This document shows, piece by piece, positions 1 through 64,000 of a DNA stretch of 64,000 bases. The notes beneath the pieces are model-generated. The model was given only the letters and a program-made list of their open reading frames with translations. It searched no databases and was not told where the DNA came from. Numbering within the stretch: position 1 is the stretch's first letter; each line of letters begins with the position of its first letter. Position numbers and translations under genes: made by a program. The stretch is from Quercus robur (lineage: Eukaryota > Streptophyta > Magnoliopsida > Fagales > Fagaceae): assembly GCF_932294415.1 (NCBI RefSeq), contig NC_065537.1:5870349-5934348 (forward strand). Direction: 5' to 3'.

Positions 1-550
1 AGTGTAATCTAAGGTATAGTTTAGGGTGATAAAGTGTAATTTCCCCCAAAATAAAATAATAAAATATGAAATTATGACCAACCACAACTAAAAATAAATG
101 TTTTGTGAAAATGTTGTGACACTTGTTGGGTAAATGTATAAAAGTTACTGTACTTTTGGTTTGTTCAATATGTACTGTTCATCGCTTTTTTTTTTCTTTT
201 TCTTTTTTCAGTCATCAGTTTGTGCTCTTATTTTTCTATATATAAAAAGAGCGAATAGGCTCATGAATAGTGTTATGAACAGTATTTTTGGTTTACTGAC
301 TTGCCTTTTTCCCCATTTTTTTTCTTCAAGTTCACCAACTTGGATTGAGCTTGTTTTTTTCTTTTAAAGGATCTTTATATGTTTACTTTCTACATGTAAT
401 GTAAGCTTACATTGTATACACACAAAAAGTAGCAAATATTATATACATTTGCAAAAAAAAAAAAAAAATTGTACAAATTTTGCAAATGTGTACAACATTT
501 ACCAATTTTTATGTGTTTACAATATAAATTTACATTGTAAGTGCATTGTA

Positions 551-589
<39 letters not shown>

Positions 590-600
590 AGTGAATGGGA
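1..600. other. AT-rich DNA without a recognised gene
   Basis: No coding stretch with plausible composition is visible on either strand; the short open frames here are low-complexity. The stretch ends in a (TA)n microsatellite at about 557-586. Confidence 0.6.
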
Positions 601-609
601 AAAGTTACA

Positions 610-1059
610 ATAATTTCGCTACAATAATTTTGACGGCATAGGGCATTCCAAGACTACCATGGTGAAGGGCGAATCTGTTGCCCTGACCATTCTATCCAGG
701 CTCCGATTTGTTTTCCCCCTAATGACATTCCTCAACTCGTCCATCTCCTTTCTTATCTCCCGGAGAAGATCTAAGTTTCTTTCATCTGGAATAGTCGGCC
801 CTCAACAGTTGCTCTTTCTATAGCTATCTTCCCTCATCCTCTTGATTGGCTCTAGACCGGTTCTCCACCTGTTGAAGCCATAGATTCATTTCCTGATTCT
901 TTCTGGTAAGCTCTTCGATGCTAGCCGTGAGAGCTTGGACTTGTAGATTTAATGCTGCAGAATCCTAGTTGGACTCCATTTGAATGTAGAAGATAATTGG
1001 AAACTACACTTTCGAACCTAAATACGAAAATAATGTTACCCACAGACGGCGCCAAACTG
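610..1059 (-). mobile_element. Gag-region fossil of an LTR retrotransposon
   Basis: Read on the minus strand, the sequence next to the LTR at 1060 begins with a primer-binding-like motif, TGGCGCCGTCTGTGGG (about 1038-1053), of the kind seen just inside many plant LTR elements. It continues into a gag-like stretch rich in Glu, Gln, Asn and Leu (for example ALTASIEELTRKNQEMN). Family: probably Ty3/gypsy. The copy is old, broken in several places and truncated; no protease, reverse transcriptase or integrase region follows in the window. Confidence 0.6.
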
Positions 1060-1545
1060 ATGAAGTGCAAATCATTAGTCTTTGTAAGTGCGTCTAGATG
1101 GAGCTGAGTCCTCATCTGTGTCTCTGCAAATATGGTATGAAGGCTCCCTTAAGGTGGTCACCGGTGTGGTGCCTGCCACAACGTCTCCAATGCCAAAGTC
1201 ATTATAAAGAAACCTTTAGAGAATAACACAGAATATCAGAGTAACTATGAGTGATTTTAGGTGTGTCTATGTACCTGGTTTGTAGCTGATTGAAGTGTAT
1301 ATATACAGCTTTGTGGTTCTTAGCCGTTGAGGGCCTTAATTATGGCTTTAATGCCCTTTTTGTAATGCCTCAAAGCTCATGAATATGGGTTTTGATGAGG
1401 TTCCAACGGTCTACCAACTATTTAGTTACTTCTTAAGGCATTGAATGTCCTTATTAATGGTTCTTCTGTGTTCATCTGTGTCGCACTGAGGTGGACGAGT
1501 ATGTTTGATGAGATCGTCTAGGGAAATTAAGTTTGTTAGTCCCAT
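1060..1545 (-). mobile_element. LTR of the adjacent retrotransposon fossil (outer end approximate)
   Basis: The inner edge is set by the primer-binding-like motif next door: on the plus strand the LTR starts TGAAGTGC, so on the minus strand it ends GCACTTCA. It contains a TATA-like stretch near 1298-1305. The outer boundary could not be fixed because no second LTR is present, so the element is truncated or recombined. Confidence 0.45.
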
Positions 1546-1559
1546 CAATAACCTTTTAA

Positions 1560-1856
1560 ATGAGCCAAAATCTATTTTTGGAAATAAAATGACCAAAGTG
1601 GACCTTGGCCCACGTATGTGGATAGCGGCTTATGTACATGGGCCAAAACATGCGTACAGAGGCACATTCCTGTGTACGCAGCCACATTCCTGTGTACGCA
1701 GCTAGGGTTTCAAAAGTATTAAAAAGGCAAGTTTTTTACAATAATGGCTAAGGTTTGAAATGAATCCCACATCGTCTGGGAGCCATTCCAAACCCTATTT
1801 TTTCCACTACAAAATGCCTTACATGGTACATTTTCAAAACACACAGAATTCCCACC

Positions 1857-1900
<44 letters not shown>

Positions 1901-3075
1901 AAGATTCACTAGAATATTGTGAATCAAAAGGGATTTTTTTACAAAACACCCTTAAGTCAAAATAAAAGCTTGGGTACTCCTTTTTGAGGTATCAAGCTTC
2001 AACTCTTTCTTTTCTTTTCTGCCTTCTTGTTGTTTTTTAATTTGTTTCTTTGCTTAGTTTATATTTATATATGTTTGTTTAGGTTGGTTTTATGCCTTCT
2101 TTATTATTTTTTTTAAGCATGTTAGGCTGTTAGATTTAATCTTTTAAGTCTTACTCTATTTTTCTGCTTGTCTGTTTTCTAGGTTAGGATTCAGGCGTGT
2201 CTGCGTAAACATACTTTTGTATGCACACGCAAGTTCAAAGTATACGTACGCATGCAACTGGACTACGTATGCAGGCCTATGTATGTGCACGCATACTCAT
2301 ACCTAGAAACCCTAAACTTTGATTTCCCTGTTTCTTTGGCTTTGCTTATTTACTTAATATGCCTTTGTTTTAACCTTCTTATATGCTTTTGAGTTTCTTT
2401 TTTTGTTGTTCACATGTTTGTTTGTTATTGTATGCAGGATTAGGGTTTCTCCTTTTTAGTGCCATGCCATTCATTCACATGTCCATTCATCAATGCCATT
2501 GGTGCTATGATGCGATGAGGTAAGTAAAGGTAAGTCATGCATTTACATGTACATGCATATTGTTTTTGATAAACATGGTTTGATGATGAGCATGAATGTG
2601 TTTGGTCGAACAACGTGTTCTTAATGATCTTCATGTTCCCAATTAATGTGATCCTTTGACGTTTACATGTTGCTACCTTAGATGAGATATATGATATGAT
2701 GAATGTTAGGTAGATGATATGTATGATGATAACATGCTAGGGTTTGTATATGTGTGTGGTGTGGCTCTCTCTTGCTTGAGGATGATAAGTGTTATTTTGG
2801 GATAAAGATGCCATGTTGTATGTTAGATGCATGCTAGTGTGTGTGAGAGTTAGGATACAAGTGTTGAATTACTTTTTAATAGGGTTAAGACATGAGACAC
2901 AATGATGGGAGGCAAACCTTAGGGTTGGGCAATCTTAGGTGCCTAACACCCTCCCAAGAGCATACCTAAACTCTAAACCCATACTCTATTAGTAAGATCA
3001 AAGGTCCTTTCTCGAAATAATGCTATATTCATGGTTCCTAGAAAATATAACTAGGTGGCGACTCCAAGACCCCTT
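1560..3075 (+). mobile_element. Tat/Ogre-like LTR fossil, copy A
   Basis: This stretch matches 12000-13760 over many blocks: the CATGCGTACGC-rich segment, the block around GTTAGATGCATGCTAGTGTGTGTGAG, the GGTGCCTAACACC block and TTCATGGTTCCTAGA. It ends at 3055-3065 in TGGCGACTCC, which resembles the tRNA-Arg-type primer-binding site known for Ogre/Tat elements. Two 19-bp direct copies lie at 1662-1700, and an A tract of about 39 lies at 1859-1897. No internal coding region is attached, so it is a solo or truncated LTR. The left border is uncertain. Confidence 0.5.
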
Positions 3076-3339
3076 GTAAACACAATGTCAAACGTCCAGT
3101 AATATAAATATTACTTTCTTTTTTTAATGTAAATGATAGAGAATTTTGATTTAACCTATTGTAGGAAAAGAGTACAAATTGTCAACCTATTAAAAGGTTT
3201 AACAGACACCACCACCCACATTTGGCGTGATTATCACTTCACGAGAGTGTGCGCGGTGGTCTTACAATTTGGACCCCACATGTGAGTCTTACTAACTATT
3301 GGGCATACTCCCTATGTGAGAGCCCAAAAAACTACTCCA

Positions 3340-3560
3340 AGACTACTTATATATTTTTCAGCTACCAATAAGATGATTGCAAACCTTGGCATTGCAAAAT
3401 GGCAATAGAATATTTTCCATGTGAGATAGGTTCACTTATATAATTGTCACCTATTAGATTACTCAAAAATTGTGACGCATGTATCAATGTTTTTTTTTCT
3501 TATACCTAACCGTTTATTACAAGCAATGGGTGCACATACCTTTGATTGCAGTATTGGGAG
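3340..3560. repeat. Dispersed repeat, copy A
   Basis: This shares a recognisable sequence with 17990-18280, including GATTGCAAACCTTGGCATTGC, TATTTTCCATGTGAGA, TTATATAATTGTCACCTATTAG and GATTGCA near the right end. It is non-coding and its family is not recognised. Confidence 0.6.
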
Positions 3561-3987
3561 CAAAATATTTTTGTACTTTTTTTTTTTTCATATTATTATG
3601 AGATACTGTCAAATAAGATAGTATCTACATCAAATCTAAAGATAAATTCTATTATGCCACATTATAGACTAATCTTTTTTCTTCTTTTTTTTTTTTTTTT
3701 GAACCTTTTATCATTAGGGAAAGGCAACACAACCACATATGACAACAAAAGGGCCATTAATTTTAAAAGTCATATGTATATTTGAGAAACAAAGACATAT
3801 TAAAATGTGTATATATATCTATATAATAACTAATAGCCGAAATGTTTGAATTTTTGTTAACCGCTCCTTATTGCACCACTTGGCTACATAAATTGCAGCC
3901 ACATTTACATTTTAAAATACCGAACAGTTGTGCCTTTTTAATATATCTATTCACAATTACACCTGTTTCAAACGGGTGCCAGTGTGC

Positions 3988-3998
3988 CTATAAATAGG
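3988..3998 (+). promoter_or_regulatory. TATA box inside the Helitron
   Basis: CTATAAATAGG is a textbook plant TATA box. It lies about 360 bases before the captured exon's ATG and is followed by a long T tract at 4027-4066. It could drive transcription of the captured fragments, but nothing in the sequence shows that it does. Confidence 0.45.
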
Positions 3999-4024
3999 CA
4001 TCCCTCATTTCATTTTAAAAAGTT

Positions 4025-4066
<42 letters not shown>

Positions 4067-4283
4067 CATTCATAAGAGTTTTCAAAGATTGTAGTGCTTC
4101 TTCTACGTGTTATTCATCATTTTATCTTGGTCAGTTTTATATCAACATTGTGACTTTTCGTTTGGTGATTTTTGTTAAACATTTAAATTATTCACATTAG
4201 CATGTTTTATTTAATTATTTCGATTTTAATACCCTACCATCCCTACCTAATATGACTCATTCTCTTAACTGTTCCTCAAATAG

Positions 4284-4315
<32 letters not shown>

Positions 4316-4354
4316 CGAGTGAGAGAGAGAGAAAGCAAAAGAAAGAAAGAGAAG

Positions 4355-4462
4355 ATGACGAATTCGCTGTCGTCTAGAGAAATGGTGTATGTGGAGCACA
4401 CAAAGGACATCAATGGCTTCCCTAAGGTCATCCTCCGCTAGGTTCATGGTTGCTCCGCTGAG
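4355..4462 (+). pseudogene. Exon 1 fragment of a glucose-6-phosphate 1-epimerase-like gene
   Basis: The family is a cytosolic aldose 1-epimerase-like enzyme that interconverts alpha- and beta-glucose 6-phosphate. The translation MTNSLSSREMVYVEHTKDI, then NGFPKVILR, a stop, and VHGCSAE matches the N-terminus of plant members (VEHxKGINGLDKVILREVRGSSAE). It is followed at 4463 by a good splice donor, GTACGT. The family Glu codon (GAG) is TAG here (4439-4441), so the exon is broken at codon 29. The catalytic core is absent: no later exon of this gene (GGQVTSWKN, ELLFVSSK and so on) was found downstream. Because exon and intron sequence are both present, it was copied as DNA rather than from mRNA, in keeping with Helitron capture. 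Confidence 0.72.
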
Positions 4463-5621
4463 GTACGTTACGATCTTCGCTGTTTTCTCTATAAACCTTT
4501 CGCTCTGATTGTTTATTACTATTAAATCTATCAATGTGTTATGACTCTTCATTTATTCAATGATCTTCGATGATTTTTAGCCTAAATTTTGCAAATTGTG
4601 AACCAAAATTTGGTTGATTAATGCAATGGTCCACAATTCACATAGATGAGAAAACTTGGCTAATCTTGAAGCGAAGTTTGATATGAAAAGGTTTGTTTTT
4701 TTTTTTTTTTTTTTTTTTTGACGGTTTGCTCTCTGTGTTCTGCGAGAAAACAATGAGATTAGGATGTAAATGATGTTATCTTGGTTCTTGGATTATATTT
4801 TGACTAATTGAAACCAAAATCCTAAACCTTTATCTTTTAGAACTTTGTTTTGTGTGTGTAATGCTGCCAAATCTTTCTTTGTTTTGCATGTGTAATGTTT
4901 TTATGTACATATATAGTTTCCTTGCCACCATCAAATTCAAAGAATCTACAACTAAAGCCAACCATCTCTGAAGAGCAAAATTCGAACCCCAGGTAAGAAT
5001 TCTGATTCGCTTTCAATTGAAAACCTACCTACCCTATTATTATTTACCTTTGATGTTTTGGGTTGCTATGGCTGAATGGTTGGCCTTTAGTTCGCCAGCC
5101 TTAAAGAGGGTTTTCCAAAAAAAATTTAATTGTGTTTACTTTAGGGGCTATGGTTTCTTCTGCTTTATATCTTATTGTGGTAGAAGTCGAACACTTTAGT
5201 GGGTTTTCAAACTTGGGCTTCTTCCTCTAGAGGTGAAAGATACTTTCTTCAATTTTTGATTATTGGTTCTGGATTTACATTACTTTGCTATTATTATTAT
5301 TTTCATACGTGATGCATAGAATTGGATCATGGGTGAATTATAATTGAATTCATAGATTGATAGGTTTAGATAATTCAAATTATTGGATGCATTGAATTTT
5401 TATGTTCCTATCTGTGTTGTGATTTGTGATTTAAAAATATTGTATAGTTTATATCATCAGTTCCCCCTTTTAGTTGGTAGATTTTGGATCAAGCTAAATT
5501 GGATGGTGTCCTTTCTTCAAAATTCTAGACCTTTACATGAGACTCATTGAGACAAAAGATTTTTGAAGATTGGCCAACCCTATCATAGCATCACTCAATG
5601 TGCTCAACAATTGTCTAAGTG

Positions 5622-5658
<37 letters not shown>

Positions 5659-5822
5659 TGGCAAATTTTTTATGTTTATTTTATGAAAGTCCTCTATTTT
5701 CGTTTGGATTATTTATTATTTTTTTTTTTTCATGCAAATACAACATGATATTTGTTTTGTTTGCTAAGTATTTTCGTAATTATTAGAATATGATGAGTCT
5801 TATACCTTGATATTTTTTTTGC

Positions 5823-6169
5823 TGATTCTTCCCACTATAGCGGTAATACTTTTCAATATCCCAACCAAAGCACCTAGGTTGTCCACCTATTTCATCCTTT
5901 TAATTTTCAATTCAAGCCATTGATATCTACACTGCCTATGAGGTCTCTATCTTTCTCCATGTATATGTGTATGTGTGTGTAAAGTTTTTCTTTTTTTCTC
6001 TATTTATATGTTTAAAGTTTGACTGTTTTATGGCTTTTTGATGGGTGATATTTTCATTTTGGTTGGGATTGCTTAGGTGTTTCAAGTTAGAGTGAGTTTT
6101 GTAAAGGATGTGCAAAAGCAAGAGGCATGGTGGGAAAGACAACATGAACTTGCGGCTAAGAATTATGGG
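5823..6169 (+). other. Unidentified exon-like stretches inside the Helitron
   Basis: Two pieces look coding. At 6077-6169, after TTGCTTAG, the frame reads VFQVRVSFVKDVQKQEAWW and then ERQHELAAKNYG, with a possible donor (GTTAG) next. At about 5823-5877 the frame reads ADSSHYSGNTFQYPNQ. Amino-acid use is unlike the surrounding AT-rich shadows. I do not recognise the gene. They may be captured exons of a second host gene. Confidence 0.3.
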
Positions 6170-6529
6170 GTTAGAAATTCTTCTAATATTTCTTATTCTT
6201 CTTCTTCCTCTTTCAATTTTTATTTCTTTAAGTTTTCATTTTGTTTGAATAGAACTGTTAGCATTTACATGTATTTTTGTGTGGTTGTCTTTAGAATAAA
6301 TAGATTATGACTTTGGGAATTTACTTTCTGACTTAAGTGAATTATAAATATTGGGGCCTTGAAGCTTATTTCATCATAATTTACCACAAATCAATTGAAA
6401 CTGTATGACCTATTATCTATATATGTTTAAAAGAAAAGGTTTTTTTTTTTTTTTTTTGGCCCTATTTGAAGCTTCTCAATGGGTATCACTAAGACTTAGT
6501 AAGAAAACCACAAATATGATAAACAATAT

Positions 6530-7460
6530 GTGCCTTCTCAGGTTTGTGGGAAAGGACAGAACTTTTGTATTTTTGGGCTAGGAAAGGGTTCTGTTTATGG
6601 TGTTATGGAGGGCTAGAACAGTGGTAGTTTTTGAGGATCATAGATTCCTTGTCACTTTGCTATGAACTTTGCTATTGCATTAATTTGTAGACAGCTTCTA
6701 AACTCTATAGACTTGGTCCTTCGATGTGCATGGCAGAAAGCAAAAAATAAAATTTAGTAGTAGGCTGGTAGCTATGGATCTTTGTACAAGATTTATAATT
6801 TCATCATTGAAAGTGTCAAAGTTTATCATTTTAGTACAAATTTTGTAGTTTGTTATTGGAAGAGGAAGAAGAAGAAAAAAATGTAATCTAAATAATTCTG
6901 TAATATATTCCATTTACTCATTATTACATTAGTTGCTAATTAACACAAAATTTGGTTGTTTTTAATCTAGAACTCTGAATTTTGTGATTTTTAATAAGAA
7001 TTATTTGCTGGAACTTAATATTTTAAGCATCAATAGCTAAATATAGAGAAGAAACAAAAGAAAGTAAGAACAAAGTGGGGAAATGTTATTGGGTCATCTC
7101 TGCTTCTTTCTCTTTTCTTTTCTTTGCCCTGCTTTTTTCCATATCCCCTTTTTTACTTTTGCTCCCATGCCTTGTTGCTTGCTTTGTTGTATATGTTCTT
7201 GTTGTTGGTTGTTAGGGGTGAATGGGAAAAGGAGCTGCCTTTGCTGGGTTTCTTGGTTCAATAAGAAAAAGGAGGAAGCTTTATATGTTTTTGGTCATGC
7301 TTTCTTTGGGTTTCTTTGAGAGGTTGGTCTGACTGCTGGGGGGAGTTTTTTGTGGTCTCGGCCTTCTCAGGGAGGGAAGTTTTTGTATTTTTGGGCTAGG
7401 AAAGGGTTTTGTTTATGGATTTTTGGAGGACTGAAATAGTAGTACTTTTTGTATTTGTTA
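6530..7460. repeat. Duplicated ~90-base segment inside the Helitron
   Basis: The block around TTTTGTATTTTTGGGCTAGGAAAGGGTT occurs near 6563 and again near 7382, with related flanks (TTCTCAGG before, GTTTATGG after). This is an internal direct duplication about 0.8 kb apart. It is non-coding. Confidence 0.55.
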
Positions 7461-8014
7461 TGTTACTTTTTTTCTTTTCTATCTCATTTGTCTGTATTGA
7501 ATTGTGCTTAAGAACAGCCAATGCTATTGCCCATTGTAACTAGATAGATAAATCACTTTGTTGTATACTGAAAAATATGAGCAGCAAGATAGAGTCAGAA
7601 AAAATTGCCCCCTTTTGTAAAATATGTTACTATCTAATTTTATAAAGAACTTTTTTCTACCATTGAGTTGGCTCATCAGACTTGGAATATATGTAGATTG
7701 TTTTAAATCTAACCCACATTTGTAAAGGATTTGTGATGTTTCCGTACTTAGAGGTATAGAATATGGGTATGTACACTTTACATGAAACTGTATACACAAA
7801 TTTTACTATTAGTAGAAAATTTTCTACTACGATTGTTTAAATATGAGTTATGAAAACAAGTTTGAGTAAAAAGTGAAGAAGAGGGTTAATTTTTTTTAAT
7901 AATTTGATAATTCAAGAAGAGAGTGTTTGAACCTAACCAATATAGCTATAATGTTATATAAATTTTGTAGATATTCTTTGTGCTTTCCCGTGTATCACAC
8001 GGGTTAGCGACTAG

Positions 8015-8110
8015 TAATAACTAATAGTTAAAACATTTGACTTTTTGTTGACCGCGCCTCATTGCACCACTAAACTACATAAGTTGCGCCACTTGACTTT
8101 TTATCACCGA
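8015..8110 (+). mobile_element. Start of a second Helitron-like element, directly abutting the first
   Basis: Immediately after CTAG at 8011-8014 the sequence TAATAACTAATAG begins. It resembles the first ~100 bases of the upstream Helitron (3822 onward): AATAACTAATAG, TTTTTGTT(A/G)ACCGC, CATTGCACCACT and CTACATAA all recur. The head of a sister element therefore sits tail-to-head with the first. Its own 3' end was not found. Confidence 0.5.
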
Positions 8111-8749
8111 GAAATTAAGACATTAAATTATGTTATCTTCCATGCATATTTTGTAAATATACATGTCAATAAAATATTAGTCTCTTTTCTTTAAGGAAAG
8201 TGGTCAAGATAAACCTAATTGAAGAGAAGAAACTTTATCTTGGAAATTAGTGTGAGAACAATAAATTAAAGAAAATTAGTCTGAAGAATTATTTGTTTCT
8301 CGAAAATTCCAAGCGGAGTTTGAATTTAATTTAACTTGCAATTGGTGAGATTTGGCTTGTCTTAGCACGAACATACTAATGCGCACCATATACACAGGCA
8401 CGAAACTTTGTCGGTGCGCCGTAACGCACCAAATGCGAAACTCTACCTGATTTTCTCTATGAAAATGGGGCACCTTTGTTGCTGTATTCTCACCGTGAAA
8501 GCTTGATTAGGATAGTGTTTTTTTTTTTGTGTGCTATGGCATACTGAGGCGAAATGCTACATCATTTTCACCATGAAAATAAGGCGAGGTGTTGCCAAAT
8601 TTTTGTCATGGAAATTTGGCAACAATTCCAAATGTGCAAGCAAAGCATTGATAAGTGACCACACCCCTTCCAAAATCAAACCTCAAAACCCAATTATTTT
8701 GAACCCCCGAAAGCTAATGCCAATAGCTTGTTTTTAACTGTTAATGTCT

Positions 8750-9075
8750 TAAAAATTAAGATTTTACCAAAACAAATGACTGTCTTCGAATAGGTGTTGT
8801 GGGGAGCCTAACACCTTCCTCGCATGTAACCAGACTTCCAAACTCAAGAATCAATATTTTTTTATAATTCACATTAGATTAGGAAAAACGACCATTTTTC
8901 TTAGCCTAAGATTGGTAAAAAAATCAAATAAAACCAGGTGACTAATCACACCTTAGAAAAAATTCAATGATTATTGGTGGTGTCTTCACTTACCTTTGGT
9001 GAATAATAGGTTAAAATCAACTCATCCCAGTCACTCGCGTCACCACGAGGTATTGACAATCACCATTAAACCAAA
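8750..9075 (+). mobile_element. Fragment of a Tat/Ogre-like LTR
   Basis: Contains the same landmarks as the two larger LTR copies: the AGCCTAACACCTTC block, AGGTGACTAAT, and near 9090 a TATTGTAGGAAAA segment also found at 3160. It is diverged, partial and old. Confidence 0.4.
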
Positions 9076-9079
9076 ACTC

Positions 9080-10174
9080 AATTTATTGTAGGAAAAAAGT
9101 CAGTACGTATTTCTTTCTTGAAATATCAAGAGATTCACTCTAGGAAGAAGCTTGGAATCTAAACAATGTGGATTGAATAGTGGAGTCAATTTTCTTCTAC
9201 AAATTCAATTACCATTGACTAAATCACCTCCACAAGATGATATAATTACTTGATCCTTGTAATCAAAATTTAAGATTTACAGTAGGTTCGGCTTTGATTC
9301 ATTTTGAAAAGTCTAGTCTACTCAAGCCACATGCTAAGATCAAAAAAACTTTTAAAAAAGACATTGACAATGTGACTTTTATACTATAATAAACAATTAT
9401 CGACTTCTCAGTTCTAGATTTCTAGTGTCCTTTGGAAATCAATATACACAATAACAAAATATATAAAAGAAAATAGCCAAAAAAAAAAAAAAACTCACAA
9501 TCTTAACTCAAGCAATTATAAGCGAAGAATTCAATTTTTGAAAGTACCAAAAGATAGCTTTTGTATAGATATAGATATTGATTGATTAGTATAGCAAATT
9601 TTAAGTACATATATTCAAAGCAATAGATAACACATACAAATGAAAAATCAATTCTACAATCTAAAATCGAAATTCCTAAAATGAGTGTTTGATATATTCA
9701 CATTTCATTTTCCTAAAACTTCCTAAAAAAACCATAATAAAGTGACAACTAGCAAATTAATGGCAGTAGCCAACTGGGTTTTGTCTAATTGTGTCAAATC
9801 AATCAATCAATATATATATATAAACAAAGACCTCATGGAGGAGAGTACAAGGTTCTGCCAAGTGGCATATCCTTTGCAATAGTCTTTCTACAATTTCCAC
9901 ATAGAGCTGTCACAAGAGACTCTCTCCAAGACATTGTTCATTAATTCAGCATGTTAGACCCTATCATTGTTAACCTTTCTTCTTCTTCTTTTTTCCGTGC
10001 TTATTTGTGAAGGGTTTTTTCATCCATTGTCTTTCCACCTTCTCTCAACTCTTCATCTCCCAACCATCAACCCAATTGGCTAACATTCAATTGCTACATA
10101 TTGAAATTAAAACTCAATTGCTCACGTTCAATGCTTCTCACTGTTTTTGACTTCCCAATTTAATTCAGTTTACT
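9080..10174. other. Gene-free stretch
   Basis: AT-rich DNA with no convincing coding frame, only simple runs such as AATCAATCAATC and (TA)n near 9803-9822. A pyrimidine-rich area at 9970-10060 has no open frame attached. Confidence 0.5.
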
Positions 10175-10183
10175 ATTACTACT

Positions 10184-10339
10184 GGGTAATTATTGGGTAC
10201 TCTCGGAGTACCATAAATGCGTACTCCCCCTTCTCACATAACTGTGGGTCCTACTAATTAAATTTATGGTGGGACCCACAATTCATGTGAGAGGGAGAGT
10301 ACACATTTATGGTACTCCAAGAGTATTCAATAATTTTCC
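10184..10339. mobile_element. Mutator-type MITE with 9-bp target duplication
   Basis: A 156-bp foldback element. The left arm GGGTAATTATTGGGTACTC pairs with the inverted right end, and the complementarity continues through GGAGTACCATAAATG and GTGGGTCC toward the centre. It is flanked by the identical 9-bp repeat ATTACTACT at 10175-10183 and 10340-10348. A 9-bp duplication with long inverted arms points to the Mutator superfamily. It carries no coding capacity. Confidence 0.8.
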
Positions 10340-10348
10340 ATTACTACT

Positions 10349-11990
10349 ATCTTCTCCACTTTATTCTCTTCTTAACCATCCGTTGCTGCTGCCTTGGAAT
10401 TTTCTGAGCTAAGCTTGAGACAGTCGAGAAAGACACATGAACGAAATGATCTACACATCACCAGTGTCAACTTTTGTTTATTGGTACAATTCCTCTTTAT
10501 GTAGTCCATCTCATATGTCATATCTAAGAATTGATTCTCTGGAGTGATTAGGAAAGCAGTGGGCTTTTATTGTTTTCTTATTTTAACCAATGTTTTGGTA
10601 AGATTCATCTTTTTAATTAATCCATTGTATAAGTAGTAATCGTTTATAAAGACTAATTAGAAATATTGCATTTTTAATTTTTGTTTTTGTTAATTTAATT
10701 GTGGGAGTACAATTCATTTGTTGGTCTGTGATTTATAAACTTCAAGTTTCTTTTTTCTTTTTTCTTTTTTTTTTTTTTTGATAATTATAAACTTGAACTT
10801 GGTAAATAATTAATGGAAACCTTCTTCATATTAATAATATTCCTTTACAATACATTTATCATTGTTCACAATGTATTAACATGAATTTCGATAGTATTTG
10901 AACATCACATTGAGTTAGCTAACTTAGTGTATAAGGTTTGATCCAAATAAAGTTTCACCCTGGAATAGATAAAAAAAAAAATTTGAAATTAAATCGGTGG
11001 TGATTATATTCATAATTATGGTTTCAATTAAAATTTAGTAATTACATTGGATTTGATTTTATTAGGGGTTTTATTTTCTTCGGAATTTTTAGATTTGCCA
11101 TGCTTTTGTAGTTGCCATAGGTGAATAATGTAAAAGTAGATCCGATTGTTGTGCAAATTGATAGGCTTGATTTGGTTCTACAGGAGAACTCTGATTTGGA
11201 TGCATCTGAGACTCTGGTCAGGTATTGATTATATTGTTAGTAATCATAATTTAGGTTTCACACAAGAACACTCTATATGTATTAGTAAAATATATCATGG
11301 TTACATTTTTTTTTTTTTTATATAGAGCTTGCCTGTAATTATACGTGGCGTTCTTCTATATTCAAGCTTCCCACACTTTGTGATTTGTTGTGGACAAGTT
11401 ATTCTATGAATATTATCAATTTGCTTCCACTTTGCATACAATATTTTATGTTTTGATTAAAAAGTATTAAAGATTTCTCTTTATTTGTAAATTGTAATCA
11501 AGGAAAATTAACAATTTGGAGGCTCTATATGGTATATGCAGGCTTCAACAAAATCTTGGCAAGAAAAAAAGAAGAAGAGGCTAAATAGAAATCTATCAAA
11601 GAGTTTGTAGGTGCTAAGCAATATCTAAAAGGCTACGGAAAATAATAGAAGTTTTACGGCAGAATAGTTTCATAAACACTCAGTGGTGATGCTGGTAAGT
11701 GATAAAAGTTCAACATGCACTAAACTACTCTTTTCTTTATTCCTATGTCTCTCTCATTTTATCATGTTTTCATCCATTCTTCACCAGGACCTACGCAGAC
11801 TCAAAACCCAAAAGACTTGGACCCTTTTCCTCCTCAACTGCATGTCAAACTCAACCTCTTGCTCGCCCCAAGGATAAATGTTATGTTAAGGAAAATCGTA
11901 TTGATGCAACATGTTATTGATTAGTACCCGGTTAATAAACTTTAGTCCTCAGTTCCAATGATGAGCTTGACATGGCTACAAAAGGTAATT
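10349..11990. other. Gene-free stretch with one weak exon-like patch
   Basis: No recognised gene. Near 11788-11870 a pyrimidine tract and CCAG precede a less AT-rich stretch (one frame gives GPTQTQNPKDLDPFPPQLHV) that could be an exon remnant, but I match it to no family. Confidence 0.35.
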
Positions 11991-11999
11991 GAGATTATT

Positions 12000-13762
12000 T
12001 TGATAGTTTGGAAGTAATTACAACTTAAAAGTGCTCAAATCGCTTTTAAAACGGTGCTTAAAAATGACCTTCTCTTACTTTTTTGATTATGACTTTTTAT
12101 TCACAAAGAATTTTCGAGTGAAGTTAATTTCATTGGAAAGTAGACATCCTGGGCTTCAATTTGAACATAAATTTTGCCTAATTTGGATTGATATTGAGTA
12201 AGTTATGACTGTTTCAAATTAGGCCAATTGAGTAGTCAAAATTAGGGGTTTTTTGGGAACATGTGTACTCATAAATCATGCATGCGTACACATGCCCCGA
12301 CCATGCGTACGCAATGCCATTTCTGGAAGCCCATAACTTTATTTTTTAGGGCCCAAAGCCTCCCTCTTTGATAGGCCCCGGCCCTTAAACCCTTTGGAAC
12401 ATCCAAGACCCTCTAAATGAGTCTGAAAACCCTAATTTAAACATATAAATACAACATTATGCCTCCAAACTCAAACCTTAACTAGAGAGAGTTGACTTTT
12501 CACCCAAACTCTTCCAAAACTCTTTTCTAACCTTAAATCTTCTGCACTCACAGATTATGCACGTTCTTGGGTTCTTCAAAACCTCTGTCTATTGGTTTTA
12601 AGGCAGAAACTATTTTCTAATCTCTTTCAAAACCCTTTTCAAACAATCTTTTCAATAATATCTTTTTTTTTTTTTTTTTTTTTGAGTTGTGATTATCTAT
12701 GAACTATTGAATACTTTGATTTCCTTGATTATCATACAATCTTGTTGTGTAAGCACTAAGGGGCAGGTTAAATATCAACCAAATAGTGTTCCATAAGCAA
12801 GGTGAGCCTCTCTTCATGGCTCTTCCTTAATTTGAATTTTTATAACTTGTGCTCTTGTTGTTCTTAATTTGATTTATTTGTTATACATGCTTAGAAATAT
12901 GTTTTTCTTTGTTTGATTTTGTTTTGTCGTGTCTTACCATGTTTTGAATGAAGGGTTGAATTAAATATTAGAAGCATGCTAGGTTCTATTTGATTGTTGT
13001 TTGGTTGTGCTTTAAAACTATATTTCTAGGCGTGTATGTGTGCACATGTTTTATGTATGCGTACGCATACGTGTGCCTAGAAACACAGATTTAGGGTTCT
13101 TACTATTTTGTTTATTTTGATTAGTTTTAATCACATGTTTATGTCCTATTGAATCTAGTATTCACATGTCTAGGTCTAGGGTTAGTAAAATAACATGTTT
13201 TACTTGTTTAATTGATATAATGATAATTAGGGTTTATATCTTAGATGAATAATATGAGCATGCACATAAACATAAACATACATTGATTCATAGGTGCGGT
13301 GATGAGCATGATATGGTTGATGAACATGATGAATATGCTGGTTGATGTCATGATTCTATGCTTGGATGTTTAGGATATGTTTGATGTTGATGCTTTATTA
13401 GTGATATTGTTTTGTGATGTGTTTGCTGCCCTTGGATATATTTTGCTAGATGAATGGTAGGGGTTTTATGCTTTGGATGAGTGTGGGACATTTGTCATGT
13501 TTGGATATATGTTAGATGCATATTAGTGTGTGTGAGTTTGGAATAACATATTAGAGGACCCTTTGATGGGATTAGGATTTGGAACACAATGAGTGGAAGC
13601 CGACCTACGGGTCGGGTGGGGTTAGGTGCCTAACACCTTCTCATCTCTATACCTAATCTCCGAATACGTGCTCTGGTAAAGATCAATCCTACCAAAAGGG
13701 TTCTATATTTATGGTTCCTAGATCTAATCTAGGTGACTAATGAATTTTTGGGAGTGGTGACC
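12000..13762 (+). mobile_element. Tat/Ogre-like LTR fossil, copy B
   Basis: This matches the LTR at 1560-3075 in the same orientation. Shared blocks are the CATGCGTACGC-rich part (12280-12320, 13050-13075), GTTAGATGCATATTAGTGTGTG (13508), GGTGCCTAACACC (13625) and ATGGTTCCTAGA (13713). It differs from copy A at many positions, so it is not a matching partner from one recent insertion. It is a truncated or solo LTR, old, with an approximate left border. Confidence 0.5.
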
Positions 13763-13960
13763 TGATATTCACCCAGTGAGGTTTTTGCCTTGTGAAGGTT
13801 TTCCCCATTTGTCAACAAATCACTTTGTCAAGTTTATTTTTCGCTGCACTCTAAATTATTTGGTGATTTGTTCGTGCCTCCACATTATTTGAATGTAATT
13901 TGATCTAATTAATCAACTTAAGTAATTGCATTATTTAATTGGAGTCAATCTATAACCCAA
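13763..13960 (+). mobile_element. Ty1/copia-like LTR end fragment
   Basis: The run GTGAGGTTTTTGCC, GAAGGTTTTCCCCA, a CAAATCAC-containing stretch and TTTTTCGCTGCACTC resembles the 3' end of many plant Ty1/copia LTRs. It lies against the Tat-like LTR, suggesting insertion next to or into it. It is a fragment only. Confidence 0.35.
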
Positions 13961-14458
13961 CATAAAGAATATTAATTAGGACTAAATCAATTTAGAGGAT
14001 AATTGAACATGACTTAATGAGATAAAATAATTGTCTTGAACTATATAAAATTTTCTTGGCGATTTTTTTTATAAACATACAATAATACTACATAATATAC
14101 CATATTAAAATAATACTACATATTTGTGTGTTTCTTATTTTTGTTGATTTTAAAATTTATTGATATACTTCGCTTGGCCTTGTAAAATAATTTCCGGGCT
14201 CTAACACTACGTCACTAGATTACTATCATAAATATTCTTATAACTATGAGAGGTTCCACACACAAACACACAAAAAACAAAAACAAAAAAACAAAATTGA
14301 GTATGGTAGAATTTCCCATAAAATCAATGTGTGTTTGTTCTTCCCTAATTCGGCCAAATATGTACTTGGTAATGCAAGAACAATAATGTACAAGATTTAG
14401 ATGATAAATAAAAAATTTCTTCATTCTAGGAACTCTAAATATGTGTACATCCAAGTTC

Positions 14459-14661
14459 AGGAGAAATTATAAGATCCTCAAGGTAGATAAGTGACGTGGT
14501 CCACTATTCTACTAAAAGACTCCCGCTTGTTTAAAATTGCTGAGTTAGAAAATTTTTGTAAACAGAAATTGACTACTGACTCAACAATTTTAAACAAATA
14601 GGAGTTTTTTAGTGGAATGGTGGAGAAGTGACATTATCCACCAGAATACTGTATAATTTCT
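14459..14661. mobile_element. hAT-like foldback MITE
   Basis: About 203 bp with ends GGAGAAATTATA and TATAATTTCTCC. The internal arms pair over most of the element (for example CTTGTTTAAAATTGCTGAG against CTCAACAATTTTAAACAAA). The sequence CCAAGTTC lies at both borders (14451-14458, 14662-14669), an 8-bp duplication as in hAT elements, though its last bases may overlap the inverted repeat. Confidence 0.7.
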
Positions 14662-14669
14662 CCAAGTTC

Positions 14670-15183
14670 GGGGGCTAGTAGTTAGTTTAATTGAATCAAA
14701 ACAATGAGCATAAATATACTCCTCGGGGCCAAAAAAATAAAGCATAATTGAAATTAAGAGGGGGACTCATTAATGTTAGAAAATGCTAAAGTAATTACCA
14801 ATTTTATTACTAAAAACTTATAAATTGATATTGCAATGAATTTTTTTTTTTTTTTTTGGAGTTATTTGAATAACATAACAATCAAATTTTTGCATTACCT
14901 TTTTTTTTCTTTTTATGATTGATGACATATCAATTGATAAGCTTACATCCTTCCCAAGAATAAAAAGAAATAAATAAATGCTAAGCACATACGATTGATA
15001 TTGGGATATTACAATTTTTATTACATGAGACTTATATATTGATATGTCACAAATCATAAAAAAGCAATTCAAACATTCATTTATTATGTTATTGAAATGA
15101 CACAATTTACATTTATTGCTAGATAGATTTAACATTTTCCTATATAAAATTTGTGTCATTCAATTAATGTTTGACTCAATCTA
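14670..15183. other. Region downstream of the CYP716 gene
   Basis: Very AT-rich. No gene or clear repeat was recognised. This is the 3' flank of the minus-strand P450. Confidence 0.5.
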
Positions 15184-17549
15184 TTATTTATGACTATGAG
15201 GCTTAAGGTAAATTGGAAGACCATTAACTGGAATGGGTGATACATAGAAAGACAACTTTTCATCTAGAATTGCTTTCTCCCACTTGAATCTTGTCACCAC
15301 ATTATGCATAAACACTAGTATTTCTAATCGAGCATACTCCCTCCCAGGACACATTCGAGGTCCTCCTCCAAATGGTACAAAAGTGTAAGGTTCAGGACCA
15401 TTCCCTTCAAATCTTGAAGGATTAAATTTCTCAGGATCTTGAAAGTATTTGGGATTTTTATGTGTCGAATATGGAGTCCAAAATGTCTGCAAATATATGG
15501 ATTAACACTAAGAATCACCATTATAACATAGAGAATTGATGTATAATTTAGCTCATGTACCGATAACTTGGTAAGTGTCACATACCTTCCACCCTTTAGG
15601 AATAGTAAAATTTGTGTAAGTGAAGTCATTTACAACCTCTCTAAATGTTCCTTGAGTAGGTGGTGTTAGCCTCATAGACTCAAGTACCACATTCCAAGAG
15701 TACTTCATCTTTTTAATGTCGTCCCAATTCAACAAATCATTCGGGCCTTTGGATATTGCAATTTCCATTTGCTCTGTTTACAAATAAGGCCCACTTTTTC
15801 ATTAGATTAATCATTCGAAATTTCATTTATAACTTATGTCACTTGTGTTTCTCAAAAAAAAAAAAAAAAAAAACTTATGTCACTTGTCTGAAAGCATATA
15901 GCATACCAAACAAAGTTTCTATTTCTTCTTAGGGAGCCACAGTATGGTTTTGCATCTATAGTGTTTATGTAGATGTATTGATAATGCTAGACCATTTAAT
16001 AATTTTATATTAGATATGTATTTTGATAAATAAACCATTAAATTATATATATTTTTTCCTTATACCCCGAATATCAAGATCATCATAGATCAATAATTGT
16101 CTTATTTTTAAAATGTTTAAATTTAAAGTTTTTATATTCTCAAGTTTTTATATTCTCAAGTTTTCTACAAAACATGAGTTGTGGATTGAATAATAAATAA
16201 CATAAGTTATTGATCAAATAGTACATAACATTCGATTAATATGTAATTTGACATGCATGTTAAGAAGTACAAAAATATTTAATTAAAAGGTGGAAATTTT
16301 CAAATTTTAATCCAACAGGAAGTTATTAAGCAGTGCTATATTAACAAAGATATACACCAAGTTTAGTTGAATATATACATATAGAAAATATGAAAACGAA
16401 TTCTAAATTGAAATTCTTGTTGATCCCCAACCGCAATACAACATTATACTATCGAAAATTGTTAAATGGTAGAGACATTATTGATAAGGATTATTTATAC
16501 TAGGAAAGAAGTATAGCTTAATTGTAATTTAATTGAAAGAAGCCAGGGTTCAAGTGTTGATAAGTACCTTTGAAGACCTCACTGTAAACATGAGGAAACT
16601 CTGCTAGATACTTCAACACAAATGTGATAGCTGAATTTGTGGTATCATGGCCAGCAATAAGTAAGGACATAATTCTACTAGCAATCATCATCTCATTAAT
16701 AGCTTTTCCATTCTCATCTAATTCAAGGAGCGAGTGAGTTAAAAAGTCACGAGCAACCGTCCCATCATTCTCGGATAGCTCCTTCTTCCTCTGTTTGATG
16801 ACTTCTAAAATCTCCTGGCGAACAACTTTGCCTGCTCTTATGGCACGGTTGAAGGTTGTGCCTGGTATATTTATAGGCACAGACAGTAAACCTCGTATGA
16901 TAATGGCAAAGTGATCAGCAAATTTTGTCACATGGTTGTGATTTGTGACGCTTAAAAAAAACCTACAAGCCAACGCAAAGGCATATTTCTTGGAGAGTGG
17001 AAAAACTTTGACTTCTCTGTAAGGAGACCACTCTGTCTCCAAGTGTTCCTTTGCCATGGAATCCATGATGGGTACGAAATGTTGAAGAGCTTCGGGCTTG
17101 AGAAATTCAACCACGGCCCTCCTCATTTGAACAAAATCTTTTTGGGCTACATCTTCAACAAGTTCAGGAGAAGATACTATTTTTTGCATGGAGCGTGGCC
17201 ACCAAGTGGAGAGATTTTTTTTATCGTTGTGGAACAGAGACTTGTTTGCTGAAGCACCACAAAACACAACCATGTTCTCACCAAACAGTGAGGTTTTGAA
17301 GAGATCCTGTGAATATTTTCTCATTCTGTCGTTAAAGAAGATCTCTTGGGTTCCTCTTCTTCTAGCCATGGCAAATTCCAATGTTTCTCCAATGACAGGC
17401 CATCCCATTTTACCGGGTGGCAACTTGGCATGATTGGATTTTTGTTTATATATAAGGAATATGAGAGAGACCGAAATACAAAGGATTACAAGGTGAAGCA
17501 AGTTTGGAAAGAAATCCATACCAACTTCCACAATTACAGCAATGAGCAA
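15184..17549 (-). CDS. Cytochrome P450, CYP716 family
   Basis: Microsomal monooxygenase. CYP716 members mostly oxidise triterpenes, for example beta-amyrin or lupeol at C-28; the exact substrate cannot be read here. Exons are 17549-16568, 15773-15586 and 15486-15184, with GT-AG introns of 794 and 99 bp. The spliced frame is open throughout. Translation from 17519 ([10 protein letters not shown]) gives 480 residues, the usual CYP716 length, with an N-terminal membrane anchor. The in-frame ATG at 17549 would add ten residues, so I prefer 17519. Seen motifs: proline hinge [14 protein letters not shown]-helix AGHDTT, K-helix ESMR, heme loop [10 protein letters not shown] with the Cys ligand. The B-C region ([17 protein letters not shown]) is diverged from the best-known CYP716A enzymes as I recall them. 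No other P450 or oxidosqualene cyclase lies nearby. Confidence 0.9.
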
Positions 17550-17589
17550 GACGTGAAAAGGTGATGGACAAGCTCTAGCAAGTTTAGCT

Positions 17590-17603
17590 AGGATATATAT
17601 AGG
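17590..17603 (-). promoter_or_regulatory. TATA box of the CYP716 gene
   Basis: On the minus strand CCTATATATATCCT lies about 45 bases before the first in-frame ATG and 75 before the preferred ATG. With a start site about 30 bases downstream, the leader is very short for the upstream ATG, which also favours the start at 17519. Confidence 0.5.
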
Positions 17604-17989
17604 AAAAGAAGAGTGCGTGCATTTTCTAGAGAGTGAAACATTCTAGAGAGAGAGAGAGGTTGGAATCTCTTGATGTGTTCAACTGAGACATAAAGAGTTC
17701 AAATCCTCTCATTCCTAACTGTTAAACTATCAAAAAGAGAGAATTTAATTGGACAGAAATAATAGCCACCTAGGCAGAGGCGGAGCTAGGCGGGGCTTTT
17801 CTCCTAGAGTAGGTGAAAATACCTCTAACTTAGATGACAATTTGCATATTAGCCCCCCTGAAATTTCAAATTTTGCATCTTAAAATGTACTAAAATTTAG
17901 ATCATAAAGATTTGTTTTTTGTTGAGAAAATCATAAAATTAATTTGGCTGCTCAAATTTTTAAGCAGTCCAGAAAACCAAGACACTGCT

Positions 17990-18280
17990 CTAGGACTACT
18001 TACGTACACCTATAATACGATTGCAAACATTGGCAATGCATACTGCATAAACCAAGATTGCACCATTAGTTTTCCCTTATAATTACATACCAAAAGGCAA
18101 AATGGCAATATAATATTTTCCATGTGAGACAGGTTCGTTTATATAATTGTCACCTATTAGATCAGTCAAACAATTTTGATGCATGTATCGCTATTTTTTT
18201 CATATACCAAACCGTTTGATTGCAAGGCTTAGGAGCACATACCTTTTATTGCACCATTGTTTTCCCCTTAAAATTATCCA
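17990..18280. repeat. Dispersed repeat, copy B
   Basis: Counterpart of 3340-3560, with the shared blocks TTTTCCATGTGAGACAGG, TATAATTGTCACCTATTAGA and ATACCAAACCGTTTGATTGC. This copy holds an extra segment (about 18045-18095), so one has gained or lost DNA. Confidence 0.6.
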
Positions 18281-18376
18281 TAATGTGTATACATTATTTT
18301 TAATTATTAAATACGTATACATTATTTTTTTTAAATGTGTGGTTGGTATATTTTCTATATCGCGTATAAAAGAGGA

Positions 18377-18402
18377 ATATATATATATATATATATATAT
18401 AT
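18377..18402. repeat. (TA)n microsatellite
   Basis: About 13 TA units, followed by GAGTGTGTGTGGGGG. No function inferred. Confidence 0.9.
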
Positions 18403-19435
18403 GAGTGTGTGTGGGGGCTGATATATAAGATTATCTATATGTTCTATTTAAACAAGTAAATAGAATCATAAACAAAATCATATGACTAAAATTACACATA
18501 AATTGCCTCTTCAATCGCTATATACTAAATTGCAAAATGATATACAATGTGAGAGACCCACCCAAATAGGATCAAAAAGACTAAAAACTGGAGTTTTTAT
18601 TTTATTTTATTTTTTTAAGATGTCAAACTTGTGGCAAAAGTTTAGGCATAAATTAGAGCCACCCTATACAATTGTATCTATAATTATATTGAAAGATTCT
18701 AGAGGGAGACAGAGAGAGCAAGAGGTTGCATTTCTAGAGAGAGTGAAATAGTAGGCAAGATTAAAGATGAGAGAGAAGAAAAAAAGATACAGGAAATTTA
18801 TGTATTGGTAGGTAGTGACAAGGAGATAGTTTACAATAGGAAAAATAGTGGCAGAGCGAGGATTTTAGTGTAGGGGGAAGTAGTAAAAGAACATTAAAAA
18901 TATATATATATATATTAACCCTTTTTTTAATCAAAATATTAACCGGTATTAATAACAAATAAACAAATATTTCTAAACAATTATAATTGTCATTCAAAAT
19001 ATAATATAAACGTAAATTATAATTTATTTTTTCATACATAGTTTAATTAATTACAAGTATATATTTTATATCATTAAAATATAGAAACACAAATAAAACT
19101 AACAATCAAGGTAAAACATTATCTAAATACATAAATTTTAGACATCTAATTTATTGATCAAAATAAATTGAGAAAATAAATTAATCTAAAAGTGTTCAAA
19201 GTGAGCAATATACCTGCAAAGTCGTATAGTCTCACCATCTTGATTGCTTTTAAAAAATATTTAGAGAATTAAATATTTCTTTCTCAATTTTTCTTAGTTT
19301 TTAAACAGAAAAAATTTAGGTTTACAGCAAAAACCTACACTTTAAAATTGTGACAAAGTCAAGAAATAGAGTAGGGAAAGAAAAAAAAAAAAGTGGAGGC
19401 TTTAGGGCTATAATACATTATATACAAGGATATTA

Positions 19436-19843
19436 GAGCATTCACGACAATAAAGTAGTTAAAATAACTAAAAAGCTAGTTTAGCACCAACACACTAAAA
19501 ATACCTTCAACATCAAAGTTGTCATACTTATAAATTTTTAACTCTTAGCTGCATAGAGCTACCAAAGATAGCAGTTCACTATAGCTAAGAGTTATTTTTT
19601 ATTTTTTATTTTAATTATGGCACGATACATTGTTGTCCTTCTTTTTTCTCTTTTTAGTTTTTTGTAGTGCTTATTGTGTAGGATATATTATTTTATTATG
19701 TTGTTTATATTATTTTAATGTGTTATATGTTAAAATAGAACCTTTGATATTGGGTGTATTGTAAAATGAATTATTAAAATAAATAAAGTGATTTTTTAAG
19801 TTGTTAAAAGCTATATTTTTTAGATATTTTACTGTGAATGCTC
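19436..19843. mobile_element. Tourist-like (PIF/Harbinger) MITE
   Basis: Terminal inverted repeats are GAGCATTCACGAC and GTGAATGCTC, flanked on both sides by TTA (19433-19435, 19844-19846), the 3-bp target duplication typical of PIF/Harbinger. It is 408 bp, AT-rich, with no transposase. Confidence 0.65.
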
Positions 19844-20124
19844 TTAATTGTGGGTGTATGTTTTTTTCTTTCTTTTTTCCCCAATAAAATGTGGGATGGA
19901 TTGCTGTAGAAAAGGAAAATTTTGGCATAGAAGGGGAAATGAACTCAAAAGGTGCCGCTAGTACTAAATATTGGTGAAAATTGAGATAGAGTTAGCTAGG
20001 GAAAAAAAAAATTACAATATCTTTATCTTTAATTGTGGTAGGTCTCATTCTAATATTTCATTATTTTATTTTATTTTATTTTATTTTGACTTATGAGAGA
20101 TTGAAATCTCAATTGTTATGAATA

Positions 20125-20535
20125 TATTGGGACAATTTGTTTGATTGCATAAAACAATTCTCATTTAAAATAGATATGCTTTTTAGTTATTTATATCCTG
20201 TCAGGGGGTTGGTTGGTTGGTTTAAAATGGTAAATGGTACATATAAGTTTTTGTTCATGCACGTAACTAGTAAGTAAACATTATGGGGGTCAATTGCCCT
20301 CCCGGCTCCGCCAATAAATACAAAGCTACTCTCATAAGACCCAAACACCAAGTAAATCCATAAAACTCTATCTCAAATAGAATAAAAAATAAACAAAAAC
20401 CTATTCTATAGATCTAATATTGCGGCTAGGGTTGAATTTGCTGCACATATATTTAAGTCCACGAGAGTGAAGCCCTAATTAGAGTTACTATTAATGTAAA
20501 CTTATTACTATTATCTCTCTTTCCATTTTCCCCCA
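20125..20535. repeat. ~0.4-kb direct repeat, copy 1
   Basis: Matches 22959-23416 in the same orientation. Shared landmarks are ATATTGGGACAATTTGTT, AGGGGGTTGGTTGG, ATGGGGGTCAATTGCCCTCC, AGGGTTGAATTTGCT, ATATATTTAAGTC and TTACTATTATCTCTCTTT. It is non-coding. The pair brackets an AT-rich stretch and a minisatellite. Confidence 0.75.
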
Positions 20536-20549
20536 CAATTTAAATCCTC

Positions 20550-22130
20550 CCTAAACTTAGTGATTTCTTATGGGGTACTTGATACATGAAGCTCCATTAT
20601 CATGTTTTCACTATAATAATGAATCGTACGCATGATATCAGCCTTGTCTAGCATACGATCAAGGACAACAACACTAGAGCCTTATCTAAAAGTCTAGGGC
20701 CTTAAGTTGCATCTTTGAATTGATCTAAAAAGGGAAAGAAAAAAAAAAGTTGATATGCCTAGACTGATCGGGACATTGGTATCATTTATGTAAAGACAAT
20801 ACCATCCAACGTGACTAAGGAATAGTTTGTTTTGTTGTAAAATATTTTCCAAAGAAAATTCAACTGAATCATTTTTTTTTATAAACAGTTTTTTGACTAA
20901 ACTACCCATGAGATGTCAAAAATAACAAAATTGTCCCTTAAATCTCTGGCTAACACGAACAAAATATTCTCGCTATCACTAAAAAGAATCAAAATTAAGA
21001 TATATTTTAGGAAATATCTTACTCATATAATTATATTTTCTAAAAAATAATATTTTTTAAAAAAATTTGAAAGAGAGATTAGTTTTTTTTTTCTTAATTT
21101 TATGTCCAGATGGAAAGTTTGTTTATTAAAAAAATATTAATTGTATAAATTAATACACTTGCTAAGAAATAGCTATTACATCCCTTTTAGAAATAAATAG
21201 TTATTCCTCATTTTAAAGAATAACTATTCATAAGGAATAGTTATTCCCTGTAATAATAACATAGCCAAACTATTGAATAATTAAATCATAAGAATAACTA
21301 TTACAATACATTACCTACTGCAATTTACCAAACATTCCCTTACATGTGGAAAAATTCAATTCAGCTTTTTTTTTTTTTTTTTTTAATTTAGTTTAAGTCA
21401 CCTGGCATCCTAAGTGGCATAATTTTTATTATTATTATTATTGTTAGGCCCATTAGCTTTTAGTCACAGTAGATGGAATAAATAACCATATATGAGTGTT
21501 TTAAAAAATGGTTAGGTAAAATAGAAAAAAAAAAATGTAGTTTCTTATTTTAAAATAGACAATATTTTTTTGCATAAACTAATGTAAATGTTCTTAATAA
21601 AAATATATATAACATACATGAAAAGAAAAAAAAAAATTACCTTTCTGATTTGCTTATAAGGAAAAGAAATGATAGTAATACTACTTGTCACTATTTTTTT
21701 TTTTTTCTTTTCTTTTTGAGAATCACTTGTCAGTTGTCACTAATCAAGTGTTATTGTTTGGGGAATATTTTGATAATTTTAGGAATTTAACGGGGTTTTT
21801 GTTTTTATCAGTTTTAGCTTGTTGTAGGATGATTCACTGTTACAATTTTAACTCTTACTGAAAAACTAAATATTAGTGTTAGGATTCTAATGCTTTAGCT
21901 TGGGTTTTGAGAAAATTATCATCACCGTCAATTGGATAAAAAGTTTTTTCTCTTACATGTCATAGATTATTATATTGGCTTCTTTATATTAGTTCCCACA
22001 GAATTATATAAAGAATATAACATATTTTTCGTAAGCATTTAAGCACATATTGAAGACTTATGATGCGTGGTTTCATCAACACCTGTTGAGCTCAAAAGCT
22101 ATGCGAAATCATGAATAATTTTTTGTGTGA
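20550..22130. other. Gene-free AT-rich stretch
   Basis: No credible coding frame or RNA gene. Short A/T tracts and (ATT)n at about 21428-21442 only. Confidence 0.5.
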
Positions 22131-22134
22131 TATT

Positions 22135-22915
22135 TGTATTACCTAATGTGACCTTGGAACAACCTAATGTGACTTAAAAAATAAGTGAACCGCCTAATAT
22201 GATAATAGTACAGTTATATGTGATGTTTGTATTACTTAATATGACGTTAGACTATCCAATGTGAGTAAAAAATAAAAGAACACCAAATGTGATAATGGTA
22301 AAATCATATGTAATGTTTGTACTACCTAATGTAATGTCAACACCATTTAATATGACAAAAAAAGGAAACCGTCAAATATGACAAAATTATGGTAAAAAAA
22401 GATGTTAGTACTGCCCAATGTGACGATAAAACCGTCAAATAAGAGTAACAAATAAGGGAACTACCAAATATGACAAAAATACGATTATATATATGTAATG
22501 TTAGTACTACATAATGTGATGATAAATTTGTTAAATGTGAGTAAAAAAATAAAGAAAACACCTAACGTGACAACAATACAGTCATATGTGATGTCTATAC
22601 CATCCAATGTGACGATGGACCAATTAAATGTGAGAAAAAATAAAAGAACCACCGAATGTTATAAAAGTATGGTCAATTGTGATATTACTGCGTAATGTGA
22701 TGATATAACTGTAAAATGTGAGCAAAAAATAAGAGAACCATCGAATGTGAAAAAAATACAATCATATTTTATGTTAGTACTACTTAATATGACGATAGAA
22801 CTGTCAAATCTCAGTGAAAAAAATAAGAGAACCACAAATTGTGACAAAAGTACAGTCACTCAGTCAGATGTGATATTAGTACTGTCTAATGTAATGAAGG
22901 TATAACATGTTGCCT
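22135..22915. repeat. Diverged ~92-bp minisatellite, about 8 copies
   Basis: The phrase ACYTAATGTGACG recurs near 22141, 22233, 22324, 22413, 22509, 22602, 22690, 22782 and 22883, a spacing of 88-101 bases. Each unit carries in order: (T/A)CTAATGTGACGATA, CCGTCAAATGTGAGTAAAAA, AAGAGAACCACCGAATGTGA, and a CATATGTGATGTTAGTAC end. Within a unit a short theme, AATGTGA, is itself used three times. All frames are interrupted. Copies differ at many sites, so the array is not young. Confidence 0.85.
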
Positions 22916-22958
22916 ACTTGTAGGTATGGTACTCCCAAAAACAAAAGAGATACGGTAG

Positions 22959-23416
22959 ATATTGGGACAATTTGTTCTATACATAAAAAAAATAATAATA
23001 ATAATAATTAAAAATAATAATAAAAAATATTGTTTAAAATAGATATTCTTTTTGGTTTTTTATACGCTGTTAGGGGGTTGGTTGGTTTAAAATGGTAAAT
23101 GACACGTTTAAGTTTTTGTTCATGCTAGTAACTAGTCAGTAGACATAATGGGGGTCAATTGCCCTCCCGGATCCGTCAGTGAGTACAAAGCCGCTCTCAT
23201 AAGACCCAAACTCCAACACGTCTTTAGAGCTCTACCTCACATAGAAAAAAAAATTAAAAAAATAAATAAATAAAGAAAAACCTATTCTATAGCTTTAATA
23301 TTGCTGATAGGGTTGAATTTGCTACACATATATTTAAGTCGGCTAGAGTGAAGTCATAATTAGAGTTACTATCAATGTAATCTTATTACTATTATCTCTC
23401 TTTATCAAATTCCCCC
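22959..23416. repeat. ~0.4-kb direct repeat, copy 2 (with a partial third at 23440-23505)
   Basis: Same landmarks as the copy at 20125. It carries an (AAT)n expansion near 22988-23030 absent from copy 1. A further short piece, from GGTCGGCTAGG through TTTGCTGCACATATATTTAAG to GAGTGAAGTC, recurs at about 23443-23497. Confidence 0.75.
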
Positions 23417-23616
23417 ATAATAGCATATTTACAATATGTTAGGTCGGCTAGGATTGAATTTGCTGCACATATATTTAAGTTCGCGAGAGTGAAGTCCCAT
23501 AGTTCGTGATACAACCTATGCCCATATTGAGATTGAAGAATTCAGCCATACTCACCAAACATGTGTCAACTTACGATAAAATTTTGTTCTATACTTCCTC
23601 TAAATTAGAATTCTTA

Positions 23617-24210
23617 AAGGTCCGTCTAGTTGAGAAGATAGAAAAGTAGAATGATAGAAAATAGAAAATAAATGAACATGTTGAAGGATAGAAAATATTT
23701 TAATTTCCTCATTTGTGTTTGATTGAGAGTGAAAAAGTGGAGGAATAGAAAAAATGAGTTTGTATAAATTTACTCATATACCCTTGTTAAAAAATAATGT
23801 CGTATTAAAACAAAAATGTTACGAACAACCCCAAAAAAATGCAATCAACCAAATTTATCAAAAAAAAAAAAAAAAAAACTGCATCTAGTTAAACCAAAAA
23901 AAAAAAAAAGAAAAGGCAAAACAAAGCATTATCACACCCCTAGAAGCAAAAATAAAAAAAAGGAAACATGCCCACAGCTGAGGAAAGTAGTAGGAAAAAA
24001 AAAAAAGGCAACGTCTAGCATGTAAAAAGAGGAGGGGATAATTTAATCATTGACTGCAACTATAGTGGGCCAGGGGAGAAAATACCTAGGCCCACCAATT
24101 TTCTATCCTCCCCTTCTTTCCAACCAAACACCAATAAAATCAGTTTTCTTTCCACTTTTCTCTCCCCTATTTTATATCATTCCTATTTCACCCTAACCAA
24201 ACAGACCCTA
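23617..24210. mobile_element. Non-autonomous DNA transposon with AGGGTCYGTYTRGTT ends
   Basis: The left end AAGGTCCGTCTAGTTGAG and the right end CCTAACCAAACAGACCCTA are inverted relatives, a pattern common in plant MITEs. The inside is A-rich and carries no transposase. A short sequence (TTTTGTTCTATACTTCCT) lies before this element and again at about 24661, after the next one, so the two elements sit within a duplicated flank. Confidence 0.55.
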
Positions 24211-24655
24211 AGCCATCATTTAGAAGGAGGGAATGAAATGGAATGAAGAGAATAATTTTAGAATATTCTTCCCTTCCTTTGTTTGAGAGTTTTAATGGAA
24301 TGAATGAAAAATACATTCTCTTGTTTAGGAGTTTAAGTGGGAGAAAATGGAATGAGTAGGAGAGAACTCTCATTCCTCTCTATTCCCTTAAAACTTCAAA
24401 TTTTCATTTCCCCCGAAATTAGAAGAAATTTGAAGGAATAGAATTAGATTTAATGAATTTTTTACTAAAACTCTCAAAATACCCATATATATTCAGCCCT
24501 TTATTTTAAAATAGAATAGGGATCTAATAATAATATTGTCATAAAATGATTCCATTTTGTTCCCTCTATGTTACTTCCAAACAAGATTACTTATATTACA
24601 TTCATTTGTATTCTTTTATTTTAAAACATCCAAACAAATTTGTCAACATTTCTTG
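24211..24655. mobile_element. GGAATGGAAT-type MITE, truncated copy
   Basis: Closely related to 32992-33577: AGGAGGGAATG, AATTTTAGAATATTCTTCCC, GAGTAGGAGAGAACTCTCATTC, ATTTTAAAACATCCAA. The right-hand end with the CCCAAGCGG terminus is missing. Confidence 0.6.
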
Positions 24656-24659
24656 AAAA

Positions 24660-26192
24660 TTTTGTTCTATACTTCCTTTAAGCCAGAATTCCTAGGTTTT
24701 CCTGAAAAAGGGAGACATGCAATTGGGATGACATTTTTATTGAATTCACAAAGAAATTCTACCGCGCCCTAAACACAACCAAGAGGACTAAGCACATGAC
24801 AATAGCTACACACTTACAAGGTTTTTTATCTTTCAAGCATGCAAAACCTTCAAAGAGCAATAATAAACCCTCAACAATTGTCATATTAGATCAAATCCAA
24901 TTAAGCACAAAAGTCCAAATATAATAATAACCTCCCAACATCACTAAAAAATAGACTAAATCTCTTACGACTAAGAGTCTAAACAAAAGATAATTTTTAA
25001 ACATAAAAATCCAAATCTTATTCCAATGATTCCTAAAACTTTACTCATATGCACATCCTAGCGGAAGCCATACACATACTACTCTCTAGGATTAGAATCT
25101 GAAAGGGAAAGAGGGGGAATGAGTTGACAACTCAATAAGTAACCAAATACCAAACTAGTTGAAACAAGCATATAGATTGACAAAATAACACATTGTTTAT
25201 AAGATCAAATATTTCACATATGTCAAAAGTTATAATATACTATGGGTTTCAAAATTAACACAATCTTTTATTACTATGGTCATGCTATATCCATGTGTCT
25301 GGACATCAAATTCAGATGAAACTAATTCCGTGCTAATGTATATCTCCCATTAGCTGGGTTTAAAAACACGATAGACTCGTGATGCCCTAGATGAAATTAG
25401 TTTCGGTACTAATGAATAACTCCCATTGGTTGAGTATCAACGTCAGAGCATAGTCAAATTGTCCAAAATCATATATATACATATATATATATAAAATCAT
25501 TGTTCAAACACAAATATTTCATTCAAATACATATATAAAATCATATATATAGTAATCAAATATATTTATGTTGTTTCTTATTTCTTGCTATAAATCAATG
25601 TAATAATAAAATTGAAATAAAAATGTGACAATTGTAAATACAGTACTATAAGCAAAAATATAACTTATCAGGATAAGGTTACTTATCTCAACTAGCACAC
25701 CACAAAAGAACTTATCCCTAACTCTTCTTCTAAAATCCTTAGATATCATCTAAAATAATTTTTTAGGTACCATTTACTCAATAATCAAATAATTAAAGAA
25801 AAACTTATAATAGTACACAACCCAAAAAAGAAGCTTCGAAAATATCCAATAATTTTCCACTATTATCTCACACCCAAAAATCCACATATTCATAATTATA
25901 TTTTCTTTAATTTTTTGCCACCATTAGTTCCCTAAAAATAAAGCCTATAAAATGACTAAAGGGTCAAAACCAAAATTCTTAATACTATACTCATGCTTCA
26001 TCTTCATGTATTTTGAAAACACCGTCCTTCCCCCCCCCCCCCCCCCCCCCCTTTTTTTCTGAGTAAGGGACTTATAAAATGGCACAAGTTGTGCCACAAC
26101 TTGCCACGTGGTTAGTTGTAAGTGTTAGAGGTGTGATGGTAGATCCATATAATTGAATTTAATTGAAGAACTGATAAGGTAGGGCATCTAAG
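24660..26192. other. Gene-free stretch
   Basis: No coding frame found. A short internal duplication lies at 25314-25435 (GATGAAACTAATTCCGTGCT... and GATGAAATTAGTTTCGGTACT..., each followed by AACTCCCATTRGYTGRGT or a close variant), probably part of an unidentified repeat. A C tract of 22 lies at 26030-26051. Confidence 0.45.
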
Positions 26193-26340
26193 AGCATTCA
26201 CAACAATAGTGCTCAAATAGCTAAAACCCAACCCTCTAAAAATACCCACAATATGTGGTATACTTAAAAATTTTTAATACTTAGCTATAGAAAACTGTCA
26301 TCTCTAGTAGTTCACTGTTGCTGAAAATTATATGGAAATT
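26193..26340. mobile_element. Truncated Tourist-like MITE
   Basis: TAAGAGCATTCACAACAATAG matches the TIR of the element at 19436. The stretch also shares AATTTTTAA-TACTTAGCTAT and GTAGTTCACTGTTGCT with it. No right terminus is present; a (CT)n microsatellite at 26353-26390 follows. Confidence 0.55.
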
Positions 26341-26350
26341 ATGTATTTTA

Positions 26351-26392
<42 letters not shown>

Positions 26393-26399
26393 GAACAAA

Positions 26400-28170
26400 T
26401 TATCTATGCTCCCTCTCTTCTTTTTATTTTGCTGAATCTACTCCCTCTCTTTCTTGTCCCTCTCTCTTTCATCTAAGACCTTTCTCCTCTCTTTGATCGG
26501 GTTGTGGTGGTTGGGTTGATGGATTCCAACATGGTTGTGGGTTATTATAGTGGTGGTGGGTCGTTGATCATGATGGGGTGGATGGGTTAGTGGGTCACGC
26601 CATGGCTCGTGGGTTGCATTTGGTGTGGACTACTAATGGGTCATGTCATGGGTCGTGGGTTAGTGGGTTGTTGATTGGTATGCAGTGGTTTAGATGGGTT
26701 CCAATTGCAATGGTTGAAGATGAGGAAATTAGGGTTATTTTCTATTGCCCTTACTTGAAGGGTCATAAAAATTACAGAGAATAAAAACGTCTTAAGTAAT
26801 ATGAGGGTCCTAGAATTTATAGGCAAGCATGCACCCTTTGGGAATGGACATGCTTGTTAATGAACATACGTACTCAATCCAAAATTACAACCTATGAAGT
26901 AATACCATCGATCAAGTGGGGTTATTGCATGTGAGAGAGTGTCATATTATGGTGAATATAATGTATGCGTACCTATGCTAAAACGTTTTAAATATACGTT
27001 AAGTTGAATTTAACGACACCATCTTCTGAGTAAGCAAACAAGTATAGGAACACATGGTGGGTTTAACAATTGGAACTTGCAGCAGATCCAAGCGTTAACT
27101 GGCAATTTCAAAGCAAAATGGCATTAAAAAGTGAAACAGAAGAAAATTTTGGTACACTATTTAATAATTTTGATGGGGTTGATCAGTCAGTGGGTTGTTG
27201 TCAACGATTAATTAAAGTTTGCCACTTGACCAGGGCCCCTACTAGCCGATTAGGAGCCATTATCATGTGGCGACGGGACAATGAAAGGCTTGAGAATTTC
27301 CTCTCTTAAGAGGTAGATTTTCACCTGAGAGTTTATTCAAATAGCAGGCAAGACTAATGTCCAGTATGTTGGACAAGATATGAGACTAATAAGTGTTGTG
27401 TCCATATTGCGTCCAATGCTCTAATACACTTGATACAAGCCAAACCCTTCGATAGATTTAAGGAGAAGAATTTATATTTTATCTAAATGACTTGAATAGA
27501 ATATGAAATGACAATTCTTTCCTGTTGATGAAATTTTATGAATAAATCTGTGCATCATTAATAAATGGATTTGAAATGATTAGATGTACAATATCATTTC
27601 GAATTGACAATGTTACAAGTACTTTTGTTTGAAAAAAATCTCTAAAACTCAAATTATTATGTGTCATTAAATTCATATCTGGCTATTTAAATGCATCCCT
27701 GGCAAAGTTAATATCAATTGGCTAAGAAAAATTTACATTTTGACCAATTTTTCAAGTTGATATAAACTGAAGAAAATATCAGGAAAAGGATGAGAGAAGC
27801 AATGTGATTCCACTGAATCTAAACTATTTTCATATTATAAAAATCAGTCTGTAGGTGTAGGCAATGATTAGAGCAGAAAAATTCTTACAACTAAGAAAAC
27901 AAAAATGACTATATTTTGAACTAGAGAACAAGTATTTATTGTTACTTAGATGACCGGTCATGTCTCAACAAATCAACTTTAAATTGTTCATTCTACCAAT
28001 TGGGGGCAAAATTAACTTCAATTTTGGCTTTGATCGACCTCATTAGTATGTTACAATCTTCAGTCAACCAGGTGATGATAGGTGAGCCAAATAAAACACA
28101 GATCACTCATAGCAAACTAGCATAATGAGCAAAGAAAAAATAATAATGAAAAGAATTAACAAGAGCAGAT
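26400..28170. other. No recognised gene
   Basis: A 79-codon open frame at 27070-27309 (MELAADPSVNWQFQSKMALK...) is less AT-rich than its surroundings but matches no family I know. The GT-rich stretch at 26500-26700 (repeated GGGTTAGTGGGTC) is low-complexity. The remainder is AT-rich. Confidence 0.4.
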
Positions 28171-28173
28171 ATA

Positions 28174-30846
28174 TCACCAGCCACCAGGATGCCGCACATG
28201 AACCACCAAGCTGATAAGTCCTCCTGACATTAGGATTCCCTTTGCAGCTTCCTGTGCAAGTAATGTTATTTCTGGCTTTGTAATTATTTTTTTGTCATCA
28301 GCAAGAAGGTAACCTAAGTTGAAAGCAAAAAGCCTAAAAGCACCCAGGTCATCAATTTTTGCCTTGTTAGGATGCATGTGTTGTGGTTCTTGATAAAGTG
28401 CAGTAATATAATTTACAACTTTGCCTGATGTTACATGAATCCCAAAAAAGTCACAAACGAATTTTAATAACTACAATGAAATATGCAGAGCATAAATTTA
28501 AAAATGAAACCAATTTTATCATCTCCCTGCTTGTAGGATAGATACCAGAGTTAACTGCTATAGATGTTTGGAATTCTTCTTTCTAGATAATAGTTTGTTC
28601 ATTTATATATTAAACTATATGATCATAAATGCAGACACTATTTATTTATTTCATATTGCTTAGCTGATGTTAAAAATTCCACTGCACACATGAAATGAAA
28701 TGACCAAGTGAACATGCTATACCAATATAAATATCAGGGAATTTATGGCAGTTACTTATGTGCTAGTTGTAACAATATTTATACCATGTTAGGGCATCTT
28801 TTTTATGCATTCTCTACAAACCTTAGTTCTAAGCACTGTCTTAAATAATTAGATATGAAAAGTTTATTTATTGAAGCATAAAAGTATCTTACTGGCTTCC
28901 ATTATAAGTCAGAACAGAAAAGAATTAAAAGGAAAGCCAAGAAGATCTGCTAGGGAAAAGGTACTAGATTGTTTTACTCGCTAATATGAAAACACCTATT
29001 CTTGAATGTTGCCTTAAGGAACTAATCAGGTTCTAGTATCATATAATGAAAACAAACTGTTATGGATTGCAGAAACATGGTATAATAGCATCAACTAGCA
29101 TGTTATAATCTCCAATGATAATGTTCCAGATCTTACTATTTGTACATGTTCATTTGGTGATTTAATTTGCATATTAATCATGATTTATGATGGATTGTGA
29201 AAAATTTAATATCAACTGGCAATAAGAGATAATACCTTTTTCAAACCATATGTAAGATCTGAAGAACCTGGGCTGAGGTATTGAGGAAATGCATAATGGT
29301 ATATGATTTGTTGAGAATGTGGCCCTTAAAAGAGCTCAAATCTGGACTTCTGTAGCCAAATTCCAGGTTTTCAGGACCTGAGAATTAAGAGTTTACACAG
29401 TTGTTAAATTTTTATGTGATAACTAACACCAAATAACTCAATAGTAACACAATTAAAAGTTGGCCTCGAGTGAAAAACCAAAACAATAAACATGTCCGCT
29501 AAAAGTTGGAGTATCTCACATTTTCAAATAGTTAAAAGTATTCTTTTGAGGTCCTTATGACAATAAAGATACTGTAATTAACTTTCAGTAGGGGGGGGGG
29601 GGGGGGGGGAGAGGAAAAAAACAACATAACTAAATCAGAAAGTAAAAGTGTATTTTAAATTTTTTTTTTTTTTTTTGATAAGTATTTAAAAAAAATGGAA
29701 ATGGAAAACATAAGATCCACTTTAATTTGAACATGAAAATAATGCTGCATAAAAGCATCTAAATTTCTAAACTAATGTGACATCTTTGATCAATCCAAAA
29801 ATGTATTTGAAAATTGAAAAATAACCTTAATAGTTTACATCATTTCACCAATTCTAAAGACAACATTTAAATGAAGATTGTCAATAAACTAGGGGCATAG
29901 CAAGTACCTTACAGAGGCCTCGGGAACAACTTTGCCCATTTTACTGAGGCACCTGGACAAGAGCTTCTTAACTGCACGTATTTGGAACTCATAAGCAATC
30001 GCACTATGTGTAAAATTATTAATGACAATATAATTGTTGATTAGCCTTAGAAATACATAACATGTCTCCAATTCCAAAAGAAACAAATCGTAAAAAATGG
30101 TTCAATTTTAATACATTTAGCAACCAAACATAAAATGGTATGATCAACATGCATATGTAAGCGTTGTTCATTATTACATATTTGAAATGTGAGATACTAC
30201 AGAAAAATAAAGAAATCTCAAATCAACAATTCCACATTCTAAATTAGTGTAAGAGGTCCCTTCAGGGGCATCCAACGAAATTGGAATTATATAAATTAGA
30301 TATTTAACTAAGGGGAATTCTATCCGTGTTTACATCTATATTGGCAATTCCAATTTTTGTTTTTGTTCTCCAGTAAACGGACAGTCTACCTACATGTGAA
30401 CGAAGGTTGAACATGTAAAAGAACAGGTGTAGATGATCTCCTTCATTTCCAAGAATAGTGAATGCTTCATCATTCATCAACACGCAAATTGTCATTTCTA
30501 AAAACACTGAAAGTAAGTCCAGTGGCCCATCCGAGCTTTATCACATTTGGTGTCCCCTTCAGCTACAAGTAATAAAATTGACTTTTTAGTTTATACACTA
30601 AATGAGAAATTGCATACATACATGATTAGCACACTAAGAGAGTCTTAGGTGATTTGGAATCAGAAAATTTCCAGCTCTGGCACTCATGCACTACGAATTA
30701 ACATCAGAGAGCACTAGAATTTACTTTTGAACTGAAGATCCATATATGTTAATACTGAAAATGGATTCCTTCAGAAGCTTCATTATCCAAAAATAGCAGG
30801 GTGACGAACCAAAAATAATAAATGTACAATTTGCTTCTTCCCATAG

Positions 30847-30879
<33 letters not shown>

Positions 30880-31086
30880 AACTGTGGATAAGGGCACCTG
30901 CAGTGGATTGAGTGAATCTTCTAGCAAAGAAGTATTCTCTAAAGCATCATTCCGAATATTGATTGCATAAACACAACCCCTGGCTGATTCATCAGCGACC
31001 CTTTTGACCATTGCTAAAGTATCGTAACCATTGCCACAAGTGGCATCACTGACTCTATCCTCTTTCTAGAAAACATGTTTCCAAAC
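28174..31086 (-). pseudogene. Broken YtqB-like rRNA methylase gene (SAM-dependent), minus-strand copy
   Basis: The family is a class I SAM-dependent methyltransferase annotated as putative rRNA methylase, plastid or mitochondrial in plants. Three exons are visible. Exon A, 31086-30898: VWKHVF, a stop, then KEDRVSDATCGNGYDTLAMV with the SAM-binding DATCGNG motif, ending SLNPLQ. Exon B, 29971-29908: KKLLSRCLSKMGKVVPEASVR. Exon C, about 28333-28179: [20 protein letters not shown] through [15 protein letters not shown]. Splice sites are in place and B-C join in frame. Damage: an in-frame TAG in exon A (31068-31066), exon A one base shorter than its plus-strand relative, and the first and last exons missing. 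Introns are present, so it arose by DNA-level copying. A poly-T/A tract and a G tract (29591-29609) lie in the introns. Confidence 0.8.
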
Positions 31087-31099
31087 CCTGGAAAAAATA

Positions 31100-32260
31100 T
31101 GAAATAGCAAATATTTGATGACTGGTTACAATTGCTTGAAATAATATGCAAAATACAAACGAAAATGTCTCAATCTAGAGATGGCATTGGACAAAATGGA
31201 CAAGATCTAATAAAGTTATCGGTACAAAGAAAATATTGCTTGAGGTCTGAATATCAATTGAGTTTTTTTATTTCCCCAACTCAATTTGGAAATGACTCAT
31301 CAGGAGCCTACAGAAGCTCATTCCTATATAGCGTCAAACAAGGTCTATTAAACAAGCTCATTTTGTTGACCCACTAAGCACAAGTAGCACCCACCTCATA
31401 AACTTCACCCTAGGGACCTAATCAATGGATTCATATGTAAGCCAACAATGTTCTGAACATGAACAGGAAGGGACCTAAATATACGCACACACAGGATTTT
31501 CATGATTCAGAAGCACCACTACCTTTATGTTGGTGAAAAGAATGCCAACATCCCTCGCAAAACATAACAATACATCTCTTGCATCTCTACAATGCCAAAG
31601 CATCTCCAATTATACTAAAACTACACCACCACAATACATTTAGAAGTCGGGTATGGTGGTATCATGATTCAATGCACAGTTTTCCCTTGATGAAGGATAA
31701 TCAGTCAGAGATAACAACTCACTAATCACACAGGAAAGTTCACGTATACTTCCCATTTTCAATAGATAAAACCTTCAAAGATTGAGGATTTTTCAGTGGA
31801 TGATATAAGTCACCAATCTATAGAAATCATATAATCTCAGCTACACTCTAAACAATATATGTCTTTCACACCTAGAATATACTAGTTTTCTAGTGCAAAC
31901 ATGTTCCACCATAATTAACAGAGCCTTACAAAACAAAAATGAACCGTTTATCATTCACATAAGATACAGCTCAGAACATTGATCCCAAATGCATAACACC
32001 AATTTTTAAAAATTAACCTCTTTTTAATCACTCAAACGAGATGAATATTCCAAATAAAACCCAACTGAATCAAAAGAAACAACATTGTTTTCAACAACAA
32101 CAAAAAATAAATAAAATAAATAAAAAAAAAGGTTTCAAAATGCAGTAATCAATAAGATTAGAATAAAACAGCTTTGACCCACTAAATCTAATCTTACTTA
32201 AACCAGATCAAACCCATTAACAAGCACAAGAATGATGAATTGAAATACAGACACTTATAC
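31100..32260. other. No recognised gene
   Basis: Lies between the L31 fragment and the methylase copy. An 81-codon plus-strand frame at 31132-31377 matches nothing I know. Otherwise A-rich DNA. Confidence 0.4.
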
Positions 32261-32265
32261 ATGAA

Positions 32266-32322
32266 GGCGTACTCTCTGGTGACCACCTCTTCCTTTCTTC
32301 CTTTGCTGCCCTTGTCCACCAT
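32266..32322 (-). pseudogene. RPL31: Ribosomal protein L31 (eL31) first-exon fragment
   Basis: Cytosolic large-subunit ribosomal protein. From the ATG at 32322 the minus strand reads [18 protein letters not shown], which agrees almost exactly with the conserved plant L31 start ([27 protein letters not shown]). The match stops after [14 protein letters not shown] and everything beyond are missing, so only about 18 of roughly 120 codons remain. It is preceded by a (GA)n leader on its own strand. It sits 1.2 kb upstream, on the same strand, of the broken methylase copy, so the two could be read into one transcript, but that is inference. Confidence 0.8.
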
Positions 32323-32991
32323 TTTGGCAGATTTACTCTCTCTCTCTCTCTCTCATGCCCAATAGGGACATTCTGCTATTAAAAAAAAAAAAATCAGCTC
32401 CTATTAAAAAAATAATAATCCTATTCTCTCTCATTTTTATTTACATTTAAATGAAGGACTCATAGGAAAATGTAAAATAATTCTAATGGTTAAAAAAAAA
32501 AAAAAAAAAACCAACTTAACCTTAACTTATCTTACCCACATAATCACTTGTCTTTCCTAACCTGACCTCCATGGAAAACCCGCATCATAAAAATCTCTAA
32601 TGGCCTTGACCCAAAAAACCACGGGGGACTCCCAGTAAGCATTAGAAGAATCCAAGTGCTAAAGGCAGTAGAGAATTAACAACTAAAAAGATTATCTTCA
32701 TCTCTGTGAACTAGGATACTAAAAGAGTTGAAGCAGTGTCTCAGGAGGAAGGTGTTCAAAGGGTTGTCTTTGTTCCTCATAAATCTTCGAATCACTTTAT
32801 AGGAAGAAACTGTTTAATCAATGTTGTCTGTCTGTCTGTCTGTCCTAGAATATGTGTTAAAAAAATATACATGTGAACGCCGATTAGTCTGTTGAAGATC
32901 AATAGTTTTGGGACAGAGGCCTTGTTATTGTTGGTGTTGTAGAATGGTGAAATAGAGACTTCTGGTTGAATGTGATTAGTTGACAAAAGAT

Positions 32992-33577
32992 CCTTAGACA
33001 TCGCTTGGGAGGAGGGAATGGAATTGAATGGAATGGAAATAAATAAAAAGAATAATTTTAGAATATTCTTCCCTCTCTTGTTTGGAAGTTTTAATGGAGG
33101 GAATGGAAAGTTCATTCTCTTGTTTGGAGTTTAAGTGAGAAGGAATGGAATGAGTAGGAGGGAACACTCATTCTTCTCTATTCCCTTAAAATCTCAAATT
33201 TTCATTCCCCCAAAATTGGGAGGAATGGGATGGAATGGAATTAAATTTAATGATTTTTTTACTAAAATTCCCAAAATATCCCTATATATTCAACCCTTTA
33301 TTTTAAAATAGGGGTCTAATAGTAATATTATCATAGAATGGTTCCATTCCATTCTCTCCATGTTACTCCCAAACAGGATTACTTACATTTCATTCATTTT
33401 CATTCCTTTATTTTAAAACATCCAATTAAGATTACTTAATTTCATTTCATTCCATTCATTTCCTTTAATAAATAGTAACTTAAATACATTTCATTCCATT
33501 CCATTCATTTCCATTCCCTTATGACCATCTCATTCCATTCCATTCCATTCCCTTATGAACTCCCAAGCGGAGCCTTA
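32992..33577. mobile_element. GGAATGGAAT-type MITE, near-complete copy
   Basis: Left end GACATCGCTTGGGAGGAGGG, right end CTCCCAAGCGGAGC: inverted relatives, with many GGAATGGAAT/ATTCCATTCC motifs inside each arm. CTTA flanks both sides (about 32993 and 33575), so the target duplication may be TTA or CTTA. Length about 585 bp, non-coding. A (TGTC)n run sits just left of it at 32824-32843. Confidence 0.65.
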
Positions 33578-33599
33578 AAGTCCTAACCGCTTTAATTGG

Positions 33600-35225
33600 G
33601 ATTAAGGTGTATTAGGCTATTGGGCTTTATAAAAAATGGTAGGAAAATTATATAGTAACTAGTTTATAATAGAAATATTTAAAGTTTAAATTCTCCTCCT
33701 TTTAACTATAGCGGGTCAAAAAGAGAATGTCAAAAGTCCTTTTGTACACTACACACACAATGATAATTTAATAGTTGCGTAACACGCCATGTCAACAATA
33801 AATACATTAAAAGAAGTCTTTTTTTTTTAATCACAACAGAATTTTTTTCATAAGCCAACCTTTTTGTTCACTTCGGACTTAGGCTTGTCAAATTATTGAT
33901 CATCTTATCCCTTTCCTCCCTTGGCCCGTTAGATAAAGATTAAACAATTGTTTCACAGGATTTTAATACCATAACAACAATTCTCCGTCAAAGTCTTGAC
34001 GACTTCGTACTTCTATTAAACTTTATCATTTACAATCAACCCATTGAAGGGTATATATAAGTTATCCATTCCAGTCCTGTTTGGCTTTTTTTAATTTTAA
34101 CATATTAATGGATTTTTAACAAGATTTGACAAGAAATAAATTTAAAAAAAGAAAATTTTAAAAAGTGGTTGTTTGTATAGAGAAGAACTAGGCAGCATGC
34201 TAGGAAGGGTTGTGTGTTGATTTGTGGGGGGAAAGCCCAATCAAATTCACATCATTTTGTATGTAATTGCTACCCATCCGTAGTGGGTGGGGGCTGCCCT
34301 TTAACCCAAGGGCAAAGGTGCACACTAAAGTTGACTCCATGATGGACAAATCAAGACTAACCACATCCACCCTAGTCAATCACAACATACATTCAACCAC
34401 TTTAATACCCCAACTCGGTTACAAGCTCACGTTACTAAGCTCGGCACTTGGTACGGTTGTTGCAACAATTAATAAATAAAACAATTTACCTGTATTTAAT
34501 CGATGTGGGATATCAAGGACCGTTTTGCTATTTATTCCAAGTGTCAATGTTCTTTTTTTCCCACTATTTTCTCAAACACGTTATCGCTCAACTTTGTTAT
34601 TCACGTTCCTTTGTAACTCTAGAGAATGGACTCGCTTCTGCGTGAAAGCCATTGAGCCAAATGGACTCGCTTTTTGGTACCCGTTTTCCCTCTTTCACTT
34701 CTTCTGAAAATATTTGCGTGCGTCTTTGTTATGTATAAAATAATTAAATGGTAGTGAAGAAGAATTTCAGATCCGCAATGAAGTTTTTGGAGTCTAATTT
34801 AGCGGAAGCTTTAATTTTTGAAGTGTCCCATATGATAAAAATTATTTTCTTTTTCTTTGTCCTTCGTAACAAAACAGAGTACTAGTAGTGGTTGGCCATT
34901 TGGGTTTTATGCTAAAATTCAATATTTGCTTCTATGCTGATGGATTTCTTTGTGAAACTATACTTACAAAAATCTGGGTTTTGTTGTAAATTTGATACCT
35001 TTTCATAATCTGAAGCTTAATTGCTTTAAACTTGTAGGTTAATTTCTGTAAACTTAATTTGTTATTTGCAGGTATATATGTGATTAGATTAGATTAGATT
35101 AGATTCAATTTAATTTAATCCAAATGTAGTTGTATAATTATGAAAGGAACTATTCTGATTTTTTATGAATCAGTTCGCTTGAGCCTTTGAGCCTCTAGTT
35201 CTTCCAATTTCTTTGAATGTATGTA
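33600..35225. other. No recognised gene
   Basis: The upstream flank of the plus-strand methylase copy. Several short open frames have no family resemblance. An (ATTAG)n run occurs at 35082-35106. I searched for the organelle-targeting first exon expected of the methylase and did not find one. Confidence 0.4.
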
Positions 35226-35233
35226 TAATGTAG

Positions 35234-36473
35234 GAATGGAGGATGTTCTGAGGAGATATGTCTTTGGGAAGAAGAAGACAACAGAGTTTGCTCACTTGTA
35301 AGTACTTCAAATACTGGATTCCTTGAAATATTGATTTTATATATTGGCTTGCTATTTTCATTCTTTACAAATATTTCAATGCTTGCTAGTTCAGATTAAG
35401 TTATAGTTGATTAGAAGGCAACAGAAAAATTCCCATCACCACCACTTTTTGGCATTATATATTGTTGGAACAATTGAAGAAAAGAAAGTAATATATAAAA
35501 GTGCACTTTAAATACAGCAGAGAGAAAGTTGAAAGTTCTTACAACAATAGATTGGAACTTTACAGAAGAATTATTTTCTGAACGAAATTGAAGCATCTGA
35601 TGCAAGTTTTAGTTTTTGGGGTTTTGTGTGCTTGCATGTGATTGTGTGGATAAAGTTTTTATAAATCTTTGTTTGATATGAGCACAAATTGAAACATTAG
35701 GCATGTTGGATTACACTCTACAATTTTCTTATTTTTTAATCAATCAACAGTTGATTTAAGGTCCCAAGATGTCTTTTATTGACACTTCAATGGCATACTC
35801 AATGATAATATGCTTGCCATACATATTCCATGCTTACTTCACTTCCTATCTTGCTAGTGATCCGCTCATCCTTAAACAGAATGAATTGCGCTGGATCATG
35901 CTGCCATTTATTATTAGCTGCTCCTTTCTAGGAAAGTATACCACAATCTTGATATGGTGGTGATCTTTAAAATGCCTTTTTATACACTAGTGCGGATGAT
36001 TGCCGAACTCTTTCACAATTAACCATAAACACACACACACACACATCTTGGTACTTAAGTTTATGAGCTGAATGCTACTTTTGCTTGGTGGGTCAAGAAA
36101 ATGAGTTTGTTTTATGGACCTTGTTTGATACTATATTGGAATGACCTTCTACAGGCTCCTGTTAAGGCATTTTTTTTGTCCAATTCCATCTCTAGATTGA
36201 GATATTTACGTTTGTATTTTGCATATTATTTAAGACAGTTGTATCCTGGCATCAAATAGCTGATATTGACTATTTTTACCAAGGTTTGGAAACATGATGT
36301 CCAGAAAAGGGATACAGTGATTGATGCCACTTTTGGTAATGGTTATGATACTTTAGCAATGGTCAATATACTTGATAATGAATTAGCCAGGGTTGTGTTT
36401 ATGCAATGGATATTCAGAATGATGTTTAGAGAATACTTCTTCTTTGCTAGAAGAGCTGCTCAATCCAAACGAG
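35234..36473 (+). pseudogene. Broken YtqB-like rRNA methylase gene, plus-strand copy
   Basis: Same family as the minus-strand copy but opposite orientation. Exon at 35234-35297: MEDVLRRYVFGKKKTTEFAH, flanked by AG and GTAAGT. Next exon at 36284-36473: VWKHDVQKRDTVIDATFGNG, then YDTLAMVNIL, keeping the SAM motif (Cys replaced by Phe). After that the frame is lost: DNA still encodes GCVYAMDIQND... and LENTSSLLEE in shifted frames, and the exon ends at the homologous donor, GAG|GTGCCC. Joining the two exons at their visible splice sites is out of frame by one base. Exons for VRLVAFNLGYL and beyond are absent. It overlaps the minus-strand copy only over the exon containing the SAM motif, so neither simply completes the other. 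Confidence 0.78.
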
Positions 36474-36672
36474 GTGCCCTTTTCTCACAGTTCCATTTAT
36501 TTGTTTAACTCTATCTGCTAAGAAAAGCAGAACAGTAGAGTTGTTATTTTTGGGAAGTTTCCTGCTAATTTTGGATCTATTTTCGGTTTTAACATATATT
36601 CATCCTTAGTTCTAAGCTATTTCCTTTCAGTTTTTGTTTTTTGTTTTTTTTTTTTTTTTTTTTTTTTGATAC

Positions 36673-36863
36673 CAGGTCTGGAAGGTACAAAACACCAGAA
36701 GCTTTTGGCTAATACGGCTATTACTAAAGATTTGGTCCAACCAAAGAGAATTTATGGGGGACTTGATGCACGTCTTGCTCTTGAGGTAATTCCCTGCAAA
36801 ATGAGGCCAGGAACAGCTTGGAATATGAGCTTGAACAACAACAGTAGGGTTAACTGTTTTTGA
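36673..36863 (+). other. Unidentified exon-like stretch
   Basis: After a poly-T tract and ACCAG, the frame reads GLEGTKHQKLLANTAITKD, then LVQPKRIYGGLDARLALEVI and PCKMRPGTAWNMSLNNNSR before a stop. The composition is clearly protein-like and unlike its surroundings. I do not recognise the family, and it is not part of the methylase. A GAG|GTAATT donor could end the exon at about 36785. Confidence 0.4.
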
Positions 36864-36869
36864 GTTATA

Positions 36870-37375
36870 AAAGTTCTATTCATTCAATTATAGATCAAGT
36901 AAAGCAGTTCTAAATGAGATTTGTACATGTGTAATTTGTCTACTATATGTGAGGTGGATCTCTTTTTCATAATATCCTTCTTATATGTCTGCAAATTTCT
37001 TCTACATTACCTTCTGCATTTCTTTCTTCAAGTATACATTACAAAATTTATATGTTGTCAGAGCTATAAACGAATCAATCATGGCGTCAAATGCATCATC
37101 TTCCACCACCAATACCCTCTCAAACTCTTCAGCAAATCTGACACAGTAGCTCCATTCTCTTGCTTTCTAAAGTCTCAAATCTAATGTTAGTGAAACTTGA
37201 TAACACCAATTACTCGCATTTTTTTTTTTTTGTTCAGTTTTCACTCTCCAAAAAACTATATAGCCAATTTGTAAAAATGAAATCTTGAAAAAATTGTCTA
37301 AAAACTATCATTTAATTTTGATACATAAGATCTCAAATCCTCTTAATGTATATTCGTAATCTCCCATGATAAATA

Positions 37376-37408
<33 letters not shown>

Positions 37409-37640
37409 CCGGTTTTTTGACATCTATTGATTTCAATTTTGTTTTTCTTTAAAGGAAGATTTTGAATTTTGTTTAATATGTTAGATTTTTAAGTTTCTTT
37501 CTTCCATAGATTTTTTTCACATGATTTTTTTATCTAGTTGTATTACCTTCTCTAGAGTTTGGTATAGGGCATGATTTGGGATTCCTATGTTACAGTTACA
37601 CTCATATTTTCTTTAAATTTATCAATAAATCAAGAAATTG
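36870..37640. other. No recognised gene
   Basis: AT-rich, with a (TA)n run at 37377-37400. No coding frame is supported. Confidence 0.45.
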
Positions 37641-40295
37641 AGAACCCTGAGAATATGATAATATGATAAAGTTTACTTTACAAGCATAGTAGACGGTAAA
37701 ATGGGCTTCTAATGCCAACAATGACAATTTTAGTTACATGACTTTAAGTGATGCAGGGAATGTGATGAGTTGTTTGGATATGGTTTAGAAACAATGAATG
37801 GACTAAGGTTTAATCATTCTTTTAGCTCAGCTTGGGGTACGTACAACCTATTAGATTAAACAACAGATTCTCTTCCAAAAGAAGTTGTAGAAAACCTTTC
37901 GCAGTAGACCACATTTACTTATAGTGACATGAAAAACTTTCCTTTTGTGGCTAGATCTCCATTCGTATACTCTCATTAGCTGAGTTGCTTAGAACACAAT
38001 GATAGGTAGATAAGTAACTCTACAAGAACAACAGTTCCAAATAGCACACAAAGGCTAACAATTCTTTCAATTACGAAAACTAATTTACAAAGAGCTTATA
38101 TTCTGCTACTTATACTAGTTGTTTGGCATTGGCAGCCACTAGATGGTTGACAAGTGTCTAAATCCTATCGGCTAATGCTTAAAAAATCATCTAACTAACT
38201 AACTAATTAGTTATAAGAGGATTAGGATATAGTTACTTGAAATTGCCCTACATCATTAAGGGTGTTTGAGTTGAACCAGTTTCAGTATTTTGATTTGACC
38301 TTATGAGATGTTGTATCCACCTAAGCTCTAGCATTACTTCTCTCATGGCCGGCCTCTCATCTCCTTCTTCTAGATGCATCTCAATGCAAGCTCAGCGAAT
38401 GCTTGAATATCTTCATTGCTTCCTTGCCTTAGCACCACATCATCAACAATTTGTAATATGCATTTCTCTTCCATTGACAAAACAAAGTAATCTACCAAAT
38501 TCATATGCCCTAGGAACGTTTCTGTGGGATGATGACCTGTTAAGACTTCCACCAATACAACCCCAAAGCCATCAACATCACACTTTTCCGTGACATGTAG
38601 TGTCTCTAGATATTCTGGGTCTATGTATCCAATGGTTCCCACAATGGAAATACCCTAAAAAATGTCTTCTCCAGGTGCAATTGAAACCAAAAAACCAAAA
38701 TCTAATACTTTGGCAGTCCATGACTCATCCAAAAATATATTTGATGATTTGACATTCAAATGGACTATTGGCCTTGGCCTAACATAGTGCATGTAACAAA
38801 GAGCATAGGATGTCTCAGTGGCTATTCTTATTTCTTACTCTATCAAGCCATGAGATCCAGCAAGGAATCTCATTGCATTAACCATGGAGATGATCAAAGA
38901 GGGTGCCATTGGAGATGAGCTCAAAAACCAACATGGGAATTTCAGTTTCAAGGCAGCAACCATAGTCTCATAACGTTCTTGTGGCTGATCAATTGTTTGA
39001 TTGTAACTTGGTTTAGGAAGAAATCTACCATCATCTCAAAGGGCCAATGCGTTGGAGGGCCTTTGACTTTAATAGCTACTTCCCGTTCATCTAGTGTTCC
39101 TTTGTAGACTGTCGCAATTACAGAGCCAAGGATTAGATTAGGATTGTAGTTATTAGTAGCATGTTGGATGTCCTTGGCAAAGAAAATCTTGATTGGCTCT
39201 GTATCTCTACCTTGGTTGCAGGTGATTTGCTTTTCTAGTAACATTGGTCCATTGTGGATGAAGTATTCTTTTTTGGCCTCAAATAACTGCCTTGCTTTCT
39301 CCATCCTAATACTCTTCTCTGCCCATAAAGTTATTAAACAAGTGGATATTACTTCATATATATGGTTCTCTTTTTCTGAAGGCCAATAACAGTAAGACAA
39401 ATTAAAGGGTAGGTAATCTCCAAAATACCTTTAACTAGTCACAATCCAGCATTATGTGCAAGGAAATTGTTAACTTAATTAATGTAAGGAATGAATACAA
39501 TTGTTTATCATTTTTATTGTATATTTGGAATTAAAAAACATGAATATTTTCTCACCCTTTATCATCCCCAATATGGTATTCCAGAGACTCATAAACTGCA
39601 GAAAGAAACTATTCAAGAGACTCTTTACCTGCATCAACAAATAATCATAAGCACATGTATCTTTAACTAAAATTATGTCCAAAAAATAAAAGAAAACTAA
39701 TCTTTGCTAATTATGATATATTTAGCCCTGAAAAGGGTGTGGATGAAATGAGTCAATAATTATATATGTACATGATGATAGGCAAATTTCCAAAATCCAT
39801 TTTATGTAGAAAGTTACCTCTTCATAATTCATATCATGAGTACTAGAACAAATTCAAATATGTAATTAAGAGAAAATTGTCAAGAACCTTTATAAAAAGG
39901 CCACCAAAGTTAGACCAAATACTCATCACAGTGTAATCAAAATCTTACCAATCACTCGGAATTCATAACAGAAGCAATTAGCAGTGTTGTTGCTGCTAGT
40001 ACCAGAAAGTGTTACAGTTTTGGTCATACTCTGAATATAAGTTGCAATATGATACTTCATGACAAACCCCAATATATTATACTACTAAATTTGACATGGA
40101 CGTTACAATTAATCAAATGTGTTGTCCAAACACACAAGAAAACAACATAAAATATAGCATGCAGGAGAGATTGTCAATGTCTATTGTGCCAGACTCTACA
40201 TTTGAAGTGGAGTTACTAAGATGCTATGAAGGAAGAATTGGAAAAACTAGAAGATGCTATGTAATTAGCCAAGAGGGAATATCCTAAAAGCTGGA

Positions 40296-40300
<5 letters not shown>
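37640..40300. repeat. Segmental duplication block, copy A
   Basis: Carries the first kinase pseudogene and flanks that recur at 44160-45250. Examples: GGGCTTCTAATGCCAACAATGACAATT (37710, 44240), GCTAATTATGATATATTT and CCTGAAAAGGGTGTGGATGAAATGAGTCAA (39715, 44740), ATTGTGCCAGACTCTACATTTGAA (40180, 45217). Copy A holds about 0.5 kb (37745-38260) with no counterpart in copy B. Confidence 0.8.
38248..39304 (-). pseudogene. Wall-associated-kinase/ZED1-like kinase pseudogene, copy A
   Basis: The family is the small WAK-related receptor-like cytoplasmic kinases that include ZED1-type pseudokinases (about 350 residues). From 39304: MEKARQLFEAKKEYFIHNG, LLEKQI, IKIFFAKDIQHATNNYNPN, VYKGTL, VAIKV, then HKNVMRL. 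The protein continues in another frame to the activation segment and [20 protein letters not shown], ending LELRWIQHLI at 38248. Total span is about 352 codons, the usual family length. Breaks seen: a 2-base loss near 38958 (CTATATGG-type to CTATGG), a stop just before GISIVGT (near 38655) and others in between. The catalytic loop reads HLNVKSSN: the HRD aspartate is Asn, so the parent may already have been a pseudokinase. DFG is kept. No intron is seen. Confidence 0.82.

Positions 40301-40336
<36 letters not shown>
40298..40336. repeat. (TA)n microsatellite
   Basis: About 19 TA units at the right edge of the duplicated block. Confidence 0.9.
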
Positions 40337-40337
<1 letters not shown>

Positions 40338-40496
40338 TTCATTTAGTTGAAATGTGCCATTCTCATGATCCCCATTTCTGATTTCCTATTTTTTTAACTG
40401 ATTTATTAAATGCTAAGACATTCACATTTTATTTTGGGGAGGCTGTCATTTTGACCATCCAAATAGTTTCAAGTTAGAGAAGGGATGGTATGTCAA

Positions 40497-40770
40497 GGGA
40501 ATTCAGATCCTCTAGATTTCTTAGGATACTCTACCAAATAGATTTTCTTAAATCTTAACCATTCTTTAATGATTTAATGGTCTAGATGTCAGCATTCCAC
40601 TAACAATAATCTTAATTATTTTGTTTGCAACATTATTTTATTATTTTAATAATATTGTTAGTGGAATGCTGACATGGTGAAATCTAGACAATTAAATCAT
40701 TAAAGAGTGGTTAGGATTTAAGGAAATCTACTGATAGAATACCCTAGGAAATCTAGAGGATTTGAATCCC
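40497..40770. mobile_element. Foldback MITE with ~110-bp inverted arms
   Basis: The left arm GGGAATTCAGATCCTCTAGA is the inverse of the right end TCTAGAGGATTTGAATCCC. Pairing continues through CTTAAATC, TTTAATGATTTAAT, GTCTAGAT and CAGCATTCCACTAACAATA to a short central loop. About 274 bp. The target duplication is not clear. No coding capacity. Confidence 0.8.
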
Positions 40771-41278
40771 AAATTTTTATGTTATTTACAATCCTCTTTG
40801 ATATTATAGTAATGGGGATCACTTCTAGGTGCGATGCCTATCCATTTATATGTGAATAGTATTCATTTTACAAGCTATGAAATGGTACAATGTCACTTTG
40901 CTTGGTGTTAGGACTTAGGAGGTTCTATCGTGTCTATTGAAAAATAATCATCATTGAACAAACATAATAGGTTGAAATTCTATCATGTCTATTAAAAAAA
41001 TTGATACACATCAATTTGTAATATTTTTGTATAAAATTTGTAACAAGCCTAGACATTACTCCCTTTTTTTTCTTTTCATTTTTTTTTTCCTTTTTTTTCT
41101 TTTTGTGATCATTATATGTTCAATACGTATATCATTTAAGACCTCATAAAATTTTCATTAAAATAGACCCAACAAGATACTTTTAGACACTAATCAAGAT
41201 ATATCTTTCTACAAAAAAGGACGCACACCTAAGTCTACATCTCATGATATTAAGCACGTCATCAATTTATTAATGGAC

Positions 41279-41402
41279 TTGATAAAGCTTGAAAATAGTC
41301 TTGAATTATAAGCCCAAACTATCTTTCTGCCATGCCCCCATTACCTTCATAGTGGTGTACATGGCCCACTTGTATCCATTTATCCCATTTGCCATGTCTT
41401 AA
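41279..41402. repeat. Diverged third copy of part of the 4.6-kb tandem unit
   Basis: TTGATAAAGCTTGAAAATAG, AAGCCCAAACTATCTTTCTGCC and ACATGGCCCACTTGTATCCA match 48522-48645 and 53292-53412 with moderate divergence. Only this ~125-bp part was recognised here. Confidence 0.7.
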
Positions 41403-41889
41403 AAAAATAATTTTTGATTTCTATAGTGGTTCACATTTTCTACGCTATCAGAAAATTGAAATTCCCCATCCATGTGAGTCTATGGGATAATAGAATAAGT
41501 CAGGTTTTCATGTGAGTACAATTTTTGAATTCGTAATATTCTTGAATATATTAAAACCTGCAAAAATAACAAACACTTTAAAAAAAACCTGGTCTATACC
41601 AAACAAAATATGTCCTACGCAGATCAAAAAAAGACCTGTGAAACTGTTTTCTTTTTTCATGTTTACTATCTTGGACTCGGCTTACCTACAGTGCATTAGA
41701 ATCGACATGATACAAATACACGTTAAATTTTAGTAATGTGTTCAAATTGTTTTAGTTCCAATGTGTTGGAATAAATCGTCCAAGCCCAAAAGGCATCATC
41801 CAGAGGTAGCACTTATTACCAGCACAAATAGTTGGATATTGGCATTCAATGCCAAGATCTACATTTACAAGTAATAGAAAAATAGCTGT

Positions 41890-42025
41890 TGTACCACCGC
41901 ACACCCTTGATGCGGTGGTCACTTCACAAGAATAAGTGCTTGTGGGGTTTGGGGGGCAAGGGTCAGAGTTCAAGTCTCCAGGAGTGAGATTCACAAACAT
42001 ATACACTTAGATTAGGTCTAAACTC
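41890..42025 (+). mobile_element. tRNA-derived SINE-like repeat
   Basis: Contains a possible pol III box A (GATGCGGTGGTCAC) and box B (AGAGTTCAAGTCTCC), followed by CACTTAGATTAGG. This layout fits a plant tRNA-derived SINE. The 5' part is preceded by unrelated sequence and the tail is eroded. Confidence 0.45.
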
Positions 42026-42029
42026 ATAA

Positions 42030-42323
42030 ATGCACACTATTTATGGGAATTAACAAGCTAACAGCTACATAGAAGGAAAGACCACTCCACATGGAAAGGT
42101 ATGCTTTATCACAATATACTTTACTCTCTTTCTTAGTCTCTCAAATATTGACAAAGGCATTAGAGGGCCTAGGCCAACACCCCACCGATGTTCAAGCCAT
42201 AGCCTCTTTGCTGTTTTCTTTTGCAAGATTCGTCCACTTGTGCCTGGCTAGACGAAGAAAGCATACTGTAGATTTTGACTCTAACAAAAACCATATTCTA
42301 GACGTGATGCTCTCCTTTTGATC

Positions 42324-42356
<33 letters not shown>

Positions 42357-43580
42357 TTTTTTTTAATTTATAAAACCAATACATAGTAGCCATTCTTCTA
42401 ACACATCACTCAAACAACCAAATCTCATCTTTACACCGAGTAAAAAACAAAACCCCTAAAAGAATTTGTTTCATAACTGATACCTCATGACTCTTGGTGT
42501 TTCCAAACAAATAAACATGGGTCCATATCCCCTTTCCCCCATTGTACATATGAAATTATTAAAAAAAAAAAAAAAGTGCATAAAAAGCAATTTAACACCT
42601 AAATATACCTAAAATTTTACTGCATCTAACTTCTATATGAAAAATTTTAAGCAAGCAAAGCAACCTACCATTTAAGATTAGTAATAAAAAAAACACACAT
42701 GCATATAAGCAAATTTAAATAAGCAATTATCATATTTATAGCAAAAAGAATCCAAGTTTTGCTTTCAAAACACATCTAGAGAAGTTTCCAAGTCAGCCTC
42801 AGTTCAAATTTATTAAAGCGAAGTTCATGTGGAATAGGATCATTATATCTTCTCCAACACAAAAGAAAACGAAACAAAGAAAGAGCAAGAGAAGAAAGTT
42901 AGCAAGAGATTTACGTTTCTTGCCAACTTAGATTTATATACTTTTCTCTCTCTTTTATATATCCACTTTTCCTTTTTAATCTTGTTTTATCTATGTCCAG
43001 TCTTGTAGTTTTCCCTTCAAGGATAAAATGTATTCTATGTAAATCTTTGTATTCTTATGTTTATTTTGTATTTTCTATTGTCTTGGTAATTATTTGTTGG
43101 ATTTTCATAAATCATGTAAGAATAGATTGCGGCCTAATACCACTCCCAAGTCCCACCCAAGGAATTCAGCAAAAAAAAAGAAGTCCCACCCAAGGAGTTT
43201 GCACATGGTTTTCTACTTGATTCATATATGGGGCAGAGAATACAACATATCAATTGTGAGTGTTTTGAATCTATTCCAAATGGTATTGGGATAAAAGGTT
43301 TGGCCATTCATTACTTTTTTATTCCCAATCGTCCAAATTTTCTAAATAGCAAATCGTGGTAGACTATAATGGCAAGCTATTTTAATCTAACCCTTAAAAC
43401 TGAAATCGTGGTTCTGTCTAAATTGTCTAACCTTTGCCAATGAAAAGTAACGACACAAATCAGACCGGTCTTTGTCGTAGACTTGTAGTCATGTCCACAA
43501 AAGTCTAAAGGAGTCCCATATAATAATACAAACTTTTGTATCTACCTCTGCTTCACACTAACATTTCACCAGCTTCCAGC
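42030..43580. other. No recognised gene
   Basis: A 76-codon plus-strand frame at 42091-42321 (MERYALSQYTLLSFLVSQIL...) matches no family known to me. A (TA)n run lies at about 42327-42354. The rest is AT-rich. Confidence 0.4.
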
Positions 43581-43608
43581 TGCTTGCTTGTCCATATACT
43601 CCAAACCA

Positions 43609-43881
43609 ATGAAGCTTCTCAACCCCAATAGTCTTCATGTGATTCTACTCTCTACTATATCCCTGCTGTGTTTGCAACCTACAACTTCTTCTTTCATTCC
43701 AACAAATGAGACTGATCGTTGGCCTACCTTAAATTTAAAGAATCCATTGATAATGGTACATGCTTTCAATAAAATTACCAACTTTTTATTCAAAGAAAGA
43801 AAAATTAAGAAAAGGGTTTACCATTTTCTTGTCCCTAGTTCTGTACTGAATCTTCTCATCACAGGCATGAGATCACTATAG
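43609..43881 (+). pseudogene. N-terminal fragment of an LRR receptor-like kinase gene
   Basis: MKLLNPNSLHVILLSTISLL, then CLQPTTSSF, is a signal peptide. It is followed by IPTNETDRWPTLNLKNPLI, which resembles the start of LRR-XII-type receptor kinases (NETDRLALLxFK). The CExxG and LRR repeats that should follow are missing; the frame runs into Lys-rich sequence and stops at 43881. The minus strand at 43905-44010 has an LRR-like phrase (LPNGLLSMPELPDVSGNNF), hinting at further scrambled LRR sequence. It lies between the two kinase-pseudogene copies. Confidence 0.5.
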
Positions 43882-44159
43882 AATATATTTTGAAAAGAGT
43901 ACAACAGTGGCATGCGCATTTGAGCTAGAATTGGACCATATGCCAATGAAATTATTGCCAGAGACATCAGGCAATTCAGGCATTGACAACAACCCATTAG
44001 GAAGATCATATTCTGTAATGAATTATAAATGTGTCAAGAGTAGCAAACAAATTACACAGCAACAACATGCCAAGCAAATTTCCTCAAGTATCATATTCTG
44101 CAATTTGATCAACCATTGGTTGCTTCTATTCCAATGAAACCAGCCCCAACCCAAATATC

Positions 44160-45250
44160 TAATAATTTGATAAAGTTAGCATTACAAGCTTAGTAGACAG
44201 TAAAAAGACTTGGAAATCACATACATGTTGGGCTTCTAATGCCAACAATGACAATTCAGTTACATGACTTTGAGGGGGTTTGAACTGAACCAGTTTCATT
44301 ATTTTGTTTTGACCATATGAGATGTTGTATCCACCTAAGCTCCAGTGTTACTTCTCTCATGGCTGGCCTCTCATCTCCCTTCTCTTGATGCATCTCAATG
44401 CAAGCTCAGAAAATGCATGAAAATCCTCATTGCTTCCTTGGCTTAGGATCGTAGTTATTAGTAGTCTGTTGTATGTCCTTGGCAAAGAAAATCTTGATTG
44501 GCTCTGTATCTCTAGCTTTGTTGCAGGTGATTTGCTTTTCTAGTAAAATTGCTCCATTGCGGGTGAAGTATTCTTCTTTGGCCTCAAATAACTGCCTTGC
44601 TTTCTTCATCCCGATACTCTTCTCTGCCCATAAAGTTACCAAACAAGTGGATATCACTTCATATGTAGTTAAAGCACATGTATCTTTAAATAAAATTACG
44701 TACAAAAAATAAAAGAGAACTAATCTCTGCTAATTATGATATATTTTGCCCTGAAAAGGGTGTGGATGAAATGAGTCAACAATTATATATGTACATGATA
44801 ATAAGCAAATGGCCAAAGTCCATTTTAAGAAGAAAGTTACCTCCATAATTCATATCATGAGTATTGGAGCAAATTCAAATATGTAATTAAAAGAAAATTT
44901 TCAAGTACCTTTATAGAAAGGCCACCCACCAAAGTTAGACCAAATAATCATCACAGTGTAATCAAAATCTTAACAATTGCCTAGAATTTGTAACAGAAGC
45001 AATTAGCAGTGTTTTTGCCGCTAATATCAGGAAGTAAGGTTACAGTTTTGGTCATAGTCAGAATATAAGTTGCAATATGATACTTCATGACAAACCCCAA
45101 TATATTATACTACTAAAGTTGACATGGTCATTACAATTAATGAAATGTCTTGTCCAAAGACACGCTAAAATAACATAAAATATAGCAGAGATTAAAAGAG
45201 ATTTTCTATGTCTATTGTGCCAGACTTTACATTTGAAATGGGATTATTAA
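44160..45250. repeat. Segmental duplication block, copy B
   Basis: Same orientation as 37640-40300 but shorter, because of a ~0.7-kb deletion within the kinase and the absence of the 37745-38260 segment. Flanks on both sides of the kinase are shared, so the unit of duplication was larger than the gene. Confidence 0.8.
44258..44609 (-). pseudogene. WAK/ZED1-like kinase pseudogene, copy B, internally deleted
   Basis: Begins MKKARQLFEAKEEYFTRNGA and runs to AKDIQQTTNNYDP, very close to copy A. It then jumps directly to the family C-terminal tail (QGSNEDFHAFSELALRCI, DERPAMREVTLELRWIQHLI). The kinase core (VAIK, catalytic loop, DFG, activation segment) is gone: about 0.7 kb is missing relative to copy A. 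At the junction, TACGATCCTAAGCCAAGG, the two sides share CTAA, so a microhomology-mediated deletion is likely. The junction is out of frame. Confidence 0.82.
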
Positions 45251-45813
45251 GGTAAATACAGTTAAGTCAAATCTTTGTTCCACTACTAATCTGCTAATAA
45301 TTGCTTGTTAAATTTAAGGCTGGATATTAGGTATTCAAATCAAAGAGACATAGTCACGTACAAGCTTTAATATCCTCGGTCAACAACTCATTGTTTAAAC
45401 AAGATAGGTGTGAAAGTGAGAAAACAACAACAAAAAAATTATTCAACTATGGAATTTCTCTCTAAAAAGCAAGAAACTTAATTTCTGTGGATTTCTATTT
45501 TGTTCTAAACAAAAAGTAAGACTTTGGTGATGGATTTGAGCCATGATACATTGATAGCAAGGAATAAAAATGTACAAGATTAAGAGTCCACTATGTGCTA
45601 TCGAAGCAAAATTTCATAAAGAAGTTGGGAGCAATGGTTGCTAGAGATTGAGGCTCTGTCAAAAGACATCTGTCCTCCTCTCCAAACCCAAAACATCTGT
45701 CCACTGGTTCCTAAGCATCTGAATGTCCTCAAACAACCAGCCATGGACCCATCTCTACTCTTACAAACAAAACTGAATGAATCCCCTCCATTTCGTTCTT
45801 CTACCCTTGCTGT
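45250..45813. other. No recognised gene
   Basis: A 69-codon plus-strand frame at 45638-45847 (MLEIEALSKDICPPLQTQNI...) is less AT-rich than its surroundings but unrecognised. It runs into the left edge of the tandem unit. Confidence 0.4.
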
Positions 45814-46570
45814 TAAAAAAAGCCTTTTAACAGTTCCAAACAAATAAAACCCCTATGCATACTTAAACATAAAGCAACCATATTATATGGAAAGGACAAG
45901 AAGGAAATATATAAGAACTAGAATTCTAGTTTTATTCATTTTGAACTACTTGTCAATGTGTCATGCCTTTTATTAATGGGCTTGTACTCATGGACTTCTA
46001 AATAAGGACAACCCAGAAGCCTAATTTCGAATGTAAGAAAAGAACATGGGATAGAACAATAAATCTATATACCTTTGGCAGTAAAAGCTTCCAGTTTCAA
46101 TGTTTACTTGCTTTCCAGCACATGAAGTGCTTTGTCTTGCCATTCTTTTTTCGTACATTGTAAATAATATATATATAACTGTTAGGTATGCAAGTGGTAA
46201 TTTTTCTCTTCCTGACGTCTTCTAGGAATAAGCCACTGAAAATGAAAGCTAGATAAAAGAACATTTATAGAAAGCCTCTTTTTGACATCAATTTTACCAA
46301 CACAAACTAACAACTAAGCCTCTTTAACAATTATAATTTTTATATAGAAACAGAATTGAAAGTTTGGAATTTTATTGAGTCTTAAAAAAAAAAAAAAAAC
46401 TATTTTATTTTAGTGAAATATTTTTTATTTGATAATCACAACCGCTACAAGAGGAAAAATTCAGAAATAAAACAGGAAAACACAAAAAACCCAGAAATAA
46501 ATTTGACCTTTCTCTTCCTTTTCCACTGTTTTACCATCAATCAAACAGAAAATTGAACACAAACCAAAAT

Positions 46571-46863
46571 TTAATAAATAAATAAACAAAAAACAGAGAA
46601 TTCACACAAAGTATTAAATAAGACAAGAGAGAGGACCTTGAGGATGCGGTTCACGTTGTCAAGGTCGATGAGATGAAGAGAGAGAGAAAGACACAGTCCG
46701 TTGAAGAGGAAAACAGAGTCCACTGAGAAATTGTGGCGACTGGAGTAGTGTGAACATGACAATTACCCAACAACAAGTGGACTAGAAAAGAAGAACAGTG
46801 AAAAGAAAGAGGAAATGAGGGAATATTATTGGTGGGACCACCAAAGACAACGAGGTTGACCAA
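46571..46863 (-). other. Conserved possible exon within the tandem unit
   Basis: On the minus strand a GC-richer stretch reads SVDSVFLFNGLCLSLSLHLI, then DLDNVNRILK, followed by AAG|GTCCTC, which could be a donor. It is identical in unit 2 (51361-51653). It could be a first exon or leader of a divergent transcript; I recognise no family. Confidence 0.25.
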
Positions 46864-46957
46864 AAAAACCCATTTGCGTGGCTTTTTTTTTTTTCAATTA
46901 TTCTCATTTGTTTTGGATCCTTTGGCTTGTATTTCTTTTAATATTTTATAAATTGCA

Positions 46958-47262
46958 GAACCCACCCTAAGTTTCTCCATAATTCATTTTAATCCTCTAA
47001 CATAGTTTCATTTTAGTCCTTTAAATTTTGGATTTATTCAATTAAGGTTTTTCCGTCAACTTTTGTAAAATTTTTTGATAAAAACAAATTTGTAAAATAT
47101 TTTTCAATTATTAATTGAATTTTTTTTATAAAAATTTAAAGATTGAAAAAATAGCTACAACATATAATAAAAGTTTATGAAAAAAATCTTAATTAAATAA
47201 ATTTTAAAGTTAGAGGACCGAAATAAAAGAAAATAAAGTTAAAGAATTGAAATGAATTTTGC
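46958..47262. mobile_element. Foldback MITE in unit 1
   Basis: Left arm AATTCATTTTAATCCTCTAAC...TTTAGTCCTTTAAA, right arm TTTAAAGTTAGAGGACCGAAAT...AAATGAATTTTGC: inverted arms of about 70 bp. The duplicate is at about 51750-52054, so the insertion predates the duplication. Confidence 0.6.
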
Positions 47263-48093
47263 TTACATTGTATAGATTTGCGGTATTACACAATTTTTAT
47301 AAATAAAATTACATATATTCAATTTACATGGAAGAATAAAATCATGGATTGAGGATACTGAACTTCCCACAACTATGGTTTTCCTTAACATCAACAGCCG
47401 AGAGTGCCCTAGGACCTAGCCCCATGATTAATGTACCATTTATACATGTTACCAGACCCACCATCACCAATTTCCTCACAAATAAACTTATCAAGCATTG
47501 CTTTGCATCATGCATTCTCTGTTATGAGCTCATGTAGTTACTCAAACCCAACTACACTAATAATGAAAACATTATCAAGATTTGTTTGTTTTCTAAATTT
47601 ATGTAATTAGTTATTCTTCTTTAATTCACTTTGATGGAAGCATGTTATATATATAGTTAAAATGGTTGTGGGAATTTAAAAATCATATGTTGGAAACCTC
47701 ACGATTTTCCAATTAAGCTGCAAAGCTATTATCAAACAAATTATCAATTTATTAAATATATAAAATCTAGAAGAATTCATCAATTGAAGATACCCAATGA
47801 GTGTAGGGCACCCAAGCTATTTACTTGTGGAACACACAAAAGGAAAAACAACCTTGAACAAGAGAAAAGATTTTCTAAACAAGAGAGACTTTCAAATGTA
47901 CACTAGGGAAAAAGTAGACCCCAAATTTGTGGTGTGAATTTAAATAGCTGAGATTTGGTTGATAAAAATCTCTTTTGTGTTTGTTTGTTTATTAACAAGC
48001 CAAACTTAAATTTTATTTTTAGACTTATTTGATAAACTAGTGAGGGGAACTTTTGAATCTACACTAAAGAAAAAGTAGACCCCAAAATTGTTG

Positions 48094-48386
48094 GGGAAAA
48101 ATAGGAATTCGCTCTTAATTTACAAACTATGCAGCAAAATTATCCTGTTTTGAAACTATTTAACAAAATGCCCCAATTTTTTAAACTCAATTTTAACAAA
48201 ATCGAGCTATAGGTGAAACTCGACATTAGCAATGTCGAGTTCCATGCATATTTTGCCACTTAAATTTTTTTGAAGATATCAAGTTTTACACCAAGTTTCA
48301 AAATAGGAGCATTTTGGTAAATAATTTCAAAACATGTGCATTTTACTACATACTTTTCAAATTAGGGGTAAATGGCTATTTTCCCT
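48094..48386. mobile_element. Mutator-type MITE in unit 1
   Basis: Ends GGGAAAAATAG and CTATTTTCCC(T), with AAATTGTTG on both sides (48085-48093, 48387-48395), a 9-bp target duplication. The centre holds the palindrome ACTCGACATT-AGC-AATGTCGAGT. The unit 2 copy is at 52864-53156 with the same borders. Confidence 0.7.
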
Positions 48387-49700
48387 AAATTGTTGTGAGG
48401 GTAAGCAGTTGGGATTTGATTGATAAAAATATCTTTTTTATGTCTATTTATTTATTAACAACCCAAACTTAAATTTTATTTTTGGGCTTTTTTGATAAAC
48501 AAGCTCAGTACAAAAAATGGGCTTGATAAAGCTTGAAAATAGGCTTGAATAATAAGCCCAAACAATCTTTCTGCCGTGCCCCTATGATTTCCATGGTGGT
48601 ACACATGGCCCACTTATATCCATTTATCTCATTTTCCATGTCTAAAAAGAATATATATATATATATCAAAGTATTAGAATTCTTAGATTTGGGAACCTAG
48701 AAGCAGGAGGAAGATTGAGAAAAATTATTACCTATCAAACTCATAGACACTAACGTTGTAGAAAAGAAGAGACAGAAGGGCATCCCCACTAAAGGTTTAG
48801 TAACGGTTAGACCGAGCTTTTGCAAAACATGTGGAATGGTGTCAATGTAGAAGGGAAGACATTTGGTGAAGCAACAGATGAACAATATGTGTGTATGGGC
48901 CCATAGAATGGGGACAAGAGTTTAGCGTGTGTGTGTGTGTAATTCAGTTTGTGGAGTTTCTATGCTTAATGAAAATTAGAGGGAGTGAGAAGTATAATTT
49001 TAAATGGAAGAAAACAACATATTATTGTGGAAAATTTACAATGGGTAAAGCAAAATTTATCCATGGAAAATTCACACACTTTCTGTCTCCTCTGGCCATG
49101 AGACTCTTAAGTCGAAAACTGGTCAGAACTCTTGTTGTTGATTCATGCTTTTTCCAATTTCTATGATGTTGAGGTTTTTTTTCTGGGGCCCAAACCCATT
49201 AGGAGGCAACCCCAAGTCGAAGTACTTAATGTACTTGGGGCTTACAAAACAATCTTTGCGCTTCAAGACAACCATCAAACCTCATTTTTGTGAATGACCC
49301 CTTAATGGAGAAGTTTATGTACTTTTTCATTTCTAAGTAGTAATTACTTTGTACTTAGAGCCTGTTTGAATATTGTTTATTGTTGAAATTTGAAAACTGA
49401 AAATTGAAAATATTGTAACAAAATAATTTTTAAATGTATGAATAGTACTGTGGAACCTAATTTTAAAGTTTTTTTTTTTTTTTTAAAGTAGTTTGTGGGT
49501 CCTATGACAGTGCACAGGACCCACTATTTTTAAAAGAAGTTTATGTACTTTTTCATCTCTAAGTAGTATGTACTTAAACTGCAAGCCAATCTTTGATATA
49601 AAACAAAGAGTACCGTCCATGGCATATTTCAGTTTCAGGAAAAAAAAAAAAAAGTGGAACTTAACAAACAAGTTTATCTCCATGGCTCATATCAGTCTTC

Positions 49701-49711
49701 ATTATATATAA
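49701..49711 (+). promoter_or_regulatory. TATA box of the truncated gene copy
   Basis: ATTATATATAAGAG lies about 75 bases before the ATG at 49783, as in the intact copy, so the duplicated promoter is preserved. Confidence 0.5.
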
Positions 49712-49782
49712 GAGAAGCATGTATTGTACTAATATTGAAGTGATCATTTGTTTATAGTAGTAGTAGAAGTTCATAAGTATTG

Positions 49783-50353
49783 ATGGCTTACATTCCTCCA
49801 CACAAGCGTCACTCATACGAAGCTGCTAGTAGTAGTGAATCTAGTGATATGCATAATAGACCCTCACCAATCCCATAATCCCTTGTTCCTCAATTCAGAA
49901 GAAATCTTACTTTGAGGTTGCCACCCAAAACCTTTTCACAAAGATGTGGGAAGATCGTTTATAATTATGCAAAGCAGGCTATTTCCACATGGTTTCCTGT
50001 TGGTTTGGATCACAATCACCAGTTTCCATCTTCTGTACATGTTACCCCAGTTCCCTTGCAACTTTTTGGGAGAACAACAGGAACAAATCCACTAGTTTTG
50101 TTCAATAACAACAACAATCATCCAGGTAAATGTTATTATTTTTCTGCTCAGATTTTTTGTTTGTAACTAATTATTAATAATGGGTTTGTTGGTTTTGGTT
50201 AGTTGAGCAAGTGAGGAGTCCATGGGTGTATATAGCAGAAAATGTTGTGTCAGACTTGCTTTCTTCTTTCGAGAATGTTAAGGATGAAAAGTTGGACTTG
50301 GAAGACGTCAAGCCAAAGTTGGTTGCTAGATTTGGAAAAATTCTTTTTCATGA
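49783..50353 (+). pseudogene. Truncated copy (exons 1-2) of the DUF7903-like gene
   Basis: Exon 1 (49783-50125) and exon 2 (50203-50353) align base for base with the intact gene at 54647. Codon 32 is TAA (49876-49878) where the intact copy has CAA, so translation from the normal ATG stops after MAYIPPHKRHSYEAASSSES and eleven more residues. Other differences include NLNL to TLRL, and Arg to Cys and Glu to Lys changes. Splice sites (CAG|GTAAAT, AG|TTGAGC, GA|GTAAGT) are intact. Exons 3-8 are absent because the duplication ended in intron 2. With the promoter retained, it may be transcribed into the spacer and beyond. Confidence 0.9.
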
Positions 50354-50383
50354 GTAAGTCAGCTTCTATTCTATTCTATGAGT

Positions 50384-50591
50384 CATTGTTTTTGTTAATA
50401 GTTCTTAACTGTTAGCCACCTTGCACATTGAAATAAAACTTTTACTATGCATGACCACATTAGTGGCAGGCAAAGGATCTCCCTTGGCTACTTTTAAGTT
50501 CTTTAAATTTCCCCTGATATCCTTCAGCCAGCTCTTGATCCATGCCTGAATTGAGCAGGCCGAATGAAATCAGCTCTAATGGACAGATCAA
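50384..50591. other. Spacer between the tandem units
   Basis: This 208-bp stretch has no counterpart in unit 2 and ends in a run of about 19 A. On the minus strand it reads ISFGLLNSGMDQELAEGYQG, then KFKELKSSQGRSF, a composition that looks coding, but I do not recognise it. It may be filler DNA carried in at the breakpoint or original intron sequence. Confidence 0.4.
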
Positions 50592-53500
50592 ACCAAAAAA
50601 AAAAAAAAAAAAGCCTTTTAACAGTTCCAAACAAATAAAACCCCTATGCGTACTTAAACATAAAGCAACCATATTATATGGAAAGGACAAGAAGGAAATA
50701 TATAAGAATTAGAATTCTAGTTTTATTCATTTTGAACTACTTGTCAATGTGTCATGTCTTTTATCAATGGGCTTGTACTCATGGACTTCTAAATAAGGAC
50801 AACCCAGAAGCCTGATTTCGAATGTAAGAAAAGAACATGGGATAGAACAATAAATCTATATACCTTTGGCAGTAAAAGCTTCCAGTTTCAATGTTTACTT
50901 GCTTTCCAGCACATGAAGTGCTTTGTCTTGCCATTCTTTTTTCGTACATTGTAAATAATATATATATAACTGTTAGGTATGCAAGTGGTAATTTTTCTCT
51001 TCCTGACGTCTTCTAGGAATAAGCCACTGAAAATGAAAGCTAGATAAAAGAACATTTATAGAAAGCCTCTTTTTGACATCAATTTTACCAACACAAACTA
51101 ACAACTAAGCCTCTTTAACAATTATAATTTTTATATAGAAACAGAATTGAAAGTTTGGAATTTTATTGAGTCTTAAAAAAAAAAAAAATTTATTTTATTT
51201 TAGTGAAATATTTTTTATTTGATAATCACAACCGCTACAAGAGGAAAAATTCAGAAATAAAACAGGAAAACACAAAAAACCCAGAAATAAATTTGACCTT
51301 TCTCTTCCTGTTCCACTGTTTTACCATCAATCAAACAGAAAATTGAACACAAACCAAAATTTAATAAATAAATAAACAAAAAACAGAGAATTCACACAAA
51401 GTATTAAATAAGACAAGAGAGAGGACCTTGAGGATGCGGTTCACGTTGTCAAGGTCGATGAGATGAAGAGAGAGAGAAAGACACAGTCCGTTGAAGAGGA
51501 AAACAGAGTCCACTGAGAAATTGTGGCGACTGGAGTAGTGTGAACATGACAATTACCCAACAACAAGTGGACTAGAAAAGAAGAACAGTGAAAAGAAAGA
51601 GGAAATGAGGGAATATTATTGGTGGGACCACCAAAGACAACGAGGTTGACCAAAAAAACCCATTTGCGTGGCTTTTTTTTTTTTCAATTATTCTCATTTG
51701 TTTTGGATCCTTTGGCTTGTATTTCTTTTAATATTTTATAAATTGCAGAACCCACCCTTAAGTTTCGGCATAATTCATTTTAATCCTCTAACATAGTTTC
51801 ATTTTAGTCCTTTAAATTTTGGATTTATTCAATTAAGGTTTTTCCGTCAACTTTTGTAAAAGTTTTTGATAAAAACAAATTTGTAAAATATTTTTCAATT
51901 ACTAATTGAATTTTTTTTATAAAAATTTAAAGATTGAAAAAATAGCTACAACATATAATAAAAGTTTATGAAAAAAATCTTAATTAAATAAATTTTAAAG
52001 TTTGAGGACCGAAATAAAAGAAAACAAAGTTAAAGAACTGAAATGAATTTTGCTTACATTGTATAGATTTGCGGCATCACACAATTTTTATAAATAAAAT
52101 TACATATATTCAATTTACATGGAAGAATAAAATCATGAATTGAGGATACTGAACTTCCCACAACCATGGTTTTCCTCAACATCAACAGCCGAGAGTGCCC
52201 TAGGACCTAGCCCCATGATTAATGTACAATTTATACATGTTACCAAACCCACCATCACCAATTTCCTCACAAATAAACTTATCAAGCATTGCTTTGCATC
52301 ATGCATTCTCTGTTATGAGCTCATGTAGTTACTCAAACCCAACTACACTACTAATGAAAACATTATCAAGATTTGTTTGTTTTCTAAATTTATGTAATTA
52401 GTTATTCTTCTTTAATTCACTTTGATGGAAGCACGTTATATATATAGTTAAAATGGTTGTGGGAATTTAAAAATCATATGTTGGAAACCTCACGATTTTC
52501 CAATTAAGCTGCAAAGCTATTAAATATATAAAATCTAGAAGAATTCATCAATTGAAGATACCCAATGAGTGTAGGGCACCCAAGCTATTTACTTGTGGAA
52601 CACAGAAGGAAAAGCAACCTTGAATGAGAGAAAAGATTTTCTAAACAAGAGAGACTTTCAAATGTACACTAGGGAAAAAGTAGACCTCAAATTTGTGGTG
52701 TGAATTTAAATAGCTGAGATTTGGTTGATAAAAATCTCTTTTGTGTTTGTTTGTTTGTTTATTAACAAGCCAAACTTAAATTTTATTTTTAGACTTATTT
52801 GATAAACTAGTGAGGGGAACTTTTGAATCTACACTAAAGAAAAAGTAGACCCCAAAATTGTTGGGGAAAAATAGGAATTTGCTCTTAATTTACAAACCAT
52901 GCAGCAAAATTATCCTGTTTTGAAACTATTTAACAAAATGCCCCTATTTTTTAAACTCAATTTTAACAAAATTGAATTATAGGTGAAACTCGACATTAGC
53001 AATGTCAAGTTCCATGCATATTTTGCCACTTAAATTTTTTTAAAGATATCAAGTTTTACACCAAATTTCAAAATAGGAGCATTTTGGTAAATAATTTCAA
53101 AACATGTGCATTTTACTACATACTTTTCAAATTAAGGGTAAATGGCTATTTTCCCCAAATTGTTGTGAGGGTAAGTAGTTGGGATTTGATTGATAAAAAT
53201 ATCTTTTTTATGTCTATTTATTTATTAACGAGCCCAGCTTAAATTTTATTTTTGGGCTTTTTTGAGAAACAAGCTCAGTACCAAAAATGGGCTTGATAAA
53301 GCTTGAAAATAGGCTTGAATAATAAGCCCAAACAATCTTTCTGCCGTGCCCCTATGATTTCCATGGTGGTACACATGGCCCACTTATATCCATTTATCTC
53401 ATTTTCCATGTCTAAAAAGAATATATATATATATATATATATATATATCAAAGTATTAGAATTCTTAGATTTGGGAACCTAGAAGCAGGAGGAAGATTGA

Positions 53501-55244
53501 GAAAAATTATTACCTATCAAACTCAAAGACACTAACGTTGTAGAAAAGAAGAGACAGAAGGGCATCCCCACCAAAGGTTTAGTAATGGTTAGACCGAGCT
53601 TTTGCAAAACATGTGGAATGGTGTCAATGTAGAAGGGAAGACATTTGGTGAAGCAAAAGATGAACAATATGTGTGTATGGGCCCATAGAATGGGGACAAG
53701 AGTTTAGCGTGTGTGTGTAATTCAGTTTGCGGAGTTTCTATGCTTAATGAAAATTAGAGGGAGTGAGAAGTATAATTTTAAATGGAAGAAAACAACATAT
53801 TATTGTGGAAAATTTACAATGGGTAAAGCAAAATTTACCCATGGAAAATTCACACACTTTCTGTCTCCTCTAGTCATGGGAGTGCTCTTAAGTCGAAAAC
53901 TGGTCAAAACTCTTGTTGTTGATTCATGCTTTTTTCAATTTCTATGGTGTTGAGGTTTTTTTTTCTAGGGCCCAAACCCATTAGGAGACAACCCCAAGTC
54001 AAAGTACTTAATGTACTTGGGGCTTACAAAACAATCTTTGCGCTTCGGGACAACCATCAAACCTCATTTTTGTGAATGACCCCCTTAATGGAAAAGTTTA
54101 TGTACTTTTTCATCTCTAAGTAACAATTACTTTGTACTTAGAATCTGTTTGAATACCGTTTATTGTTGAAAACTGAAGACTGAAAATTGAAAATATTATA
54201 ATAAAATAATTTTTAAATGTGTAAATAGTACTGTGAGACCCAGTTATAAAGTTGATTTTTTGGAAAAAGTAGTTTGTAGGTTCTGTGAACAGTACACAGA
54301 ACCCACTATTTTTAAAAGAAGTTTATGTACTTTTTCATCTCTAAGTAGTATGTACTTAAACTGCAAGCCAATCTTTGATATAAAACAAAAAGTACCGCCC
54401 ATGACTGATCATAACAAAATGTTTTTTTCTTTGGATAAAAGGTAAGAAAACCAAATTTGGGAACTTAAGAAATAAGTTGAATTCCATGGCATATTTCAGT
54501 TTCAGGAAAAAAAAAAAGTGGAACTTAACAAACAAGTTTATCTCCATGGCTCATATTAGTCTTCATTATATATAAGAGAAGCATGTATTGTACTAATATT
54601 GAAGTGATCGTTTGTTTGTAGTAGTAGTAGAAGTTCATAAGTATTGATGGCTTACATTCCTCCACACAAGCGTCACTCATACGAAGCTGCTAGTAGTAGT
54701 GAATCTAGTGATATGCATAATAGACCCTCACCAATCCCACAATCCCTTATTCCTCAATTCAGAAGAAATCTTAATTTGAGGTTGCCACACAAAACCTTTT
54801 CACAAAGAAGTGGAAAGATTGTTTATAATTATGCAGAGCAGGCTATTTCCACATGGTTTCCTGTTGGTTTGGATCACAATCACCAGTTTCCATCTTCTGT
54901 ACATGTTACCCCAGTTCCCTTGCAACTTTTTGGGAGAACAACAGGAACAAATCCACTAGTTTTGTTCAATAACAACAACAATCATCCAGGTAAATGTTAT
55001 TATTTTTCAGCTCATATTTTTTGTTTGTAACTAATTATTAATAATGGGTTTGTTGGTTTTGGTTAGTTGAGCAAGTGAGGAGTCCATGGGTGTATATAGC
55101 AGAAAATGTTGTGTCAGACTTGCTTTCTTCTTTCGAGAATGTCAGGAATGAAAAGTTGGACTTGGAAGACGTCAAGCCAAAGTTGGTTGCTAGATTCGGA
55201 AAGATTCTTTTTCATGAGTAAGTCATGCTTCTATTCTATTCTTC
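50592..55244. repeat. Tandem duplication, unit 2
   Basis: Partner of 45814-50383. It retains the 80-bp segment missing from unit 1, has a longer (TA)n run (53420-53448 against about 48650-48668), and leads into the complete gene. It carries its own copies of the two MITEs. Confidence 0.92.
54566..54576 (+). promoter_or_regulatory. TATA box of the DUF7903-like gene
   Basis: TTATATATAAG about 80 bases upstream of the ATG at 54647, with GTAGTAGTAG in the leader. Position and sequence fit a plant TATA box. Confidence 0.5.
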
Positions 55245-55248
55245 TTTT

Positions 55249-55279
<31 letters not shown>

Positions 55280-57684
55280 GGGACACCCTATGAAAATCTA
55301 ATTCAGTATAATGAAAAAAAGTGAAATTATGAGGTTGGCACGAAGAAGTGAGTGAGATAAATCCAAAGCATGAGTATTAGGATGACACTTATTTGTTATG
55401 CACTTTGCTACCTCAAACCTAAGCAAGGTTGTCAACTGTCAATTCATCTTTATCTTCTGACGAAGAAAATAACTTAAACTTCATTAATCCAAAACTTTAA
55501 CGATACACTCAGTCAGTTAGAGTAACAATATGATATGAAGTCTGTTGCTGGTGTTGCTACTTAGCACCTTCTCACCTTAGAAGTTCTACGTAGAGGGTGA
55601 GGTCATGAGTTTATGACTTACTGGATGCCTGTATAACTTTCAAAAAAAAAAAAAAAAAGTAAAAAAGAAAGGCATGTCTGGTGTCATTTATTACTAGATA
55701 TTTGTCTCAACATTACTGAATCTTGTCATATAAAGTTATTACTGTAAAAGCACAAAGTCACACAGAGAAGTTGTCAATAAAACTCGGGCAATTTGTATCT
55801 AATGCAATTGTGCAGAAAACTTGCTTATGTAGATATGTGCCCTTCATTGTCATTCACCAAATTATAAAGGGTCTTAGTATAAACTTGTAGACAGCACTAA
55901 AAATCTAACAGTGGTGATACAGATAGCTATTCATTTCTTTCATTTCTCACCATAACCAAAATGGTCCAGTATGTAAAAAAGACAATTCTAATTCACATGA
56001 TCATAGGCTTTCTCAATATCAAGACATTCATTGCCTATGGAATTGAGTCTAATCTTTATCTCCCTTCCACAAAAGCAATTTGGTACTTGGGCATTATTTT
56101 TCCTAACAGTGGTTTTAATCTATTGGCTAATACCTTTGCCAAAATTTTATACCTACAACTAACCAAATTAATTGGTTGAAAATATCTTATACTTCTAAAC
56201 TCCCAAATTCTTCGGCATTAGAGTTTTAGCATTGAGAGGTTTCCAATGCTATTTTTACTGTATTGGCTAATACATTTGCCAAAAGTTTATACGCATGATT
56301 GAGCAAACCATTTTAATGAGAATCTCTTATACATCTAAATCCCATTTTCTTTGGTGCTTGAGTTTTAGCATTGAAAGGTTTTTTAAAACAGTAAAGAGGC
56401 ATAAACTTCCTGGAAAAAAATTTAAAAAATCCTTCCTTCTCCACAATTCCCCAAAATGTTGGAAATATGCCATAGTGAAGTCATCCTGGCCTAGAGCTTT
56501 ATCTCTAGTGATTTGTAAATGATAGTTATAAACGCAATGATGGTGATTTGTAAATGCCATTATTTAGTAGGTGTATTAGCTAGCTAGCAGTTAGTGATAA
56601 ATAGGTGTATTGACTTCCTTTATTGGATTTTTGGTTTTTTATCGGTAAGTGAACATAAGCACTTAATGGGTCTTGAACCCATGAACTTGGCCCTTCACCC
56701 GATTCTTATGGCGAGAGCATCTAAGCCAGAGCTCATTGGCAACTTCTCTAATAGATTTGATGCCCTAGATTTTGGCTAAGTAGCAATTTGAGCCCTTTGG
56801 TTTCAGCCTTCTACAAGAATCCATGTGCTTGCACAAATTAGTCCAATGCCACATCTGAGTGTCAATAGATTGACAGATCAAACGATTCATTTGTTTTGGC
56901 AACAACATCTGGAACATTTCATATCCCATTTAATAAATTGTACTAAATTGTTTGAAGTAATGAATGTATTAATATTGATGTTTTGTAACTTCGAAGATTT
57001 CACATATCAAATTTGTAATAAGAGAACCCTTTAATATACTTGGAAGAGTTAAGTAGCTACAACTTTCTCATGTAGGAGTCCTTCAATTAGCGAAGAAACT
57101 ACAAGAGTAGGTTTGGCTGCAGAAACTACATTGAGTCAATTGAGGAGATCATTTTACACAAATATTCCTAATTCATATATGGAAAACATTATGGGAGAAG
57201 TTGCCCAAAAGATTAAAGTTGATTTTGAAGAGGAGAAAGATTTATACCATGTACAGGTATTTCTTTTGCTGAATACCTCTGCTTATTATATTCACAATTA
57301 TGCCTTTTGATTTAGTTGGCCACTGACTTCTCCAATTTACTTTCTCATTTTGTATAGTTGTCTGATGCCACACTACCAGATTCAACTATTTCTTGCAAAT
57401 GCAGTGTGATAAAAGAAGACAAAAGACTTCAACTTTGTAAGGCAAGTTTTCTGCTCAATATTGGTGCACACTGCATTCAAATCATGCTTAGGTCTGAACT
57501 TGTTACCTGGGGCGCTGATGATTTGTTTTCTTCCTGTTTTATTAATTTTATGTGACAAATACATCAATTTAACATGAAATGTATAGAGTAAAAAAGATGA
57601 TGAGATTAAGTATCTCCTAATTGCTGCCATTGTTTTTGGACAAATGGAATTTTTCTTACTATTTAAGGTTTGGGATTTGATTCA

Positions 57685-57720
<36 letters not shown>

Positions 57721-60021
57721 TTTGGGACTAGCATTGGTGAAAAAGAAAAAGAATCTCTGATTTTTTTTTCCTTTTTCTAGTTATATTTGACTTTCCTTCC
57801 AATTGTTTATTATGTGTGATTTGAGACTTATGTTCAAATGTCACTATTCTTGTAGATTGAACTACACCAATTGCGTCATATGGTCATAGACATATCGTGC
57901 CTTGATAAAAACTTAGACCTAAGGCTGATGCTATCCACCAAGAGGACCTTAACAGCTTTCACTGTAAGTTTCATATCTATATTTGCTGCCATCTACGTTA
58001 TTTTACATTATTTCAAAAAAAAAAAAAAAAAATGGTCATTTTCATCCCAAAATCTTAAAGAAAACTACACAAGGAGAAATCTCTATGCTGGAGCTTTTAT
58101 GCATCTGAATCCCCCAGTTCTGGAGGAGAAAATATGTGGTATAATTTTTAATTGTCATGCATAGACGCGTGTCTCTTCAGGCAAGAAACTTACCGACATC
58201 CACCTGAGTTTCCAGCAAAAAGTTTCCTCTAGACGAACATGAATTTGGTATTTGCAATTAGAAGAAGGTTTCTATAAATTAAGTTTTAGTTTTGACTTCT
58301 AAAAGAGTTTGTTTTATGAGGTAACAGATTTGGACATGAACATTTTGGTCAGGAAATGGTTTCGCCTAACCTAAAGATTTAATTTTGACTCATTTTCTAT
58401 TTGTTTATTTATTTACTAGGCTTTTAATCACAAGCTTTGCACGTGAGAAATTGAGCGTTTGATAGAAAAATAATAATAATAGTTGTGTGTTCAAAAGCTT
58501 TATACAATTATATAGGATGAAATAAGTAGTAATAATCCTTCAAATTTTTTTTAACATTATTCAAAGTGTGTAAAAAAAACAAAGCAAATATATATATACA
58601 CACACACGGGAAAACAACAATAGACAAGATATAAGGATGGCACCTTTTCTTTTTCCTTTCTCGGACTTCTTGAGCAGAGGTGAAGCAAAACCTGGCCTAA
58701 TTGTCTCCCAACCTTTATTTTATGGCAAACTAGAAGATGCTAGTAAGTAAGAGCAAGAGGCGTGCATTAAAAAAATCTAGTTAGATTTAAAATTATATTG
58801 GTTGAGTTAATTGCATATAATTTTTACTACAAAATGGATTATTTATATTACAAATAAATTAAAAATAATAACTTCATATCTTATGAACTTATTTACAAAC
58901 TAACACAATCCAATCTCAAGTCTGTATAATTATAATGTTTTTATATATAACTAGCCGCGAACCTGTGCATTGCACATGATAATTATTTTTATGGTGATTT
59001 TATTAAATTTTTTTATATAATTTAAACTAATTTAATAAAGAGTAATGTATTTTGTAATTATTATTTTTATTTATTATAAGAATAATCATAAATGTAATAT
59101 AGGAACAATCATAAATCATAAATTTAATAATTTTTATCGTACTAAAATGAAAAAAAATACAATTTTTCTCAAAAATTCAAAAGGCAAGTTAATGAAAAAA
59201 TATTTTTTTTTATAAAGGTTACTTATAACATTTTGTGAATCATTAAAAAGAATATAAAATTTGGAAATTATTCTTTTAGTTTTAAACAAACTTTCTCAAA
59301 CTTATTTTTTCTACCTACAATCCAAAACCCAGAAAAAAGTAACTAAAAAAATTAATAAAACTTAACTATGATTAATTGGACCAATGAGGAAAAAAATTTG
59401 TTGTTTATAATCTACTAAAGTTATTTTCTTTGCAGAAATTGTAATTTCGTCCACCCAAAACATATTATCAAATAAAAAATTATTAGCAAAATCTAAGAAT
59501 TAAATTTCTATATATGCATTGTTATAAAATAATAATAATAATTAAAGTAAAATTGCGAAAGATAAAATTTGTCTCTCATCCAATAATTTTTGTTTAGTCA
59601 ACCTTTATTTTTCTTTAAATAAATGGCATTATAGAGTACTTCTAATATAATTATTAAGAGTACTTTATCCACCACAAAGGATTAAAAAATAAACAAAAAT
59701 GATTAAAGTCTCATAGTTTAACATCTAAATTAAGCACTATAAAAATCATGCTATCAAATTACAATAACTACCAAATTAAATTATCCAAATCATGCTATGT
59801 AGTAGAATAATATTAAATTTATATATGCTATATTTAATCCTTTATAATGCAATAGGATAACATTTAACCAAAAATAAAAACACACACACACACACACACA
59901 ACAATTAAAAAAATAGATAAATAACTGAATCGCATTAACCTAAAATAGATTAAAGAATATAAAAAATTATCAATCTAAAGTGAAGATGCAAGAAAAATAA
60001 AAAATAAAAATCCACCCAAAA

Positions 60022-60084
<63 letters not shown>

Positions 60085-60206
60085 AACACAAAAATTAAAA
60101 AAAACATAACCGAATCGCATTAACCTGAAGTAGATTAAAAAATAAAAGAAAATTATCAACCTAAAGCGAAGATGCATGAAAAAAAAAAATCCACCCAAAA
60201 ATTTTT

Positions 60207-60249
<43 letters not shown>

Positions 60250-61057
60250 CTTTTTTTTTTTGTAAGGGAAAACTATACATAGAATCAAAGAGATAGTGAC
60301 AAATTTATAGTAAGAGGGTGTGAATAAGAAGAGACAAAAATAGAAGAAGATGAAGAGAAAGATGAAGAATGATATTAATGTAGAAGGTAATGGGGAGATG
60401 AGAAGGTTAGGGAAGCAGAAAGCTGGTTGGAGAAGTATTGAGAGATGAAGAGGTAAGGGAGGGAGAAAGGTTGGAGAAGTGTAAATATGAAATAAAAAAA
60501 TATTAAAAATAATTATAAAAAAATGGAAAGAAAAAAGATAATGATGTGGATGCTGACGTGGCTCAATATGAGTGCAGCAGCATTAAACGCTACGCTTCAG
60601 CTTTTAGTAATATATAGATTATATAAGTACACTTTTATACATATATACACATGAACATATAATATTATGTATACTTAAATCAATGATTGTACTCACAAGT
60701 TTGTTCATAAACACATTATTATGTTTGAGCTGACTTATTTAATAGTTGAGAGTACTTAAGCTTGAACTTGCTTCATTTACTAAATAAACAAACACAAACA
60801 AGAAATTTTCCAAATCGAGCTTGAACTGTTTATAAATTATATATAACTTGGTTCATCTACAGCCATAGTACATTTGTGTGTGCATTCAAATGCCTATGTA
60901 TACATGTGAAAACAAATTATAAAAAAAACATATTTTTATCATGCTGAAGTTAAGTTTAGGTTAAAGTTTTTTGGTCCTTATTGATAGAAAATTTAAGATT
61001 CAATATATTAATTTCTTCCCTCTGCATATTTTAGTAGGAAGGATTAATTATCATCAT

Positions 61058-61098
<41 letters not shown>

Positions 61099-62172
61099 AA
61101 CTTGTTATTAGAAGTGGGAGAGGGGGGGATTTGAACCTTAGTTCTCCTCATAAAGGAGACCAGTTAGGCACTAAGCTACAAGGATCTTGAAATTATTATC
61201 TTCTTTTGTATGAAGAAATTGGACTAAAAAAGAAAAATAGAAGAAAAAATAGAAAAAGAAAAAAGTTGAAAACAGGGGGGGGGGGGGGATTGGACTAATC
61301 TTTACCATATGGGATAGTTTTAGCATGGTATTTCTTTCTCCTAAGAGTCTAAGACTTAAATTTGTGACCAAACTAATTTATGTACTCTCCAGGATGATGA
61401 GATGCAAAGCATTAGAAGTCTTATTAATTCTGCAATTCTAGATCAAGATGTGAAGGGTGGGTTGAGATGGCCCTTGGGGAAGGCATCTTCTGGAGGTAGA
61501 TATTGTGTGGTGGGGGTTTGGCACACAATAGCTAAAGATTATAAAAGTTCATCATTGAGCCTGAAAGTGAGACATGCTGATCGATATGATTTTAGAACTT
61601 CAACTGGGGAAGCTACAAGGGAGATAAATCTGAAGCTGAAAAACATTGTCTCATTATTACAGGTAAGAAACTTATATAACTGAGATGCTTATTATAAGTG
61701 AATAAGGAGCTTAGTCCATGTAATCTAATTGAGGAACAAATGTCCAACTAGATTTGTTTTGTTACATTCTTTCGTGTAAGGACCATTCCATAACTTTACT
61801 TCAAATTAAATTTTGCCATCACATCATTAGATTATGTGTTCTATTTCATATGACTTAGATGTCATTTGCTATCAAATCCATAAATTCATACATTTAATGT
61901 TTTGTGATTTAGTTAAGTGTACTAGCATTTCATAGGAGTCCGACTTCAAAATTGCTTATGCTTCTGGTCTTTTGTTGCTTACTACAGCATATAGATACAA
62001 ATTGTGATGAGTATCTTTTTCTCTTTCCTTTATTTCTTCATTATGTGTTATGAACTCCTCTTTCAATTTTCAGGATCAGGAGGTTGAGGTTAGTTCGGTT
62101 GCTGAGATGCTTAAAGACAACTTGAAATTGATATGGGATCATTTCTTATGCTGTGAACATTTTTTGACATGA
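54647..62172 (+). CDS. Plant-specific protein of unknown function (DUF7903-like), intact
   Basis: Exons: 54647-54989, 55067-55217, 57076-57256, 57358-57441, 57587-57667, 57856-57963, 61393-61662, 62074-62172. They sum to 1,317 bases, an open frame of 438 residues, with all junctions in phase. The start MAYIPPHKRHS and the blocks SPWVYIAENV, KPKLVARFGKILFHE, DSTISCKC, HMVIDISCLDKNLDLRLMLS, VKGGLRWPLGKASSG, VVGVWHTIAK and LIWDHFLCCEHFLT are those I recall from a conserved land-plant family without known function. The family name is from memory. There is no signal peptide or membrane segment; the N-terminus is basic and low-complexity. Intron 4 uses a GC donor (AAG|GCAAGT, 57439-57447). Intron 6 is 3.4 kb and contains a Helitron; intron 2 contains a LINE fragment. 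The C-terminal ending and stop match the expected length. AATAAA occurs at 62404. Confidence 0.85.
55259..55282. repeat. Poly-G tract in intron 2
   Basis: A T run of about 14 followed by 24 consecutive G, just where similarity between the tandem units ends. It could be real or a sequencing/assembly weak point. Confidence 0.7.
55550..55658 (+). mobile_element. SINE-like retroposon in intron 2
   Basis: A stretch with a box B-like segment (GAGTTTATGACTTAC) that ends in a run of about 17 A (55641-55657), as retroposons do. Box A is unclear and no target duplication was recognised. Confidence 0.25.
55915..56560 (-). mobile_element. LINE (L1-type) reverse-transcriptase fragment in intron 2
   Basis: On the minus strand ITRDKALGQDDFTMAYFQHF matches the L1 reverse-transcriptase phrase NKAPGPDGFTMAFFQ. 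Further on, YKILAKVLANRLK-like sequence and KAYDHVN...LLYILDHFGYGE follow in the order expected of the RT domain, the latter beginning at the DFEKAYD motif. It is interrupted by stops and frameshifts. A ~120-bp segment (TATTGGCTAATAC...TTTTAGCATTGA) is present twice, at 56109 and 56262. No endonuclease region or 3' tail is attached. Confidence 0.75.
57689..57717. repeat. (GA)n microsatellite in intron 5
   Basis: About 14 GA units just after exon 5. Confidence 0.9.
58951..60618 (-). mobile_element. Non-autonomous Helitron in intron 6
   Basis: On the minus strand it starts TCTATATATTACTAAAAGCTG, preceded by A. It ends with the hairpin TGTGCAATGCACA, nine bases and CTAG, followed by T. Length 1,668 bp. 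It contains a tandem pair of ~170-bp units (about 59905-60080 and 60085-60247), each with CGCATTAACC, GAAGATGCA, AATCCACCCAAAAATT and a (GT)n(GA)n block. No Rep/helicase gene. It lies antisense inside the intron of the DUF7903-like gene. Confidence 0.72.
60027..60080. repeat. (GT)n(GA)n compound microsatellite
   Basis: About 13 GT then 13 GA units. A shorter version recurs at 60206-60246 as part of the tandem pair inside the Helitron. Confidence 0.85.
61061..61187 (-). mobile_element. tRNA-derived SINE-like fragment in intron 6
   Basis: On the minus strand TTGTAGCTTAGTGCCTAACT (box A-like) is followed about 35 bases later by GGTTCAAATCCCC (box B), and the sequence ends in a (TA)n tail at 61061-61095. 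The layout fits a tRNA-derived SINE. It is too degenerate to fold as a functional tRNA. Confidence 0.5.
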
Positions 62173-64000
62173 AATAGCAAAAAAGGTGTTGAAAAGATAA
62201 AAACAGAAGGGACACCATCCGGAAAAGGGCAGTTTGAATATTTTTGATATGTTTATGGTGTATTTGCTTACATTTTATGGCAATTTTAAGGCAATGGGCA
62301 TTGATTCAGGACTGTGGTTTTTAGTATAAGATGATATGTCATCTTGTATTGGTTAGAAAACTATTAAATCATAGGGTCTTGTTATCAATTATTATAAAAA
62401 TCCAATAAACTTTGATAAAGAAAACAATTAAACCCACTTCCAAAGACACCAAATATAATCCAATTGAATATTAAACATAATTAGTTGCATTAATCTATGG
62501 GAGAAAACATTGGTATACTTTTGAAAGCTAGAAAGTATTCCAACATGACATAGGTTGAGTCCAACTCTAAGTGACAGAATGACCCCTTGTTAGTAGGATT
62601 TCGCACAATAACTTAGTTCGGTTCTACTCATTCAGTTTTTCAATCACCACTGCAGTCCAACAATCAATAGCAAAGACACATTTCACTCATAGTTAAAGCT
62701 ACAAAATAGCATGCCCAAGTAAGGAGACAAAACCAAAGAGCTTTATTACCAACATTACAACAAATAAGTCCTAACAAAATAAATTGTTGTTGCCACCCAA
62801 TTAGAGACCTCCCTAATTCATTCCAAAGTGCTAAATCTACTGATTGATCAACCTAGAAGGTAACATTATCCTCCTTTCCATGCACTCTTTAGATTAAGAT
62901 ATGTTGTCCACCAATTCCAACCATAATGGAGATGAGATCATTCATAGCAAACTAGTTGTCATATCTAAAACCTACTTAAAATTCCCAACATTTCTACAAG
63001 ATTATGAAATTTGAGACAATCTATCAGCAAAAATTTAAAAAAGAAAACATTTAAAAAGTAATGGTATGTTCAAAGGACCTTGAACCTACGACTATCAGCA
63101 AATTCAAATCCAATTCAAAACTTCCTGCTCTATGAAATTGTGGATGGCATAAGCATATGGTCATGCCTACTGAAGTTTGGATTTTCAAAATTGGTGCTGA
63201 CAAGTAATAGACTTTAAAAAAAAGTCCCCAGTCCACAAAGCTCCCACTTTCATGGGGTCTAGAAAAGGAGATTGGTAGGCAAATTTACTCCTAAATTTTT
63301 TTTTTTTTTTGGAGAGGCTGATTCTGGCCCAGTGACTAGTAACATACAAATGGACCAAAATCCTAATACTCACATATTATAACAAAATTAAATGATATGG
63401 CCTGCAACAATGGATTAGAACTAAAAATTTAAATCCATCAAGAAGCATGAGTAACTTAATTATCAGAGTGATAGAGATAGATTATGCAATGAAGTGATGA
63501 ACATGTAAAGGCTTATTTTTATAATTTGTCTTACAATTGGAAGACCTCATCTTCCATATTGTAATTATGTGGAAGGAGGTTCCATTGGGTCTGTAACTTG
63601 TTGGTTTCATTTTTAACAATACATTTTAGGCCCAAATCCAAATCTTTGTATGGTTACTAGCTATTAATATTTTACTTGTCCACTGCCTTCTACAACTTTT
63701 TTGATTTTTTAAAAGAATAATTTTGGGAAACAACTTTTACCCTTAAAAGACATAGAATTTAGCAACAAATCAGATGATTAATTTCTTTCATCAATTCTAC
63801 GTTTTCTTTGTGTTAGTTCCTATTCAAATTAGGTTGGTATCCAGTCCAATGAACGAGCATCCAAAGATGCAAATGAAACAATGCAACTTAAAAAGGAGAC
63901 ATACCTTGGCATCAAATGCAAAAGAAATCAAATGGAAACAGTGAAGAAGAAACTTCTTTCAAGGTTGTTTTTAGATGGAGGAATATTTCTTCCAAGTTCG
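62173..64000. other. 3' flank, no recognised gene
   Basis: After the stop codon the sequence is AT-rich with no supported coding frame. The last 200 bases are A-rich and slightly less biased (63830-64000), and may lead into a gene beyond the window. Confidence 0.45.

Follow-up and report, generated by a model that had tools for sequence, protein, structure and literature searches.

How did the first exon of a glucose-6-phosphate 1-epimerase gene come to lie between two Helitron-like ends, on a different contig from the rest of that gene? A preliminary description of this locus had proposed a Helitron that captured the exon and carries its own TATA box. We followed up that proposal in 785.7 Mb of genome sequence (42 contigs), taking as 'the window' the whole 64-kb stretch C4:5870349-5934348. 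The features of the element are collected in Table 1.

Table 1. Features of the Helitron and its surroundings, in window coordinates
Feature	Position	Strand	Remarks
Non-autonomous Helitron, 4197 bp	3818..8014	+	Flanked by A (3817) and T (8015); both ends checked against other copies
5′ terminal region, here named type 5′B	3818..4240	+	Right edge approximate
TATA-like CTATAAATAG	3988..3997	+	Part of the 5′B end
Captured epimerase fragment: 5′ UTR, exon 1, start of intron 1	4267..4924	+	Left edge approximate, read from alignment
Epimerase exon 1	4355..4462	+	Own splice donor GT at 4463-4464
Premature TAG	4439..4441	+	Only in the window copy and its segmental duplicate
Second acquired fragment	4925..5660	+	Edges approximate
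Third acquired fragment	5666..6531	+	Left edge approximate; holds a protein-like stretch near 6077-6165
Partial duplicate of 3′ terminal sequence 7371-7451	6541..6633	+	
3′ terminal region common to many Helitron copies	7157..8014	+	
Terminal hairpin	7987..8003	+	Stem 7 bp, loop 3 nt
Right flank: 5′ end of another 5′B Helitron without its first 6 bp, insertion target	8015..8103	+	

Ends and family membership of the element

The element begins with TCTATATAATAACTAATAG, preceded by an A, and both of the ends first proposed for it are in place: the A|TC start at 3817|3818, and a hairpin plus CTAG|T end with CTAG at 8011-8014 and the boundary at 8014|8015. The hairpin, CCCGTGT-ATC-ACACGGG, lies 7 bases upstream of the CTAG. 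Canonical plant-type Helitrons are defined, in the available text of one report, by 5′ TC and 3′ CTRR termini and by a hairpin of 16-20 bp located 10-15 bp from the 3′ end (PMC13286980). The window element has TC at 3818, a 17-base hairpin with a 7-bp stem ending 11 bases from its 3′ end, and an A/T insertion site without target-site duplication. At this strictness, its hairpin with CTAGT is the sole one on either strand of the 64 kb; the chance rate is a mean of 0.3 per window (20 mononucleotide shuffles).

Both ends recur across the genome. A query with the last 115 bases gave at least 40 matches (those scored, among 52 candidates). Among the 40 listed, 32, including the window, extend to the last base; three end one base early, a segmental duplicate of the window element among them, and five cover only 7900-7982 (approximately the first 82 bases of the query) and have no terminal hairpin. 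We sampled the 3′ flanks of 26 of the 31 other full-length matches (L002, L004-L008, L088-L107). T follows CTAG in all 26, and the flanking sequence is, by eye, unrelated to that of the window. Farther inward, six non-duplicate loci align from 7157 or 7159 to the CTAG at 87-90%.

The first 207 bases (3818-4024) found 42 matches, 16 of which, the window among them, cover at least 200 bases. Inspection of 13 of the other 15 long matches left 12 loci of type 5′B once the segmental duplicate had been set aside; two of these (C5b and C5c) are mutual duplicates. Similarity begins at 3797-3824 in 11 of the 12, with AT-rich sequence throughout, and reaches 3772 through AT-rich sequence in the remaining one. 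It had been expected that the first and last 30 bases would occur together elsewhere at similar spacing. They do occur together on the same strand in seven of the 12 loci, as dispersed copies with both ends, compared with one locus where the last 28-30 bases lie on the opposite strand; the other five lack the 3′ 30-mer downstream, which, like the five 3′ matches that have no terminal hairpin, counts against our best explanation. The expected spacing of 4.2 kb was found in none, the distances being 1.5-1.9 kb (five loci), 2.3 kb (one) and 5 kb (one). This variable spacing indicates that the ends belong to a Helitron family with variable interiors. We rejected an origin of the ends by chance, given their co-occurrence, the hairpin shuffles and the CTAG|T of all 26 sampled copies.

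A second copy at C4:5.81 Mb matches window positions 2001-8500 at 92.8% and 8551-9987 at 92.6% (compared over 2001-10000). We rejected it as an independent copy since the flanks match too, which marks it as a segmental duplicate. Apart from it, no further copy of the entire 4.2-kb arrangement was found; movement of this exact assembly on its own is thus putative, a point against our best explanation.

The captured epimerase exon and other cargo

The exon owes its identification to an intact gene of the same genome, L051, on the minus strand of C5 at 84.26 Mb (C5:84255000-84262500), to whose exon 1 it aligns as the epimerase assignment had predicted. The captured piece thus has an intact host counterpart elsewhere. 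The source gene has the same reading frame in exon 1, with GAG at the position of the TAG in the window; its later stretches look like epimerase exons, two of them matching PF01263 above the cut-off. The alignment defines the captured piece as 5′ UTR through exon 1 into intron 1, ending at 4924, and other cargo begins directly past this point. With the rest of the epimerase gene on C5, the exon lies apart from it. The downstream splice donor and the stop codon noted in the preliminary description are both real: the exon opens with ATG (4355-4357) and closes with GAG|GTACGT at 4462|4463, and the in-frame TAG ends the open reading frame after 28 codons. Identity to the source gene over 4294-4924 is 81%, a low figure that we count against our best explanation. 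The exon peptide alone matched no Pfam family; compared with solved structures, its 36 residues gave just two weak matches (E 0.17 and 0.79).

A 191-base exon query gave 24 matches at 23 places, window included. At 18 of them a listed 3′ end follows on the same strand at a start-to-start distance of 2.4-8.8 kb; no listed 3′ end follows at the source gene, C5b, C5c, C35:34952076 or C39:1248409. The recurrence of the exon beside a common 3′ end is, as judged from sequence comparison, capture followed by amplification. In an alignment of 13 rows (12 Helitron rows and the source gene), the codon at 4439-4441 is TAG in two, GAG in ten and AAG in one, and a frame-shifting 43-bp deletion is present in seven. 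Matches to the exon query start right at this deletion point in 15 of the 23 places, and further in at two.

The interior has spread as well. A query with 4925-6250 gave at least 47 matches, with 40 of 190 candidates scored. At least 18, window and duplicate included, cover 1100 or more of the 1326 bases, which implies that this cargo travels with the Helitron family. The locus at C4:25.85 Mb matches 5666-5761 and 5950-6531, and that at C39:29.5 Mb matches 5925-6531; since both matches stop at 6531, this position is apparently the right edge of a further acquired fragment. Another locus with a Helitron-like 3′ end, C5:9.47 Mb, shares 4925-5045 and 5170-5560. The further protein-like stretches that had been described are homologous to other loci, but as coding sequence they are putative only. 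Two of three peptides from the acquired pieces had no Pfam match. A match of the third to RLIP76 (E 0.017, 15.7 bits against a cut-off of 24.5) is below threshold and was treated as chance. Further Pfam searches matched neither of two more peptides, nor either of two non-epimerase peptides.

Probable exchange of 5′ ends

To place the left part of the element, we compared ten exon-carrying relatives, the segmental duplicate being left out. Seven (L045-L050 and the L006 locus) have a region, 5′A, that differs from the 5′B of the window; its start, A|TCTATATATA...AAAACCGAA, can be read clearly in L045, L047 and L006. Two, the duplicated C5 pair L041 and L042, have 5′B like the window, and L044 has another left part again. 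The approximately 30 bases directly upstream of the capture are common to ten of the 12 Helitron rows, 5′A and 5′B alike; L044 and L045 differ there. On this sequence evidence, a single capture event, after which the 5′ end was replaced, would fit best. A 5′ end that differs among relatives is a known outcome of nesting, and the available text of reports on maize (PMC3288121) and Fusarium (PMC5148889) describes nested elements that went on to transpose from the outer of the two 5′ ends.

The alternative that survives best, although we consider it unlikely, is that the 5′B at 3818 is an independent Helitron fragment upstream of an end-less 5′A-type element, and that the true element is shorter. 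The predominance of 5′A among the relatives would suit it, as would the finding of the whole arrangement elsewhere only in the segmental duplicate. Set against these is the C5 locus, an inverted duplicate pair that has the same 5′B-to-epimerase junction at another place and whose similarity to the window is lost at the 5′B start; the joined unit has therefore moved at least once. The two flanks of the window element, which together make up one Helitron 5′ end, likewise argue for 3818 as the true start. Similarity between the C5 locus and the window breaks off at 6132, and no 3′ end was recognised at that locus, which counts against our best explanation. Given their matching 5′ flanks, we rejected C5b and C5c as separate insertions.

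The TATA box and a possible transcript

The TATA box of the preliminary description is present, but far from being peculiar to this element it forms part of the Helitron 5′ terminal region. All 14 of the 5′B copies examined, window included, keep CTATAAA (3988-3994), and among them are loci that gave no match to the exon query. We therefore rejected a captured TATA box, the motif being part of the 5′B end and not having arrived with the exon. It may perhaps be the former promoter of an autonomous ancestor. A transcript might start at this family TATA box and run through exon 1 and the splice donor.

A stronger proposal, that such a transcript is spliced from the epimerase donor to exons downstream and makes the captured exon a functional new gene, appears slightly less likely still than a shorter element. 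TATA box, ATG and splice donor do lie in order on a single strand, and HelibatN3 in bats works in this way according to the available text (PMC4778049), but the frame of the window copy is closed by the TAG after 28 codons and that of seven of the 13 aligned rows is shifted by the 43-bp deletion. Least credible, to the point of being very improbable, is a remnant of a decayed epimerase gene duplicate with coincidental Helitron-like ends: exon and intron keep normal gene order over approximately 630 bp, but comparison with the source gene found no other epimerase exon in window positions 2001-10000, most of the 23 exon places have a listed Helitron 3′ end downstream, and the sequence directly upstream of the capture is common to ten of the 12 Helitron rows.

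A possible recurrent nesting site within 5′B ends

The right flank of the element (8015-8103) is 81% identical to 3824-3914, so that the element sits at base pairs 6|7 of the 5′ end of another Helitron. The left and right flanks join as one such end, one base off in its first six. The junction formed in this way, CTAG|TAATAACTAATAG, occurs 23 times genome-wide, against 0 for a reversed control pattern. Scanning for CTAGT followed by AATAACTAATAG at 0-12 bases gave 28 matches, 23 of them at zero spacing and the other five at spacings of 2, 8, 10, 12 and 12. An intact TCTATATAATAAC is kept in two of these five, and CTAGTATAATAAC, the neighbouring A|T step, is found in none of the matches at 0-12 bases. 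When 38 bases upstream of the hairpin region are compared at 80% identity, the 23 junctions fall into 19 groups, and hence most of them are probably separate insertions by different Helitrons. A strict stem test that allowed G-T pairs found a perfect 7-bp stem at 12 junctions, 5 bp at five and none at six. By eye, the six stem-less junctions resemble decayed hairpins.

Intact 5′B starts, identified by a 19-mer, number 87. TCTATA directly precedes 29 of them, six of which form one regularly spaced array on C1. The exact right junction follows within 10 kb at only one of the 29 (C40:43282024); most of the 29 would thus be variant 5′ ends or else insertions into other sequences. At this one locus, C40:43282024-43284011, a nested copy can be read on both sides, with TCTATA to its left and TAATAACTAATAGCC to its right, and its flanks together restore an unbroken 5′ end preceded by A. 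Left flanks one base off are TTTATA at C3:38643162 and TATATA at the window. C40a has TCTATA on its left, and its right side resembles the 5′ end of another Helitron by eye. The idea that TCTATA before an intact 5′ end always marks nesting is weakened by C41:2192553, whose right flank is not Helitron-like. In the sample of 26 3′ ends of the same type as that of the window element, none borders on TAATAAC; at one, L008, the adjoining sequence looks by eye like a Helitron 5′ end. Among nested-element loci, a 5′B end is present in the sequence of L082 and absent from that of L083 and L084.

The recurrent junction, as a sequence pattern, suggests a single-base nesting hotspot. A broader claim is that Helitrons of this genome land preferentially on the first bases of other Helitrons, many different ones having inserted at TCTATA|TAATAACTAATAG, base pairs 6|7 of 5′B; we regard this claim as evenly poised. 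The Helraiser transposase offers a possible basis. In vitro, as far as the available text goes, it cleaves single-stranded DNA of the left end, at the 5′ TC on one strand and at an internal AT step on the other (PMC4778049). A nuclease bound to the left end, by cutting or melting the internal AT, could turn that step into a ready target. The hotspot may instead reflect a plain preference for TCTATAT-like sequence, with no role for a bound nuclease. Within the open-licence literature, we found no report of a fixed nesting base position.

Discussion

We consider it very probable that the locus is a non-autonomous Helitron shaped by exon capture and spread, a 5′ end swap, nested insertion and segmental duplication. 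The element would have been mobilised by Rep/helicase supplied from elsewhere. Its ancestor took up approximately 650 bp of the epimerase gene, along with two or more other fragments, and the carrier then spread, as is shown by some 20 places that share the exon, most with the common 3′ end. Transposition most likely began at the 5′ end of a second Helitron, just upstream of the carrier or nested in it, and, we infer, ran through to the 3′ end of the carrier, which would have given the window copy 5′B instead of 5′A. The window copy inserted at A|T within the 5′ end of another 5′B Helitron. A later segmental duplication copied the element with its flanks, the copies now lying 63.5 kb apart, and the captured reading frame has decayed.

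Three known systems, each compared here through the available portions of its report, bear on this reconstruction. HelibatN3 of Myotis is a Helitron that captured the NUBPL promoter, a small coding piece and a splice donor (PMC4778049). Like the window element it is non-autonomous, carries the 5′ part of a host gene with a splice donor, and has many copies; unlike HelibatN3, the window element has a TATA box from the Helitron end, a broken captured frame and at most a putative transcript. The helA Helitrons of maize contain several captured gene fragments and have exchanged or multiple termini (PMC3288121). They share with the window element stepwise fragment capture, nesting and new combinations of 5′ and 3′ ends, but their sequences differ, and here one exact nesting position recurs. 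In Fusarium, composite FoHelis arose by self-insertion, once at a point 2 bp ahead of a partial 5′ terminus, and a possible double 5′-end insertion is also reported (PMC5148889). There too one Helitron has entered another at its 5′ end or close to it. In contrast to the present locus, the FoHelis described in that portion are single cases of non-canonical Helitrons, with no recurrent fixed base position.

In itself, 3818-8014 is a typical gene-capturing Helitron, ordinary as such for plants; it is the nesting position, not the gene capture, that lifts it above routine. The locus makes Helitron gene capture traceable within one genome, from source gene and capture junctions to copies and end exchange. 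If the preferred landing site is real, nesting would be a built-in route by which Helitrons swap 5′ ends and combine captured genes. Should the nesting site hold genome-wide, the way in which the Helitron nuclease chooses its targets would become directly testable, and the same finding would bear on why Helitrons cluster and recombine their ends.

A recurrent junction at the Helitron 5' end

The window Helitron inserted into another copy of its own type of 5' terminus (5'B), and the boundary between base pairs 6 and 7 of this terminus proved to be one exact position joined to many kinds of Helitron 3' ends. A pattern search of the genome returned 23 exact 3'-end/5'B junctions, comprising window 8011-8031 and 22 further places, while the reversed control pattern gave 0 matches.

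Related loci and duplications

Part of the cargo, the acquired fragments inside the Helitron, is duplicated internally in the related C5 locus (table). Beyond the part shared with the window, this locus also contains an exon-like stretch, which we take to resemble RNA-binding protein 42; a Pfam search with this stretch gave no match.

Loci related to the window Helitron on C5
Feature	Position	Loci
Related 5'B Helitron locus	C5:57095700-57107400	L029, L030
Inverted relative	near C5:56936000	L026

In the relatives carrying the captured epimerase exon behind a different 5' end (L045-L050 and the L006 locus), a 43-bp deletion in the exon opens, as read by eye, an alternative frame (MTKTSMASLRSFSARFVVAPL-like) that still starts at the exon's ATG.

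On C4, a segmental duplicate of at least window 2001-9987 lies 63.5 kb away (5807000-5816900; ~93% identity), taking in the Helitron and both flanks. Separately, window 45815-50377 and 50606-55242 form a tandem pair (~4.6 kb each, 96-97% identity). Six Helitron 5' starts with identical 25 bases, spaced 14-16 kb apart, occupy C1:9863047-9942753; they probably mark a large unit repeated in tandem.
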